A stretch of 55,859 nucleotides of DNA from an uncultured Methanomicrobiales archaeon (lineage in GTDB: Archaea; Halobacteriota; Methanomicrobia; Methanomicrobiales; Methanospirillaceae): the NCBI GenBank assembly GCA_903900025.1, contig CAIULN010000040.1, positions 1-55,859 of the forward strand, in the 5' to 3' direction. Positions 1 through 55,859 of the stretch are shown here, in pieces. The position numbers and the translations under genes are program-made. Within the stretch, counting starts at the first letter, position 1. Every line of letters begins with the position of its first letter. Below the pieces are notes generated by a model that worked only from the letters and a program-made list of their open reading frames with translations, had not been told where the DNA came from and made no database searches.

Positions 1-227
1 GCGCAAAGTTCCTTGGTGCAGCCGATGAGACACCAGAAGAAGCGGCAGAACGCCCGTTGATGGACGAGAGCATTCTTGGTGATATCCCGAAGCGTGAGGC
101 GATCGATGCGATATTAAAAGAGATACAGGATGCAGTACCCCATGTTTCTGAGGATGAGCTGAAGGACACGAGCAAGCGCAGGCTGTCGGTGGATAAAGCA
201 AAAGACGAACCGGTGCTGCCAACCTGA
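1..227 (+). CDS. C-terminal end of an unidentified protein (5' end outside window)
   Basis: An open frame enters from the left edge, reading from base 3, and stops with TGA at 225-227, leaving about 74 residues. The visible tail is acidic and charged, mostly helical in character, with many Glu, Asp and Lys and a final PVLPT. I see no diagnostic motif and do not recognise the family. It lies 75 bp upstream of the phosphoribulokinase gene on the same strand, but an AT-rich spacer with T-runs separates them, so co-transcription is doubtful. Confidence 0.6.
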   Translation, partial: AKFLGAADETPEEAAERPLMDESILGDIPKREAIDAILKEIQDAVPHVSEDELKDTSKRRLSVDKAKDEPVLPT

Positions 228-302
228 TATTTTTTATTTTTTGTTATTACCTGCAGAATGGTTTTTTATTGATACGCCAAAAGAAGCATTACGGGGTCAT
301 CC

Positions 303-1265
303 ATGCATCATCCCAATTTCAAGGACACGATCGCGGCCTCCCCGTACATCTTCACCATCGGCGTGGCGGGGGACAGCGGGTCCGGGAAGTCCACCTTCAC
401 CAGGGGTGTCCGGAGCATCTTTGGCGACGACCTGGTATCCACCATCACACTGGACGATTACCACAGCCTTGACAGGTCCGGCCGCCACGACCAGCGGATC
501 ACAGCATTGGATCCCCGGGCAAACCGTCTCGATCAGATGGAAAAGGATCTTGCGCTGCTCAAACGCGGTGTCCCCATCGAAAAACCGGTGTACAACCACA
601 CGACCGGAACGTTTGATCCCCCTGTAATCTTTCGCCCGCGGAAGATCCTGATACTGGAAGGGCTCCATACCTTGTTCACTCCCGCCCTCCGCCACTATCT
701 CGATTTTTCGCTCTTTGTGGACCCGGTGCAGGGGGTCAAGTATGACTGGAAGATACGGCGGGACATGGTGACGCGTGGGTATTCGCGTGAGCAGGTGCTC
801 GGGGAGATTGCACAGAGGGAACCGGATTACCAGAACTTTATCGCCCCCCAGAAGGAATTCGCCGATGCGGTGATCGGCATCGACTACTCCGAATACGGAA
901 AACATCTCGGGCTTGAACGGAATGTCTACCGGATCACCCTGTCCCAGAGCAGGATGAAGCAGAACATCGAGAATATCGATCTCTCACTGGACCTGTACTC
1001 GATCCTCTCGCTTTCCCAGAGAAATTTCCTGCTCAAGTTTCTGACAAGCGAGCATGACGGCCACCGGATGGGAGAGCTGATCATGGATGGCGAGTTGAGT
1101 GAGCACGTGGTGAAAAAACTCGAACGCAGCATCGAGCAGCAGACACGTGTCCACCCCATCTCCATTTTTGCGAACAGGACATACGTGACAGCCGGTGACC
1201 TCGCCCAGCTGATCCTGTGCTGGCGGATCATCCACCGCCGCATCTTCATGGAGCGCAGGCAGTAA
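303..1265 (+). CDS. prk: Archaeal phosphoribulokinase (P-loop uridine kinase/PRK superfamily)
   Basis: This 320-residue kinase likely phosphorylates ribulose 5-phosphate to ribulose 1,5-bisphosphate in the cytoplasm. A Walker A loop (GDSGSGKST) sits near residue 25. The LDDYHSLDR segment that follows matches the conserved acidic/aromatic substrate motif of phosphoribulokinases rather than uridine kinases. A hydrophobic beta strand ending in EGLH is the usual Walker B-type segment. The length fits the archaeal PRK described in Methanospirillum hungatei (known from literature), where it feeds type III RuBisCO in the reductive hexulose-phosphate pathway. A class I aldolase and a phosphofructokinase follow on the same strand, supporting a sugar-phosphate role. 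The ATG at 303 leaves the P-loop at the normal distance. Uridine kinase is the alternative; no RuBisCO gene is visible here. Confidence 0.85.
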   Translation: MHHPNFKDTIAASPYIFTIGVAGDSGSGKSTFTRGVRSIFGDDLVSTITLDDYHSLDRSGRHDQRITALDPRANRLDQMEKDLALLKRGVPIEKPVYNHTTGTFDPPVIFRPRKILILEGLHTLFTPALRHYLDFSLFVDPVQGVKYDWKIRRDMVTRGYSREQVLGEIAQREPDYQNFIAPQKEFADAVIGIDYSEYGKHLGLERNVYRITLSQSRMKQNIENIDLSLDLYSILSLSQRNFLLKFLTSEHDGHRMGELIMDGELSEHVVKKLERSIEQQTRVHPISIFANRTYVTAGDLAQLILCWRIIHRRIFMERRQ

Positions 1266-1394
1266 GCCGTTTTTTGTCCGCACCGGCTGCCCGGCACCGC
1301 TGTTTTTTGTGGAGTGAACGGACAAATGGCATGCAAACATCATTATGCATGACATACGATATACGGATGCGGGAAAATTACGCGAGGGGACGTG

Positions 1395-2333
1395 ATGACC
1401 GGACACCAACCACTGCGGATACCACTCGATGTGCCCCCAAAGGCACAGGCAGCCTTTAAAGAGAATTTCAGGAGGATGACCATGGGCACCGGGCGCCTGA
1501 TGCTCTTTGCCGGCGACCAGAAAGTCGAGCACCTCAACGACGACTTTGCCGGCCCGGGCATCCATCCCGATGACGGTGATCCCGAGCACCTCTTCCGGAT
1601 CGCATCGGAAGGCAGGATCGGGGTCTTTGCCACCCAGATGGGGCTCCTCGCACAATGGGGCGAGGACTACCCCCAGGTCCCCTACCTTGTCAAACTGAAC
1701 GGGAAAACCAACCTTCTCAAAACAAAAGATCGCGATCCGCTCAGCACCGCCTGGTATTCCGTGGAAGAGGTGGTCGCGTTCAAAAAACAGTCCGATCTCC
1801 TGGTGTACGGGGTCGGGTATACGGTCTATTTGGGCAGCGCTTATGAACACACGATGCTGCGTGAAGCAGCGCAGGTTGTGCGGCAGGCTCACGAAGAAGG
1901 CCTTGTCACGGTCATCTGGGTGTATCCCCGGGGTGCAGGCGTGAAGGATGAACGGGACCCCCACCTGATCGCCGGTGCCTGCGGCATTGCGGCATGTCTT
2001 GGCAGTGACTTTGTCAAGGTGAACGCCCCGAAAAAGGAGGGCGTCTCATCTGCGCTGCTTCTGAAGGAGGCAGTGCGTGCAGCGGGACGGACGCGGGTGG
2101 TCTGTGCCGGCGGGTCGGCGGAGGACCCGGCTGCGTTCCTTTCGGAGCTCCATGAACAGATCCACATCGGAGGGGCGTCAGGAAATGCGACCGGAAGAAA
2201 CATCCACCAGCGGTCCCTTCCCGAAGCGATCCGGATGTGCAATGCAATCTCTGCACTGACCTTTGACCATGCAGATCTGGAAACCGCAATTGCCCTGAGT
2301 AAGGGCAAAAAACCGCCAACCGGGAAAGGATGA
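1395..2333 (+). CDS. Class I (DeoC/FbaB-type) fructose-bisphosphate aldolase family protein
   Basis: A 312-residue TIM-barrel aldolase of the archaeal DeoC/LacD-like class. The SDFVKVN strand holds the probable Schiff-base lysine (near residue 208), and a downstream Gly-rich stretch (AGGSAEDP, then GGASGNATGRN) fits the phosphate-binding loop. The expected role is reversible cleavage of fructose 1,6-bisphosphate, or a related condensation, between PRK and PFK. A GTG at 1392 directly precedes the ATG at 1395; a GAGGGG sequence upstream serves either, and I take the ATG. It ends 1 base before the PFK start codon, so the two are almost certainly co-transcribed. Substrate specificity within this family (fructose bisphosphate versus other ketose phosphates) cannot be read from the sequence. 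Confidence 0.8.
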   Translation: MTGHQPLRIPLDVPPKAQAAFKENFRRMTMGTGRLMLFAGDQKVEHLNDDFAGPGIHPDDGDPEHLFRIASEGRIGVFATQMGLLAQWGEDYPQVPYLVKLNGKTNLLKTKDRDPLSTAWYSVEEVVAFKKQSDLLVYGVGYTVYLGSAYEHTMLREAAQVVRQAHEEGLVTVIWVYPRGAGVKDERDPHLIAGACGIAACLGSDFVKVNAPKKEGVSSALLLKEAVRAAGRTRVVCAGGSAEDPAAFLSELHEQIHIGGASGNATGRNIHQRSLPEAIRMCNAISALTFDHADLETAIALSKGKKPPTGKG

Positions 2334-2334
2334 C

Positions 2335-3378
2335 ATGGTTTTGGGAATCGGCATCCTCACGGGAGGTGGCGACTGCCCGGGCCTGAACGGGCTGATCCGG
2401 GCAGTGGTGCGCAGCGGGCTGCCATACGGATACCGGACGCTGGGCATCCGGAACGGGTGGCAGGGGCTCATGAAAGGCGATGTTGAACTGCTCACTGACT
2501 CTTCGGTCTCCGGCATCATCTCCCGGGGCGGCACCATCCTGGGCACATCACGGACCGACCCGCTCAAAAACCCTGCGGATTTTACAAAGATCCAGAACAC
2601 CTTAAAAAAATTTCAGATCGGTGCGCTTGTGGTGGCGGGCGGGGACGGGACCCTTGCCGCGGCGCACCAGGTCGCCGCCCGCGGCATCCCGATCGTCGGC
2701 GTACCCAAGACCATCGACAACGACATCCCGCAGACCGATATGACCATCGGGTTTGACACTGCCGTTTCCACCGTGACCGAAGCGATTGACCGGCTCCATA
2801 CGACCGCAGAATCCCACCACCGGATCATGGTCGTCCAGGTCATGGGCCGAAAGGCCGGCTGGATCGCGCTCAAGGCAGGGATCGCCGGTGGGGCGGACGA
2901 GATCCTGATCCCCGAAGTGCATGTCACCATCGATGATGTGTGCCGGAATCTCAGGGCGCGGTACAAGGTGGGCAAACAGTTCTCCATCGTGGTCGTTGCT
3001 GAGGGGACGCCTCTTGAGGGGATCGGGGATTATCCCGTTTTTGAGGGTGAGCGGGATGAGTGCGGACACGAGAAATTTGTCGGTGCGGGAAACATCCTTG
3101 GCAGGGAACTGGAGCGGCGGCTCGGTATTGAGACGAGGGTGACGAACCTTGGCCACGTCCAGCGCGGCGGGACGCCCACGGCATTCGACCGGGTTCTCGC
3201 CACCCGGTTCGGAGTTGCGGCTGTCGAACAGATCCGGGCGGGCAACGTCAGCACGATGGTGGCATTGCAGAGCGCCCATATTGTAACAGTCCCGTTATCA
3301 TCCGTCTTCCACCGGCAAAAGCTGGTGGACCCTGAGCTCTATGCACTCGCAAGGACGGTAATGGGTGGCAAACGATAA
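2335..3378 (+). CDS. 6-phosphofructokinase (PfkA superfamily, mixed Gly/Lys phosphoryl-donor signature)
   Basis: This 347-residue PfkA-type enzyme shows GGGDCPGLN at the N-terminus (phosphate loop), GGDGTL near residues 102-107, PKTIDND near 124-130 (catalytic Asp), MGRKAGW, and a C-terminal GHVQRGGTP. In this family Gly in GGDG is typical of ATP users, while Lys in PKTIDND is typical of pyrophosphate users. The combination seen here belongs to the mixed group often called group III, so donor choice (ATP or PPi) is open. Many euryarchaeal methanogens instead use ADP-dependent PFKs of a different fold, so a PfkA enzyme here suggests transfer. The ATG follows the aldolase stop (TGAC ATGG), consistent with tight translational coupling. 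Confidence 0.88.
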   Translation: MVLGIGILTGGGDCPGLNGLIRAVVRSGLPYGYRTLGIRNGWQGLMKGDVELLTDSSVSGIISRGGTILGTSRTDPLKNPADFTKIQNTLKKFQIGALVVAGGDGTLAAAHQVAARGIPIVGVPKTIDNDIPQTDMTIGFDTAVSTVTEAIDRLHTTAESHHRIMVVQVMGRKAGWIALKAGIAGGADEILIPEVHVTIDDVCRNLRARYKVGKQFSIVVVAEGTPLEGIGDYPVFEGERDECGHEKFVGAGNILGRELERRLGIETRVTNLGHVQRGGTPTAFDRVLATRFGVAAVEQIRAGNVSTMVALQSAHIVTVPLSSVFHRQKLVDPELYALARTVMGGKR

Positions 3379-3439
3379 AAAGGATACAAAACGGCGGCAT
3401 TGCACAACACTTCCTGTGAAGCAGTGTACTACGTGTTTT

Positions 3440-4741
3440 TTACATGTGCAATAAAACCGGCAGGGTGAACACCGTCACAAGTACAAAGAGCATGATGAAA
3501 CTCACGGCGCTCACCACATGGTCTGCATATTTTGTAAACCCGCTGCGTTCCATCACCCTGTCTACACCTTCCTTGAGTATGTAGCCGCCATCAAGGGGGA
3601 TGATAGGCAGTGCGTTGCACAGGCCGACCGCGATATTGAACCATGCGCACCAGAACAGGATCTGGACTGCTGACCAGTACTGAGGGAACGGGACATTCCA
3701 CGCAGTGGTATCAATTGTGTCGTTGATCAGGATCATGAAATTCTGCCATTGTACCGGGTCGAGGATAATCTCTATGGGGACCGCCATCATAAAAAAAACA
3801 CCCGTGGGATTTCCAAGGCGGTCAAAAAAGCCTTTTACTGCCGGTGCATCATAGTATGCGACGCCCATGAACCCGCTGGTCCGTTCACCAAATGGATCGG
3901 GCCATCGGATTAACAGCAGGGAATATGTTGACCTTTTTTGGTCTTTTTCGATTTCCAGTGTCACCTTATCGCCGGGCCGTGTCCCGTTGAGAATTGTTCC
4001 GACATCATCGCGGGTCGCAACATCTATTCCGTTGACACTCCGGACGATGGAATCGGGGGGAATTCCGGCAACAGCGGCGGGATAGTCCGAATAGACAGAT
4101 TTTATCAGCGGGATCTGTACGGGTATCGCCATGCCAAGGAGGAAAAACAGGAGTCCGAAACATATCAGTCCGACAACAATATTGTTGGTGATCCCTGCCC
4201 CCAGCATCCGGATTTTTGAAACGCCTTTTGTCTTTTCAAAATCCTCCTCTTCAGGTTCGACAAACGCACCGATGGGGATGACAAGGATGAGAATCCCAAT
4301 AAATTTCAATTTAATTTTTTCTACCCTTGAGAGGATGGCATGACCGAATTCATGGATGATGAGGGTCAGCACAAACGCAAACCATACAGCAAATGTAAAC
4401 GGGATAAACTGGTTGAGTCCGGGGATGGCAAAGATATTCCGGATATCATTTACTGCTGTGGGGGGAGGTTGCACGACAATATTGTACTGAAGAGAGTACA
4501 GGAGCATGACAACCATCGCAACGGATACCATAACGACAAGGATAACGCCAAGAGTACCGTATAACCTGAGAAATGTGTGATAATTGGTAAACCGATCAAA
4601 AAATCCCACTCTGCGGCTTCTGATTGCCAAGATTGGACCGTAAAAGGTGATGCGATCCTCCCACAACTTGTATGTGTGGATATAATACGCTATCAATGTG
4701 TAAATTGCGACGCAAACAAGGAGGGGGACCATCCAGTCCAT
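3440..4741 (-). CDS. Site-2-protease-like M50 zinc metalloprotease with PDZ domain
   Basis: A 433-residue intramembrane metalloprotease. It has an N-terminal TM helix, a second TM pair, then HEFGH at residues 130-134 (zinc ligands plus catalytic Glu) inside a membrane segment. A PDZ-like domain occupies roughly residues 220-285 (AAVAGIPPDSIVRSVNG). A late membrane segment carries NALPIIPLDGG, whose Asp is the third zinc ligand. The usual role is regulated cleavage of membrane-bound substrates within the bilayer; no substrate is evident nearby. The gene is convergent with PFK and lies 76 bp downstream of the co-oriented RNase HII gene. Confidence 0.9.
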   Translation of the reverse strand: MDWMVPLLVCVAIYTLIAYYIHTYKLWEDRITFYGPILAIRSRRVGFFDRFTNYHTFLRLYGTLGVILVVMVSVAMVVMLLYSLQYNIVVQPPPTAVNDIRNIFAIPGLNQFIPFTFAVWFAFVLTLIIHEFGHAILSRVEKIKLKFIGILILVIPIGAFVEPEEEDFEKTKGVSKIRMLGAGITNNIVVGLICFGLLFFLLGMAIPVQIPLIKSVYSDYPAAVAGIPPDSIVRSVNGIDVATRDDVGTILNGTRPGDKVTLEIEKDQKRSTYSLLLIRWPDPFGERTSGFMGVAYYDAPAVKGFFDRLGNPTGVFFMMAVPIEIILDPVQWQNFMILINDTIDTTAWNVPFPQYWSAVQILFWCAWFNIAVGLCNALPIIPLDGGYILKEGVDRVMERSGFTKYADHVVSAVSFIMLFVLVTVFTLPVLLHM

Positions 4742-4817
4742 TCATAATTCATGGTATGGCGGATGAGATAAAACAATGTCCCGTTGCAGTCTCACCTGAA
4801 AAGTCAAAGGGAGGATC

Positions 4818-5462
4818 TCATACAAATTCCGAAAGGCTGCTCTGCGGCATCTTGGAGAGCATTGTGCTCACGGTCTTCCAGCTCTTCCGGGCGCATGCGG
4901 GCGGCTGGTGATGCTCCCTGATGTAGGAGAAGAGAAATGCGATTGTCACCGGATCCGACGGATATCCGCTCCCGATATCCCCGTACGTTTGGGACAACTG
5001 CCGCACTTCGCGGTCCCGCACCACCTTGGCTACGATGCTCGCAGCGGAAACAATTTTGTAGGTCCGGTCGGCATGGTGTTCCGATACAATCTCGCACCCC
5101 TTTTTTTTAAGGTTCTCCTCTACCATCCGGGCATAGCGCTCCGGGTTCACATCGCACGCGTCCACATAGGCGATGGCAGGCTGGAGCCTGCTGATGACTG
5201 CAGCGTGCGCCCGTGCAACGCACATGTTCATTGAGACCTCCTTGCGGCATGCATCGATCTCTTCTGCGGGAATGATGACCGTGGCAATGCTGCACCGCTC
5301 TTGAATCAGCCCGAACAGGTGGTCGCGTTTCCCGAAAGAGAGCAGTTTGGAATCTTTTACCTCAAGGTCAGAAAACAGATCATCAGAGGAAGCACCTACC
5401 GCCGCGACCACCATCGGCCCGAGCACCGAACCCTTGCCGGCTTCATCAACCCCACAGATCAC
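4818..5462 (-). CDS. rnhB: Ribonuclease HII
   Basis: A 214-residue enzyme that cleaves RNA in RNA-DNA hybrids and incises at single ribonucleotides misincorporated into DNA. The N-terminus has the hallmark CGVDEAGKGSVLGP with the first catalytic Asp and Glu at residues 6-7. YVDACDVNP supplies the next catalytic Asp, and ASIVAKVVRD is the conserved late helix. The length is normal for archaeal RNase HII. Its ATG lies about 55 bp from the divergent trkA start, so a shared promoter region is likely. Confidence 0.95.
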   Translation of the reverse strand: MICGVDEAGKGSVLGPMVVAAVGASSDDLFSDLEVKDSKLLSFGKRDHLFGLIQERCSIATVIIPAEEIDACRKEVSMNMCVARAHAAVISRLQPAIAYVDACDVNPERYARMVEENLKKKGCEIVSEHHADRTYKIVSAASIVAKVVRDREVRQLSQTYGDIGSGYPSDPVTIAFLFSYIREHHQPPACARKSWKTVSTMLSKMPQSSLSEFV

Positions 5463-5516
5463 AGATCATGATTCATACGCAAATTATTTCAATGGCGGTG
5501 ATGGTAACCGGTCGGC

Positions 5517-6184
5517 ATGTACATCATCATCGTGGGTCCGGGCGGTATCGGGAGATGCCTTGTCGGGCAGGCCGGTCGAGCACAGCAACAATGTCGTTGT
5601 CATTGACCAGGACGAAGCGCGATGCGGCGATATCCCCGGGCACCACGATGTGCTGGCAATCACCGGCAATGCGACCGACAAGTCAGTCCTTGAGGAAGCG
5701 GGGATCGACCATGCCGACGCATTCGTGGCAATGACGAGCGATGATGCCGTGAACCTGATGGCCTGCTGGCTCGAAAAAGAGGTTCCGCGTGCCCAGGATC
5801 GTCGCGATCATCAACCAGCCGGCCCATTCGGAATTTTTCAAGGAAGTGGGTGTTCGGATCAGCGAGAACCCGGATGAACCGGTTGCCTCGCGGCTGTACT
5901 ACTGGGCAAAGAACCTGCAACTCCAGCAGCCCGCCCGGATCCCCGGAGGGTCAATCTTTGAGATCGTTGCAAAAAAGGGTCCCCCCATTCTCGGTCACGA
6001 GATCCGGGAACTCAAGGTAAAGGATTTTGTCTTTATTCTGATCCGGCGCGAGAGCGGCGACCTCATCGTCCCGAGCGGCAATGTTACCGTGCAGGCCGGC
6101 GATACATTTGCCGTATTTACCAAAAAAGAGGCAGAGGAAGACTGCCTGCGGCTGTTAAACCAACAACTCAAGACATCAACGTAA
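5517..6184 (+). pseudogene. trkA: TrkA-type K+ uptake regulatory protein, disrupted by two +1 frameshifts
   Basis: Read in three successive frames, this region gives a full TrkA of about 222 residues: an N-terminal NAD-binding Rossmann start (MYIIIVGPGGIG), then VVVIDQDEARC and VLAITGNATD, and a TrkA-C domain ending near LNQQLKTST. The frame shifts by +1 near a GGG run at 5565-5567 and again near an AAAAA run at 5774-5778. Removing one base at each site restores LVGRPVEHSNN and LEKRFRVPRIVA. Both lie in homopolymers, so a sequencing or assembly error is as plausible as true decay. A functional protein would regulate TrkH-type potassium channels. The 3' end overlaps the convergent reductase gene by 9 bp. 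Confidence 0.8.
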
Positions 6185-7372
6185 CGATACGGCAAGTGCG
6201 CCCAGTTCCAGAACCAGTTTCGGGTTCACCTTCATCAGTTCCTTTATGAGGGTGAATGTGGAGAACTCGGTGAGGTTCAGTTTTGAGGCCGAGCGGATGA
6301 TCGCATTCAGTTTTTCATCGGAGAGCTTGATCAGGTATTCCTTGATATGGTAGTTACGCTCAATGGACTTCCCGATTTTTGAGCTGCGCCATCCGGCATC
6401 ATATGCTGATAAGGCTTTTTTTTGGCAATTGCCCTTTGCAATGCAGTCCGCCGCCACATCAGCAGCGAGCCGGCCGGTGAACATCGCGTTGTAGATCCCG
6501 CCACCGGTCAGGGGGTCAACCACCCGCGCTGCATCACCGGCGATGATGAGCCCGTCAGCCACCGTGCATCCCAGAGGGCGGCAGACCGAGACGCCGCCGA
6601 CAATGAACTCAATCGGTTTTCCTTTCGGGAATGTTCTGTGCACGAATTTGTCGAGATAGTCCTTTGCACGGTGCCCGCTGCCGCTCTTCTTTCCGGAGAT
6701 CCCGACCCCGACGTTTGCCGATCGCTCGCCTTTGGGGAAGACCCAGAGGTAGCCTTCGGGGGCGATCTCGTTGCCGAGGTAGAAGACGGTCGCATGCGGG
6801 TCGATGTCGATGCCGGTGAGCACGTACTGGGCTGAACTCATGATCTCGCTGACAGGCACCGTGGTATCAATCCCGCACCAGCGGGCAAATTTGGATTCGA
6901 CACCGTCTGCGGCAACCACCACGTCAGCGGTCACGTCCGATACCGTGCCGCAGTACTCGAGCCGTGCACCCTTCACGACCCCGTCCTCCATGATGGGTGC
7001 CGCCGCCCGTGTCTTGACCGAGACGTCCGACCCTGCCTCTGCCGCCTGCCACACGAGTTCGCGGTCAAAGATCTTGCGGTCAAGGATGTAGCCCACCTTG
7101 TTGCCCGCAAACCCGGACTCGAGTTTCATGACGGTGCCATCGGGTGCAACGATTGCTGCCCCGGTCATCTCTGCCGAGATCCACCGCTCATCGGGCTCGA
7201 TGAACTCGGCGAGCGCTTCCTGCCCGATCCCCTCGGCACAGCGGACCGGCACTCCGATTGCCGGGCGCTTCTCGACAAGGCACACCGACAACCCTTTTTT
7301 TGCCGCGGTCCGCGCTGCAACCGCTCCCGCCGGACCGCCGCCAATCACGAGAAGGTCATAGTGTTTTTTCAT
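6176..7372 (-). CDS. Geranylgeranyl reductase family protein (archaeal lipid side-chain saturation)
   Basis: This 398-residue FAD enzyme probably hydrogenates the geranylgeranyl chains of archaeal membrane phospholipids. GGGPAG at residues 12-17 is the FAD dinucleotide loop. PVRCAEGI near residue 42 is typical of the family. [23 protein letters not shown] and [14 protein letters not shown] complete the p-hydroxybenzoate-hydroxylase-like fold. Directly upstream and overlapping by 17 bp is a 2[4Fe-4S] ferredoxin gene. In Methanosarcina a neighbouring ferredoxin is the electron donor to this reductase (established), so the pair most likely works together here. Confidence 0.88.
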
Positions 7373-7538
7373 TCACGACCTCCAGTGCCCCCAGCGGGCA
7401 GACCTTGGCGCAGATCCCGCAGCTCGTGCAGCTCTTCTCGACGCAGAGATAGGCATCGATCAGTTCAAGGGACCCTTCCGGGCAGACCGAAACGCAGCAC
7501 CCGCAATACCCGCAGATATCCCGATGTACGTTGAGCAT
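7356..7538 (-). CDS. 2[4Fe-4S] ferredoxin, probable electron donor to geranylgeranyl reductase
   Basis: A 60-residue ferredoxin with two clusters: C9-x2-C12-x2-C15-x3-C19-P and C37-x2-C40-x2-C43-x3-C47-P. C14 and C32 are additional cysteines outside the canonical set. Its 3' end overlaps the start of the geranylgeranyl reductase gene by 17 bp, implying translational coupling and a dedicated partnership. Confidence 0.92.
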
Positions 7539-7615
7539 TGAGTGATCATGTTGGAGTGCGGTTTCATTAATCTTTACGCATTGAGAAGAGAAACTCCCGC
7601 GCAGTGCCGGATTAT

Positions 7616-8731
7616 TCAGTACGAGAACGTGCCGTATTTCCCGCCGCCACCGGGATGCAGGGTGACCCTGCCGGTCCGCAGGGCTTCGATTGCGTCCCCG
7701 ACTCCCGTGTTCACGGTCCGGATCTCGTGTACCGGGGCAGTGACGAGCACCCGGATCTCGTTTTCAAACGCGGTGATGAACGAATCATACACGGCACGGC
7801 ACTTCCTTGTGTAGGGCGACGATGTCCCTTCCACGGTCTGGATGATCTGCCCGAGCGGGACGATGTGGAAGTAGGGCGGGCGGGTGCCGGGCTCACCGAC
7901 CGACAGTTCCCGTGCCCGGTCGTATACGCCTTTTTTTATGATGCCCCCGTCATGCGGGCACCGCCAGTGGTGGTGTACCGCTTCCTCGGCGGGATACTGG
8001 GTGAAGCACCGGACGCAGGCGGTGCGGTTGTATTTCCCCTCTTCCGGGAAAAAACCGGCGTTCATTTCGATCGCTCCCTTCCGGATGCAGCCGAGCACGC
8101 TTTTCACCGTACGGTCGTTGAGCCGGAGCTGGTTGAACTCCCGGGCAAACTTCTCCGGTGCCGGGCTGTGGGCGTCAGAGTTTGTGAGGAACGGGACGGC
8201 GGAGAGCTCGGGGATCGCAGCGCCATAACTGCTGTCGGCCGAGAGCCCGAGTTCCAAAAAATCGATCGGTTCGGAACCATAGCAGGCAGAAACGGAATCG
8301 AAGTATGCATACATCGCCGTCCATGGCGTAAACGCGTGGGCAGGGCCGACCAGCCCGCCGGTTTCATGGACAATCCGGGCGATGGATTCACCCGGGAGGT
8401 AGACATGCGGCCTTCCGACGGATGCAAGGCTCCTGCTGTGGGCAGCGAACCGTTCGCGGAGTTCATCGAACTGCGCAAAGTCCTGTGCAATGATGAGGTG
8501 GTGGACACGGGACTGGTCTTCCACTTCGGCGGTCGGCACAACCACGATGCCGGCACCGTTCTCCAGAAACGGGCGCCATGCCTGCTGCCATGCGGGGTGC
8601 AGTGCGTCGCCGGTCCCCAGTACTGCGATCCCTTTTTTTACGCAGGACGGGATCAGGTGCTCCGGTGTCATTTTGCGGGAGACCGCGATCGCATACGGGG
8701 AGTGAATGTGCAGGTCGGCGTTCGCGAGCAT
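7616..8731 (-). CDS. Endonuclease Q-like PHP-domain protein
   Basis: A 371-residue protein starting MLANADLHIHSPYA; the DLHIH at residues 6-10 is the first metal motif of the PHP domain. GTGDALHP and FLTNSDAHSP follow as later metal-binding blocks. A C-terminal zinc-ribbon-like portion holds CVRCF and a later CPHDG. This arrangement matches endonuclease Q (known in Thermococcales and some methanogens), which nicks DNA 5' of deaminated bases such as uracil and hypoxanthine. Catalytic competence here is inferred. The gene stands alone, with no repair partner adjacent. Confidence 0.8.
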   Translation of the reverse strand: MLANADLHIHSPYAIAVSRKMTPEHLIPSCVKKGIAVLGTGDALHPAWQQAWRPFLENGAGIVVVPTAEVEDQSRVHHLIIAQDFAQFDELRERFAAHSRSLASVGRPHVYLPGESIARIVHETGGLVGPAHAFTPWTAMYAYFDSVSACYGSEPIDFLELGLSADSSYGAAIPELSAVPFLTNSDAHSPAPEKFAREFNQLRLNDRTVKSVLGCIRKGAIEMNAGFFPEEGKYNRTACVRCFTQYPAEEAVHHHWRCPHDGGIIKKGVYDRARELSVGEPGTRPPYFHIVPLGQIIQTVEGTSSPYTRKCRAVYDSFITAFENEIRVLVTAPVHEIRTVNTGVGDAIEALRTGRVTLHPGGGGKYGTFSY

Positions 8732-8895
8732 GGGGTTCTCTGAATAGTACAGGGTTCTGGTATGTAATTAATCCGCAGTCCTGCGGGTTCCTTCCCGGTT
8801 CCATGAAAAAAAAAATTCGCAGGGGGTTTTTTCACGATCTCCGGATCTTTTTAAAAAACGTTATTTTTATTGCTTTTCCGTGCATTTCCTTTTTT

Positions 8896-9588
8896 ATGAG
8901 TAATTTTGGGATCGTTTGCCGTTGCGTTCCGGTCCTTCTCCTGCTGTTTCTTTTCCTGCCGGGAGTATCCGGATGGACGTTAAAGGACATATCAATCACT
9001 CCCGCCCAGGGGCCGGTTGCACCCCAGACACCCGTAATGGTGTCGTACTCCATTTATATGGATTCATGGATAACGGGGACGACGTTTGAAAATGACGATA
9101 CGCTGGATATGTATACTGACCTTGAAAATGCCCGCTGGATTGTCACGCTCACTGATACCGAAGAAGGCCGCCCGCCTGTGACAACGATCCTTGCCGACAA
9201 GAACGGGGCCCGGGCACGGATCGATGGCTGGACCCTGAGTTACACGAGCAAGCAGCTCACGATGAAGGTCAGGCTGCAGGGGGTTGCCCCCAACGTGAGC
9301 GGGACGGAGGATAAGATCATGTTCCGGGTCCAGGAACTGGGTCCCGATACCAAGACCATAGGAGGCACCGTAACGACAAAAAAATACCAGGTTTCTGTCC
9401 CCACCCCCATTCCCACAACCCAACTACGGACGCAGACTCTGGCACCGGCAGCGAGTCCTGCGGTCCGGAATACTCCGGCAGCGACAGCTGCTCCCACGCG
9501 AAAACAGACCTATACCCCGGGCCCGGGGCTGCCGGAAATCTGTGGCATGCTTGCAGTCGCGGCAATCATCGCAATGAAAAAGAAATAG
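8896..9588 (+). CDS. Exported protein with Pro/Thr-rich stalk and C-terminal membrane anchor
   Basis: The longer open frame starts at 8578, but the plausible start is the ATG at 8896. It gives MSNFGIVCRCVPVLLLLFLFL followed by GVSG, a clear signal peptide, and 230 residues in all. The middle is a beta-rich domain of about 140 residues of unknown family with an N-glycosylation-type site (NVSG). A low-complexity stalk rich in Pro, Thr and Ala follows. A short hydrophobic segment with MKKK at the end would anchor it in the membrane. Such stalk-plus-anchor architecture is common in surface proteins of this order. Function unknown. Confidence 0.7.
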   Translation: MSNFGIVCRCVPVLLLLFLFLPGVSGWTLKDISITPAQGPVAPQTPVMVSYSIYMDSWITGTTFENDDTLDMYTDLENARWIVTLTDTEEGRPPVTTILADKNGARARIDGWTLSYTSKQLTMKVRLQGVAPNVSGTEDKIMFRVQELGPDTKTIGGTVTTKKYQVSVPTPIPTTQLRTQTLAPAASPAVRNTPAATAAPTRKQTYTPGPGLPEICGMLAVAAIIAMKKK

Positions 9589-10160
9589 ATAGCGGCCGGG
9601 CAGGGTGTGAATAAAAAAAATTGATCGCGGTTGAAAAATTCATTGCGGCTGGGGTTGATGAGTCAGCAGATTTTTCGATTCTAAAAAAGGGAAAAATATT
9701 TTTTTTTAGGCCGGTCGTTTTTTTTTTTGTTGATGAATAGCAATGTACCGGAAAGATCCAAACTATCGTAAAAATTTTTTTTTTAAATTTTTTTTGCGGC
9801 ACATCAAAAAAATCCGGAAAAAACTTCCCGGTTGTCCGGTGATTTTTTCCTGCGAGAATGCCACGAGAAATATACGGGGGAGGCAGGAATCTTCTGATCG
9901 CCAGACCAGGTTAAAAGGGGTATTTACGGCTGTATTGCGGGTATTTTTCCAAAATAACCGTTTTAAACCCCACTTTTCAAAAGAGCCCCACAGCATGCTT
10001 CCAGCGGCTTCCGGCACCCTCCTATGGGATAAAATATGGGGCAAAAAAGAGGGCTGTTAAAAGCCCGCTAAAGAGCAACTTTTTCCTTTGATTATAACGG
10101 TTATTTTTAAAAAATAAGCGATTATTGAAGAGATAAAAGTGGCGGTGAACACATCCCTCT

Positions 10161-10317
10161 GTCGAAAACGGGTTCGACGGTAAAAAGAGGCGATCGGAGC
10201 CCGAATCGGGCTTATTTTCCAATTGTAGGAATGCCTTTCGGTGGAGATCGGTAATGCCTCCCATCTGACGCGAGTGGTGGGACGGGTCAGTGACCTGTGA
10301 CAGGTCTGCGACCCGTC
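10161..10317. ncRNA. Candidate structured RNA: three consecutive hairpins
   Basis: A GC-rich patch inside an AT-rich spacer forms three stem-loops. GTCGAA pairs with TTCGAC (10161-10178). AGCCCG pairs with CGGGCT around an AAT loop (10198-10212). A two-storey hairpin has GACGGGTC (10281-10288) pairing with GACCCGTC (10310-10317), enclosing GACCTG-TGA-CAGGTC (10292-10306). GC-rich islands in AT-rich archaeal spacers are a known sign of RNA genes. Strand and function are not determinable; a regulatory DNA role is the alternative. Confidence 0.35.
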
Positions 10318-10494
10318 ACGGGTACCGGACCCGGACAGGGATCTGGAAAGATGCCTGCGGCGTTGGATGTGCACTAATATATAGGAGGGTTATTGCGAGG
10401 GTTTTCCGGTCCTGAATACCAGTCAATTAGTCCGCTGCGTGAGCGAGTATCTACGGGGGCGATGGCGGTGGGGGAAGGGTAGATAGCAAGAGTT

Positions 10495-10745
10495 CGTACC
10501 AATCTTTTTAAAAATTTTCAATGGTTTTAAAAATTTTCATGGAATTTTTTACAGAATTTTTAAATTTTTCCGGATTTTTTTTAAAAATTTTTTGTAAAGA
10601 TTTTAATTTCTCCAAAATTTTTTTGAGAAGTTTTTAAAACTCAAAAAATTTTTTTATAAAATTTATTTTCATTCTTAATTTTTTTTGAAAAATTTTCGAA
10701 TTTTAAAATTTTTTTGTGTCTGGAATTTTTTTTTAAAAAATTTTT
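10495..10745. other. Dense phased A/T-tract block (probable curved DNA)
   Basis: About 250 bp consist largely of alternating T-runs and A-runs of four to nine bases, with repeated cores such as TTTTTAAAAATTTTC and AAAAATTTTTT at short intervals. G and C are nearly absent. Such repeated A-tracts bend DNA and melt easily. The block lies immediately upstream of the first 60-bp leader repeat and the precursor gene, so it could act on that promoter or mark an island boundary. Confidence 0.5.
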
Positions 10746-10762
10746 TTATCCTGTGTCTCCCA

Positions 10763-10822
10763 GGCTCAGTAGTTAAGCTTATAAGTAATCAGTTAAAAAT
10801 ACGAAACTATCTATTAATAATT
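10763..10822 (+). repeat. 60-bp leader repeat, copy 1 (upstream of precursor peptide)
   Basis: Matches 11185-11244 at 52 of 60 positions without gaps. It begins GGCTCAGTAGTTA, then TTATAAG (TATA-box-like) and TAATCAGTTA, and ends in a stretch equivalent to the first codons of the maturase gene. In this copy the start codon is ACG and an in-frame TAA follows after six codons, so it no longer codes. It probably carries the promoter of the precursor gene. Confidence 0.75.
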
Positions 10823-10837
10823 GACAGGAGGTAAAAA

Positions 10838-11149
10838 ATGGGGAAAATCAAAGAGGAAATCAAAATGGCAGACAAACTGTCCCGCGAGGAGTTCCGGCAA
10901 CAAATCATCTTTAAGGCAGATTTGAATAAACAGTTCAAGCAAGTATTATTAAAGGATCCGAAGCAAGCAATCGGACAATTGGGATTGAAGATTCTTCCAG
11001 ATGTGGAACTTAAAGTCGTGGAGGAATCTGCTAATGTTATCTACTTGGTATTACCCCAAAAACTGAAGGACCGTGCGGCAGGGAGTGTTGGATGCGATGG
11101 TGTAGGGGGCTGCGGATTCTGCGAGTGTAAAAGCAATATTAGATATTAA
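10838..11149 (+). CDS. RiPP precursor peptide with nitrile-hydratase-like (NHLP) leader and Cys-rich core
   Basis: A 103-residue precursor. Residues about 18-74 resemble the alpha-subunit fold of nitrile hydratase that serves as a leader in the NHLP class of ribosomal peptides: FKADLNKQF, LLKDPKQAIGQLGLKILP, then VKVVEES-type and VIYLVLPQ segments. After this comes a short Gly/Cys-rich tail (residues about 79-103, with GCDGVGGCGFCEC) holding four cysteines at 86, 92, 95 and 97. That is the probable core peptide to be modified. A strong GGAGG ribosome-binding site 7 bp upstream fixes the start at 10838. The radical SAM/SPASM maturase lies 73 bp downstream. No protease or exporter is adjacent, so export or cleavage would rely on distant genes. 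Codon use is more AT-rich than in neighbours, suggesting acquisition. Confidence 0.82.
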   Translation: MGKIKEEIKMADKLSREEFRQQIIFKADLNKQFKQVLLKDPKQAIGQLGLKILPDVELKVVEESANVIYLVLPQKLKDRAAGSVGCDGVGGCGFCECKSNIRY

Positions 11150-11184
11150 CCCTTATTTGATATCCAGCGGCGTTCCTTTCTTTT

Positions 11185-11244
11185 GGCTCAGTAGTTACCC
11201 GTATAGGTAATCAGTTAGAAATATGAAACCATCTATTTATAATT
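11185..11244 (+). repeat. 60-bp leader repeat, copy 2 (spans the maturase start codon)
   Basis: Second copy of the 10763-10822 sequence. The ATG of the radical SAM gene is at 11223-11225 inside it, so the repeat includes both a putative promoter (GTATAGG at the TATA-like position) and the first seven codons. It implies that the maturase may have its own promoter and may be nearly leaderless, since no GGAGG-type site precedes its ATG. Confidence 0.75.
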
Positions 11245-12596
11245 TTGTCTGGTCAACCGATGATCCAGAAAAGGTAATAGTCTTTAACAGTCTTACTACG
11301 GCACTGGCCGAAGTGAGGAAGACCCATATAGATTTATTGAACCTTTCTCAGTTTGATTATGTTCTCTTGCCAGAAAACAAAAGGCAGTACGTTGATGAGC
11401 TACGAAAGGGAGGATTCGTCGTTGACGACACTGCTGATGAGCTGAGAATGGTCAAATTTGCCTATAACAGTGATAAGTATGACAGCGCGATGGTCAGATT
11501 GGTTATCGCTCCCACTTTAGCGTGCAATTTTGCCTGCACCTATTGCTTCGAACAATTAGATAAAAGCCAGAGCAGGAAGGGTGGTCAAAATGTTTTCATG
11601 CCCGACGATATAAAGCAGGATTTACTGAAATATATTGAAAAGGTAGTAAAGACGAAAAAAGATGTATTTGTAACTTGGTATGGCGGGGAGCCACTCTTGG
11701 CAAAAGAAACTATTTTTGATTTATCGCAGAAGATAATTGCCATTACAGAAGAGAATAAGGTTGGATACTCTGCTGGCATAATTACTAACGGCTACCTACT
11801 TTCGAAAGATTCTGGCATCGTGCAGAAGCTTAAGAAGAACAGAATTAAGTTTATCCATATTACCCTGGACGGACCTCGCGAAGTGCATAACAGCCGCAGA
11901 ATGCTTAAAGGGAACAACGGCCCAACATTCGACCGGATTCTTGAAGGGATTAAACTTCTGAAGGCAAACAACATTGAGATATATATTCGCATAAATATTG
12001 ACCTCTCCAATTTTGATAATATAAGCAGACTCCTGGATGTATTAGAGGACAACGACCTAAAGGACATATTCGTTTACTTGGGCCAGGTTATACCTTATAC
12101 AGCGGGGTGTAAGTCGTATGAGAGCTCCTGTGTATTGACAGAAGAATTCTCGATAATAAACCAAGCTTTCTACGAAAACTTAAGACTGAGGGGATTTGAG
12201 TCAGGTAGAACGTCCTTTTATCCAAGAATTGCCCGTGCTTGCGATGCTAACCGGACGAATGCTTTTGTGCTTGATCCCGATGGGGACATGTACAAGTGCT
12301 GGACAGAAATAGGTAACAAGACTGCGAGCATCGGAAGAATTGGTGACTTGACACGACAAAACAAGGAGGAGGGAATCCTCGAGATTCAGTGGCTGACTTG
12401 GGAGCCATTCGAGTATTCTGACTGCGTAGAGTGCAAGATGCTCCCTATCTGTATGGGAGGTTGCGCCCACCAAGCCATGTTCATTAACAAGGACCGACCC
12501 GAATGCAAGGAATGGAAATACGGTCTAGAACATTACGTTCGGACTAGGTTTTCCTGTGAGAAGATTCTGAGAGCAGCCATCGATAAGTCTTGCTGA
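11223..12596 (+). CDS. Radical SAM/SPASM peptide maturase
   Basis: A 457-residue enzyme expected to modify the adjacent precursor. Residues 1-90 form a small N-terminal domain that may bind the leader. The radical SAM cluster motif CNFACTYC has cysteines at 101, 105 and 108, followed by GGEPL at 154. The C-terminal SPASM domain is complete: C340, then GDMYKC with C359, C401-x2-C404-x5-C410-x3-C414 and C428, enough for auxiliary Fe-S clusters. Enzymes of this architecture install thioether or C-C crosslinks in Cys-containing core peptides (sactipeptides, ranthipeptides and relatives). The Cys-rich core next door fits a thioether product, but the chemistry is inferred. Composition is AT-rich compared with the backbone. 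Confidence 0.9.
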   Translation: MKPSIYNFVWSTDDPEKVIVFNSLTTALAEVRKTHIDLLNLSQFDYVLLPENKRQYVDELRKGGFVVDDTADELRMVKFAYNSDKYDSAMVRLVIAPTLACNFACTYCFEQLDKSQSRKGGQNVFMPDDIKQDLLKYIEKVVKTKKDVFVTWYGGEPLLAKETIFDLSQKIIAITEENKVGYSAGIITNGYLLSKDSGIVQKLKKNRIKFIHITLDGPREVHNSRRMLKGNNGPTFDRILEGIKLLKANNIEIYIRINIDLSNFDNISRLLDVLEDNDLKDIFVYLGQVIPYTAGCKSYESSCVLTEEFSIINQAFYENLRLRGFESGRTSFYPRIARACDANRTNAFVLDPDGDMYKCWTEIGNKTASIGRIGDLTRQNKEEGILEIQWLTWEPFEYSDCVECKMLPICMGGCAHQAMFINKDRPECKEWKYGLEHYVRTRFSCEKILRAAIDKSC

Positions 12597-12846
12597 TGTG
12601 GCCGAAAAACGATTGCAAGGAAAATTGGATCAATTGATTTTACAGATTCAGCGGCTATCTTAGGTTCCTACAACACCTCTATTTAATATAATCAAATTTC
12701 AAATTAATGAAATTACTCTTATTTATTCTCCCCCTTAAGGAGTAACATTTTGCAGGATTACTGCTAACCCAAACATGAGTACGAGCAATCTCGTTAACAA
12801 TAAATAAAAACTTCGTTTTCAAAAAAAATTTCGCTTAAAAAATTTC
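12597..12846. other. AT-rich spacer after the RiPP cassette
   Basis: About 250 bp with T- and A-runs and no credible gene, separating the maturase stop from the duplicated PAC2 3' end. I see no convincing structured element. Confidence 0.5.
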
Positions 12847-13135
12847 CAGAGAAACCCTACCCGATATAACTCAATTCGTCGTTGCTCTGGATCTTCTCGC
12901 CCTCAATCAGTCCCTCGATCATGCGCTCCATCTCCGCGGCCCGGTCGTTGAGCTGGGTCGGGTCGACCGTCACGTTCAGGAGGCTGCAGATGACGGAAAG
13001 GACGCTGGTGGCGCTCCGGGGGTCGACGAGGTAGCCGCTCGTCTCGCCCATGAGGCAGACGGCATCAATGCCCCGCAGGGCGCCAAGCCCGAGGAGAAGT
13101 CCTGCTGCACCGACAATGCCGCCGCCGGGCTCGTC
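12847..13135 (-). pseudogene. Duplicated 3' end of the PAC2-family gene (289-bp direct repeat, copy 1)
   Basis: This segment is a gapless, roughly 95% identical copy of 16844-17132. On the minus strand it encodes the last ~90 residues of the PAC2 protein (DEPGGGIVGAAGLLLG through SNDELSYIG). It has no proper 5' portion: upstream it runs into R-M gene remnants at a GCTCGTC microhomology. It is therefore a non-functional fragment, and with the intact copy it brackets a ~4.0-kb island in direct orientation. Confidence 0.9.
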
Positions 13136-13441
13136 ACGCAGATGCTGGAATCCATCTCTGACCTGAAAGCCAGAAATGGATTTCGAGAAGAACTCATCAG
13201 AGTTCTTCGCTGGCTGAACAATAGCGGTCTTCTGCCCATAAGGGCGAAGACTGCTTTGAGAGGAAATCGTCCGATTTCTTCGAGGAAATTGCAGGACGCC
13301 AAGCTCGATCACGACAAGACACTGCTTCAGCGGCAGGTTGAGGCGACGGATGCGACGATTGATAAGCTGGTGTACGAGCTCTACGGGCTGACGGAGGAGG
13401 AGATTGCGATAGTGGAGGGCAGGAATAATAAACAAATTTAG
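13136..13441 (+). pseudogene. C-terminal remnant of a type II restriction-methylase-like protein, interrupted by the hairpin repeat
   Basis: The first codons read VTQML and the last ~40 residues read LLQRQVEATDATIDKLVYEL then YGLTEEEIAIVEG, the recognisable C-terminus of Eco57I/TaqI-like restriction-modification enzymes. About 140 bp of the hairpin repeat are inserted between the two parts, without breaking the frame. The rest of the gene is missing, so this is a relic. The same family leaves two other fragments in this island. Confidence 0.7.
13141..13302 (+). repeat. Multi-hairpin repeat element, copy A
   Basis: A 162-bp sequence matching 16548-16709 without gaps. It contains consecutive stem-loops: GAAAT-GG-ATTTC; GAAGAACTC-ATCA-GAGTTCTTC; GCGGTCTTCTGCCC-ATAA-GGGCGAAGACTGC; and GAGGAAATCG-TC-CGATTTCTTC with one G:T. 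Both copies sit inside remnants of R-M genes at the same codon context (after VTQML, before KLQDAK). Only the inner ~140 bp are foreign; the flanks are R-M coding sequence. It resembles a MITE- or REP-like structured repeat. Confidence 0.7.
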
Positions 13442-13470
13442 GCTTTTATAGAAATATTTGAAAATAGTAA

Positions 13471-14007
13471 TTAGAACGTCCTTGATTTCGCTATAAATAA
13501 TGCGTTGATATTTTCAACTACCATATTTAATATCCCGATAACCGGGCCTGGTGGGTAAATAGATTGATCTTCTGGATGAGATGCGATATTTCTAAGTTCA
13601 CGTAATTTATGCCACCGTAACTTTTCCCGTTCATTCAATATTTCTTTATCAAATAAAAAGTTGATTTTCTTTTCAAAATCTTCCTTTACCAATCGAGAAT
13701 TAATAAGTTTACAACGGAAAGTAATCGCTGCCTCACCAACTCTGAATAATTGCTCGCACGCAAGGGTGAATAATGGATAGAAGAAGTACCCATAGATTAA
13801 AGCACCGCGAGCTACCTCAAACAGCTTTCTTACTTCAACAGGAACATCTTCATTGAGATGAGGCTGAAGTATCATATCTAAATACATTTCACCTTTTTTG
13901 ATATCGTCATCTTGCATTTCAGGAGGTAATAGTAGGAATGATATGGAAATCCTGTCAGGCTTCAGCCAATTGTCTTTTGTTATTGGTTTGTATCCCAGAT
14001 CCTGCAT
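13471..14007 (-). CDS. HEPN-like protein (DUF4145-type), possible RNase/defence protein
   Basis: A 178-residue, AT-rich, mainly helical protein. The C-terminal half contains LRELRNIASHPED, an R-x4-H arrangement typical of HEPN domains, many of which are toxin or defence ribonucleases. EVARGALIYGYFFYPLFTLAC in the centre is a hydrophobic helix typical of the related DUF4145 group. No nucleotidyltransferase (MNT) partner is adjacent. The gene is flanked by two R-M remnants, which suggests a degraded defence region. Family assignment rests on a short motif. Confidence 0.5.
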   Translation of the reverse strand: MQDLGYKPITKDNWLKPDRISISFLLLPPEMQDDDIKKGEMYLDMILQPHLNEDVPVEVRKLFEVARGALIYGYFFYPLFTLACEQLFRVGEAAITFRCKLINSRLVKEDFEKKINFLFDKEILNEREKLRWHKLRELRNIASHPEDQSIYPPGPVIGILNMVVENINALFIAKSRTF

Positions 14008-14081
14008 AATCTATCCTATCCTATGCACTGCTATAAAGTACAAGGGTAAGTCGGTAAATTTTATAGGAGTAAATTGATCCA

Positions 14082-14165
14082 ACGGACAAACAGATCGATA
14101 TGCTGGTGTACGAGTTGTACGGGCTGACGAAGGAGGAAATTGCAATTGTGGAGGGCAGACAATAA
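14082..14165 (+). pseudogene. Short C-terminal remnant of a second R-M family protein
   Basis: A 27-codon open stretch ending in TAA reads DKQIDMLVYELYGLT then KEEIAIVEGRQ. It is the same terminal motif as the remnant ending at 13441 but from a diverged gene copy. Nothing of the upstream coding region remains. Confidence 0.65.
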
Positions 14166-14280
14166 TCTCACCCAAGGAAAAACCTCCGCCCACAGTTATT
14201 TTCACCCCACGGCAACACACTATAATAGGCCAAACATCCGGCTAAGACTAAGTAAGGCGGTGTTGTGAGGGTGGTGAACG

Positions 14281-15333
14281 ATGAGCGATAAACCAGTTCC
14301 GGAGCCGGTAACTCGTTCTCAGATCCTTTTCTACCAGTCCGAAGACGGGACAAGCCGCATTGAGGTGCGGCTCGAAGAAGGAACCGTCTGGTTATCACAG
14401 GCCCTGATCGCGGAGTTGTACCAGATTACAAAACAGACGACCGGTCACCATATCCGGAATATTTTTGACGAAAAGGAACTCTCGCCGGAGGCAACTGTAA
14501 GACAATATCTTACAGTTCAAAGCGAGGGATCAAGAACCGTCCAGCGCTCCATCGAATATTACAACCTCGACATGATCCTCGCCATCGGCTACCGCGTCCG
14601 CTCCCACCGGGGCACGCAGTTCCGCAGGTGGGCGACCGAACGGTTGAGGGAATACCTCATCAAAGGATTTGTCCTTGACGATGAGCGGTTAAAGGAAGGG
14701 CGCAGCATCGGTGCGGATTACTTCGATGAACTGCTCGAACGCATCCGGGATATCCGGGCATCCGAGAAGCGGTTCTACCAGAAGATCAGGGATATCTACA
14801 CACTCGCGATCGATTACGATCCGCTGGCAGAAACAACGCTCGGGTTTTTCAGGATCGTACAGAACAAACTGCATTGGGCAATCGCCGGCCATACTGCTGC
14901 GGAGATCATTGCAGAACGGGCTGACGCATCAAAACCGAATATGGGGCTCACTACCTGGAAAGGTGCCAAGGTGAGAAAGAGGGATGTTACCGTTGCGAAA
15001 AATTATCTTGACGAAACGGAGATCCGCCAGCTCAACCGCATCATAACCATGTATCTCGATTATGCAGAGATGCAGGCTGAACGAAAACAGCCCGTCTATA
15101 TGATCGAATGGAAAGAGAAACTGGATGCATTCCTCCAGTTCAATGAGCGGGAAATTCTTGAGGATTCAGGGAAGGTATCAATGGAAATTGCACAGCGTCT
15201 CGCATTAGAAGAATACGAAAAATTTTCAATGCGTCGGCTCGCTGAAGATACTGCTGCTTCAGATACAGAATTTGAGAATATATCAAAAAAGATTGAACAA
15301 AAGAAACGTGATCTGAAGAAAATCTGTGATTGA
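14281..15333 (+). CDS. rhuM: RhuM family protein
   Basis: A 350-residue protein of the RhuM (virulence RhuM) family. The N-terminal DNA-binding-like part carries VWLSQALIAELYQITKQTTG and a conserved RTVQRSIEYYNLDMILAIGY. RSHRGTQFRRWATERLREYL is the family signature, followed by a long helical C-terminus. Biochemical function is unknown; homologues are frequent on genomic islands and near restriction or toxin genes, which fits this context. Start: ATG at 14281 preceded by GAGGGTGG. Full length for the family. Confidence 0.85.
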   Translation: MSDKPVPEPVTRSQILFYQSEDGTSRIEVRLEEGTVWLSQALIAELYQITKQTTGHHIRNIFDEKELSPEATVRQYLTVQSEGSRTVQRSIEYYNLDMILAIGYRVRSHRGTQFRRWATERLREYLIKGFVLDDERLKEGRSIGADYFDELLERIRDIRASEKRFYQKIRDIYTLAIDYDPLAETTLGFFRIVQNKLHWAIAGHTAAEIIAERADASKPNMGLTTWKGAKVRKRDVTVAKNYLDETEIRQLNRIITMYLDYAEMQAERKQPVYMIEWKEKLDAFLQFNEREILEDSGKVSMEIAQRLALEEYEKFSMRRLAEDTAASDTEFENISKKIEQKKRDLKKICD

Positions 15334-15441
15334 TCTGAACATGTCTGCACTTGTGATGCAAGCAGGAACTATGTGTCCTCTCCGCGATTAGCATTGTACA
15401 GAATACCGGCAGAAGAATAATCAACGGGCAAGGTATGGGAA

Positions 15442-15789
15442 ATGAAATCAGATCTTGTCAAACGCCTCCACAAAAATTTTGAGGATTATGTCCATAAACA
15501 GGACCACGTAGAGTTCTGGTTCGCCCGTGATCTGCAGGTCCTGCTCGGCTATGCCGAATGTCGTAACTTCCTGAAGGTTATCGAAAACGCAAAGGAATCG
15601 TGTAAAATTTCAAACCACGCAATTTCAGACCATTTTGTTGATGCCGACAAAATGGTATCCCTCGGTTCCGGATCAGAGCGGGAGATAGAAGATATCCTTC
15701 TGACCCGGTATGCCTGTTACCTGATCGCCCAGAACGGTGATCCCCGCAAGGAAGAGATCGCGTTTGTGGAATCTGGGAGTGGGAAATGA
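15442..15789 (+). CDS. dinD: Truncated DinD-like protein (DNA damage-inducible protein D, N-terminal part)
   Basis: A 115-residue ORF with the conserved DinD opening: HVEFWFARDLQVLLGYAECR, the KAKESC-like segment and TRYACYLIAQNGDPRKEEIA. DinD proteins are usually about 270-280 residues, so more than half is missing. The frame ends abruptly in ESGSGK and overlaps the next ATG by 4 bp (ATGA). This looks like a 3' truncation by recombination that placed a PIN gene directly behind. In bacteria DinD inhibits RecA; whether this fragment does anything is unknown. Confidence 0.75.
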   Translation: MKSDLVKRLHKNFEDYVHKQDHVEFWFARDLQVLLGYAECRNFLKVIENAKESCKISNHAISDHFVDADKMVSLGSGSEREIEDILLTRYACYLIAQNGDPRKEEIAFVESGSGK

Positions 15790-16223
15790 AAATCTACATG
15801 GATGTCTGCTGCCTGTGCAGGCCATTCGATGATCAGACGAAGGGACGAATCCGTTTGGAGGTGACTGCAGTTCAGGAGATCTTCCGTCGCTGCGCGACGC
15901 AGGAATTCACCATGATTACCAGCGAAGCGATAACCGAAGAACTCTCAAAAATCCCGGACATAAAGAAACGGCTTCGGGTGGAGAAGATCGTATCAGTGGC
16001 AAAAGAACACATACTCATTGACGAAGGAATAATCTCGCGGATGCACGAGTTAATTGCGATGGACGGAGATGCGATGGACTCGCTCCACATTGCCTGTGCC
16101 GAACGAGCCGGCGCGGTGTTCCTCACTACTGATGATGATCTGATAACATTTTTTAAGTTGCACCAGACCATACAGGTACATATAGAAAACCCGGTCACCT
16201 GGTTAAAGGAGGAAAACAGATGA
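15786..16223 (+). CDS. PIN-domain protein (putative toxin ribonuclease)
   Basis: A 145-residue PIN domain starting MKIYMDVCCLCRPFDD, with the first catalytic Asp near residue 6. EITEEL-type acidic helices follow, then DGDAMDSLHIACAERAGA and FLTTDDDLI with the remaining metal-binding acids. PIN proteins act as Mg-dependent ribonucleases, often as toxins of type II toxin-antitoxin pairs. The gene overlaps its downstream partner by 4 bp (ATGA at 16220), so the two are translated together and the partner is the likely antitoxin. Confidence 0.8.
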   Translation: MKIYMDVCCLCRPFDDQTKGRIRLEVTAVQEIFRRCATQEFTMITSEAITEELSKIPDIKKRLRVEKIVSVAKEHILIDEGIISRMHELIAMDGDAMDSLHIACAERAGAVFLTTDDDLITFFKLHQTIQVHIENPVTWLKEENR

Positions 16224-16429
16224 GCGTCAAAACATTACACCAGATCCAGCAGGAGGGACTTGACGTACTGGTTGAAAAACTTGGCCCGGATGATGCGATC
16301 CGGTTCCTCCAGATCTATGAACCGGGAAGCGGCGACTGGACAAAAGACCGGAAAAAATACCTGGAGAAAGACCCGGATAAAATTATCAAACGTATCATGG
16401 AACGAAGAAAAAAATTACCCGTTCCATGA
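16220..16429 (+). CDS. Small partner of the PIN protein (putative antitoxin)
   Basis: A 69-residue, charged, helical protein (VKTLHQIQQEGLDVLVEKLG, GDWTKDRKKYL, ending KKLPVP). It is coupled to the PIN gene by an ATGA overlap. Size, charge and coupling fit an antitoxin; no named DNA-binding motif is recognisable. Confidence 0.6.
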   Translation: MSVKTLHQIQQEGLDVLVEKLGPDDAIRFLQIYEPGSGDWTKDRKKYLEKDPDKIIKRIMERRKKLPVP

Positions 16430-16473
16430 ACTCAATCTCCATTTTTTCCACAACAATTACTTCTCCATCTGCG

Positions 16474-16740
16474 CCCATCCACACCATCAACTTCTCCTTT
16501 CCTGAGGACAAAGCCCGCCACGATCGTATGGGTGCGCTCGTCACACAGATGCTGCAATCCATATCTACCCTGATGGCGAGAAATGGATTTCGAAAAGAAC
16601 TCATCAGAGTTCTTCGATTACTGAACAATAGCGGTCTTCTGCCCATACGGGCGAAGACTGCTTTGAGAAGAAATCGTCCGATTTCTTCGGGGAAATTGCA
16701 GGACGCCAAAAGAAGAGCATGTGCATTCCCGTTCTGTTCT
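16474..16740 (+). pseudogene. R-M protein C-terminal remnant interrupted by the hairpin repeat (second site)
   Basis: The frame starting near 16426 reads INFSFPEDKARHDRMGALVT then QML, the segment preceding the C-terminus in Eco57I-type enzymes. It then enters the hairpin repeat (copy B) and leaves it at KLQDAK, after which homology is lost. Only about 25 family residues survive, so it is a relic. Together with 13136-13441 it shows the same repeat sitting at the same codon position of two gene copies. Confidence 0.6.
16548..16709 (+). repeat. Multi-hairpin repeat element, copy B
   Basis: Second copy of the 162-bp element at 13141-13302. Stems are retained: AAGAACTC-ATCA-GAGTTCTT, GCGGTCTTCTGCCC-ATAC-GGGCGAAGACTGC, and a perfect 10-bp GAAGAAATCG-TC-CGATTTCTTC. 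At the one stem base that differs in the last hairpin, copy A has a G:T wobble where copy B has A:T, so pairing is preserved. Confidence 0.7.
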
Positions 16741-16843
16741 TTCTCACACTGCTCCCGCAACACTATCTCGCTGGGCTGGAAACGGCATAGCAGCCTAAAA
16801 AATAGACAAGTTATCAGGTATGAAATTTGAAACAGGTATCTAT

Positions 16844-17132
16844 CAGAGAAACCCTACCCGATATAACTCAATTCGTCGTTGCTCTGGATCTTCTCGCCCT
16901 CAATCAGCCCCTCGATCATCCGCTCCATCTCCGCGGCCCGGTCGTTGAGCTGGGTCGGGTCGACCGTCACGTTCAGGAGGCTGCAGAGGACGGAAAGGAC
17001 GCTGGTGGCGCTCCGGGGGTCGACGAGGTAGCCGCTCGTTTCGCCCATGAGGCAGACGGCATCGATGTTCCGCAGGGCGCCAAGCCCGAGCAGGAGCCCT
17101 GCCGCGCCGACAATGCCGCCGCCGGGCTCGTC
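16844..17132 (-). repeat. 289-bp direct repeat, copy 2 (within the intact PAC2 gene)
   Basis: The counterpart of 12847-13135, lying within the 3' end of the intact PAC2-family gene and about 10 bp beyond its stop. Same orientation, offset exactly 3997 bp, no indels. Confidence 0.9.
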
Positions 17133-17612
17133 CCGCTGGAAGACAACCCCTGCCGCCTCGAGCTCTTCGCGCAGTTCCGGCCGGTTGAGTGCCCCGAGCA
17201 CCCGCGGTTCGTCGACAAAGTGCCCGACACCGAAACCGCCAAGCGTGTAGATCCGCTGGATGCCGAGCTCTGCGGCGATCTCGAGGTACTGGTCGGTGAG
17301 GATGTAGTGCCCTTCGTTGGAGGTGCTCTGGTAGTCGCCGACCAAAAAGACAACGTCCTGGTTCTCGGCATGGTACAGGTACAGTTCATTCCGTACCAGC
17401 CGGACAACCCCGTTCTCCTCGATGATGACATGGGGCGGGAAGTAGATGGAGTGGATCTCGGCAATCTTCTCGGCGCACAGCATGTGGATCATGTATTCCG
17501 CGACGAGCTTTCCCACCTGACCGATGCCCGGCAGCCCCTCGACCATCACAGGACTGAGAAGCTTCCGCTCCTTAAAACTGTCAAAAAACCGGACGCTGAT
17601 GTCCTCGATCAC
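16854..17612 (-). CDS. PAC2-family proteasome-assembly-chaperone-like protein
   Basis: A 252-residue PAC2-fold protein: VMVEGLPGIGQVGKLVAEY near the N-terminus, then IYTLGGFGVGHFVDEPRVLG and GGGIVGAAGLLLGLG. Archaeal PAC2 proteins are ATP-grasp-associated or proteasome-assembly-like; exact function is unsettled. The open frame extends upstream to 17702, but the GTG at 17612 overlaps the Nop10 stop as GTGA, the usual coupled start in this operon, and gives a family-length protein. It is the last gene of the aIF2-alpha/Nop10/PAC2 operon. Its 3' end has been duplicated at 12847-13135. Confidence 0.85.
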   Translation of the reverse strand: MIEDISVRFFDSFKERKLLSPVMVEGLPGIGQVGKLVAEYMIHMLCAEKIAEIHSIYFPPHVIIEENGVVRLVRNELYLYHAENQDVVFLVGDYQSTSNEGHYILTDQYLEIAAELGIQRIYTLGGFGVGHFVDEPRVLGALNRPELREELEAAGVVFQRDEPGGGIVGAAGLLLGLGALRNIDAVCLMGETSGYLVDPRSATSVLSVLCSLLNVTVDPTQLNDRAAEMERMIEGLIEGEKIQSNDELSYIG

Positions 17613-17758
17613 CGCACCATCCTCCGGTACTTCCCGTACTTGTCTTCCGGTGAGAAACGAGCGGGGTGCGCTGTCACGGTCGGTGCACCGCAGGCAGGGC
17701 ACGTCACCGAGAGCGTATACGTCCGGTCAACAGGACATCGCCGTATCCGCCCGGTCAT
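17609..17758 (-). CDS. nop10: Ribosome biogenesis protein Nop10
   Basis: A 49-residue zinc protein, easily missed because of its size: MTGRIRRCPVDRTYTLSVTC then PACGAPTVTAHPARFSPEDK, ending KYRRMVR. The C-x8-type spacing between CPVDRTYTL and CPACG and the YGKYRR tail are diagnostic. It is a core subunit of H/ACA ribonucleoproteins that guide pseudouridylation of rRNA. It overlaps the aIF2-alpha stop by 4 bp and the PAC2 start by 4 bp. Confidence 0.93.
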   Translation of the reverse strand: MTGRIRRCPVDRTYTLSVTCPACGAPTVTAHPARFSPEDKYGKYRRMVR

Positions 17759-18543
17759 TGGCTCTTCCCTGACTTGGGTTTTTTGACAAGGCTCCCCTCG
17801 CCGCCTGCCTTTTCCACGACCGCAATGGCGAGGTTCGCCGCCTTCTCGAGCGCTTTTTCTGCTTTCTTGTAATCCGGCGCAGTCACCTTGATCCGGTAGG
17901 TGGGGGCACCGAGGTAGAGGAGTTCGATATCGACATCCGCAATCTTGACCTCGGCACTTTTGAGCGCTTTTTTGATCACGGAGACCCCGTCCGGCTGCGT
18001 GCAGGTGAGGACAAGGTGGCCGGTCACATCGACTTTCGGGACTTTCACATTCTCGCGTGCCACCTGCATCAGTGCATCGCCCGCCTTCGTTGAGAGCCCG
18101 AGTTTTTGTATCACCGGTTCGCCTTCGATGACGATATCCTCAAAAACAGGATAGAGGGCGCCGTATAGTTCCAGGATCGCGTTCTCGATAGGCAGGGCAG
18201 GCTCATCGGCCGCTTTTGCGACAAAACCGATCCACTTTTTTGCCTTGCTCTCGTTCTTCCACTCGCGGATCTTCTCCCGCCGCTGGTGCTCGTTGACGTC
18301 TTTTAAGGAAAGATCGATATGCCCGCGGTTCCTGTCAACGTTGAGGACCTTGCAGACAATCTTCTGCCCTTCACGGATATGGTCGCGGATGTACTTGATC
18401 CAGCCGGTCGCAATCTCAGAGATGGGGATGAGGCCCTGCCGCCCGCCATATTCGTCCAGAGAAACGAACGCAACAAAATCTTTTACGTTCTCGACGGTGC
18501 AGACGACAAGTTCCGATTCCTGCGGCCACTCCCTGTCCTGCAT
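17755..18543 (-). CDS. eif2a: Translation initiation factor aIF2 subunit alpha
   Basis: A 262-residue protein with an N-terminal S1 domain (ESELVVCTVENVKDFVAFVS, EYGGRQGLIPISEI, GHIDLSLKDV), a helical middle and a C-terminal alpha/beta domain, matching aIF2-alpha. With the beta and gamma subunits it delivers initiator Met-tRNA to the 30S subunit. It is followed by nop10 with an ATGA overlap and preceded by S27e, a conserved archaeal order. Confidence 0.95.
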   Translation of the reverse strand: MQDREWPQESELVVCTVENVKDFVAFVSLDEYGGRQGLIPISEIATGWIKYIRDHIREGQKIVCKVLNVDRNRGHIDLSLKDVNEHQRREKIREWKNESKAKKWIGFVAKAADEPALPIENAILELYGALYPVFEDIVIEGEPVIQKLGLSTKAGDALMQVARENVKVPKVDVTGHLVLTCTQPDGVSVIKKALKSAEVKIADVDIELLYLGAPTYRIKVTAPDYKKAEKALEKAANLAIAVVEKAGGEGSLVKKPKSGKSQ

Positions 18544-18553
18544 ATCGCCACAA

Positions 18554-18742
18554 TCACTTGAGATCTGCTACGATCTCAGCCTTGAAATTCGCCTTCCCGC
18601 CGGTAGGGACTGCGAGCTCTTTTCCACAGACCACGCAGTTCACAACAGTACTTGCCTTCTCAAAGACAGTCTGTTCGTTCTCGCAGTCCGGACACTTCAC
18701 TTTAAAAAACCTGCTCCGGTTCTCCCGAATCACACGTACCAT
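18554..18742 (-). CDS. rps27e: 30S ribosomal protein S27e
   Basis: A 62-residue zinc-ribbon ribosomal protein: VKCPDCENEQTVF and VVNCVVCGKELAVPTGGKA carry the two CxxC pairs. Two ATGs are possible (18748 and 18742). GGAG lies only 3 nt before the first but 9 nt before the second, and family members start MVR, so 18742 is chosen. Confidence 0.94.
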   Translation of the reverse strand: MVRVIRENRSRFFKVKCPDCENEQTVFEKASTVVNCVVCGKELAVPTGGKANFKAEIVADLK

Positions 18743-18748
18743 GCACAT

Positions 18749-19021
18749 TCACTCCGTCAGTTCAAACTTTGCAACCCGGTATCCTTTCCGGAGGTGCGCC
18801 TTCCCGCACTTGACGCAGCGGTAGCGCACGTTGATCTTCTTTGTCGGCTTGTCGCCGCCCGGCACCTTGGAGAACTTGCCCATGTTGCCCACCGTTCCCC
18901 GGCGCGCTTTCTGCCGGTCGATCCAGTGCAGACCCGTCGTCTTACCCTTCTTCACTTTCTCGACCTCGTGCACCTGATGAGTCCTGCAAAAGGGGCAGTA
19001 CGTCTTGAATTTTGCTGGCAT
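18749..19021 (-). CDS. rpl44e: 50S ribosomal protein L44e
   Basis: A 90-residue zinc-binding ribosomal protein: [20 protein letters not shown] at the start and [16 protein letters not shown] near the end supply two CxxC pairs. The frame is open further upstream to 19060, but [12 protein letters not shown] is the universal N-terminus, placing the start at 19021. It abuts S27e. Confidence 0.95.
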
Positions 19022-19062
19022 TTTCACAAAAATTACCCCGTTTATGGTATCGAATACCAATA

Positions 19063-19710
19063 CTATTTACTAAGATTCATATTTAAGGCTATGTTGCGCT
19101 CGACAAGGACCTCCGCATTCCGCTCCGGCAGGGTCGCGATATCCCCTTTTTCGAGCTGGTAAATCCTCCCGTCAACCCCCATGAATGCGTCCATATCCGC
19201 AAGCACCCGGACGAGTGCATACGGGGGGGATAGTGGCGCAGGGGCTGGCGCTGCGGCAGGACCCGCTCCCTGGAAAAAAACCTGTTCCGGTGCATTGGCG
19301 GGAGCCGCCTCATGCCCGAGCGGGAGTGACTGGCGGATCTCTGCAAGAAGTGCCCCCTGACAGGTGCCAATCGCACTGGTGATCCGGTCGAACATCTCAT
19401 GCTCGGGCGGGATCATCTTTTTTATCTCATCCCGTTCGATGTAATTTCCCTGCGCCTGGCTGTCGGCGAGGGAAAGGATCTTTTTTGTGCGGATGACAAA
19501 GAGGTCGTGGGCGGTTTCCCGGATGCTCAGGGTCTCCTCGATCCGTGCACGGGCTTCATCGGAGAACGGGTCATCAATTGCGTACACTTTTTCAAGGAGC
19601 GATGAGACGGCAGCGTGGGTCTTGGTGAATAGATCCTGCGGAATCAGTGTCAGCCGTGCCGTCTCACGCTCTGAGAGGAGCACCTTTCGCAGGTCATCAA
19701 GCCCCGCCAT
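19063..19710 (-). CDS. Archaeal GINS complex subunit (Gins51-type)
   Basis: A 215-residue protein whose helical N-terminal domain (about 1-130) is joined by an Ala/Pro-rich linker ([13 protein letters not shown]) to a small beta domain ending in [13 protein letters not shown]. This A-then-B arrangement is that of Gins51/Sld5-like subunits. GINS joins the MCM helicase and the Cdc45/RecJ protein in the archaeal replisome. The position directly behind priS is the usual euryarchaeal arrangement and supports the call. Confidence 0.8.
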
Positions 19711-19719
19711 CTGTAAGCC

Positions 19720-20853
19720 TCACGCAATCTCCGCCATGCCGCGGCAGCAGAGAAAGACTGCCACTGCTTCGGGTACTGTAGTGATACCCTTTGCACACTG
19801 ATAAGTGCTTCCGAGCATCGGCACCGTGATCGCATTCCGCAGGTCGAGCCTGACGTCACGCGTCCCGAACACCACTGCATCGACCAGGGGTTCGAATGCC
19901 GCAAGGTTCCGCGCCTCGATCTGCTGCACCTGCATCCCGCTCCCGCCATGTAATGAGGTGGGCATCCGGATCAGCCGTTTGGTGTCGGTGGTCACCGGTT
20001 CGTCGGCGAGTGCTGCCCGTGCAAGGAGCCGTTTTTTGAACTCGCCTTCTTCTGCCGATACGATCTCGGTGAGCCCCCGGAATTTTTTGAGCAGGTGGTG
20101 TGTCGGGGTGTGCGTAATCTCGGCGATGATGACCTCGCGCTGTTTCATGAGATCTTCGGCGATCACCTTCCCGATACCCCCGATGGTCGCAAGGTGGGCG
20201 AATGCCTCCTTGTGTGGGAGCGTCCCGAGCCACTGCAGGTACCCGGCCAGTGTTTCACGGTAGCGCATGTGCCAGCCGTTGTGCAATCCTGCGGATTTCG
20301 CGAGCATCGCAGCCGGATCGATCCCGATCCCGCAGACATAATCGATCATCTCGCGGCGCTCCGCGCTCCCCCACGAGCGGAATGCAATGTCCTTCACATG
20401 GAGGTGGTAGCCGCGGCCGCCGGAAAAGACAATCGCGATGGTCTTTGGATCGATGCCAAACTCGTCGGTCAGCATCAAAAGGAGTTTTTCTGTCTCCTCT
20501 TTTACGCGCCGGAGCATGATATCATAGGGTCCCCGCATGAGGTGATCAGCGTCGAGGTCGAAGATGAGATCCGCGCCCAGCCAGCGCTTGTCCTTCATCG
20601 TGGGGGCGTTTGGCTCCTCGTAGTAGGCGCTTGAGTAATAGGCGTGTGCGGGGACAAGGTTCCTGACATAATCGAAGAGCTCGTCCCTGCCGGCAAACCC
20701 GATGTGGCGGTGCATGTGGATCTCGGGGAAGCCGGGCGATAACAGGACAAAACCCCACTCCCGCTGTTCGATGGAGGGGGGGGCGACCAGCACGGCTTTT
20801 TTGTAATAGTCAGCAAAGCGCTGCCGGACAAATTCGAGCGTCGCCGGTTTCAT
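19720..20853 (-). CDS. priS: DNA primase small (catalytic) subunit PriS
   Basis: A 377-residue primase. ADLIFDLDADHL holds the catalytic acid pair, IVFSGGRGYHLHVKD is the conserved SGGRG/H block, and the C-terminus carries RLIRMPTSLHGGSG. It synthesises RNA/DNA primers together with PriL. The open frame extends 33 codons further upstream, but MKPATLEFVRQRFADYY is the family N-terminus. Its ATG overlaps the Elp3 stop by one base (TGATG-type coupling). Confidence 0.95.
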   Translation of the reverse strand: MKPATLEFVRQRFADYYKKAVLVAPPSIEQREWGFVLLSPGFPEIHMHRHIGFAGRDELFDYVRNLVPAHAYYSSAYYEEPNAPTMKDKRWLGADLIFDLDADHLMRGPYDIMLRRVKEETEKLLLMLTDEFGIDPKTIAIVFSGGRGYHLHVKDIAFRSWGSAERREMIDYVCGIGIDPAAMLAKSAGLHNGWHMRYRETLAGYLQWLGTLPHKEAFAHLATIGGIGKVIAEDLMKQREVIIAEITHTPTHHLLKKFRGLTEIVSAEEGEFKKRLLARAALADEPVTTDTKRLIRMPTSLHGGSGMQVQQIEARNLAAFEPLVDAVVFGTRDVRLDLRNAITVPMLGSTYQCAKGITTVPEAVAVFLCCRGMAEIA

Positions 20854-22430
20854 CAGAGCTCCCTGATCATGTATGGCCCTGTCCGCACATATCCCTGCCT
20901 TTGGTAGTAGGGCCGGACACCAATGCCGCTCATGACGGCGATCCGGCGGCAACCTGCATCGCGTGCGATCCCTTCGGCGTGCGCGAGGAGCGCCTTTCCG
21001 TAACTCCGGTGCTGGTACTCGTCCTCCTCGCCGTATTTCCCGAGCGGCACGATGTGGCCGTACACATGGAGCTCACGCAGCAGGGCGGCTCCTTCCAGTT
21101 CCAGAGAAAAGACAGAAGAGGGAACCCGCAGGCGGGCAAACCCGATCAGCGAATCGCCGGATACCGCGGAGACAAAATGTTCCTGCCCCCCACAGCATTC
21201 GTACCGGAGTGACCCGATCTCGGGCTGTGCAATTGAGGGCAGGCGCCCAATCTCCCGGCACCGTATGCAGCGGCAGCGTTTCCCGGACTCGCGCAGCCGG
21301 TTCTGTGCAAGCTGGCGGAAGTTGGAGTGCCGCGACCCTGCAACGATCAGTTTTGCGGGAATGTCCCGCTGGATCCGCTGGAGCCGCGTGTACTCCGGGA
21401 TCAGCGATTTTGCATACGCGATCAGGTCGATGAGGACGTCCTCGCTGTACGGGGCGTACCCGCCCCCCTGCCAGAGCGCCTCGATCCCGGAGCCGGGTGT
21501 GACGAGTGTCGGGTAAATCTTGAGAAAGTCCGGCCGGAAGCGGGGATCGGAAAAGATGGTTTCAAACATCGTGCGATCCGATGCAGGATCGGCGCCCGGA
21601 AGGTTCGGCATGACGTGAAAGCCGACTTTGAGCCCCGCGTCACGCAGCAGCCGGTTTGCCTCAACGGTATCGGCCACGGTGCAGCCCCGCCGGTTCACCT
21701 GCAGGATGCGGTCGTCCGTGTGCTGGACACCCAGCTCGACCTTGGTCACGCCCAGCCCGAGCATGCTCCCGATGTGCCCGCGCCGGCTCCAGTCGGGGCG
21801 GGTCTCGAACGTAATGGCAACGCAGCGGACATCCGCCCGTTCATTTGCAGCACTCACCTTTTCAAAATCAGGAACGGCTTCCCCTTCTGGTGATGTGGCG
21901 GGATACTCGTTCATTGCCTGGACACAACGGGAGACAAACCAGTGCTGGTACTCCGGAGGCCGGGCGGTCATCGTGCCCCCCATCACGATCAGCTCGGCCT
22001 TGTCCACGCGGTGACCGAGCAGCTCGAACTGCGCAAGGCGTGCCTGCACCTGGCGGTACGGGTCGTAGCCGTGCTCGCGGGCGCGCAGTGCGGCAGGCTC
22101 CTCTCCCGTGTAGCTCTGGGGGGATTGAAAGGGGTGATGGGGGCCGCCCGGGCATGGCACGCACTTGCCGTGCGGGCAGGGGGCCGGGGACGTCATCACG
22201 GCAATCGGCGCCACGCCGGAGAGCGTGCGGGTGGGCTTGACGAGGAGCAGGCGGCGCAACTGTTCCCTCTCGCCAGGGAGTGCTGCAGCAAGGAGCGCGG
22301 AGTTCTTGGGGACTGCAAAAAGGCCGTATCTCCTGCACGCATCGATCTTGACAGAAACGATCCGTTCGTCACCGGGCCGGAGGGAGATGATGCGGGAGAT
22401 GATCTCCCGGTACACCTCCGCCTCGTCCAT
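20853..22430 (-). CDS. elp3: Elp3-family tRNA U34 modification enzyme (radical SAM plus GNAT)
   Basis: About 525 residues. The radical SAM motif CPHGKCVPCPGGP lies near the N-terminus, and a C-terminal acetyltransferase domain ends in YGKALLAHAEGIARDAG and a PYYQRQGY motif. Elp3 adds a carboxymethyl group to the wobble uridine of tRNAs using acetyl-CoA. The open frame allows an ATG at 22454, but MDEAEVYREI starting at 22430 is the typical N-terminus and avoids overlap with the upstream UPF0058 gene. The gene leads a minus-strand run of replication and translation genes. Confidence 0.92.
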   Translation of the reverse strand: MDEAEVYREIISRIISLRPGDERIVSVKIDACRRYGLFAVPKNSALLAAALPGEREQLRRLLLVKPTRTLSGVAPIAVMTSPAPCPHGKCVPCPGGPHHPFQSPQSYTGEEPAALRAREHGYDPYRQVQARLAQFELLGHRVDKAELIVMGGTMTARPPEYQHWFVSRCVQAMNEYPATSPEGEAVPDFEKVSAANERADVRCVAITFETRPDWSRRGHIGSMLGLGVTKVELGVQHTDDRILQVNRRGCTVADTVEANRLLRDAGLKVGFHVMPNLPGADPASDRTMFETIFSDPRFRPDFLKIYPTLVTPGSGIEALWQGGGYAPYSEDVLIDLIAYAKSLIPEYTRLQRIQRDIPAKLIVAGSRHSNFRQLAQNRLRESGKRCRCIRCREIGRLPSIAQPEIGSLRYECCGGQEHFVSAVSGDSLIGFARLRVPSSVFSLELEGAALLRELHVYGHIVPLGKYGEEDEYQHRSYGKALLAHAEGIARDAGCRRIAVMSGIGVRPYYQRQGYVRTGPYMIREL

Positions 22431-22437
22431 AACAGGT

Positions 22438-22704
22438 TTAATGTCCGGCTGCAACCCGCGGGGATGCAGCAGTTGAAGAATAGGTCACCACAGGCATGCG
22501 ATGCCCGTGGATGTGGGAGACGATCTCGTCACCCAGCACAAGGAGGGCTTCCTTGTGGGCTTTCTTATCCTTGTGAATATGGACGGGAGATATTGCAAGG
22601 GAACGATAACGGCTGGTCGGGATTTCATCGTGGGTGATACCTTCATAGTACTTTTTGATGTGGATCATCAGCATGTGGAGATGGAGTAACTCTTCTTTTT
22701 GCAC
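22438..22704 (-). CDS. UPF0058 family protein
   Basis: An 88-residue protein beginning MQKEELLHLHMLMIHIKKYY then ALSPVHIHKDKKAHKEA-like sequence, the signature of UPF0058, a small archaeal family of unknown function. Conserved His residues suggest metal or ligand binding, but this is not demonstrated. It is the first gene of the Elp3 run. Confidence 0.85.
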   Translation of the reverse strand: MQKEELLHLHMLMIHIKKYYEGITHDEIPTSRYRSLAISPVHIHKDKKAHKEALLVLGDEIVSHIHGHRMPVVTYSSTAASPRVAAGH

Positions 22705-22758
22705 ACTATCACCTTCCGCAAAAAATTACATTTCCTTTGCGGATGATATACCTTTTTG

Positions 22759-23643
22759 GTGAACTTTATATCATACTACGTACGTGCCTGTGCAACCCTG
22801 ATCGGGCTCGCAATCGGGGATGCTTTTGGCGCGCCCCTTGAGGGCTCGCCGGCACCTCTGAAGCGGGTGACCGATATGCTCCCGGGCGGCAGGCACCCAC
22901 GGGGGAAAGGTGAAGTCACTGACGATACCCTTCAGGCGCTGGCAGTTGCCGCATCGCTTGCCGCATGCCGCAGGTTCGATCCTGATGACATGATGGCCCG
23001 GTTCGTTGCCGCATACCTCACCCGCCCCCAATGGTTCGGCCCCACGTCATCCACCGTCTTTTCTCTTGTCAGGAATGGCGTCCCGGCACGGGAAGCAGCC
23101 GGTGTCGCACACGGGCTTCTGGGCGCGAGCCGGAGCAACGGCAGTGTCATGCGGGGGTTCCCCATCGGGGTCTTCTATGCCCCACGATCGGTGCCCGAGA
23201 TCAGCATCGCATGTTCGCGCCTCACCCACCATGACATGGTCGCTGCCCATTGCTCCGTGTGGCTGAACCTGATGACAAGCCTCATGTGCCGCGGCAGCCC
23301 ACGCGAGGAGGCATACCGGGTTGCCTGTGACCGTTGCCGGAATGAGGAGGTTTTTACTATGCTGGGAAACTATAAAAAATACCCTCCGGAACCCTCCCTC
23401 GACGCACTCCTCTGTTCGCACGCCGCGCTCTTCTGCTTCATGAATGCAATAACATTCGAGGACGCCCTGATCTCTGCAGTGAACCTCGGTGGCGATGCGG
23501 ACACGGTCGGCGCATGCTGCGGGGCACTCGCCGGCGCAAACTGGGGGATGGATGCTATCCCGGAACGGTGGATCAGGGATTTAGAGGATTATCCCCGAAT
23601 CAGCTCGGTCGCGTATGAACTTGCGGTGGCTGGGAAGGAGTGA
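22759..23643 (+). CDS. ADP-ribosylglycohydrolase family protein
   Basis: An all-helical enzyme of about 294 residues. The three dinuclear metal motifs are visible: LIGLAIGDAFGAPLEG near the start, GEVTDDTLQ in the middle, and NLGGDADTVGACCGALAG near the end. The family removes ADP-ribose from proteins or hydrolyses related compounds. No DraT-type transferase is adjacent, so the substrate is unknown. There is no ATG near the N-terminus; TTG at 22756 or GTG at 22759 are the only plausible starts. Confidence 0.85.
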   Translation: MNFISYYVRACATLIGLAIGDAFGAPLEGSPAPLKRVTDMLPGGRHPRGKGEVTDDTLQALAVAASLAACRRFDPDDMMARFVAAYLTRPQWFGPTSSTVFSLVRNGVPAREAAGVAHGLLGASRSNGSVMRGFPIGVFYAPRSVPEISIACSRLTHHDMVAAHCSVWLNLMTSLMCRGSPREEAYRVACDRCRNEEVFTMLGNYKKYPPEPSLDALLCSHAALFCFMNAITFEDALISAVNLGGDADTVGACCGALAGANWGMDAIPERWIRDLEDYPRISSVAYELAVAGKE

Positions 23644-23707
23644 TTGGAATAATATTTTCAGTGGTATGCATCTAAAGAAAAAGTGGAAAATTGAATCCGT
23701 GAGAGAG

Positions 23708-24511
23708 TTATACAATCCAAGTATAGTAAAAGAATGTAAAATATGTAGTCAGAAAAATTATCAATGCCTCGAAATGAATTAATAATGTCTTGTGGAAATA
23801 ATCAAGTTTATTTTCTTTTTTCAATTCCATAACCATCGGTAGAAAAACACCTGTAACAAAACCGACGGAATGCACAAAACCATTGTTTAGCCCTATACTA
23901 CTGGCAACAGAGAACATGCCTGAAACGATACCAAAAAAATCAATCATGATAACAATGATAAAATTAACAAAGATGGCAAATTGTATTGAGAATATGTAGT
24001 TCATTGTTGATTTGTAGTAATTTTCTTCGATAATTTTGAAAAACTGTGGTATTGAAGCCAAAAGAAATTGATAAACGAAATATCCTGTAAAACCAAGAGT
24101 TATCATCGAAAAACCATACGCATTAGAGAATTCCCGAACCGAACAGATATTTCCAAAATATTGAATATATAATGTAGATCCAATTATCGGGAGAATAATA
24201 AAGAGAAATACCAACATATTGCGAAACCGGGTCTTGTCTTTTTCCAAGAAGAAAATCCCGGTTATCGCGAATAGATAAGTAATGAGATTTCCAGATAGGT
24301 GAGGGAGGGTGATGTGTTCGAAATTAGTCATATATATCGAGATAATGGTAGGGTGACAGATATCGAGGATAAAAAGATCGTTAAAATTGATAAGAGATAT
24401 TGTTAAGACGATGAAGGGTGTTATTGCATATAAAAAAATGAAATGATACCACGACCACGATTGAATAGCTGATTTTTCTATTATCGATTGCAGGCTTGGA
24501 AGTTTTTTCAT
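23708..24511 (-). CDS. Rhomboid-like multi-pass membrane protein
   Basis: A 267-residue protein with about six to seven TM helices and strikingly AT-rich codon use (many Ile, Phe, Asn, Tyr) between GC-rich neighbours, suggesting recent acquisition. HLSGNLITYLF resembles the rhomboid HxxxN helix, NAYGFSMIT could hold the catalytic Ser in a Gly-x-Ser context, and FVHSVGFVTGVF fits the His-x2-Gly-x3-Gly helix. If correct it is an intramembrane serine protease, but the GxSG motif is imperfect. No adjacent substrate is apparent. Confidence 0.55.
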   Translation of the reverse strand: MKKLPSLQSIIEKSAIQSWSWYHFIFLYAITPFIVLTISLINFNDLFILDICHPTIISIYMTNFEHITLPHLSGNLITYLFAITGIFFLEKDKTRFRNMLVFLFIILPIIGSTLYIQYFGNICSVREFSNAYGFSMITLGFTGYFVYQFLLASIPQFFKIIEENYYKSTMNYIFSIQFAIFVNFIIVIMIDFFGIVSGMFSVASSIGLNNGFVHSVGFVTGVFLPMVMELKKENKLDYFHKTLLIHFEALIIFLTTYFTFFYYTWIV

Positions 24512-24680
24512 TTGACAGCACCCTTTGAGCGATTATAGCAGATGAAGGTAGCTTATGAAAAGGTACCATAGATTACGGAGAAAAGTATCTTCTTTGTTGT
24601 GCCCTTTTTAATATCTTGAAAATCCATACAGCTCTTTTTTGAAAAAATCAACAAGTCAATTTGGATTTAATTAAAAAAAT

Positions 24681-25127
24681 TCACGCCCCCCGCAGCTCAA
24701 CCAGCTTGAGCGCCCGCCCTTTTTCGCAGATATCCGGGGCGTTCCCGAGCATGTCGGTGACCACGTACTTCTCGCCTTCCACAATGCCATCGGGGTGGCA
24801 GAGATCATAGCTCCGGCAGTCCGCCTTGTTGCAGGAGACTTCGAATTTGATCTTGGAATCGACGATTGCCATCTCGGCACTGATCAGCGCGGTGACGGGC
24901 GCTTCCATCACCTCAACCGCAGTTGCACCGTTCAGGTGCACTGCGCACTCATGGTGGGTGGTGCGGACGGTGATGACCCGGTACTTCCTCCCCTTCTGCA
25001 GGTTATGGCATGCCTTTTTTACCTTGCAGGTCCCGCACTCAGGGATCTCCCCTTCGTACACGAACTCGACGCCCTGTCGTGCATGCACCGTGCCAATCAG
25101 GGTCACCTTGGTCTTTGCTTCTGCCAT
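24681..25127 (-). CDS. UPF0179 family protein
   Basis: About 148 residues starting MAEAKTKVTLIGTVHARQGV. PECGTCKVKKACHNLQKGR and NKADCRSYDLCHPDG provide six conserved cysteines, a pattern that could hold an Fe-S cluster or zinc. The family is archaeal and uncharacterised. Two ATGs are possible (25136, 25127); the second is the family start. It lies 5 bp downstream of egsA and is probably co-transcribed with it. Confidence 0.85.
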   Translation of the reverse strand: MAEAKTKVTLIGTVHARQGVEFVYEGEIPECGTCKVKKACHNLQKGRKYRVITVRTTHHECAVHLNGATAVEVMEAPVTALISAEMAIVDSKIKFEVSCNKADCRSYDLCHPDGIVEGEKYVVTDMLGNAPDICEKGRALKLVELRGA

Positions 25128-25132
25128 ACAAC

Positions 25133-26212
25133 TCACTCCTGATAAAGCATCCGGACGAGCTTTTCTGCAGACTCTTTTGTGAGCCCCATGTCCAGAATGG
25201 TGAAGCGCTCCGGACGGATATTTTTTGCCATGAGGAGTGCCTCTACCGCTATACCATCATCGATCCCGAGTTCCGCAGGTGTGGTCGGTGCGCCGATCAT
25301 CTTTAACGATGCCCGGATGCCCTTCCAGTCCCCGCCGTGCAGGTACATCGAGATAATGGTGCCGATCCCGCAGCTCTCGCCATGGAGCGCTTTCCCGGGT
25401 GCAAGCTGTTCGAGGGCGTGGGAGAACTTGTGCTCACCCCCGCTTCCCGGCCTTGAGGACCCCGCGATGCTCATGGCAACCCCGCTTGAGACCAGCGCCT
25501 TTGTCACAAACCATGCAGACTGCTCGTTGTGCGGTTTGATCACATGGGCGTTTTTCACCAGTATTTCTGCGGTCATTTTCGAAAGGGCCATCGCGTACTC
25601 GCTCATAGGTTCACCCTTGACACGATGGGCGAGCTCCCAGTCAAGGATCGCCGTGTAATTGGAGATGATGTCGGCACATCCCGCGGCAAGGAGCCGGTGC
25701 GGGGCGGCAGCGATTATGCCCGTATCGGCAACAATTGCAATCGGGGGTTGTGCCTCAAGGGACGCGTGCCCCTCCATGGTGGGCAGGGAGGCGCGGGCGG
25801 ATGCAATCCCGTCATGCGAAGCGGCGGTGGGCACCGAGATGAACTGCCGGTCGGTATTGTAGGAGACGATCTTTGCCGTATCGATCACCCTGCCACCGCC
25901 AACACCGACGATAAAATCAACGTTATCTGCGGCCGCCTCACCTTCCCTGATGACGGCGGGGCTGATCGTTTCTGCGGTGAACACGGTGGTAGTGTACTGG
26001 TCATTTAGCAAATTCCGCACGCGTTCGCCAGCGAGATCCATCGTGCTTTTTCCTGAAATGATGAGCGCAGAGGTGCCAAGCTGGAGATCCTGGCAGACAG
26101 CGGGGATCTGGGGGAGCACATCGTGGCCGATCACCACGTCGCGGGGCAGCTGCATCCACCGCGACTTGTCGAACGGTTTCTGTTTCAGTAATTTTATACG
26201 ATCTGCGCTCAT
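25133..26212 (-). CDS. egsA: Glycerol-1-phosphate dehydrogenase
   Basis: A 359-residue Zn-dependent NAD(P) enzyme that reduces dihydroxyacetone phosphate to sn-glycerol 1-phosphate, the backbone of archaeal lipids. VGVGGGRVIDTAKIVSY is the nucleotide-binding loop, PTAASHDGIASARAS the conserved catalytic/metal block, and SGEHKFSHALE-type sequence carries a zinc-ligand His. It lies divergent to DUF63, with start codons only ~12 bp apart. Confidence 0.95.
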   Translation of the reverse strand: MSADRIKLLKQKPFDKSRWMQLPRDVVIGHDVLPQIPAVCQDLQLGTSALIISGKSTMDLAGERVRNLLNDQYTTTVFTAETISPAVIREGEAAADNVDFIVGVGGGRVIDTAKIVSYNTDRQFISVPTAASHDGIASARASLPTMEGHASLEAQPPIAIVADTGIIAAAPHRLLAAGCADIISNYTAILDWELAHRVKGEPMSEYAMALSKMTAEILVKNAHVIKPHNEQSAWFVTKALVSSGVAMSIAGSSRPGSGGEHKFSHALEQLAPGKALHGESCGIGTIISMYLHGGDWKGIRASLKMIGAPTTPAELGIDDGIAVEALLMAKNIRPERFTILDMGLTKESAEKLVRMLYQE

Positions 26213-26223
26213 TGAGATCAGAA

Positions 26224-27090
26224 ATGATTAGTGAGTTCATCTACAAATATTACATCGATCCTATTCGGTACGGCCAGCCGTATAACGTTGTTGACACCCT
26301 CACCTACGCGGTCATCCTTGTCCTTGGCGTGTATATTTTTTACCGCTGGCTGATGAGTTCCCGGCACCTGAACCGTATCAGGCTCACGGTCGATACGGCG
26401 TTCATCCTCGCCACCCTGCCCTATGTCGTGCTGGGCGGGGTCCTGCGGGTGGTGCAGGACACCGGCATCATACAAGGGGATATCCAGTTCCTGCTTGTCA
26501 CGCCGCTGATCTATTTTGTGCTCTTCTTCTTCACGCTGGGCATGATTTTTTTCTCCCGCTACCTCCAGGCGCAGGGTGTCGTGAAAAATTTCCTTTCCTT
26601 GTACGCATTTGCCGGCATCATGAGCGTGTTCACGGTCGTGCTCTTCCTTGCCGCATGGGGGATCACCATGACACGGATCGATCTTTTTTTGCTTTTTGTG
26701 ATTCCCCTCATGGCGGTTGCCGCAACCGCCCTCCTCTGGGCGTTCATGCGGTATGTGCTTTCCTGGAAGTACGTGAACCACCCGCTCTACGTCACCCTCC
26801 TCTTTTCACACATGCTGGACGCAAGTGCGACGAGTTACGGTATCGACCTGCACCCGGCACTCCGGTATGTCGAGCAGCATGTCGTCGGCTCGAACCTCAT
26901 TGCATGGACCCATACCGCTTTTATCATGTTCCCGTTAAAACTGGTGGTGCTCTTCCCCGCAATCTATGTGCTTGAGATGTACCGCAAAGAGGCGGATCCT
27001 GATTTCTGGCACTTAGTCGTGCTTGCCATGATCGTGGTGGGGCTCGCCCCCGGGATAAGGGACATGACACGGATGGTGCTCTATGTCTGA
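26224..27090 (+). CDS. DUF63 family membrane protein
   Basis: A 288-residue protein with about eight TM helices. The N-terminus MISEFIYKYYIDPIRYGQPY and the GIDLHPALRYVEQHV segment are characteristic of DUF63, an archaeal integral membrane family without assigned function. The TTG at 26212 would coincide with the egsA start on the other strand, so the ATG at 26224 is preferred. The 3' end overlaps the SpoIIM-family gene by 8 bp. Confidence 0.82.
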   Translation: MISEFIYKYYIDPIRYGQPYNVVDTLTYAVILVLGVYIFYRWLMSSRHLNRIRLTVDTAFILATLPYVVLGGVLRVVQDTGIIQGDIQFLLVTPLIYFVLFFFTLGMIFFSRYLQAQGVVKNFLSLYAFAGIMSVFTVVLFLAAWGITMTRIDLFLLFVIPLMAVAATALLWAFMRYVLSWKYVNHPLYVTLLFSHMLDASATSYGIDLHPALRYVEQHVVGSNLIAWTHTAFIMFPLKLVVLFPAIYVLEMYRKEADPDFWHLVVLAMIVVGLAPGIRDMTRMVLYV

Positions 27091-27649
27091 ATCCCCCTTA
27101 AAAAATGCGGTCATCATCATATTTCTGCTCTTTTTTACGACAATCCTTATCGGCTGGGTGGGGACGGCGCAGAACCATGCGATCGGGATGGAGTTCATGA
27201 AGTTGTTTGAAAAAGATGTTGCCGGGCAGGTGATGGGGGGCAGTGACCTTGAGATCGGCAGCAAGATCTTTCTCAACAACCTTGAAGCCTGCATCCTGCT
27301 CTTTTTGGGCGGGGCTTCCTTTGGCATCCTGACCATATTCATCATGAGCCTGAACGGGATCGTGATTGGCTCTATCCTTGAGATCGTCCACGAACAGCAC
27401 AGCGCCGTCTTTGTCGCTGCCGCGGTCCTCCCGCATGGCATCTTCGAGATCCCGGGTTTTGTGATTGCCGGCGGGCTGGGGATCATCTTCTCCCAGTCGC
27501 TGGTGAACGAATATTACGGAACGGGTGATGCTGCTACGGAAGCACGGCAGCTCGCACACTCCTTCGTGCTCCTTGTCATCCCCCTGATCGCCATTGCAGC
27601 GATAGTCGAGGCTTTTATAACGCCTCAAATCATACAATTGGTGATTTAA
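27083..27649 (+). CDS. SpoIIM-family (DUF95) membrane protein
   Basis: A 188-residue protein with about five TM helices. FLNNLEACILLFLGGASFGI then NGIVIGSILE and AAVLPHGIFEIPGFVIAGG are conserved in the stage II sporulation protein M family. In archaea the role is unknown; membrane remodelling or transport is speculated. It overlaps the DUF63 gene by 8 bp and lies 9 bp ahead of proS, so the three may form one operon. Confidence 0.85.
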   Translation: MSESPLKNAVIIIFLLFFTTILIGWVGTAQNHAIGMEFMKLFEKDVAGQVMGGSDLEIGSKIFLNNLEACILLFLGGASFGILTIFIMSLNGIVIGSILEIVHEQHSAVFVAAAVLPHGIFEIPGFVIAGGLGIIFSQSLVNEYYGTGDAATEARQLAHSFVLLVIPLIAIAAIVEAFITPQIIQLVI

Positions 27650-27658
27650 GGGTTATTC

Positions 27659-29095
27659 ATGGACAAGGATGCGGGCGCACTGCCGCCAAAACACCAGTTT
27701 TCCGAATGGTACAACGACATTCTGTGGCGTGCGGAGATCATGGACGTCCGCTACCCGGTAAAAGGGCTCTATGTCTGGTACCCGTACGGGTTTGCGGTCC
27801 GCAAACATGTGTACCAGCGCCTGCGCGACCTCCTCGACCGTGACCACGAGGAGGCGCTCTTCCCGCTCCTCATCCCCGAACAGGAGTTCATGAAAGAGGC
27901 AGAGCATATCAAGGGGTTCGGAGGCGAGGTCTACTGGGTGACGCATGGCGGGACCGCCCCGCTGGACGTAAAACTCGCCCTGCGCCCGACCAGCGAGACC
28001 GCGATCTACCCGATATATGCGCTCTGGGTGCGTTCCCACGCTGATCTCCCGATCAGGATTTACCAGATCGTGAACACGTTCCGGCACGAGACCAAGCAAA
28101 CAAGGCCGATGATCCGGGCGCGGGAGATCACCTCGTTCATGGAATCGCACACCGTGCACGAGACATGGAAAGATGCCGAATCGCAGGTTGAGTCCGAGAT
28201 TGCGCTGACACGCGAGTTCTACGAATCCCTGTGCATCCCCATCATCATCTCGAAGCGCCCTGACTGGGACAAGTTCCCCGGTGCCGATTACACGATTGCA
28301 GTTGACGCCATCATGCCAAACGGCAAGACCCTCCAGATCGGCACGGTGCACCACCTTGGCAACCATTTCTCAAAAACGTTTGAGATCAGGTACGAGGACA
28401 TCAACGGCGAACAGCAGTATGCACAGCAGACCTGCTACGGGATCTCGGAGCGCTCGATTGCAGCGCTCATCAGCCTCCACGGCGATGACACGGGGCTCGT
28501 TCTCCCGCCGGCAGTGGCGCCGGTCCAAGTGGTGATCGTCCCCATTACGATTGGCAAACGGCATGAGGACGTGATCGCCTCGGCACAATCGCTCGAACAG
28601 GAACTCCGCAACGCAGGCTTCCGTGTCCGGCTTGACACCCGCGAGATGCGCCCCGGCGCAAAATACTACTGGTGGGAACTCCGCGGTGTCCCGCTCCGGC
28701 TCGAGCTCGGACCGCGGGACATCGACGGGGGCACGGTGATGGCAGTCAGGCGCACGGGCGGGAAGGTAGCACTCGGCCGTGTGGATATCAAAGCAGGGGT
28801 CAGCCGGGTTCTTGCCGAAATTGCGGATGCGATGCGGGTAAAAGCAGAAGAGCACACGAAGGGCCGGCTCTGCATCGTGGACACGATCGGTGCACTCACT
28901 TCAGCGCTCAACGAGGGCAACGTCGCGGTCGTGCACTGGTGTAATGAGCGTGCCTGCGGGGACGCGATCGAGGATAAGACAAACGCAAGCGTCCTTGGCA
29001 CCGATGTGCGTTCCGTATATGTACCTGCAACCGAAGGTGCCTGCATCATCTGCGGCAAACCGGGGAAGGCGACGCTGGTCGGACGGGCGTATTAA
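27659..29095 (+). CDS. proS: Prolyl-tRNA synthetase (archaeal/eukaryotic type)
   Basis: A 478-residue class II synthetase charging tRNA-Pro. [20 protein letters not shown] and [20 protein letters not shown] form the class II core (motif 2 Arg in FRHETK). An anticodon-binding domain follows from about residue 280, then the archaeal C-terminal zinc domain ending [18 protein letters not shown]. The bacterial insertion domain is absent, as expected for the short type. Confidence 0.96.
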
Positions 29096-29193
29096 TCAAT
29101 ACCATAATCCTCTCCTTTTTTCCTCCTGATCATCCGACCACAAACCGTATCCCGTTGCCTGTCAACCGGTCACTGGTACAAAGGAGTCAGACC

Positions 29194-29574
29194 ATGCGGA
29201 TCAGCAGGACCGCAACCACTGCCGCCCTTTTCCTCATCATGCTCTCCATGATCGTACCCATCATCTCTGCTGCTGATATTCAGGAAGCTGTGCCTGCCGG
29301 GACAATGCCCGTCAATGATACTTCTCTTTCCTCAGCAGCAATCCGTGGCCCCGGCGCCTCGCTCTCATCCTTTGCGAAGCAGGAAGAGATCACTCTCTAC
29401 CGGTTTGAGCTGGACCAGACAACATTTCTCGGCCCGCGGTCGATGGCGTTCGGTCCGCGCTCCATCCAGCTGACGACCAGTCCTGCCTCCCTGATCATCC
29501 TTGGTATCGGTATCGTTGCCGGCGGGGCAGTGCTGTTTGTAATGTTCAGGCAGAGAAAATCCGAAAGAGAGTGA
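29194..29574 (+). CDS. Small exported protein with C-terminal membrane anchor
   Basis: Taking the ATG at 29194 gives 126 residues: an N-terminal signal peptide (RTATTAALFLIMLSMIVPI, then ISAAD), a soluble middle with a possible glycosylation site (NDTS), and a C-terminal TM helix (LIILGIGIVAGGAVLFVMF) with a basic RQRKSERE tail. The open frame starts earlier at 29155, but those residues do not look like part of a signal. No family recognised. Confidence 0.65.
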   Translation: MRISRTATTAALFLIMLSMIVPIISAADIQEAVPAGTMPVNDTSLSSAAIRGPGASLSSFAKQEEITLYRFELDQTTFLGPRSMAFGPRSIQLTTSPASLIILGIGIVAGGAVLFVMFRQRKSERE

Positions 29575-29643
29575 GCGTGACAACAGGGGAGAAGAGGGCT
29601 CAGAAGACGGAAAAAAAGAATGGTAATGGGTGACCGGGGTGTT

Positions 29644-30099
29644 TCAGCACCCGCCGCATGCGTATTTCACAGCGACCCTGGGGCGGCGCATGTCGCCCTC
29701 GATCACCTTCCTGCCGCCTGAAACAAACCATTTCCCGCATGTTGCGCACCGCTTCGGCCGGATCCGGTCCCACCTGCCCATCGGGATCTCGAGGGCAAAA
29801 CCGGTCTTTGTCCATTCCTCGACCGGTTTGTCGGCGTTCTCTTCACAGGAGGTGACAAATGCCATGATCTGCTGGGGGGGGACGCCGAGGTCGACGAACT
29901 GCTTGAAGACAAAGTAGTTGAAGATGAGCCACGAGAGGTCGGATCGCTCGATGACCCCTTCAAAATCACCGAACGCCTCTTCAAATTCCTCCAGTGAACA
30001 GCCGCAGAGCGGGCACTTGCCACTCACAAGCTCGTCAAGAAAAACTTCTTCGTGGCATCCCGGGCACGTGGTGTGCGGGGCATGCATGCGTGATGTCAT
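29644..30099 (-). CDS. Uncharacterised protein with three zinc-ribbon-like CxxC knuckles
   Basis: A 151-residue protein: TCPGCHEEVF and GKCPLCGCS at the N-terminus, an acidic helical middle (EEFEEAFGDFEGVIERSDLS), and PKRCATCGKWF plus a terminal CGGC. The cysteines suggest two zinc sites. It resembles conserved hypothetical zinc-ribbon proteins of methanogens, but I cannot name a family. The start may be M5 (30087). Confidence 0.65.
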   Translation of the reverse strand: MTSRMHAPHTTCPGCHEEVFLDELVSGKCPLCGCSLEEFEEAFGDFEGVIERSDLSWLIFNYFVFKQFVDLGVPPQQIMAFVTSCEENADKPVEEWTKTGFALEIPMGRWDRIRPKRCATCGKWFVSGGRKVIEGDMRRPRVAVKYACGGC

Positions 30100-30297
30100 T
30101 GGTGCTCCATTATTGTGATCTTGGTGATTGGTTAAAAAACATCGGATCTTTGTTTTACCAGCCGTTGCGATAACAGGAAATTATCGCAGGAAATTATTGG
30201 ATGAGTCTGTACTTATACATATCACCCGTGCACGTACAGCCTGATAATTTCGATGACGGTCGGGGAACGATCCTCCCTGCAGATTTTCACCGCAGGT

Positions 30298-30606
30298 CTA
30301 TTCTGCAGCAAACTCCTCGCGCTCCATAAGCAGCGTCCCGAAAACCACTTTTTCGAGTACCTGGGAAACATACTTGATCTGCATTGCCTGTTCAAGGTCC
30401 TCGTTGCGGTGGATGTCTGCATAGAGCTGGAGGCGCAGCAGTGCGAACCGGAACCGGTCGAGCGTGTCATCATCCAGGTTTATTGCCTCGCGGTAGATCG
30501 GCTCAACCATATCCGGAAATGCCTGCGGGTTCTCGAGGCATAGGATCACGCCTTTGTAGATGGCAAGCGGTTTTTCCCTGCCGCAAAGAACCCGCATAAA
30601 GTCCAT
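30298..30606 (-). CDS. Uncharacterised helical protein downstream of the Mrp ATPase
   Basis: A 102-residue predicted all-helical protein (LAIYKGVILCLENPQAFPDM, DDTLDRFRFALLRLQLYADI, ending REEFAAE). It starts 3 bp after the Mrp/NBP35 stop, so the two are likely co-transcribed. No motif recognised. Confidence 0.65.
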   Translation of the reverse strand: MDFMRVLCGREKPLAIYKGVILCLENPQAFPDMVEPIYREAINLDDDTLDRFRFALLRLQLYADIHRNEDLEQAMQIKYVSQVLEKVVFGTLLMEREEFAAE

Positions 30607-30609
30607 ATC

Positions 30610-31503
30610 TCAGCCCTCAACCTCTTTGATCAGCGATTCCATGACCGCATCGACACTCGCCCAGCTGGGGCTGTCTCCCTTCCGCCGCAGGATGAACGGC
30701 CGCCCCTCGTCACCCGCTTTGCGCATCTCGATATCGATGGGGATCGCCCCGAGGAACGGTACGCCGAGCTCTCCGGCGATCTTTTTGCCGCCGCCTTTTC
30801 CGAAGAGGTCGATCTCCCCGCCACAGTGCGGGCAGAGCATCCCGCTCATGTTCTCGATGATCCCAAGGACGGGAAGCCCGAGTTTCTCGACGAATTTTAC
30901 CGATTTTCTGGCATCGAGCGTCGCCACGTCCTGCGGGGTGGTGACAACGACGGCCCCCTTGACGTTGGGGGCGAGCTGGGCAATCGTGAGCGCCTCGTCC
31001 CCGGTACCTGGCGGGAGGTCGACGACCATGTAATCAAGGGATCCCCAGTTTACGTCGTCAAGGAACTGCTGGATCGCCACCATCTTCATCGGTCCGCGCC
31101 ATATAAGCGGCGTGCTCGTTTCAGGAAGCACAAACGCAATGGAGACAACCGAGAGCGTGCCGGTAACATGCACCGGTTCAATTTTGTTCCCCATCATGGC
31201 AAACCTCTGGTCCTCGATCCCCAGCATCTTGGGGATGTTGGGGCCGTGCATGTCGAGGTCGAGCAGGCCGACATGGTACCCGTGGTTGGCAAGCGCGTAT
31301 GCGAGGTTGACGGATACGGTGGACTTGCCCACCCCGCCTTTGCCGGACAGGACGAGTATGACATGTTTGACGTCGATATCTGCCTTTGGCGGGAGCCCTC
31401 CGGTGCTTTTTGCCTCTGCGCAGGTGCTGGCACTCGGACAGCCGGTGCACTCGTGGGCGCACTCCTCCTCCGGCATGGTATTTTTGGTTTTGTTGTCTGC
31501 CAT
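30610..31503 (-). CDS. apbC: Mrp/NBP35-type Fe-S cluster carrier ATPase
   Basis: A 297-residue P-loop protein that assembles or transfers 4Fe-4S clusters. The N-terminal CAHECTGCPSASTC cysteine motif is NBP35-like. LSGKGGVGKST is the deviant Walker A, VVDLPPGTGDE the switch region, and MLCPHCGGEIDLFGKGGG the CxxC that bridges a cluster at the dimer interface. Methanogens depend on many Fe-S enzymes and use this carrier in place of a fuller machinery (established for the family). Confidence 0.93.
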   Translation of the reverse strand: MADNKTKNTMPEEECAHECTGCPSASTCAEAKSTGGLPPKADIDVKHVILVLSGKGGVGKSTVSVNLAYALANHGYHVGLLDLDMHGPNIPKMLGIEDQRFAMMGNKIEPVHVTGTLSVVSIAFVLPETSTPLIWRGPMKMVAIQQFLDDVNWGSLDYMVVDLPPGTGDEALTIAQLAPNVKGAVVVTTPQDVATLDARKSVKFVEKLGLPVLGIIENMSGMLCPHCGGEIDLFGKGGGKKIAGELGVPFLGAIPIDIEMRKAGDEGRPFILRRKGDSPSWASVDAVMESLIKEVEG

Positions 31504-31676
31504 CGTATGTCTCCGAAAATTTTACCTCATGTACTCTCATCACTTCTGTTTGAAAGACCATAAAGATGTATCAGTGCATGCAAGAGGAACCCCCGGCACC
31601 ACGCCTTCCTTCAATCGGTAAACCCCGTCGGTCCCGGTTCCCCCTGATCTCATCCTGTCGTCGTGCACCCCGTCGG

Positions 31677-32099
31677 TTACACGCTGTCCCGCACCTTTCT
31701 GCCCGGAACGCAGTCAGTCCCGCGGGAATACGGCTTGATATCGAGTACCGGAGTACCATCGATCGCATCCAGTCCCCGGACGCGCAGTGTACGCCCGTCG
31801 CGTTCAACGAGATCGACAACACAAAACCCGATCGGGTTGGGGCGGTGGGGCGAACGCGTCGCAAATACGCCGTGCTCGGTTGCAAGGTGCGGCGGTGTCG
31901 CGGTGAGCTTCGACCTGTCAGCGCGGTCAAACCAGCAGAGCACGATCAGGTGCGGGTGGTGTTCGACGTCCCGTAGCCCCGGGACGTACTCTTCATGTAT
32001 GACAATTTCCGATTCCTGATCGGAACCCCGCCCCTGGTGGGGGGCCTGTGACACCGTTTTGTACGGTGACCTGACAAACCCGACAGGCCTGAGATCCAT
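31677..32099 (-). CDS. trmO: TrmO (TsaA)-type tRNA m6t6A37 methyltransferase
   Basis: About 140 residues of a beta-barrel SAM methyltransferase: MDLRPVGFVRSPYKT at the N-terminus, IVLCWFDRADRSKL, then FATRSPHRPNPIGFCVVDLV (the family signature) and GTPVLDIKPY. It adds a methyl group to t6A37 in tRNA-Thr. The open frame reaches 32261, but the family start is the ATG at 32099. A Sua5/YrdC enzyme that begins t6A synthesis is encoded at 44430-45002. Confidence 0.88.
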   Translation of the reverse strand: MDLRPVGFVRSPYKTVSQAPHQGRGSDQESEIVIHEEYVPGLRDVEHHPHLIVLCWFDRADRSKLTATPPHLATEHGVFATRSPHRPNPIGFCVVDLVERDGRTLRVRGLDAIDGTPVLDIKPYSRGTDCVPGRKVRDSV

Positions 32100-32223
32100 G
32101 CGCACCATTGCCCTCCTGTCCCTAATGACAATAACGGATTTGCGGGATACTAGCATAATGGATCGCCTGCACCGTCCCCCGTTCGCCAGCCTTAATATGT
32201 CAGGGGGCAGAATCACCATCACG

Positions 32224-33417
32224 ATGGATCGCCCCCCCCGCCGGTACCGGCACCCGGTCAATACCGCACTCGAGTCCTCAATCCGCTCCTATATCGATAA
32301 GCGCGAATCGCTTCTCTCCCCGCTCGCCACCACCAGTGCCGATGCGGTGCGCCGGTATAACCGGAAAGCCGACGATATCCGGACCCCCTATTCCCGCGAC
32401 GCGGACCGGATTATCCATACGCGGGCCTATACCCGGTACATCGACAAGACGCAGGTATTCTACCTTGTCGAAAACGACCACATCACCCACCGTGTCATCC
32501 ATGTCCAGCTCGTCTCCAAGATTGCCAGGACCATCGGGCGATCGCTGCGGCTGAACGAAGACCTCATCGAGGCGATTGCACTCGGGCATGATATCGGGCA
32601 TATCCCGTACGGGCACTTCGGGGAGACCTGCCTCTCTTTGCTCTGCGAGCAGCACGGGGTTGGAAAATTCTTCCACAACGTCCAGAGCGTGCAGTTTCTC
32701 GACCGTATCGAGAACTGCGACCTTACGATGCAGGTGCTGGATGGCATCCTCTGCCACAATGGCGAGGCAAATGATGTGCGGATCGCACCGGAACCGTGTG
32801 CGAGCTGGTCTGCATTTGACAAAAAAGTGCAGGACAATGCAGACGGCAGGCGCAACCGTCCGCCGATGACACTCGAGGGCTGCGTGGTCAAGTTCGCGGA
32901 TACGGTTGCCTATATCGGCAGGGACATACAGGATGCACGGGATGTGGAACTGCTGGGCAGCACCGATACCGTCCCCGCCGAATGCCGCGAGGTGCTGGGC
33001 GACACCAACGGTGAGATCATCAACACCCTAATCTATGACCTGCTCACCCACAGCGATTGTGAGGAAGGGGGTTTTGTCACCTACAGTCCCCGCGTGGAGA
33101 AGGCGCTCATCAGGTTACGTGACTTCTCCCGCGAACACATCTACAATAATGAGAAACTCACATCCGAGCGCGCCAAGATCAAGGCGATGTACGGTATCCT
33201 CTATTCCACGCTGCTTGAAGATCTCGGGGATCAACGGAGGTCTTCGGTGATATTTTCTGACTTTATTGACACGGACTGGATCGACCCCCGTTACAAGGAG
33301 TCCGCAACGGACGCGGAGCTGGTCCGGGATTATATCGCCGGCATGACCGACCGGTACTTCGCGAAACGGTTCGAAGAGATCGTGATCCCCCGGCGGGTTG
33401 AGGGGAGGTTTTGTTAA
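32224..33417 (+). CDS. HD-domain phosphohydrolase (dGTPase-like)
   Basis: About 397 residues. The HD motif is spread over THRVIHVQLVSKIARTIGRS and AIALGHDIGHIPYGHFGE, with a later FADTVAYIGRD, the pattern of dGTP triphosphohydrolase-like proteins. Likely substrate: (d)NTPs, with a role in nucleotide pool control or phage defence, unproven. RYNRKADDIRTPYSRDADRI is also typical. Earlier in-frame ATGs (32059-32197) would overlap the divergent trmO gene, so 32224 is chosen. Confidence 0.82.
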   Translation: MDRPPRRYRHPVNTALESSIRSYIDKRESLLSPLATTSADAVRRYNRKADDIRTPYSRDADRIIHTRAYTRYIDKTQVFYLVENDHITHRVIHVQLVSKIARTIGRSLRLNEDLIEAIALGHDIGHIPYGHFGETCLSLLCEQHGVGKFFHNVQSVQFLDRIENCDLTMQVLDGILCHNGEANDVRIAPEPCASWSAFDKKVQDNADGRRNRPPMTLEGCVVKFADTVAYIGRDIQDARDVELLGSTDTVPAECREVLGDTNGEIINTLIYDLLTHSDCEEGGFVTYSPRVEKALIRLRDFSREHIYNNEKLTSERAKIKAMYGILYSTLLEDLGDQRRSSVIFSDFIDTDWIDPRYKESATDAELVRDYIAGMTDRYFAKRFEEIVIPRRVEGRFC

Positions 33418-33431
33418 AAACTACACAAGGA

Positions 33432-33674
33432 TCACTCATATTTCCCTTTCAGTCCCGCCCAGCCGGTAAACCCGCAGTAGATGCAGCCAATACCCCCACA
33501 ATGCGGGCAGGTGCGTTTCGGGGCTGCAACAAGCACGCACCCGGTTTTATCGCAGTAACAGCACCCGATTCCCCCGCAGTGTGCACAGGGCGCCGTTTCA
33601 TACCGCTCCTGTGATCCCGTCATGAAGGGACACACACCGGTGGAGAAGTGTGCGATCTCATTGCTCGTCCTCAT
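33432..33674 (-). CDS. Small protein with DnaJ-like zinc knuckles
   Basis: About 80 residues with CAHCGGIGCCYCDKTGC and CPHCGGIGCIYCGFTGW, repeated CxxCxGxG-type motifs as in the zinc-finger domain of DnaJ. The ATG at 33674 overlaps the end of the kinase gene by 17 bp; 33623 is an alternative start. Overlap with the kinase suggests co-expression. Function unknown. Confidence 0.65.
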   Translation of the reverse strand: MRTSNEIAHFSTGVCPFMTGSQERYETAPCAHCGGIGCCYCDKTGCVLVAAPKRTCPHCGGIGCIYCGFTGWAGLKGKYE

Positions 33675-36123
33675 CAAGATACCCCGTGAGAGCATCGAGC
33701 ATCTCATCCGCAGACTGGTAGCGTTTTGCCGGATCCTTTTCCAGGCACCGGAGAATTATCTTGTCCACCGCTGCTGCTTCAGGGTTGTACTGGGACGGCG
33801 GGACCGGGGGCTCGCGGAGGATTGCGTTTCCGACTTCCACAATGCTCTCGCCCATAAACGGGATCGAGCCGGTCACAAGCTCATAGAAGACAACTCCCAT
33901 CTGGTAGATATCGGTGCGTGCGTCCGTCCTCCCGTACTGGTTCGGGGATACCTGCTCCGGCGCGGCGTAGGAGAGCGAGAAGCCGGCAATGCTTGACTTT
34001 TTTGGGTCTGCAGCGAGCACCTTGCTCATCCCCCAGTCGGTGACCTTCGGGGTCAGGTCATCAGTTACGAGAATGTTGTGCGGTTTGATATCCCGGTGTA
34101 TGATCCCGAGCCCGTGTGCATATCGCAGCGCATCGGCAATCCCGCGGACGATGTATACCGCTTTCCAGATTGGGACGGGTTTTGCGATCATTTCCAGAGA
34201 CCCGCTTACATACTCCATCTCGACATACGGGACGGGGAGTATATTCACCGCAGATACCTGAACGATATTGGGGTGGCGCATCATCTCCCAGACCTTGATC
34301 TCGTTTAAAAAGGATGTCCCGGTCACCTCGTCAAACCTGATAGGGATCTTGACCGCGACCTTTTTTTTGTCAGTCCTGCGTTTTGCACAAAAGACCCATG
34401 CGATCCCTCCCCTGCCCACATAGTCGATATCCTCATACCGGCTCTCCAGTTCCTTTGGAAAGAAGGATCTTTGTTCCGCCATGTGCTGGCGGGTATCGGT
34501 CTGGTCCGCAACGACCGTGGTGCCGGAAGCCAAAAGCTGTGCCGGGAGTGTCATGCCCGCTGAGGCGGGGGGGGCGGGCGCATCCTCTGCATCATGGTGG
34601 ACTTTTTTGACGTTCAGCCATCTTTTGTAGTGCCGGAAGGGGATTGCCGCAAAGAGGACGAGAATGAGCAGAGGAAGGGCAGGTTCGCTCCGCTCGGGAA
34701 CATAAACCCAGAGGAGGGCAACACAGGGAATGGCAAGTGCGGCAAAGATGCCGTGCACATTGACAATTGAAGGGTACGATTCAGAGCGCAGGGTTCCGTA
34801 TGCAATGACCAGTGAAGAGGCGGAAAGATAGATGCAGAACGCACAGATAATCCATGAACCTGCGATAACCGGACTACCGGAAGGAACCGCAGGGAGCGCA
34901 ATAACCAGTCTGACAGCGAGCAGCGCAAGCACCCCGCTTATGGTCCCATGGATGGCTGCCATCAGGGTGCGGTGATGCACTGCTGCATCCTGTACCCGGG
35001 TCGCGGGTCCTGCAAGGTCACGCCTGCGCAGGAACGCAAGCGTACTGCCTGATATGCCATACACCACGAGAAAGGCGAGCAGTGCTGCAACCGGAAGGAG
35101 GAGACCCCCGGCAGGGTTGAACAGGAGGGGGGGTTCTGCAGGCACCGGTTCGGCGGAATTGTTTGCCTGGCCTGACAAAGATACTGAGGAGGGGGCTGAA
35201 AAGGTCGGAACGGACGCAGTCACAAGCATTGCAGGGATCTCGTGTACTCCGATATAATATTCGTCCGGATCCATGAACGGGTACTTATCGACCACGTTCT
35301 GGTTTGAGACAAACACCGCATTCTTGTTTGCCCCGAGAAGCACAACATAGGGATCATCCCCGATTCCGTCCCCGTTGGCGTCCTTTCCCCGGTAGTCACT
35401 CCAGTAGTTGCCCATGAGGCTTTGGTAATCCTTTCCAAGATACCGGTACGAGAGGGCTGCACCCGAGCTCCAGACAGAGGTCACGCTCTTTGAGACCACA
35501 TTCACCGTATTGTCAAAATTGTTCCGGTAGATCCGGTTGGAGTTCGAAGATTCGTCGAGGGTGATACCAACGGTATTTTTTGTGACCGTATTGGTCGCTA
35601 CGCGGTTGTTGGTCGAGCCTTCGAAAACGAGCCCCGCACGGGAATTCGCCGTAATATTATTGCCGGTAACAAGATTATTATGTGCTGAAGAAAGGAAGAC
35701 TCCCTGGGCACAATTTTTCACCGTATTCTGCGTCAGCGTGGTGCGATCTGACGAGACATAAACCCCGCTTGCCGTTCCGGCATTCTGGACGACAAAGCCG
35801 GTGAATGTGCACCCGTCCGCGGTGATCTCCACAGCATTCCCTCTTGTACCGGCATCGATCAGCGGTGCACCGCTCCCGGTATTTACGCCGAAGATCTTCA
35901 GCGGCTTACCGATCCGCAGATTTTCCTGGTACGTACCGCTCCCGACAACGACCGTATCGCCTGCCGCTGCGCGGTTGATTGCCGCCTGTATGACCGAATA
36001 CTCCTCCCCCGATGGCGATACCGTATATTCGGCTGCCGCTGCCGTGTGCAGGATCAGGGCAACAAGAAGGAACGTGAATGCGCCGCTCGCCGCAATACGG
36101 ATAGTTGTGGTCACGCATATCAC
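33658..36123 (-). CDS. Transmembrane Ser/Thr protein kinase with extracellular beta-helix sensor
   Basis: An 821-residue fusion. A signal peptide is followed by a right-handed beta-helix of the NosD/CASH type (about residues 33-270; repeated N-x-I/V-x-x-N-rungs such as LVTGNNITANSRAGLVFEGS). A low-complexity linker and about five TM helices (residues 340-510) follow, then a cytoplasmic Hanks-type kinase domain (from about residue 550). Kinase motifs: GRGGIAWVF (glycine loop), VAVKIP (ATP-Lys), IIHRDIKPHN (catalytic loop), TDWG in place of DFG, and YAAPE. All key residues are present. The next gene upstream encodes an HTH-FHA regulator, a natural reader of phosphothreonine, so the two probably form a signalling pathway from cell surface to promoter. 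Confidence 0.88.
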   Translation of the reverse strand: MICVTTTIRIAASGAFTFLLVALILHTAAAAEYTVSPSGEEYSVIQAAINRAAAGDTVVVGSGTYQENLRIGKPLKIFGVNTGSGAPLIDAGTRGNAVEITADGCTFTGFVVQNAGTASGVYVSSDRTTLTQNTVKNCAQGVFLSSAHNNLVTGNNITANSRAGLVFEGSTNNRVATNTVTKNTVGITLDESSNSNRIYRNNFDNTVNVVSKSVTSVWSSGAALSYRYLGKDYQSLMGNYWSDYRGKDANGDGIGDDPYVVLLGANKNAVFVSNQNVVDKYPFMDPDEYYIGVHEIPAMLVTASVPTFSAPSSVSLSGQANNSAEPVPAEPPLLFNPAGGLLLPVAALLAFLVVYGISGSTLAFLRRRDLAGPATRVQDAAVHHRTLMAAIHGTISGVLALLAVRLVIALPAVPSGSPVIAGSWIICAFCIYLSASSLVIAYGTLRSESYPSIVNVHGIFAALAIPCVALLWVYVPERSEPALPLLILVLFAAIPFRHYKRWLNVKKVHHDAEDAPAPPASAGMTLPAQLLASGTTVVADQTDTRQHMAEQRSFFPKELESRYEDIDYVGRGGIAWVFCAKRRTDKKKVAVKIPIRFDEVTGTSFLNEIKVWEMMRHPNIVQVSAVNILPVPYVEMEYVSGSLEMIAKPVPIWKAVYIVRGIADALRYAHGLGIIHRDIKPHNILVTDDLTPKVTDWGMSKVLAADPKKSSIAGFSLSYAAPEQVSPNQYGRTDARTDIYQMGVVFYELVTGSIPFMGESIVEVGNAILREPPVPPSQYNPEAAAVDKIILRCLEKDPAKRYQSADEMLDALTGYLDEDEQ

Positions 36124-36214
36124 CCAAAGGGGGGGATCACGGTAGGGGGCTGCCCGTGTGGAATCCCGATGTATTGGTAGAGGAAAATTGGATTTTGGGG
36201 CTACTAATCCTTTC

Positions 36215-37000
36215 TCATGGGGGCGGGGGGATGATCAATAAGAGTTTCACACCATTGACCCCTTTGGAGAGCTCGATGAGGTCCCCGTCACGGATCTGGA
36301 CACGCGTGTGTTTCTCTATCCGCCGGTTGTTGAGCGACGTGCCACCGGTGCTGCCGCAGTCCTCGACAAACCATGCTCCCTTGTCATTGATGAATCTGCC
36401 ATGCGGACGTGATACGCGGGTCACGGCAGAATACTCGTCGGATACGACAATATCGTCAGATGCATGGTACTGCACCGTATTCTCTGCATCAATCCTGCCG
36501 ATGCGCAGTTCATTCTTTTTTAACAGAAATACCCTGCCGTCCATCGCCCCCCCGAGCACGATTGCCGCCGGAAGGTTCCCCATGAACTCCTTTGTAAGCG
36601 TTCCTTTTACCGAAGCAAGCCGGCTGTTGATCCCGCTTTCCAGGATCTGGACCTTTTTGTTGGAGAACAGCCCCAGCGTGCGGATGATCACCTCGAGCCC
36701 GCCCGGGACAAGCGAGTACAGCCAGACCGGGTGGATTCCCTTTGAGGTCGGCAGGCTGAGTCCTGCCTCCTTCTTGATGACCCCGATACCCAGCAGTTTG
36801 TCAAGGTGCTTTTTCGTGTTCTCGTAGCTTGTCTCGATCTCTTTTGAGATTGCCCGTGCGTCCCTTGGCTTCTTTTCAAGAAACTTCAGAATTTTGAGGC
36901 GTGCGCTGCTCGAGAGCACATCAAGGTACTCGGAGAGTTCGTCCAGCGAGTCAGAGGAGTCATCAACGATCAGGGTGGGGGACTTGTCTTCGGGATTCAT
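36215..37000 (-). CDS. HTH-FHA transcriptional regulator
   Basis: A 261-residue protein. The N-terminal ArsR-like winged helix (LSSSARLKILKFLEKKPRDA, SKEIETSYENTKKHLDKLL) is followed by a linker and a C-terminal FHA domain: LRIGR, then VSRPHGRFIND and DCGSTGGTSLNNRRIE, the phosphothreonine-binding signature. FHA domains recognise phosphothreonine made by Ser/Thr kinases, and a membrane kinase gene lies 91 bp downstream on the same strand. Coupling of DNA binding to kinase output is inferred. The upstream spacer carries palindromes suited to autoregulation. Confidence 0.87.
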   Translation of the reverse strand: MNPEDKSPTLIVDDSSDSLDELSEYLDVLSSSARLKILKFLEKKPRDARAISKEIETSYENTKKHLDKLLGIGVIKKEAGLSLPTSKGIHPVWLYSLVPGGLEVIIRTLGLFSNKKVQILESGINSRLASVKGTLTKEFMGNLPAAIVLGGAMDGRVFLLKKNELRIGRIDAENTVQYHASDDIVVSDEYSAVTRVSRPHGRFINDKGAWFVEDCGSTGGTSLNNRRIEKHTRVQIRDGDLIELSKGVNGVKLLLIIPPPP

Positions 37001-37085
37001 ATGACTCTGTTAAATACAGTATTCTGCGAAACCTTTAACCCTATGCCCATGCCCGGACAGGGCGTGCGGGCTTCCCTATGGATGC

Positions 37086-37105
37086 GTTGAACCGCGGGGT
37101 TCAAC
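37086..37105. promoter_or_regulatory. Palindromic operator candidate upstream of the HTH-FHA gene
   Basis: GTTGAACC-GCGG-GGTTCAAC is a perfect 8-bp inverted repeat. Further half-sites (CGAACC, GGTTGAC, CTGAACC) follow up to 37137. Placed about 90 bp upstream of the regulator start, it is a plausible binding site for it. Confidence 0.5.
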
Positions 37106-37182
37106 CCTCGAACCTGCATGGTTGACCCCTGAACCCGGGTCATTCTGGGAATTTATTACGCACTGATGTGAGGTTATAGTAA

Positions 37183-37211
37183 GGTGACACATTAGCATAC
37201 AGTGTGTCACC
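37183..37211. promoter_or_regulatory. Palindrome between regulator and small exported protein gene
   Basis: GGTGACACA (37183-37191) and TGTGTCACC (37203-37211) are perfect 9-bp inverted arms around an 11-bp spacer, 32 bp before the ATG at 37244. It could be an operator for that gene or the divergent regulator; a hairpin in a leader transcript is the alternative. Confidence 0.45.
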
Positions 37212-37243
37212 GGTAACCACACGTCACCCCAAGGGAAATACTC

Positions 37244-37510
37244 ATGAACGCAGGGAAGGTCCTGATTGGAACGGCGCTGCTTGTCTTATCGGTTGCCTTG
37301 ATCATCGCACCATCCAGGGCAGCACTGCCGGATGCATACCCACCGGTTGGGGGCGGGGATGCACCATGTCAGGCAGCCTGTGGAACATTCACACCTTCCC
37401 ACCGTAGTATCGTTCCTTTGTTCACTGATGAAAAAGCCTGGTGGGCAAAAACACAGATTCTCATCTCGGAGAGGTCACCACACCAGAACGCCTCCAGAAC
37501 ACGTACATGA
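37244..37510 (+). CDS. Small secreted protein of unknown function
   Basis: An 88-residue ORF with a clear signal peptide (KVLIGTALLVLSVALIIA then PSRA) and a short mature part with two cysteines (PCQAAC). It ends just before the attL site of the integrated element, so the gene lies at the host side of the junction and its 3' end could have been altered by ancestral insertions. No family recognised. Confidence 0.5.
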   Translation: MNAGKVLIGTALLVLSVALIIAPSRAALPDAYPPVGGGDAPCQAACGTFTPSHRSIVPLFTDEKAWWAKTQILISERSPHQNASRTRT

Positions 37511-37556
37511 CAGCCACAACAACCCTTACTCCTCACTTCTTTTTTTAAAATAAACT

Positions 37557-37570
37557 CTGACACTTGTTAG
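37557..37570. other. attL of the integrated element
   Basis: CTGACA-CT-TGTTAG. The left arm belongs to the host-type arm and the right arm to the element-type arm; the central CACTTG is shared with attR. Exchange with attR gives symmetric attB and attP. Confidence 0.75.
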
Positions 37571-37615
37571 TATTTTTTAGATACCATTATATTATCAGGC
37601 GTTCCATATTCCTGT

Positions 37616-38938
37616 ATGGTAAAGAAGGCAGTGAAACAAAAGGACGGGAACACACCGCCAGTATTACCGAAACTGGAAAAGTTTCTGTCCGGGTACAGCA
37701 ACGCAAGCAGCAAGGCTGGATACAAGAACGCTATTGAGAGCTTCTTAAGGTGTATCTATGGGTTGAGAAAGGAAGATATTAAAAGCGGTAAAATTCCTGT
37801 CCCCGACTACAATTCTCTTTTTGAGATGTATCTTATTTCAAAGCGTGACAACGATGCAGACTTTATCCAATTCTCTGAACACCTGATAGAAACCAGACCG
37901 GCGTTATCAGCAAAACAGAGTATGACGGCAATTAGGTATGCGATGACATATCACGGCGTGAACATATCGAAGGGTACCAGCCAGGATATACGCCGTGAAA
38001 CAATGAAGGGTAGTGCGGCAACAGTGGATCGGGTACTCAATACGAAAATTATTAACGCAGCACTTCAGCACACGACAATACAGGGGAAGGCATTGTTCCT
38101 ATGCCTTGCCAGCAGCGGTGCAAGGTTGAACGAAATGCTATCGGTTAATATCAATGATATTGACTTCAACAGCCACCCGGTTAAGATGACCTTCCGGGGA
38201 GAGAACACCAAAAACAACCAACAGCGATATACCTTTATCAGCGATGAGGCATCGTCAGCGGTTCAGGAGTGGTTGAAAGTCCGGGGGCAATACATTGAGA
38301 TGTGCAATGCAAAGAGCAAGAAACTGATCGAGATGGGGAGAGCATCCATAAAGACTGCCGGAGATACCCGCCTATTTCCATTTTCTGACGCCAGCGTAAC
38401 AGCATGGTGGATCGATGCACTTGCAGCAAGTGGAGAACTCACGAAGGACGATGTAACAAACCGCAATCAATTAAGAATTCACGGGTTCAGAAAATTCTTT
38501 TTATCGCAGATGAGCCTTATCGTAAGCAAGGAGATCCCGGAATTTCTTGCAGGGCACTCTGCATACCTGTCCGGTTCGTATCGAAGGTATGACGATGAGA
38601 CCGTAGCAGCGAAATACCTTGAAGCAATGCACATGGTAAGCATCACTGGCAGCAAGCAGGTAAAGGAGCTGGAAAGCGAACTAAAACAGAAGATGCAGGA
38701 ACATTCAATTAAAACCGAAAAGCACGCCGATACTCTGATAATGGTGTTAAATGAGAATATGACCCTAAAAAATCAGATGCAGGAAATGCAGGAGAAAATT
38801 GCGGTATTGAGTGAAATAATATCTCCATTACAAAAACTGCCATGGATGACCGATGCGCAATATCTCGAGAACATAAAAGCACATGGGTATATTATCGAAC
38901 AATCGGACAAGGAAATGCACATCTACAAACCGAAATAA
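37616..38938 (+). CDS. Tyrosine recombinase (integrase) of the element
   Basis: A 440-residue integrase. An N-terminal core-binding domain lies at roughly 20-150. The catalytic domain has ASSGARLNEML (first Arg), HGFRKFFLSQM (His-x2-Arg), GHSAYLSGSYRRYD (His and the nucleophilic Tyr). A C-terminal coiled coil follows (KQVKELESELKQKMQEHSIK and beyond), as in many archaeal integrases. It would catalyse integration and excision at the att sites. The gene starts 45 bp from attL, the usual position. The 17-bp sequence TGTTAGTATTTTTTAGA just upstream recurs inverted directly after the gene. Confidence 0.9.
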   Translation: MVKKAVKQKDGNTPPVLPKLEKFLSGYSNASSKAGYKNAIESFLRCIYGLRKEDIKSGKIPVPDYNSLFEMYLISKRDNDADFIQFSEHLIETRPALSAKQSMTAIRYAMTYHGVNISKGTSQDIRRETMKGSAATVDRVLNTKIINAALQHTTIQGKALFLCLASSGARLNEMLSVNINDIDFNSHPVKMTFRGENTKNNQQRYTFISDEASSAVQEWLKVRGQYIEMCNAKSKKLIEMGRASIKTAGDTRLFPFSDASVTAWWIDALAASGELTKDDVTNRNQLRIHGFRKFFLSQMSLIVSKEIPEFLAGHSAYLSGSYRRYDDETVAAKYLEAMHMVSITGSKQVKELESELKQKMQEHSIKTEKHADTLIMVLNENMTLKNQMQEMQEKIAVLSEIISPLQKLPWMTDAQYLENIKAHGYIIEQSDKEMHIYKPK

Positions 38939-38970
38939 TTCTTTTTTCTCTGACGATGGACTGGTAACAG

Positions 38971-39020
38971 TCTAAAAAATACTAACAACAATAAAAAAAA
39001 TACTAACAATTGTTGGTATT
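38971..39020. promoter_or_regulatory. Integrase-arm-like sites upstream of the RHH operon
   Basis: TCTAAAAAATACTAACA (38971-38987) is identical to the reverse complement of 37565-37581 next to attL. A second AATACTAACA, followed by the palindrome CTAACA-AT-TGTTGG (39002-39015), mimics the attP core with a changed centre. They may be arm-type integrase sites or operators for the RHH protein. Confidence 0.5.
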
Positions 39021-39048
39021 AAATACAAAGGTGTTACATAGTTTATGC

Positions 39049-39195
39049 ATGGTATGTGTTACAGCCAGTATTAACCTCCCTGTCGAAATGTGGGAGAAGT
39101 GCCGAAAATATCGGATAAACAGGAGTGCAGTATCAAGGGCAGCACTTCAACGGGAAATAGATAAAATTGAAGCTCCCTCGAAGGTTCCAGGATGA
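39049..39195 (+). CDS. Ribbon-helix-helix (CcdA/CopG-like) protein
   Basis: A 48-residue protein: MVCVTASINLPVEMWEKCRK then NRSAVSRAALQREIDKIE. One beta strand followed by two helices is the RHH fold, closest in look to CcdA-type antitoxins and CopG copy-number regulators. No CcdB toxin is present, so a plasmid transcription or copy-number regulator is more likely. Its stop overlaps the next ATG (ATGA). Confidence 0.7.
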   Translation: MVCVTASINLPVEMWEKCRKYRINRSAVSRAALQREIDKIEAPSKVPG

Positions 39196-39323
39196 AAAGA
39201 AATTTCCGGGGAGATCGTGGTTTCTCCCCGAATAAGACCAGAATTAAAGAGGTTAGGTGCTTCCAGACCCCTCACGTATCGTTAGGTTTTCAGTCTATTA
39301 AATATTTCGGGGCGAAGCAATGA
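39192..39323 (+). CDS. 43-residue ORF in the replication operon
   Basis: Starts with ATG overlapping the RHH stop and ends with TGA overlapping the next ATG (39320). The product is basic (MKRNFRGDRGFSPNKTRIKE and so on). Position and double ATGA overlaps are the only evidence that it is translated; no motif. Confidence 0.45.
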   Translation: MKRNFRGDRGFSPNKTRIKEVRCFQTPHVSLGFQSIKYFGAKQ

Positions 39324-39493
39324 ACCCGAGTGAGCTTAATCCCGAGTGCGTGCGATGCAATCTCCGCCCTTCCTGCCGGAAATTGTTAAAAGGCTGGCAG
39401 AAATACGAGACCCGCCGACCTGTCTTTGTTGCTTCAATTGTGAAATTTACAGTACTTCACGGAGCCTCAATGGAATGTCTGAAAGGGGAGTGA
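39320..39493 (+). CDS. 57-residue Cys-containing ORF in the replication operon
   Basis: MNPSELNPECVRCNLRPSCR gives a CxxC-x5-C cluster that could bind zinc, followed by a basic stretch (KLLKGWQKYETRR). It overlaps the previous ORF by ATGA and ends 4 bp before the replication ATPase start, completing a coupled four-gene unit. No known family. Confidence 0.5.
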   Translation: MNPSELNPECVRCNLRPSCRKLLKGWQKYETRRPVFVASIVKFTVLHGASMECLKGE

Positions 39494-39497
39494 TAGA

Positions 39498-40883
39498 ATG
39501 GGATCTCCTGAAGAACTCAAAATAAAATGGGATACCATTAATGAGCAAAAGCACGACGCCTTAGCTAAACATTTGAACCCCAGAAAATATGGTGAACTGG
39601 AAGAACCAAAAGAGAGTGATCTCACGGATGCTGAAATTGATAAAATTATTACCGATGATCCCCCCGCTTATGCCGCATACGATACACAAGAAGAAAAACG
39701 AGAGGCTTACCGCAAGCATCACAAAAAAATAGAGATAAAGAAGAAACAGGAGAAAGAACAGCAAAAAGAGAATTTTCAAAAACTGGATGAAAAAGTAGAA
39801 CAAACACAGCGAGCGCACGAGATCACCGAGAAATGCCAGAATATATACAAAGCCGGGAAATTCATCCAGTTCTGCAAGGAGAACTTTCAAAAGATATGGC
39901 TTGGAGATGCTCATGTCCTGCAAGCCGTTTTGTATATCGGTGCTACATTTCATCTGGATAACGCCGATGAACCAATACATCTGCATGTAGCCGGAACAAC
40001 GCAATCCGGGAAAAGTGATAGCGTAAAGACCTCTTTAAAGTTCATTCATCCCGATAACCAACTTACAGCGACATTTTCCCCGATGTGGATATTTTATGCC
40101 GATACCTCTATACATGAGAATTTAATCTTATTTTCAGATGATACGATGCTCAATAAAGTGGTTGCCCCAATATTTCGCAATATCCTTACATCGTGGCATG
40201 TAGGAGTTAAACGCGGTATTGTTGGAAAGGATGGACGTGCGCATACTCTTGAAGTTGCCCGCCATGTCTCTCTAATACTCACCTCTATTGAGAACGTGGT
40301 TGAAGAAAGCGCAGAGGGGCAGGATGAGAGCCGGTATTTAACGATGGAAATACGACGGTCAAACGATGATGAGCGCCGGATCCGTGAATTCATCCAGCAG
40401 GACAAAGAGGATATCACCACGGCTCTTGAAATTATCCGGGGGATATGGGAGATCATCCCGACCAGGAAGATAACACTTCATAAAAAATTCGAGATGGAGA
40501 TCCCCAACCGGGACTTTAAGAGGTTCTTAACGCTGGTCAAATGTCATGCAATCCTATGTGGACGGGATAAGACCAGTGATGAAGATGTTTATGCTATTGA
40601 ACAGTTTTTGACGTATAGTAAGCCGATGGTGGATAGTCAGACGGCAGCTTACACAAGAGAGGAAAAAAGTATTATCACCCTCTTGAATGACGGAAAGGAG
40701 AGAACGGTAAACAAGATCGCAGATGAAACGAAACTTCCATATCAGAAAGTTGTACGGTCACTACATGGGATATCAGGCACGTTTCAAAAACCGGCTGGTG
40801 GGTTGCTTGAAAAGTTAAAAACGGCGCGTGTCCGTTATGATGTTGATGCACATGAACATCTCGTTTGGATAAAGCCGACGTAA
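39498..40883 (+). CDS. P-loop replication/helicase-like ATPase of the element
   Basis: A 461-residue protein. The N-terminal ~110 residues are highly charged and helical (KKIEIKKKQEKEQQKENFQK). A AAA-type ATPase core follows, with Walker A GTTQSGKSD near residue 169 and a Walker B-like ILFSDD. A C-terminal winged-helix-like region (EEKSIITLLNDGKERTVNKI) could bind DNA. This is the layout of plasmid-type replication helicases related distantly to MCM/D5 proteins. It lies just upstream of the iteron array, the expected place for a Rep protein. Assignment as Rep is inferred; I do not recognise a close named family. Confidence 0.7.
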   Translation: MGSPEELKIKWDTINEQKHDALAKHLNPRKYGELEEPKESDLTDAEIDKIITDDPPAYAAYDTQEEKREAYRKHHKKIEIKKKQEKEQQKENFQKLDEKVEQTQRAHEITEKCQNIYKAGKFIQFCKENFQKIWLGDAHVLQAVLYIGATFHLDNADEPIHLHVAGTTQSGKSDSVKTSLKFIHPDNQLTATFSPMWIFYADTSIHENLILFSDDTMLNKVVAPIFRNILTSWHVGVKRGIVGKDGRAHTLEVARHVSLILTSIENVVEESAEGQDESRYLTMEIRRSNDDERRIREFIQQDKEDITTALEIIRGIWEIIPTRKITLHKKFEMEIPNRDFKRFLTLVKCHAILCGRDKTSDEDVYAIEQFLTYSKPMVDSQTAAYTREEKSIITLLNDGKERTVNKIADETKLPYQKVVRSLHGISGTFQKPAGGLLEKLKTARVRYDVDAHEHLVWIKPT

Positions 40884-40894
40884 GCACCGTCTTT

Positions 40895-41104
40895 ATTTTC
40901 ACCTATTTTCATTCATTTTCATTCATTTTCATATTATCTTTTATCTCTATATTTTCACCCATTTTCACCTTTTATAAAGTTATAGAGAGAGAAAGAAAAA
41001 ACGGTCTCTATTTGTTTGCTCACACAGTGTTTATGAAAATGGTGAAAATGGTGAAAATAAAGAGGTGAAAACCATTTTCACGACCGTGAAAAGGGGTGAA
41101 AATG
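40895..41104. repeat. Iteron array, candidate replication origin of the element
   Basis: ATTTTCA occurs at 40895, 40905, 40915, 40925, 40951 and 40961, mostly exactly 10 bp apart (one helical turn). Its complement TGAAAAT occurs at 41034, 41043, 41052 and 41098, with more imperfect copies between. The two halves face each other across an AT-rich centre containing ATAGAGA/TCTCTAT inverted arms (40982-41011). Opposed, phased iterons beside a Rep-like gene are typical of plasmid origins. Confidence 0.7.
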
Positions 41105-41120
41105 GTATGAGCCCGTGACA

Positions 41121-41516
41121 CTATGCCATATCTTTTTGATGGGTTGCCAGGTGCCGTACAGTGGCTTGCCGTGACCGGAGCCGAGCCCGGCAGACCCGGC
41201 AGGTGAACACAGGAGATCCCCCACATCGTTGTCTATGAAGGGATAGATCGCGGATATCCGCGAATGGTAGATCACATCGAGAGCATACGAATATGCCATT
41301 AAGATCAGACAAGTATAATTCTTCAGGAACAGCACAACGAATGGGTGGATTGTTTCCACCTGTCCGTTTTATGGAACACGATGTAACGACGGAATTATCC
41401 ACAACCTTAACCGCTTTGACTTCTCTTGTAGCAGGGGAACATACTCCGTTCATTAAGAAAAAGTCTTTACAAGTCCGTAAAGAACTTTTCCCAATACAGA
41501 GTGAGTGTATCCCCAT
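41121..41516 (-). CDS. C2H2-type zinc-finger protein
   Basis: Up to 131 residues (a start at M22, 41453, is also possible). Near the C-terminus FVCSRCDLPFADIRDLSLHR followed by QRC and FTCRVCRARLRSRQATVRHL followed by ATH form two C2H2-like fingers (the first ends in Cys rather than His). Such proteins are common on archaeal viruses and plasmids as DNA-binding regulators. It faces the iteron array from the opposite side. Confidence 0.65.
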   Translation of the reverse strand: MGIHSLCIGKSSLRTCKDFFLMNGVCSPATREVKAVKVVDNSVVTSCSIKRTGGNNPPIRCAVPEELYLSDLNGIFVCSRCDLPFADIRDLSLHRQRCGGSPVFTCRVCRARLRSRQATVRHLATHQKDMA

Positions 41517-41845
41517 ATAAAGGTGCCCGTCCCGCCCGTCAATGTCAAAACGGGATGAGAATTGCGGTTTGTTTGCACATAAAAACAGTTTTTTCTTTTA
41601 TAGCAGCCCGGACTTACCAGAAAAAAGCGTCAATGTGTCACGCAATGCATGAGACCCCGTACAGAATTCCAATATTTTTTTTCTATTAGGGACGTGCCAT
41701 ACAGAAACGGAATATAACAAAAGAACAGAACGTGTATAAGGGGTGGGGGGTTTTGGCGTGCTGGAGCGCTGTATGTTCCACTATTGCGGATTTTTTTAAT
41801 TTGTTTTGAGTTATCTATTTCTAAGTGAACCGCGCATGGTTCCGC
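41517..41845. other. Spacer within the element
   Basis: About 330 bp with no credible gene. It holds T-runs and a G-rich stretch (GGGGTGGGGGG near 41740) and presumably the promoters of the zinc-finger gene (minus) and the next small ORF (plus). Confidence 0.4.
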
Positions 41846-42073
41846 ATGTCAAATACTATTAATGACCGCGTGAACCGTGCCGTTTCTGGAGCTAAGCTAT
41901 CACGCACGCAATGTATCCGGGTTGATCCCCTCATAGTTCACCAGTGTGAAAGCGTGGGACTGTTTATTAGAAAGGGAAGGCACAACGCCCGAGCCAGGGG
42001 GATCAGTCTATCACAATGGATCTATGGTCACATGGTGAATGATATCAAAGAGGAGATGACAAAGGGGTTATGA
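41846..42073 (+). CDS. Small basic protein of the element
   Basis: 75 residues from the ATG at 41846 (GTG at 41825 also possible). It begins MSNTINDRVNRAVSGAKLSR and ends GHMVNDIKEEMTKGL. Basic with a plausible C-terminal helix pair; a DNA-binding protein is possible but no motif is clear. Confidence 0.5.
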   Translation: MSNTINDRVNRAVSGAKLSRTQCIRVDPLIVHQCESVGLFIRKGRHNARARGISLSQWIYGHMVNDIKEEMTKGL

Positions 42074-42315
42074 AAGCCCGCCATCATTGTTTCTTGGCAG
42101 GTTAGGAGTATGCCCCGTATGTTTCCTGTGGCAAGCAGAGAACATAATGATATGAGTGCGGGGCTTCATCCCGATTTTATCGGCAACGATATCTCGGGTT
42201 TCTCCCTTTGATCCCGCCTCTGCCAATGTTGGCATAGGCTGAGGTTTAGATCCTCCTTGACCTTCAGGCAATGTTGCCTTAATGTCTGTTCTTGTTCCCT
42301 GTCTTTGTTCTGCCC
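42068..42315 (-). pseudogene. Relic of a ParB-like/plasmid-partition-type DNA-binding protein
   Basis: Two overlapping minus-strand frames share one gene remnant. An upstream frame carries ILNKSIGQNKDREQEQT; a shifted frame carries LPEGQGGSKPQPMPTLAEAG then SKGETRDIVADKIGMKPRT. The latter resembles the helix-turn-helix that follows the ParB domain. No full domain remains and the frames do not join, so the gene is decayed. Confidence 0.4.
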
Positions 42316-42425
42316 GATACTTTTATTCAAAATAAAAAATGCAATTCTGGTATTATTATAAAAACCATCGGGCGGTTTTAAGGGCTTTGTTTTCAATAAC
42401 CATTTTTTTGGGATAGTTGAATTTA

Positions 42426-42439
42426 CTAACACTTGTCAG
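42426..42439. other. attR of the integrated element
   Basis: CTAACA-CT-TGTCAG, direct-orientation counterpart of attL with element-type left arm and host-type right arm. The host sequence beyond it (T- and A-runs) mirrors that outside attL. Confidence 0.75.
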
Positions 42440-42464
42440 ACATTTTTAAAAAAAAGAATCCGGG

Positions 42465-43400
42465 TTATTGTCTTTGGCGGATTGCACAATAACAGAGAGC
42501 AGATGCGGCGATCCCGAGTGCCGCAAGGGGAATTATTGGGGAGACGGGCGATGCCGGTGTCGGTGTCGGTGTCTGTGCCGGAGCCATGGTGGTCGGTTTT
42601 GTGGTGGGGCGCGTTGTGCGTGTCACAGGAACCGTTGTCTCTCCTGTCGTGACAAGGGTGGGTGTTGTCGTGACAGTTTTCTGGGTTGACAGTTTCACGT
42701 TGTCGATGTATCCTTCGGCAACCGGACCCATGTTTGAATAATCACCAACCGCCCCGATGAAGATCCGGTTCATCCCGCGCAGGGACTCGTGCGTGTTGAA
42801 GAAGTACCCCCAGATCTCCTTTCCTGTCGCCTTTTCGACAACCCGCATGGTGAGCATCGTGCGATCGTCATCGTACTGCACGGTCACACGGTAGGTTTTG
42901 TTGTCAAGGAAGTTGACCGTCTTTGCCCCGCTGGTTTCCCCATAGGAAAATGTCTGGCTGCTGACCTCGAATAACTTGTTGCTCGGCGTGACCGCATGCA
43001 GCCAGAGCAGGTTTCCGTATTTACCATTCGCAAATTCGGTGAGCGCGATCGTCCCCCGGGTTCTCTGCATCTCTTTTGTGCTGAGGCCGAGCCGGAAGGT
43101 GGCGAGATCATCCGTCCTTTGCGGAGTTACATCATACTCAAGGGTGAACGGGCCGTCGTAATGATCAACTTCAATATAGGCATACGACCCCGTGCTGGGC
43201 TCAATGGAATAATGATAGATCCCCTTTGCCTGGTCCCAGTAATAGGAATGGGGGCTGTTCGTGATCCAGCCGGGGTCCGTGGTGAACGTGGTCTGATAGA
43301 CCAGTTCCTCCTGCACCTGCTCCTCAGCGTGCAGAGGCTGTACCAGCAGGAAGATGCCTGCGGCGATAACCAGGGCCAGCAGAATTTTGTGGTGTATCAT
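42465..43400 (-). CDS. Cell-surface protein with LamG-like domain, Thr/Pro stalk and C-terminal anchor
   Basis: A 311-residue protein: signal peptide (HHKILLALVIAAGIFLLVQP then LHAE), a beta-sandwich domain of about 200 residues reminiscent of concanavalin/LamG folds (FTLEYDVTPQRTDDLATFRL, YIDNVKL), a Thr/Pro-rich stalk (TTRPTTKPTTMAPAQTPTPT), and a final TM helix with RQRQ. Probably displayed outside and glycosylated on the stalk. It is convergent with 37244-37510 across the element. Confidence 0.72.
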   Translation of the reverse strand: MIHHKILLALVIAAGIFLLVQPLHAEEQVQEELVYQTTFTTDPGWITNSPHSYYWDQAKGIYHYSIEPSTGSYAYIEVDHYDGPFTLEYDVTPQRTDDLATFRLGLSTKEMQRTRGTIALTEFANGKYGNLLWLHAVTPSNKLFEVSSQTFSYGETSGAKTVNFLDNKTYRVTVQYDDDRTMLTMRVVEKATGKEIWGYFFNTHESLRGMNRIFIGAVGDYSNMGPVAEGYIDNVKLSTQKTVTTTPTLVTTGETTVPVTRTTRPTTKPTTMAPAQTPTPTPASPVSPIIPLAALGIAASALCYCAIRQRQ

Positions 43401-43667
43401 AGGTCAAGACTCCTGTTTATTGCGATTGTATCGCATTATTCCGGATCAGTTGTTGTTATGAGAGGGATATCATTACGGTGGATGTCCCCGCCACAGACCA
43501 TGGTGTCGTGACCGGGCCGCCAATGTGAATGTTTGGGGCGTTTTCATCCGGTTTTTTGTCTTCTTAGATGTACTCAATGGGCGTTCATATAAATATCGAA
43601 TGTGCAGACAGGCAACCGGGATAGATTTATCTTCAAAATCGGGCAATATGATAAAAAGCACTACAAC

Positions 43668-43738
43668 GCGATAGTAGTCTAGCGGCAGGACAGGAGCTTC
43701 CCAAGCTTCTAACCCGGGTTCGATCCCCGGCTATCGCA
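43668..43738 (+). tRNA. tRNA-Gly (anticodon CCC)
   Basis: A complete cloverleaf: acceptor GCGATAG pairs with CTATCGC; anticodon stem GGAGC/GCTTC around TTCCCAA gives CCC; T arm CCGGG-TTCGATC-CCCGG. No CCA encoded. It lies 6 bp upstream of the ACT-domain gene. Confidence 0.95.
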
Positions 43739-43744
43739 TCGGGT

Positions 43745-44428
43745 ATGGAAACGGAACTCAAACGCTGTGCGGTGCGGATTATCGCCGAGAACCGGAAGGG
43801 AGTCCTGCGGGACATTACGACCGTGGTTGCCGCCCACGAAGCCAACATCGTGATGATCAGCCAGGAGCTGTTCGATTCCGGCCCCTATGCCGGGATGGCG
43901 GAGATCTATTTTGAATACGAACCGGGCCCTGATGACGACCGCGACCAGCTCATCGCTGACCTGAACGATATCCCCTCGGTACACGAGGTGAAGGCATACC
44001 AGCCGTTCGGCGATATCTTCGGCTCCCGCGTCATCATCATCGGGGGCGGGGCGCAGGTTGCGCAGGTCGCGCTCGGTGCGGTGAACGAGGCAGACCGTCA
44101 CAATATCCGGGGAGAGCGGATCTCGGTGGACACGATCCCGCTGATCGGGGAGAGGACGCTCGCCCTTGCGGTTGATGCGGTCGCCCGCCTGCCAAGGGCA
44201 TCGATCCTCGTGCTCGCCGGATCGATCATGGGCGGAGAGATCTCAAAGGCAGTAGATCGTGTACGGGAAGCGGGCATCCCCGTGATCGCACTGAACATGG
44301 CGGGCAGCGTTCCTGAACATGCCGATCTCGTTGTGACCGATCCGATCCAGGCAGGGGTGTTTGCTGTCATGCATGTCAGCACCAAGGCGGTTTTTGACAT
44401 CCAACGCGTCCGCGGGCGAGAGTTCTGA
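43745..44428 (+). CDS. ACT-domain protein (DUF5612-type)
   Basis: A 227-residue protein. The N-terminal ACT domain (CAVRIIAENRKGVLRDITTV, EANIVMISQELFDSG) is a small-molecule sensor, often for amino acids. The C-terminal ~130 residues (GSRVIIIGGGAQVAQVALGA, ending IQRVRGREF) match an uncharacterised archaeal domain. It probably senses an amino acid and regulates an enzyme or transporter, but no target is adjacent. It ends 1 bp before the Sua5 start. Confidence 0.8.
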   Translation: METELKRCAVRIIAENRKGVLRDITTVVAAHEANIVMISQELFDSGPYAGMAEIYFEYEPGPDDDRDQLIADLNDIPSVHEVKAYQPFGDIFGSRVIIIGGGAQVAQVALGAVNEADRHNIRGERISVDTIPLIGERTLALAVDAVARLPRASILVLAGSIMGGEISKAVDRVREAGIPVIALNMAGSVPEHADLVVTDPIQAGVFAVMHVSTKAVFDIQRVRGREF

Positions 44429-44429
44429 A

Positions 44430-45002
44430 ATGGATATTATTGAGAAAGCCACCGCGGTGCTGATGCATAACGGTATCGTCGTCTATCCCACCGAGACCGT
44501 GTACGGGCTGGGTGCCGACGCGTTCTCCGAGGACGCGATCCTCAAAGTATACGAGGCAAAGAGGCGCCCGCTTGGCCAGCCCATCTCCATTGCGGTGAGT
44601 GACTTTGACATGCTTGCTGCGGTCGCACACGTGGATGGTTCCACGCAGAAATTTATCGAGGCATTCCTGCCCGGCCCGGTCACGGTCGTGCTGAGGGCAA
44701 AAAACGCACTTCCCAAAATGCTTACCGGGGGGACAGGGTTGATCGGCGTGCGCATCCCCTCCCATGACCTTGCGTTGCGCCTCATTGAACGGTTTGACTC
44801 TCCCATAACGGCGACAAGCGCAAACCTCCACGGGGCCAAGGACCCTGCCACCCCTGACGAATGTACCGTGCCCCGGGATTTTCTCATTGATGGCGGAAGG
44901 CTCCCCGGCACACCGAGCACCGTCGTCGATCTGGTGAACAGGACGATTCTCCGCAGTGGGGTCCGGGCTGAACAGATCGAACTTCTGCTCGGTTCCCTGT
45001 AG
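44430..45002 (+). CDS. Threonylcarbamoyl-AMP synthase (Sua5/YrdC)
   Basis: A 190-residue YrdC-domain enzyme making threonylcarbamoyl-adenylate, the first step of t6A tRNA modification. VVYPTETVYGLGADAFSED, AKRRPLGQPISIAV and DSPITATSANLHG are the ATP/threonine-binding motifs. The C-terminal Sua5 extension is absent, as in YrdC. The ATG at 44430, 1 bp after the ACT gene stop, gives the family N-terminus; the open frame itself begins at 44361. Confidence 0.92.
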   Translation: MDIIEKATAVLMHNGIVVYPTETVYGLGADAFSEDAILKVYEAKRRPLGQPISIAVSDFDMLAAVAHVDGSTQKFIEAFLPGPVTVVLRAKNALPKMLTGGTGLIGVRIPSHDLALRLIERFDSPITATSANLHGAKDPATPDECTVPRDFLIDGGRLPGTPSTVVDLVNRTILRSGVRAEQIELLLGSL

Positions 45003-45013
45003 GATGAGAACAG

Positions 45014-45937
45014 ATGGATCCGATCCGGTTGCGCGACTTTGTCGTTGATGCAGACGGGTGGATCTACGCCGTCTCGACGTATGACAATACGGAACATGTC
45101 GGGTGTGTCCTCCGCTACGTGCCGGACGCCTTGGGCGAACGCATCCGTGCAGGCGGCATACGCTACCGGAAGTTCGATTTTGAGGATGCCTTTGCATTCA
45201 TCGCGAAGCATAAACCCCGGTATCTCGGTCCCGTCCTGCAAATCCCCCTTTCAGATGTGAAACAGGTGCTCAAACCGGACCGCGAGATGCAACGGATTGC
45301 GGCCGGTCACCCGCGGGTGGCGCGACTGGCAGATCTCCTCCAAGTTCCCTCCGGTTTTATCGGGTGCACGGGCTCCCTCCTCTGCGGGCTTGACGACGAG
45401 CACTCCGATATTGACCTCGTGGTATATGGGAAGCACTGGTTTTTTGCCCAGCAGACGCTGCGTTCAGCGGTTAGTGCCGGCAGGCTCGAAGGGCTCTCAC
45501 CGGCGATGTGGCGCAGGGTATACCAGAAACGAAAGCCGGAGATCCCGTATGACACGTTTGTGCTGCACGAAGAGCGGAAATGGAACCGGGGGCAGATCGA
45601 GGGGACCTATTTTGACCTGCTCTTTTCCCGTTCTTACGAAGACCAAAACCGCATCACGTTCGGGCCCGGTGGTGTGATTGGCACAGCAACAATAGAGGCG
45701 GCGGTGACCGATGCGTCGCTTGCGTTCGACAGTCCTGCCGTCTATGAGGTGAGGCACACGGAATTTTCACGCGTTCTTTCGTTCACCCACACATACTGCG
45801 GCCAGGCGCTTGCCGGTGAAGTTATCGAGGCGTGCGGGGTAGCCGAGCAGCACGGGGACGAGCGCTGGCTTGTCGTGGGGACGACACGGGAGGCAAAAGG
45901 GGAATATATCGTCTCGAAAACACTCCTTGAGCAGTGA
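45014..45937 (+). CDS. Nucleotidyltransferase-domain protein
   Basis: A 307-residue protein with an N-terminal ~100-residue domain of unknown type, then GFIGCTGSLLCGLDDEHSDI followed by DLVVYG. The GS-x-L-x-G-x-D-x-SDIDL pattern is the catalytic loop of pol-beta-type nucleotidyltransferases. The rest lacks recognised motifs. Substrate unknown. It lies 11 bp downstream of the Sua5 gene. Confidence 0.75.
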   Translation: MDPIRLRDFVVDADGWIYAVSTYDNTEHVGCVLRYVPDALGERIRAGGIRYRKFDFEDAFAFIAKHKPRYLGPVLQIPLSDVKQVLKPDREMQRIAAGHPRVARLADLLQVPSGFIGCTGSLLCGLDDEHSDIDLVVYGKHWFFAQQTLRSAVSAGRLEGLSPAMWRRVYQKRKPEIPYDTFVLHEERKWNRGQIEGTYFDLLFSRSYEDQNRITFGPGGVIGTATIEAAVTDASLAFDSPAVYEVRHTEFSRVLSFTHTYCGQALAGEVIEACGVAEQHGDERWLVVGTTREAKGEYIVSKTLLEQ

Positions 45938-46603
45938 TTACATAAGATCCGACAACCGCCGCCCGCCATCATGTTCGCACCGTTCGCGGTATCTGCACCG
46001 TCTGCAGGGAGCGTTGAGCGGGTGGTGCGGGACCTCCCCGTCATGGATCGACCTGACCCTGCGCAGTGTCGAAAGAAACTGCCGCCGGTCACGGGGCTGG
46101 ACGGTGTGAAACCGTGAGACGCCATCCGGGATATATTCCACAAATCCCCCCGTAACCTCGTTTCCGGTCATTTCATGGAGGCAGATGGCACAGCTCGCGA
46201 TCCGGAGCCGGTCTGCTGCATAGGTGCCATAGGGGGGTGCGCCGGCGGTGCGGATGATGGAGAAGGCACCATCAATGCCGACCCGGTCCACCATCCCGAT
46301 GATGCCGTACTTCTCCGACATAACCCGTACGTCGGTCTGGTCTGCCGGTTTCCATTCCCTCCTGTTGCACGCTGCAATGCACGTGTCCAGAAATGACCGG
46401 AGTTCCAGGTCGATGGCGGAACGGACCGCGAGGACCTCCTGCCAGATCGCGTCAGGATCGAGAGCTGTGCCGAGATGGTAGGAGATTTGTTTGCAGACGG
46501 CATACCGGTCGGATTCCGGGTAGGATTCGTTCCGTTCATAATAATACCGCACCGGGCAGGCATGACAACGGACAAGATCGGAGACGGCGACGGGCGCATG
46601 CAC
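45938..46603 (-). CDS. Cas4/Dna2-like PD-(D/E)XK nuclease-fold protein, apparently degenerate
   Basis: A 221-residue protein. N-terminal VSDLVRCHACPVRYYYERNE and C-terminal NAPCRRCRYRERC carry the cysteines that would hold the Fe-S cluster of Cas4. GIIGMVDRVGIDG fits the nuclease Asp strand, but where Cas4 has an acidic-x-Lys strand (EYKTG-like) the sequence is SIIRTAGA, so the catalytic Glu and Lys appear replaced. No CRISPR array or other cas gene is in the window. A non-catalytic DNA-binding role is possible. Confidence 0.6.
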   Translation of the reverse strand: MHAPVAVSDLVRCHACPVRYYYERNESYPESDRYAVCKQISYHLGTALDPDAIWQEVLAVRSAIDLELRSFLDTCIAACNRREWKPADQTDVRVMSEKYGIIGMVDRVGIDGAFSIIRTAGAPPYGTYAADRLRIASCAICLHEMTGNEVTGGFVEYIPDGVSRFHTVQPRDRRQFLSTLRRVRSIHDGEVPHHPLNAPCRRCRYRERCEHDGGRRLSDLM

Positions 46604-46700
46604 GCGGTGTTCCTCATGGAGTGGTTGGGAACCGGTCGGATTATACTTATTGCCCCAGAGAGTGCCGGGGTCAAAAAACCGCCGGTGGAACCGCTGACCA

Positions 46701-46826
46701 GCATTTTCTTACCCGGTTGAAAACAGAACCAATGTTTTCTAATATAGAGAAACATGCAACCAATGTTTTCTAACCTGCATGAAAATATAACCAATATTTT
46801 CTTACCCGGATGAAAATGTAAAGAAC
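46701..46826. repeat. Tandem ~31-bp repeats in the divergent promoter region
   Basis: About four units of roughly 31 bp, each with GTTTTCTAACC or ATTTTCTTACCCGG, then TGAAAA and AACCAAT. TTTTC and GAAAA half-sites within each unit form inverted arms. The array lies between the Cas4-like gene (minus) and the DUF3467 gene (plus), ending about 30 bp before the latter's ATG. Binding sites for a regulator are likely; it is too degenerate and short-unit for a CRISPR. Confidence 0.6.
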
Positions 46827-46857
46827 GTTTTCATAGCAGCACATCAAACGTGTATCC

Positions 46858-47154
46858 ATGACAGGACAGGAAATTTCCGTCAATATCCCGCAGACCCTTG
46901 ACCCGGTCTACAGCAACATGATCCAGGTCGCATATAAGGAGGACGAGTTCACATTCGTCTTCCTCCACCAGATCCCTGCCGTCAACCAGGCGAGGGCAAA
47001 GGCGATTGTATCTATCACGCCGACCCATGCAAAGAACCTGCTTGCTGTCCTCCAGAAGACGGTGGCAGATTTCGAGAGCAAGTTCGGCAAGATCACAACG
47101 CCGGCCGACAAGCCTGGAGACGGAAGTGTCACCACGCTGCGCGGGTATTCGTAA
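46858..47154 (+). CDS. DUF3467 family protein
   Basis: A 98-residue protein: YSNMIQVAYKEDEFTFVFLH, AIVSITPTHAKNLLAVLQKT and DFESKFGKI match DUF3467, a small family found in bacteria and archaea. No function is assigned. Its promoter contains the tandem 31-bp repeats. Confidence 0.82.
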   Translation: MTGQEISVNIPQTLDPVYSNMIQVAYKEDEFTFVFLHQIPAVNQARAKAIVSITPTHAKNLLAVLQKTVADFESKFGKITTPADKPGDGSVTTLRGYS

Positions 47155-47200
47155 ATTCCATATTTTTATTACGATACGGGTCGATATTGTGAGGTATTGC

Positions 47201-47272
47201 GCCGCCGTGGCTTAGCGGTATAGCGGCTGATTCGTAATCAGCAGGTCGGGGGTTCGAGTCCCCCCGGCGGCT
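47201..47272 (+). tRNA. tRNA-Thr (anticodon CGT)
   Basis: Cloverleaf with acceptor GCCGCCG/CGGCGGC, anticodon stem GCTGA/TCAGC around TTCGTAA (CGT), and T arm GGGGG-TTCGAGT-CCCCC. T-run after the gene may terminate transcription. Confidence 0.95.
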
Positions 47273-47404
47273 TTTTTATTTGTTTTGATTCAATCCCCGT
47301 TCGTGTGGATGTTGCGCATGAAGTGAGGAGGAGCGGAGGGGAGGAGCGGAGAAGTACCTGATCGAGCTGCTTTTTGTGCCATCCATCCCCATGATGAATA
47401 TCCA

Positions 47405-47941
47405 ATGCCACAAGAGCAGCCCCTGTCCCGATCAAACCTTGCCAAAAATGTCCTGATCGTGGTCCTGTGCCTCGGGATTCTACCGCTCACGATCCTTGCA
47501 GGAGCAATGGTTCCGCCGTCCCGCATGGTCCCGTTCATTGGCGCGATCCTCGTATTCCAGCCGTTCGCCGCATCCGTCGGGCTGGTGCTCGGCGTTCCTC
47601 CACCAGCGATCCTCGTGACTATGTTTTGTGTGGGGATGGGGGCAGTTACCGGCATCCTTACGCTCTGTGACCTCTTTGCGCAGCGGTGGGAACGGCTTGC
47701 CGTGGCGATCCAGAACGTGCACACAATAACCAGAGGCTCGGTGCGGTTCAGGAAATACGGGATTTTGATGTTTTTTCCGTTTATCTGGGTGCCCGGGCTC
47801 GGGCTGTACGGCTGTACGCTGGTCGCATGGCTCTTTAAGTGGCGGCGTGTGCACCATCTTGCTGTCCTGATGGCAGCCTGGATGATCGCCGCAATTATCG
47901 TCATGATCGCATCACTGGGAATTTCTTTTGCCATATCGTGA
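47405..47941 (+). CDS. Membrane protein, COG2426-like (putative small multidrug export family)
   Basis: A 178-residue protein with about five TM helices. FRKYGILMFFPFIWVPGLG then YGCTLVAWLFKW resembles the re-entrant-like Pro-Gly segment of the COG2426 family. Transport activity is not established for the family and inferred only from its name. It follows tRNA-Thr by about 130 bp. Confidence 0.6.
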   Translation: MPQEQPLSRSNLAKNVLIVVLCLGILPLTILAGAMVPPSRMVPFIGAILVFQPFAASVGLVLGVPPPAILVTMFCVGMGAVTGILTLCDLFAQRWERLAVAIQNVHTITRGSVRFRKYGILMFFPFIWVPGLGLYGCTLVAWLFKWRRVHHLAVLMAAWMIAAIIVMIASLGISFAIS

Positions 47942-48238
47942 GGGGCATCCACCGTTGTGAAGAACAAGGACGGCGACAGGATTTCCATCCGGTAAATTAC
48001 CAACAATTGCTGCGATGATTCAAAAAAAATCCGTCATGCCGGACAGGCCTGCTATCTTTCTGATGACCAGGAGAATGTAGTACAGAGAACCTTTTGGGAA
48101 TGTATCAGACTGTAAAAGTTCTGGACACAGGCAGGGTGCATGTGCAAGGGGACTGCACAAGAGAGGGCATTCTACAAAAGACAGAAATAAAAAAAAGACA
48201 ATACAATAGTTATTTATTAGTGTGCAGGTGTTCCGGGA

Positions 48239-48406
48239 ATGGATAATGACCAGAAAAAAGGGAGGAAAACTGACTTTCATGATAAAGTCGAGTCCGGGCG
48301 ATTACATGAGATGAGCAATAAAGAGTTAAAAATTGTTATTTCAGAAATTCTTGCGGACCACTTATCCCGTCAATCGGGGAAGGATCCAGAACCCAAACAA
48401 CAATAA
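48239..48406 (+). CDS. 55-residue hypothetical protein
   Basis: A short ORF starting MDNDQKKGRKTDFHDKVESG and ending KDPEPKQQ, preceded by an AGGTG-like sequence 9 bp upstream. It contains an amphipathic helix (NKELKIVISEILADHLSRQS). Support is limited to the start context and plausible composition. Confidence 0.4.
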   Translation: MDNDQKKGRKTDFHDKVESGRLHEMSNKELKIVISEILADHLSRQSGKDPEPKQQ

Positions 48407-48872
48407 CAGGATCCAACTCCCCTGCCTTTTTTTCCTTTTTTTGTACTATTTAGGGGATCACACACCAATATGAGGGGAGGCCCGCCCTTCCTCTCAGAGG
48501 GTTCAATCGGACCGTGCCGTCATCCCATCATTAATGGCTCTGGAGATAGGTCAACAGCCTGCATTTTCCTTCAACCGAATGGGTCAGCGGAAAGGCTTCG
48601 ATCGGGTGTGACATAAAGAGCAGGCACTTTTCCCCGATGCATTCCTTTTCACCACTCGCATTTGCCAGCGATATCGGACAGACTTTCATACCAGTATGTT
48701 GATTGTAATGCTACAATGGTATTTTCATGGTACAACGGCCTGTGGGTGCGCAATTGCCCAGTTGCCCACGACATTCGCATCCAAAACTCATGTTCAGCCA
48801 CCGGGAACCACCGCGGTGCACAACCATACGAAAAAGTGTATCATTTCAGACCCCTAACCTCTCTTTAACCCA
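48407..48872. other. Non-coding stretch before the Rsm22-like gene
   Basis: About 465 bp. It begins with T-runs (likely terminator of the small ORF). The remainder has no gene with credible composition and no clear RNA structure. Confidence 0.4.
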
Positions 48873-50393
48873 ATGAACACCCGCGAGATCATCTCCGCTG
48901 CGAAGTACCTTGCATCCATAAAACCTGCGTTTTTGCTTTCGGAGCTCTGCTCCAGTCTCCCTGATGACGTCCCGCCCCACGAAGTCTGCCGGGCACTCGC
49001 TCCACACCTCGGGGCGCTGGATCTGACCGCAACAAAAACCGGGGGCGATTATGAGATCAGGAGAAAAATAAAAACCGCGCCGTATATCCTCAGCGGGCAG
49101 GAGAAAGACCGGATCGACTCATTCCTTGCGGCACGCCGCATTCCTCCATCACTCGAACGTGCGGTTGAACAGTACATCACAAAAAAAGTGCAAAAACCGT
49201 GGGACGACCCGGTCATTCTCGAACGGCTCCGCAGGGCGATCGTGGCGCAGAAGGCGGAGTACTGGAAGGCGGCGGCAAAAAAACGTTCCCTTGCGTATAC
49301 AAAAGGCTACACTGTTCTTAGCTACCTTGCCTACCATTTCCCGGTGTATTTTATGCAGACTGAATACCTGATGCGAACCCTCGCCTCCGCAGGACTGCTC
49401 AGGCAATCAATGGCCATTGTCGACATTGGCACCGGGCCCGGCGTCGTCCCGCTCGCAATTGCCGGTTTTTATTCGCATCTTGATACTGCCACGGCAACCC
49501 TGCACACGATCGAACGATCCGAGGAGCATATCGAAGCATTGTTGTTCCTGGCAGCATCGTTTTGTGGAGATATTCCCCGTGTCGTGATCAGACCCCCGGT
49601 GAAGGCGGACATCAGGGACCTGCCGGATGCTGCACTCCCTGACCGGATCGACCTGCTCGTCTTTTCAAATGTCCTCAACGAACTTGATGATTTCACGACT
49701 GATCAGCGGGCAGATCTTGTCATGAAGCTTGCAGAACGGCTCTCACCGGACGGGTCGATCCTGATCGTCGAACCCGCGGAGAAGGAGAACACGATCCGGC
49801 TGCGATCACTCTCCCGTGCACTCGCAGGCCGCGGGCTGACCGTTCACAGCCCGTGCGCGTTTCTCTGGGGCACACGCTGCGACCCCTCCCGCTGCTGGAG
49901 CTTTAAGACACAGGCAGACATCAGGCCCACGCGCCTGATGGAGCGGCTCGCCGCATGCGATGAGCCGTTCCGGTACATCAACATCGATATCAAGTACGCC
50001 TACGTGATCCTGCGCCGCGACACAACGGTGCAGCACCCGTACCATATTCCGCCGCGTTCAAAATATTCCCGGTTATCAAAACTTCACCTGCATCTCAACC
50101 GCAGGATCAATATCATCGCCGCAAAGATGTCGCAGGAACTGGGCGATAAAAAAACCCACGTGTTCAAGCTGTGCGACGGGACGGCGGCAAAACCGGTGTA
50201 TGGCGTACTGCCTGCGTACCACATCACCCCGTCAAACGAGGTTCTTATTCCAGCACGGTACGGGGATATCATGGAGCTCCACAACGTGCTGGTCCGGTAC
50301 AACAAGGCGCACGATGCATATAACCTGCTGATTAACCGGAACACAAGGATCCATCCCGCATATCAGAAGGAAGGAGATACTGAGGATTATTAA
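48873..50393 (+). CDS. Rsm22/METTL17-like SAM-dependent methyltransferase-fold protein
   Basis: A 506-residue protein. Residues about 90-400 match the Rsm22 family: SLAYTKGYTVLSYLAYHFPV, the SAM loop IVDIGTGPGVVPLAIAG, SNVLNELDD, and a Cys-rich segment HSPCAFLWGTRCDPSRCWSF that in mitochondrial METTL17 and Rsm22 helps bind an Fe-S cluster. The mitochondrial proteins act in small ribosomal subunit assembly. A C-terminal ~100-residue extension (HVFKLCDGTAAKPVYGVLPA onwards) is beyond the usual fold. Whether it methylates rRNA is unknown. Confidence 0.82.
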   Translation: MNTREIISAAKYLASIKPAFLLSELCSSLPDDVPPHEVCRALAPHLGALDLTATKTGGDYEIRRKIKTAPYILSGQEKDRIDSFLAARRIPPSLERAVEQYITKKVQKPWDDPVILERLRRAIVAQKAEYWKAAAKKRSLAYTKGYTVLSYLAYHFPVYFMQTEYLMRTLASAGLLRQSMAIVDIGTGPGVVPLAIAGFYSHLDTATATLHTIERSEEHIEALLFLAASFCGDIPRVVIRPPVKADIRDLPDAALPDRIDLLVFSNVLNELDDFTTDQRADLVMKLAERLSPDGSILIVEPAEKENTIRLRSLSRALAGRGLTVHSPCAFLWGTRCDPSRCWSFKTQADIRPTRLMERLAACDEPFRYINIDIKYAYVILRRDTTVQHPYHIPPRSKYSRLSKLHLHLNRRINIIAAKMSQELGDKKTHVFKLCDGTAAKPVYGVLPAYHITPSNEVLIPARYGDIMELHNVLVRYNKAHDAYNLLINRNTRIHPAYQKEGDTEDY

Positions 50394-50487
50394 TCACAAA
50401 AATTGCTCAACGGTTTTCTGAGCCATCATGGCAGGTCATATTTTATTATTGATGGAAACGTGATGAGCTTGGAGTCCCTGTCTGCAT

Positions 50488-52734
50488 TCAGCACGTCCTT
50501 GGCTCCTGGCTCCCGACTGCATAGAATGTGGATGGGTCATTCTGGTTGTTGTACTCGGTTGTGATCCAGCCGGCTGAACGGGCGGTGTTCGAGATGCGGA
50601 CTTCGTCTATCAGGCCTCTGAAATAATGTTTAGTAGTGAAGATGCTTTCCCTTTGAGCACCAATAGATACAAGACTAGTTGCTCCACTACCCGACCCGGT
50701 TGCGGGTTTGCTCCCGAGACTCACGCCATTGAAATACCCTGCCAAATTCGTTCCATCATGGGTTAATACTGCATGATACCACGTATTCAAGGACAATTGA
50801 CCCACCGTGAGTACAGTCACAACTCCTCCAGAAACACCCCACCTATCGCGATCGAAATATAATGAATAAGTTCCATCACCATTATTCTTATAACCTATAT
50901 TATATGCTACATCGTTCGTGTCATCTATTTGATGCACAATTCTCTGATACTGATAGGTACCGCTGCTGTCAGGTTGCGTCGCGACACGGAACCATGCATC
51001 GATGGTAATGGCGCCACCCGTAATGCCCAGATTGTCCGAAACCCACAAGTATTTATTAGTGTTCGCACTACCAAAGTTGGCGCTCCAGTTTATTTTTGCA
51101 TCCGTAGCAGCAAACGTAACACTATTTACATTGGTGAGGAGGTACGCACCCTTTGCGTCTGTAAGGCCACTCAGATGCCAGACGGCCTTGTAGTTGCTAT
51201 CCCAGACATTGGTCGGATCCTGCTGGACCCCTGCGCTGGAGTACCCGTAGTACATGTAGATGATGGTATTGGCCGTGGAGGTCGTGGAATTGACCACCGG
51301 CACCTTCACCCATGCCACGAGAGCGCCGGTGCTGTTCCTATACGACTCGATCTCGTGGGAGAGTTTGGTGGTCCCGTCCGATGTGGTGAAGAGGATATCG
51401 TTGCCGTTCGTCATGGCACGGGCGGCAAGATCCGCGTCCGAAGTGAGGCTGATGAGCACCGGGAAGTTGGACTGGTCCGAAGGTACCTTTGACTTATCGA
51501 TGGTGATGTTCTTCCGGTAGTTCCAGTTGTTGTTGTACCACGCCGGGTTGGGGGTGACGGTGATGTAGTTATTCGAGGTGTTGGTATTCGATCCGCCGGC
51601 ATTGGTGGCATTCAGCGAGACGGTGTAGGTACAGGCAGCCGCGTACGTATGAACCGGGTTCTGCATCGTGGCATTCACTACCGATCCGTCACCAAAACTC
51701 CAGTTCCACGAGGTCGGGGTATTGAGCGATGTGTCAGTGAATGTTACCGGAAGCAGTGCCATAACGGTAGTGGGAGTGCCCGTGAAGCTTGCTACCGGGG
51801 GTGTTGTAGATACATTAACCCACGTTACCTGTGTGGATATGTTCGATCCGCCGGCATTGGTAGCCGTGAGGTTGATGCTCCAGTTCCCAACGCCGAATGA
51901 CTGTATTGGACTCGGCGATGTGCTGAACTGGAACCACGTATTATTTCCGGTCAGGTTCTTCGCTCCCCAACTCCACGCATTCGGGGTGTTGGTCGATGAA
52001 TCAGTGAATGTTACCGATAGCGGTGCAGGCCCGGAAAGGGGAGCGCCCGAAAAGCCTGCTACCGGGGGTGCAACCCCAAACGTTGCTGAAATTGTGTGAT
52101 CCGCTATAATATTCGTGAACGTATAGCCGGACGATGCTGGTTGAGACACGCCGTCTACGGAGATATTCCTGATTTCGTACAGGGAGTTTGCAGTAATCGT
52201 AAACGACTGGCTGGCTCCATCAATAACCACCACCGTTCCTGAAGGTGCAATCGTACCGCCGGAACCTGCTGATGCCGTGATGGTGTGCGTGTACGGTCTC
52301 GGCAGGGATGGGAGAACCGTAAACGGCTGGAGGATGCCGGATGCCAGTATGAAAACCCCATTGCCTTTGATATACACAATCAGGACTTTCTTTGGGGAAG
52401 TACAGGAGGTTGGCGGGGGATCATAGACCAGCTCTTCACCGATTCCCCAGGATGTCCAGGCACCGGGGGCGCCGCTCTTGGTGAAATTGATGGTCTGGTC
52501 AGTGCCATCAACGAGAATCTGGAGCGTCTGCCTCTCAAGCGTATTCCCGCCATTATGGGTTATTGTCACCCTGCAGCTCTGGTTCGAAATCCCTGCACTG
52601 AGTGACGGTAATTTCTCCGGTGTCGGTTGCGACCAGAGCAGGACGCCAACAACCCCAACAGCGAGGACGACAATGGCGATGAGGAGGATTGCCCCGATAA
52701 TCTCAGAGACTGCATTATCGTGCCGGAATATCAT
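50488..52734 (-). CDS. Type-IV-pilin-like surface protein with PKD, DUF2341 and LamG domains (paralogue 1)
   Basis: About 748 residues. The N-terminus MIFRHDNAVSEIIGAILLIA is an archaeal type IV pilin (class III) signal and hydrophobic helix. A short beta domain and a Gly-rich repeat segment are followed by two PKD-like domains (PPVASFTGTPTTVMALLPVT, FTDTSLNTPTSWNWSFGDGS), a DUF2341 domain (WYNNNWNYRKNITIDKSKVP) and a LamG domain (GLIDEVRISNTARSAGWITT). It ends in Cys. The open frame extends upstream to 52809, but the pilin-type start fixes 52734. Likely a surface adhesin. Confidence 0.82.
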   Translation of the reverse strand: MIFRHDNAVSEIIGAILLIAIVVLAVGVVGVLLWSQPTPEKLPSLSAGISNQSCRVTITHNGGNTLERQTLQILVDGTDQTINFTKSGAPGAWTSWGIGEELVYDPPPTSCTSPKKVLIVYIKGNGVFILASGILQPFTVLPSLPRPYTHTITASAGSGGTIAPSGTVVVIDGASQSFTITANSLYEIRNISVDGVSQPASSGYTFTNIIADHTISATFGVAPPVAGFSGAPLSGPAPLSVTFTDSSTNTPNAWSWGAKNLTGNNTWFQFSTSPSPIQSFGVGNWSINLTATNAGGSNISTQVTWVNVSTTPPVASFTGTPTTVMALLPVTFTDTSLNTPTSWNWSFGDGSVVNATMQNPVHTYAAACTYTVSLNATNAGGSNTNTSNNYITVTPNPAWYNNNWNYRKNITIDKSKVPSDQSNFPVLISLTSDADLAARAMTNGNDILFTTSDGTTKLSHEIESYRNSTGALVAWVKVPVVNSTTSTANTIIYMYYGYSSAGVQQDPTNVWDSNYKAVWHLSGLTDAKGAYLLTNVNSVTFAATDAKINWSANFGSANTNKYLWVSDNLGITGGAITIDAWFRVATQPDSSGTYQYQRIVHQIDDTNDVAYNIGYKNNGDGTYSLYFDRDRWGVSGGVVTVLTVGQLSLNTWYHAVLTHDGTNLAGYFNGVSLGSKPATGSGSGATSLVSIGAQRESIFTTKHYFRGLIDEVRISNTARSAGWITTEYNNQNDPSTFYAVGSQEPRTC
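52061..52332 (-). repeat. Block shared with paralogue 2 (gene-conversion tract), copy 1
   Basis: 272 bp matching 54551-54822 with about eight mismatches and no gaps, encoding the Gly-rich region (TITASAG-GG, VVVIDGASQ, FTITANSLYEIRNISVDGVS). The flanks of the two genes are far more divergent. Confidence 0.75.
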
Positions 52735-53022
52735 GGAAACCTCATCACCTCGGCGAATCTGAGTGGTACCCGCAGGATACATTCTCCCGTGGTTCATCCT
52801 TCCCCTCACCGTCCCCTATTGCGGGTGGCCCGGGCAGGAGAATAGCCCGGGGGAGGCGGACACCCCGGTATACGGGTGCCGTTATCCGGTTATGGAGAGG
52901 GATTGTATTTAATACTCTCCTGCGATCTCCCTGAGAGGCGTTGCACAGCAGGAAGTGCCTGATCAGAACCCTTCCTACACACCGGCTGGAAAAGTGAGAC
53001 GGGAGAGGTTTTCATCCGGCAT

Positions 53023-55227
53023 TCAGCACGTCCACTGCTCCTGGCTCCCAAGGGAAGAGAAGGTGGAGGGGCTGTTCTGGTTGCGGTATTCGGTCAGGAT
53101 CCAGCCGGCTGAACGGGCGGTGTTGGAGATCCGGACTTCGTCGATGATACCATTCATATAATAACTGGCCGACGAGTCAATCGCCCTTCCTATAAACGCG
53201 TGACTATCAGCCGTGTTGTACGTGTGGGCAAACCCGGAACCGAGCTCTGTCCCGTCCACGTACCACCGTCCTTTCGTTCCATCGTTGACGAGTGCATGGT
53301 ATTTCCAGCTGCCAGTCGCCGCTGCTGTCAAGGTGTCCCAGTCGTTCCCTGAACCCCATCCCCATAAGAAATTATTGGCACCCCAGATCAATCCTCCAAA
53401 CTTCTGGTTAAGGGCGGTATTTCCCCAGGTAACCAGACCTTGATTGCCCGTAGTGTCCAGCTTGGCCCAGAAGGTTATGGTACGCACGGCATTGGCGGTA
53501 ATGCCGATATTATTCTTGGATTCAATGTAGTCATTGCTTCCATCCAAATCCAGTCCCCCGTTTATCTTGGCAGCAACCTGGTTACCTGCTATCATCGAGC
53601 CAGCAGATGTTCCAGAGTTGGCATTGGATGTGCTGTCCAGCATCTGCGGAGCGGTGCCAGCGGGGTTTTCCTTTAAGTGCCAGACCCCCGTGTAATTGCT
53701 GTCCCAGACGCCGTTTACGTTCTGCTGGTTCGCGGCTCCGGAGTTATTGTAGTACATGTAGACGGTGGTATCGGTCAAGGAGCTGACGGACGGAACCTGC
53801 ACCCACGCGACGAGGGCGCCGGTGCTGCTCGTATACGACTCGATCTCGTGGGGGATTTTCGTGGTCCCGTCCGATTTGGTGAAGAGGATGTCGTAGCCGT
53901 CACTCTTCGCGCTGGATTTGAGGTTTGCGTCCGTGAGGCTGATGAGGACCGGGAAGCTGGTCAGATCTGCGCTCACCTTGGTATGGTCGATGGTGATGAT
54001 GTTCCGGCGGCCCCAGTTGCAGTCGTACCAGGCAGGGCTGGGGCTGGCATTGATGTAGTTATTCGAGGTTTTATTGCCGCTGCCCCCGGCATTGGTGGCG
54101 GTGAGGTTGATACTGTATCTCCCCACAGGGAAGGTGAATGTCGGGTTCCGGGCGTTGGATCCGAACTCCGTCCACCCGACAGTGGCGTTCTTATATTCCC
54201 ACTTCCACGAGGTCGGGGTGTTGCTCGATGTGTCAGTGAATGTTACCGGAAGCGGTGCAGTCCCGGAAAGGGGAGTGCCCGTGAAGTCTGCTACCGGGGG
54301 TGTAGTTGCGGTGAAATACCCTGTTCTGGTAAACGTGTTGCTGCCTCCGGCATTGGTGGCTGTGAGATTGATATCGTACGTTCCATTAGGGAAGCTGAAC
54401 GCAGGGTTCTGCGCAGTGGAAAACTGCGTCCAGGCTTGAGTGGCGTTCTTAAATGACCAGTTCCACGCTGTCGGGATATTGAGCGATGAGTCAGTGAAGG
54501 TTACCAAAAGCGGTGCAGTCCCGGAAAGGGGAGTGCCCGTGAAGCTTGCTACCGGGGGTACAACCCCAAACGTTGCTGAAATTGTGTGATCCGCTATAAT
54601 ATTCGTGAACGTATAGCCGGACGATGCTGGTTGAGACACGCCGTCTACGGAGATATTCCTGATTTCGTACAGGGAGTTTGCAGTGATCGTAAACAACTGG
54701 CTGGCTCCATCAATAACCACCACCGTTCCTGACGGTGTAATTGAACCGCCGGTACCTGCTGATGCCGTGATGGTGTGCGTGTACGGTCTCGGCAGGGATG
54801 GGAGAACCGTAAACGGCTGGAGATACACAGTGGAAAGATATGAGTAGCTGTCACCATTCCTGTATACGATATCCACTTGTCCCGGTAATGCACAGGAGGG
54901 CTCTGGCGGAGCATAGACAAGAGTCTCGCCAATCGCCCACGAAGTCCACGGGCTTGCGGTGCCTGTCATGTTGAAGTTGGCAGTCTGGTCGTTGCCATTG
55001 ACAAGCAGGCGGATTTCAGTGTTCGTCACCGTCTCACCACCGGAATGAGTGAGTATCACGTTGCAGCTCGCATTGGTGATACTGGCGCTGAATGACGGGA
55101 TCTTCTGGGCCACTGGCTGGGACCAGAGGATGGTCCCGACAATGGCGACTGCGATGACCACGATGCTGATGAGCAGGACGGCACCAATGGTTTCTGATAC
55201 TGCTTCATCGTGCCGGACCGGGTACAT
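53023..55227 (-). CDS. Type-IV-pilin-like surface protein with PKD, DUF2341 and LamG domains (paralogue 2)
   Basis: About 734 residues with the same layout as its downstream neighbour: pilin-type N-terminus (VRHDEAVSETIGAVLLISIV), Gly-rich block, three PKD-like segments (FTGTPLSGTAPLLVTFTDSS and two similar), DUF2341 (WYDCNWGRRNIITIDHTKVS) and LamG (GIIDEVRISNTARSAGWILT), ending GSQEQWTC. The start at 55227 (or 55230) follows from the pilin motif. Tandem arrangement with two paralogues points to a locus for phase or antigenic diversification of surface adhesins. Confidence 0.82.
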   Translation of the reverse strand: MYPVRHDEAVSETIGAVLLISIVVIAVAIVGTILWSQPVAQKIPSFSASITNASCNVILTHSGGETVTNTEIRLLVNGNDQTANFNMTGTASPWTSWAIGETLVYAPPEPSCALPGQVDIVYRNGDSYSYLSTVYLQPFTVLPSLPRPYTHTITASAGTGGSITPSGTVVVIDGASQLFTITANSLYEIRNISVDGVSQPASSGYTFTNIIADHTISATFGVVPPVASFTGTPLSGTAPLLVTFTDSSLNIPTAWNWSFKNATQAWTQFSTAQNPAFSFPNGTYDINLTATNAGGSNTFTRTGYFTATTPPVADFTGTPLSGTAPLPVTFTDTSSNTPTSWKWEYKNATVGWTEFGSNARNPTFTFPVGRYSINLTATNAGGSGNKTSNNYINASPSPAWYDCNWGRRNIITIDHTKVSADLTSFPVLISLTDANLKSSAKSDGYDILFTKSDGTTKIPHEIESYTSSTGALVAWVQVPSVSSLTDTTVYMYYNNSGAANQQNVNGVWDSNYTGVWHLKENPAGTAPQMLDSTSNANSGTSAGSMIAGNQVAAKINGGLDLDGSNDYIESKNNIGITANAVRTITFWAKLDTTGNQGLVTWGNTALNQKFGGLIWGANNFLWGWGSGNDWDTLTAAATGSWKYHALVNDGTKGRWYVDGTELGSGFAHTYNTADSHAFIGRAIDSSASYYMNGIIDEVRISNTARSAGWILTEYRNQNSPSTFSSLGSQEQWTC
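54551..54822 (-). repeat. Block shared with paralogue 1, copy 2
   Basis: Counterpart of 52061-52332, offset 2490 bp, same orientation, about 97% identical. Suggests recent gene conversion between the tandem genes. Confidence 0.75.
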
Positions 55228-55583
55228 CATGGTCGCTCCATCAATGGTCAGAATTTGAAGGCACAGCGCATTGTTCATCGCTGCCAATGGCCTTCTTCCA
55301 GCAATGCCGTGTTGATGACGAGGTTTTGGTTTGATTCCTATATCAAACTAATTCAGGGTTTTATATCTCACCATAATGCCGGGCGGTGGGACATTGTGTT
55401 GTTCTTAATGAAATTCAGCGACCATGTATTCAGAATAATCCTTGACGTGTGCCACCGGCAGACCCGCAGAACATTCCCCCAGACAGGACAAAAAGACAGT
55501 GTCAGGCTTTCACGACACGGATGGATGCCATTGCCGGGTTTTTGGCAACCGGCCGGAGAGATGAAGGGAGCATCTTTTGGCAA
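55228..55583. other. Spacer between surface-protein paralogues 2 and 3
   Basis: About 355 bp upstream of paralogue 2. It contains AT-rich patches likely to hold its promoter. Open frames here are shadows without credible composition. Confidence 0.4.
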
Positions 55584-55859
55584 TCAGCACGCCCACTGCT
55601 CCTGGCTCCCGACTGAATAGAAGGTCGAGGGGCTGTTCTGGTTGTTGTATTCGGTCAGGATCCAGGTGGAGGATCGTGCGGAGTTTGAGATGCGGATTTC
55701 GTCAATACCTCCATTAAATAATCGGGTAACATCATAGGGAGAACGCCCCAAGTTTACATTTACCGGGGAAGAACTCATACTGAGAGTATTCGCTGTTGTT
55801 TTTAGGGAAACGCCATTGACAAATACCTCTACATAGGTTCCATTGTATCTTCCTGCTAC
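55584..55859 (-). CDS. C-terminal part of a third LamG surface-protein paralogue (5' end outside window)
   Basis: 92 residues from the right edge to the stop at 55584: NGTYVEVFVNGVSLKTTANT, GGIDEIRISNSARSSTWILT, ending VGSQEQWAC. This is the end of a LamG domain nearly matching those of paralogues 1 and 2. It extends the tandem array beyond the window. Confidence 0.85.
   Translation of the reverse strand, partial: VAGRYNGTYVEVFVNGVSLKTTANTLSMSSSPVNVNLGRSPYDVTRLFNGGIDEIRISNSARSSTWILTEYNNQNSPSTFYSVGSQEQWAC

Follow-up and report, generated by a model that had tools for sequence, protein, structure and literature searches.

The window, 55,859 nucleotides of contig CAIULN010000040.1 from an uncultured archaeon of the Methanospirillaceae, carries two adjacent genes, an NHLP-leader RiPP precursor followed by a radical SAM/SPASM maturase (Table 1). 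By sequence, this cassette comprises a truncated NHLP leader and then an invariant Cys-rich core, beside an intact Clo7bot-like SPASM maturase. The precursor ORF runs from an ATG at 10838 to a stop codon at 11149 and is preceded by a GGAGGT ribosome-binding site. An earlier sequence-only reading of this DNA had described a 103-residue precursor with cysteines at positions 86, 92, 95 and 97, and the ORF bore this out exactly. Position 10763 is the first base of a direct repeat and no gene starts there. The precursor and maturase genes are separated by 73 bp in the window, compared to 4, 22 or 35 bp, or an overlap, in four Methanosarcina copies. The host is a methanogen, as mcrA is present in its genome, split across two contig ends.

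Table 1. Features of the cassette and of the insert that holds it
Feature	Position	Strand	Description
Lineage-specific low-GC insert holding the cassette	8772..16852		Synteny with four congeners breaks and resumes there
Direct repeat, copy 1	10763..10822	+	60 nt, upstream of precursor, 87% identical to copy 2
NHLP-leader RiPP precursor	10838..11149	+	103 aa; TIGR03793 and PF02979 over cut-off
NHLP leader homology	10883..11068	+	TIGR03793 profile positions 2-63 of 77 only
Conserved leader strand KVVEESANVIYLVLPQKLK, residues 59-77	11012..11068	+	Proposed maturase recognition element
Core GCDGVGGCGFCEC, residues 85-97 (C86, C92, C95, C97)	11090..11128	+	CX3E at C92-E96
Direct repeat, copy 2	11185..11244	+	60 nt, contains maturase start codon
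Radical SAM/SPASM maturase, Clo7bot-maturase-like	11223..12596	+	457 aa, no internal stop
CX3CX2C radical SAM cluster motif (C101, C105, C108)	11523..11546	+	Sequence, alignment
SPASM-region cysteines C340-C428	12240..12506	+	Alignment

Leader and core of the precursor

In profile searches the precursor matched TIGR03793 (NHLP leader) with 66.6 bits (E = 1.3e-18; cut-off 50.9) and Pfam NHase_alpha (PF02979) with 28.8, just above the cut-off of 27.2. These scores upheld the nitrile-hydratase-alpha-like leader proposed in the sequence-only reading, with the last 14 positions of the TIGR03793 profile, i.e. the recognition/cleavage segment ELTDEQLxxVAGG, missing from the window precursor. The corresponding match in the bacterial orthologue L034 spans positions 1-77. 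Judged by its profile match, the window leader is a truncated NHLP leader. It has AGS where GG is expected and is devoid of LXXXXL; most archaeal relatives keep the GG ahead of the first Cys, but not LXXXXL. The LXXXXL-Gly-Gly segment was found in none of the archaeal precursors, whereas 14 of the 16 bacterial ones contain LXXXXL, the exceptions (L029 and L036) both lying beside sister maturases. The predicted model of the window precursor resembles both solved proteusin precursors, 8tb1 and 9cjx, although the model is poor (pLDDT 57.1). No further copy of the precursor was found elsewhere in the window's genome.

Alignment of 21 precursors identified V60, L70, V71 and P73 as the only invariant columns, all of which fall within the leader strand. 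Little of the helical leader remains in three Methanosarcina precursors (L025 in G304, L019 in G334 and L044 in G512), which still keep the strand KVxEESADxxxLxLPQKL as well as the core. From the invariant columns and the survival of the strand in these short forms, we infer that the strand is probably the part gripped by the maturase.

All 13 residues of the core GCDGVGGCGFCEC are invariant in the eight archaeal copies, compared to 25 of 70 leader columns (Fisher p = 1e-5, a value that overstates independence because the copies are related). The core codons of these copies differ synonymously only, and a variable C-terminal follower comes after the core. Such strong purifying selection on the product makes it more likely to act on a fixed target, cellular or signalling, than to serve as a diversifying bacteriocin. 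At least one Cys follows the leader in all 21 precursors, the sole leader Cys being in the N-terminal extension of L031. Bacterial cores are alike inside small clades (e.g. GGSCKDFCVHDIF in L032 and L034) and different between clades.

Residues C92-G-F-C-E96 form a CX3E motif, and CX3D/CX3E is the motif of the PapB ranthipeptide (PMC9413430). A CX3D motif (C-V/M/I-G-C-D) is additionally present in six of the eight archaeal copies. The first Cys of this second motif, present in most Methanosarcina copies, is replaced by Ser in the window and in L044, such that the second link would be absent from both. CX3D/E occurs in only one of the 16 bacterial orthologue precursors, in which Cys spacings vary, and one precursor contains only one Cys. 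A PapB-type linkage therefore cannot be the rule of the family, and the chemistry rule for this maturase subfamily must be wider than PapB chemistry.

The spacing of the last three core cysteines, C92-X2-C95-X-C97, is that of CTLCSC, the CxxCxC active site of nitrile hydratase (PMC3323583), and it is found in the archaeal cores but is absent from all 16 bacterial cores. It is nevertheless highly improbable that the product is a metallopeptide in which these residues would form a metal site like the NHase-alpha claw, with the radical SAM enzyme altering its ligands. The position is not homologous: the claw segment of NHase-alpha (residues 118-140 of 1v29) lies between two leader-like matches, whereas the window motif comes after the leader. 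Moreover, a Gly/Cys-rich tail can yield CxxCxC spacing without common origin.

The maturase and its likely chemistry

The sequence-only reading had called the second gene a complete radical SAM/SPASM enzyme. Its 457-codon frame is uninterrupted, the protein scored over the cut-off for PF04055, and the CX3CX2C motif and seven SPASM-region cysteines (C340, C359, C401, C404, C410, C414 and C428) are invariant in 18 orthologues, all in agreement with that assignment. When subfamilies were searched, the best curated model was TIGR04334 (Clo7bot peptide maturase), with 442 bits against a cut-off of 600. Lesser NCBIfam matches were TIGR04463 vs_C_rich, CefB, FlmE/OhkG, geopeptide and PapB, so that the nearest families are mostly named for Cys-rich substrates. 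No NCBIfam cut-off was exceeded, and the maturase belongs to no named equivalog; in terms of profile scores it is a new subfamily, closest to the Clo7bot maturases. Purifying selection on the maturase is indicated by dN/dS values of 0.14-0.19 between the window and four Methanosarcina copies.

CteB (5wgg/5why) was the closest solved structure by both sequence profile and fold, the fold match to 5why (E = 1.4e-13) having been obtained with a low-confidence AlphaFold model (mean pLDDT 57.6). At the N-terminus, strands were predicted at residues 7-11, 17-22 and 27-32, followed by helices at 33-40 and 51-62, with a local pLDDT of ~50; there was no RRE or PqqD Pfam match in the maturase. Because the model is poor, the comparisons with an RRE and with CteB are weak. 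As the closest families have Cys-rich peptides as substrates and the closest fold is that of CteB, a thioether-forming enzyme, analogy suggests a thioether product.

SPASM enzymes of similar fold also catalyse sactionine (C-alpha thioether), C-C cyclophane and epimerisation reactions. That the cassette makes a radical SAM RiPP carrying one of these modifications, or another SPASM product, in place of a ranthipeptide link is a real possibility, albeit a doubtful one, and the varied Cys spacings of bacterial orthologues lacking CX3D/E are consistent with it. However, the nearest relatives (Clo7bot, vs_C_rich, CefB, geopeptide, PapB and CteB) belong to Cys-rich substrates, and the archaeal core contains a single aromatic residue.

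Distribution, insertion and export

Of the 31 Methanosarcina genomes examined, 7 have an orthologue of the maturase (78-83% identity); more distant orthologues (58-66% identity) occur at 13 loci in Bacillota of the Desulfotomaculum/Peptococcaceae group. Each of the eight archaeal maturase genes is directly preceded by the precursor, and an NHLP precursor occupies this position in nearly all bacterial copies, none having been detected beside the maturase of L037. Homologues of the maturase thus do pair with an NHLP precursor in both archaea and bacteria. The recurrence of the same upstream precursor in every archaeal copy, together with purifying selection on the maturase, indicates that the pairing is not a chance event. 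There was no conserved third gene, and the neighbours vary between loci. Two Methanosarcina maturase genes are altered: that of L042 (G511) contains a single in-frame TAG, at a site occupied by Gln or Arg in relatives, which could be pyrrolysine or a mutation, and that of L012/L019 (G334) is in two frames, split at about residue 275, with its precursor intact.

Within the window's order, the Methanomicrobiales, TIGR03793 was over the cut-off in only 1 of 199 genomes, by which the cassette was rejected as a trait of the order; in a sample of the phylum the count was 4 of 393 genomes. The cassette proved instead to be an insert shared with Methanosarcina. In the maturase tree all archaeal copies grouped together (99/99). 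Within this group the window copy was sister to those of Methanosarcina, and the Bacillota formed the adjacent clade; as the split between archaeal and bacterial copies depends on a distant root, the older transfer may have gone in either direction.

The insert (~8 kb) has a GC content of mostly 0.38-0.51, compared to about 0.56. It is flanked on the left by a gene without a Pfam match (7616-8731), which we take to be PHP-type, and on the right by PAC2 (16854-17702). In four congeners the distance between the flanking genes ranges from 5 bp to 5.6 kb, the interval containing either no genes or different ones, and some congeners carry different inserts at the same spot. The cassette is therefore a lineage-specific insertion at a variable spot. 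The absence of the insert from these four congeners and the sister relationship of the maturase to the Methanosarcina enzymes lead us to conclude that the pair was acquired horizontally, from the Methanosarcina lineage or from a common donor. An assembly chimera is unlikely, as both flanks are syntenic genes of the genus on one contig and some congeners carry different inserts there. As to the vehicle, no viral contig relative was found, and plasmid matches were at only ~40% identity or less.

Several other features were observed in or near the insert. An extreme A/T-tract block with overlapping inverted repeats (10500-10760) is immediately 5' of the cassette. A 293-nt direct repeat (12847-13139 and 16844-17136; 96% identical) reflects a partial duplication of the PAC2 gene end, the truncated copy lying next to the cassette. 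Positions 14281-16429 hold a RhuM-family gene, a Bro-N fragment and a PIN-domain gene with a small partner ORF; together these look mobile or toxin-antitoxin-like. Repeats at 13338-13422 and 14074-14158 (80% identical) encode ELYGLTxEEIAIVEG and look like remnant ends of a methylase-type gene.

Gene fragments such as the partial PAC2 copy and the Bro-N fragment, together with the broken maturase of G334 and the TAG-interrupted one of G511, are what might be expected if the cassette were a decaying, non-functional insert in the window's genome. This is very unlikely, since both window ORFs are intact, the maturase dN/dS is low and core changes are synonymous only.

The statement in the sequence-only reading that no NHLP peptidase/exporter lies nearby was correct and can be extended. 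No TIGR03796 gene was found near the cassette, and none was over the cut-off in the window's genome (G000, ~90% complete), where the best among the matches listed were to the ATPase domain, or in the seven Methanosarcina genomes. An unrelated exporter may be encoded elsewhere in the ~90% complete genome. In bacteria, a peptidase and some of the modifying enzymes recognise the LXXXXL/Gly-Gly segment (PMC10858898). Joint loss of the exporter and of this segment is therefore coherent, a connection missed in the sequence-only reading, which had overlooked the absent leader end.

TIGR03796/TIGR03797-type transporter genes adjoin the pair in the bacterial loci L032, L034 and L039, and the archaeal genomes contain ABC ATPases and type-I-like ABC proteins. 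These observations would fit an ordinary bacterial-type NHLP/proteusin RiPP, i.e. a bacteriocin exported from archaea by a general ABC exporter with the help of a general protease. We consider this unlikely, given that none of the eight archaeal genomes has an NHLP peptidase-exporter over the cut-off, that archaeal precursors lack the segment that such peptidases read, and that the core has not diversified.

Proposed mechanism and relation to known systems

The explanation that we regard as probable on balance is a horizontally acquired two-gene radical SAM RiPP cassette, in which the maturase grips the leader strand, installs one or more thioethers in the core and leaves release to a host protease. 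The N-terminal domain of the maturase, predicted to be beta-beta-beta-alpha-alpha and RRE-like, would pair with the leader strand KVxEESAxxxxLVLPQKL, while a core Cys would be bound by the SPASM auxiliary clusters. A 5'-deoxyadenosyl radical would then take a hydrogen from the acceptor residue, and attack by the Cys sulfur would form a thioether, each such link lowering the mass by 2 Da. C92-E96 (CX3E) is the strongest candidate pair; the CX3D pair would provide an extra link in six of the eight archaeal copies, the window not being among them. As the exporter/peptidase and the motif that the peptidase reads are both absent, release of the product would need an unrelated host protease. More tentatively, the archaeal branch might represent a non-exported RiPP in which the maturase reads the structured, NHase-like half of the leader, this half replacing the usual LXXXXL helix, and the product might have a fixed intracellular role in methanogens, as a cofactor, a metal/redox peptide or a signal.

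The cassette shares with the NHLP/proteusin family (TIGR03793; Haft 2010, PMC2887384) an NHase-like leader, a short Cys-rich tail and an adjacent modifying enzyme. It differs in its archaeal host, in having neither the LXXXXL/Gly-Gly end nor an NHLP transporter, in combining an invariant core with a variable follower, and in the near loss of the helical leader in three Methanosarcina genomes. Precursors of the NHLP or Nif11 type whose sole maturase is a radical SAM enzyme were reported generally for bacteria in 2011 (PMC3023750), and these TIGR04064 systems follow the same gene logic, whereas the window maturase is Clo7bot-like and the archaeal branch is exporter-less. The pairing itself is thus already known from bacteria, and what is new is the exporter-less archaeal variant. 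The open-access literature (subscription papers being outside its scope) held no description of NHLP precursors in methanogens, and no papers on Clo7bot, TIGR04334, TIGR04463 or geopeptide were found there.

Clo7bot (TIGR04334, CtpM) is the closest curated maturase family, with an alignment over the full length and 40% identity between the window maturase and a Paraclostridium plasmid copy. The window enzyme nonetheless scores below the family cut-off, and its precursor is of the NHLP type, whereas the Clo7bot precursors of that plasmid are 41-53 aa long, occur in many tandem copies and have a MKFIKKPxRKFEEG-like start without an NHLP leader. Ranthipeptide systems (PapB, CteB/SCIFF) are similar in that the SPASM fold is nearest CteB and that CX3E, with CX3D in most archaeal copies, recalls PapA. 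However, the window leader is unrelated, the core is much shorter, the crosslinks are predicted and the bacterial relatives are mostly without CX3D/E. Ranthipeptide and sactipeptide clusters, and archaeal radical SAM RiPPs in number, have been predicted in archaea; the validated archaeal RiPPs covered in PMC12144867 are haloarchaeal lanthipeptides.

Other RiPP loci were observed in the same groups of organisms. Methanosarcina G501 (L064) has a second, different NHLP pair, in which a precursor (8550-8894; 65.7 bits) is followed by a TIGR04064/PapB-like radical SAM/SPASM protein (9218-10699). In G001, a member of the window's order and thus a relative of the host, L015 encodes a Nif11-like precursor (3138-3374) with a bacterial-type leader containing LXXXXL and Gly-Gly; it ends in LSDEELKAVTGGSVPDCITVCHNYW and lies beside a different SPASM-type enzyme. 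L003/L007 (G077) is another type of RiPP locus in the window's family, where a radical SAM-type gene lies on either side of two tandem NHLP-like precursors of 85-92 aa.

It has been asked which half of the leader is read by proteusin-modifying enzymes, the structured one or the one with LXXXXL (PMC10858898). The archaeal precursors bear on this question, as LXXXXL is wholly absent from them and three are without most of the helices; the short Methanosarcina leaders amount to a natural deletion series that points to the short conserved strand. With just two genes and a fixed core, the cassette is a very small yet complete system, and because it also occurs in Methanosarcina, for which genetic tools are established, its product could be directly identifiable.
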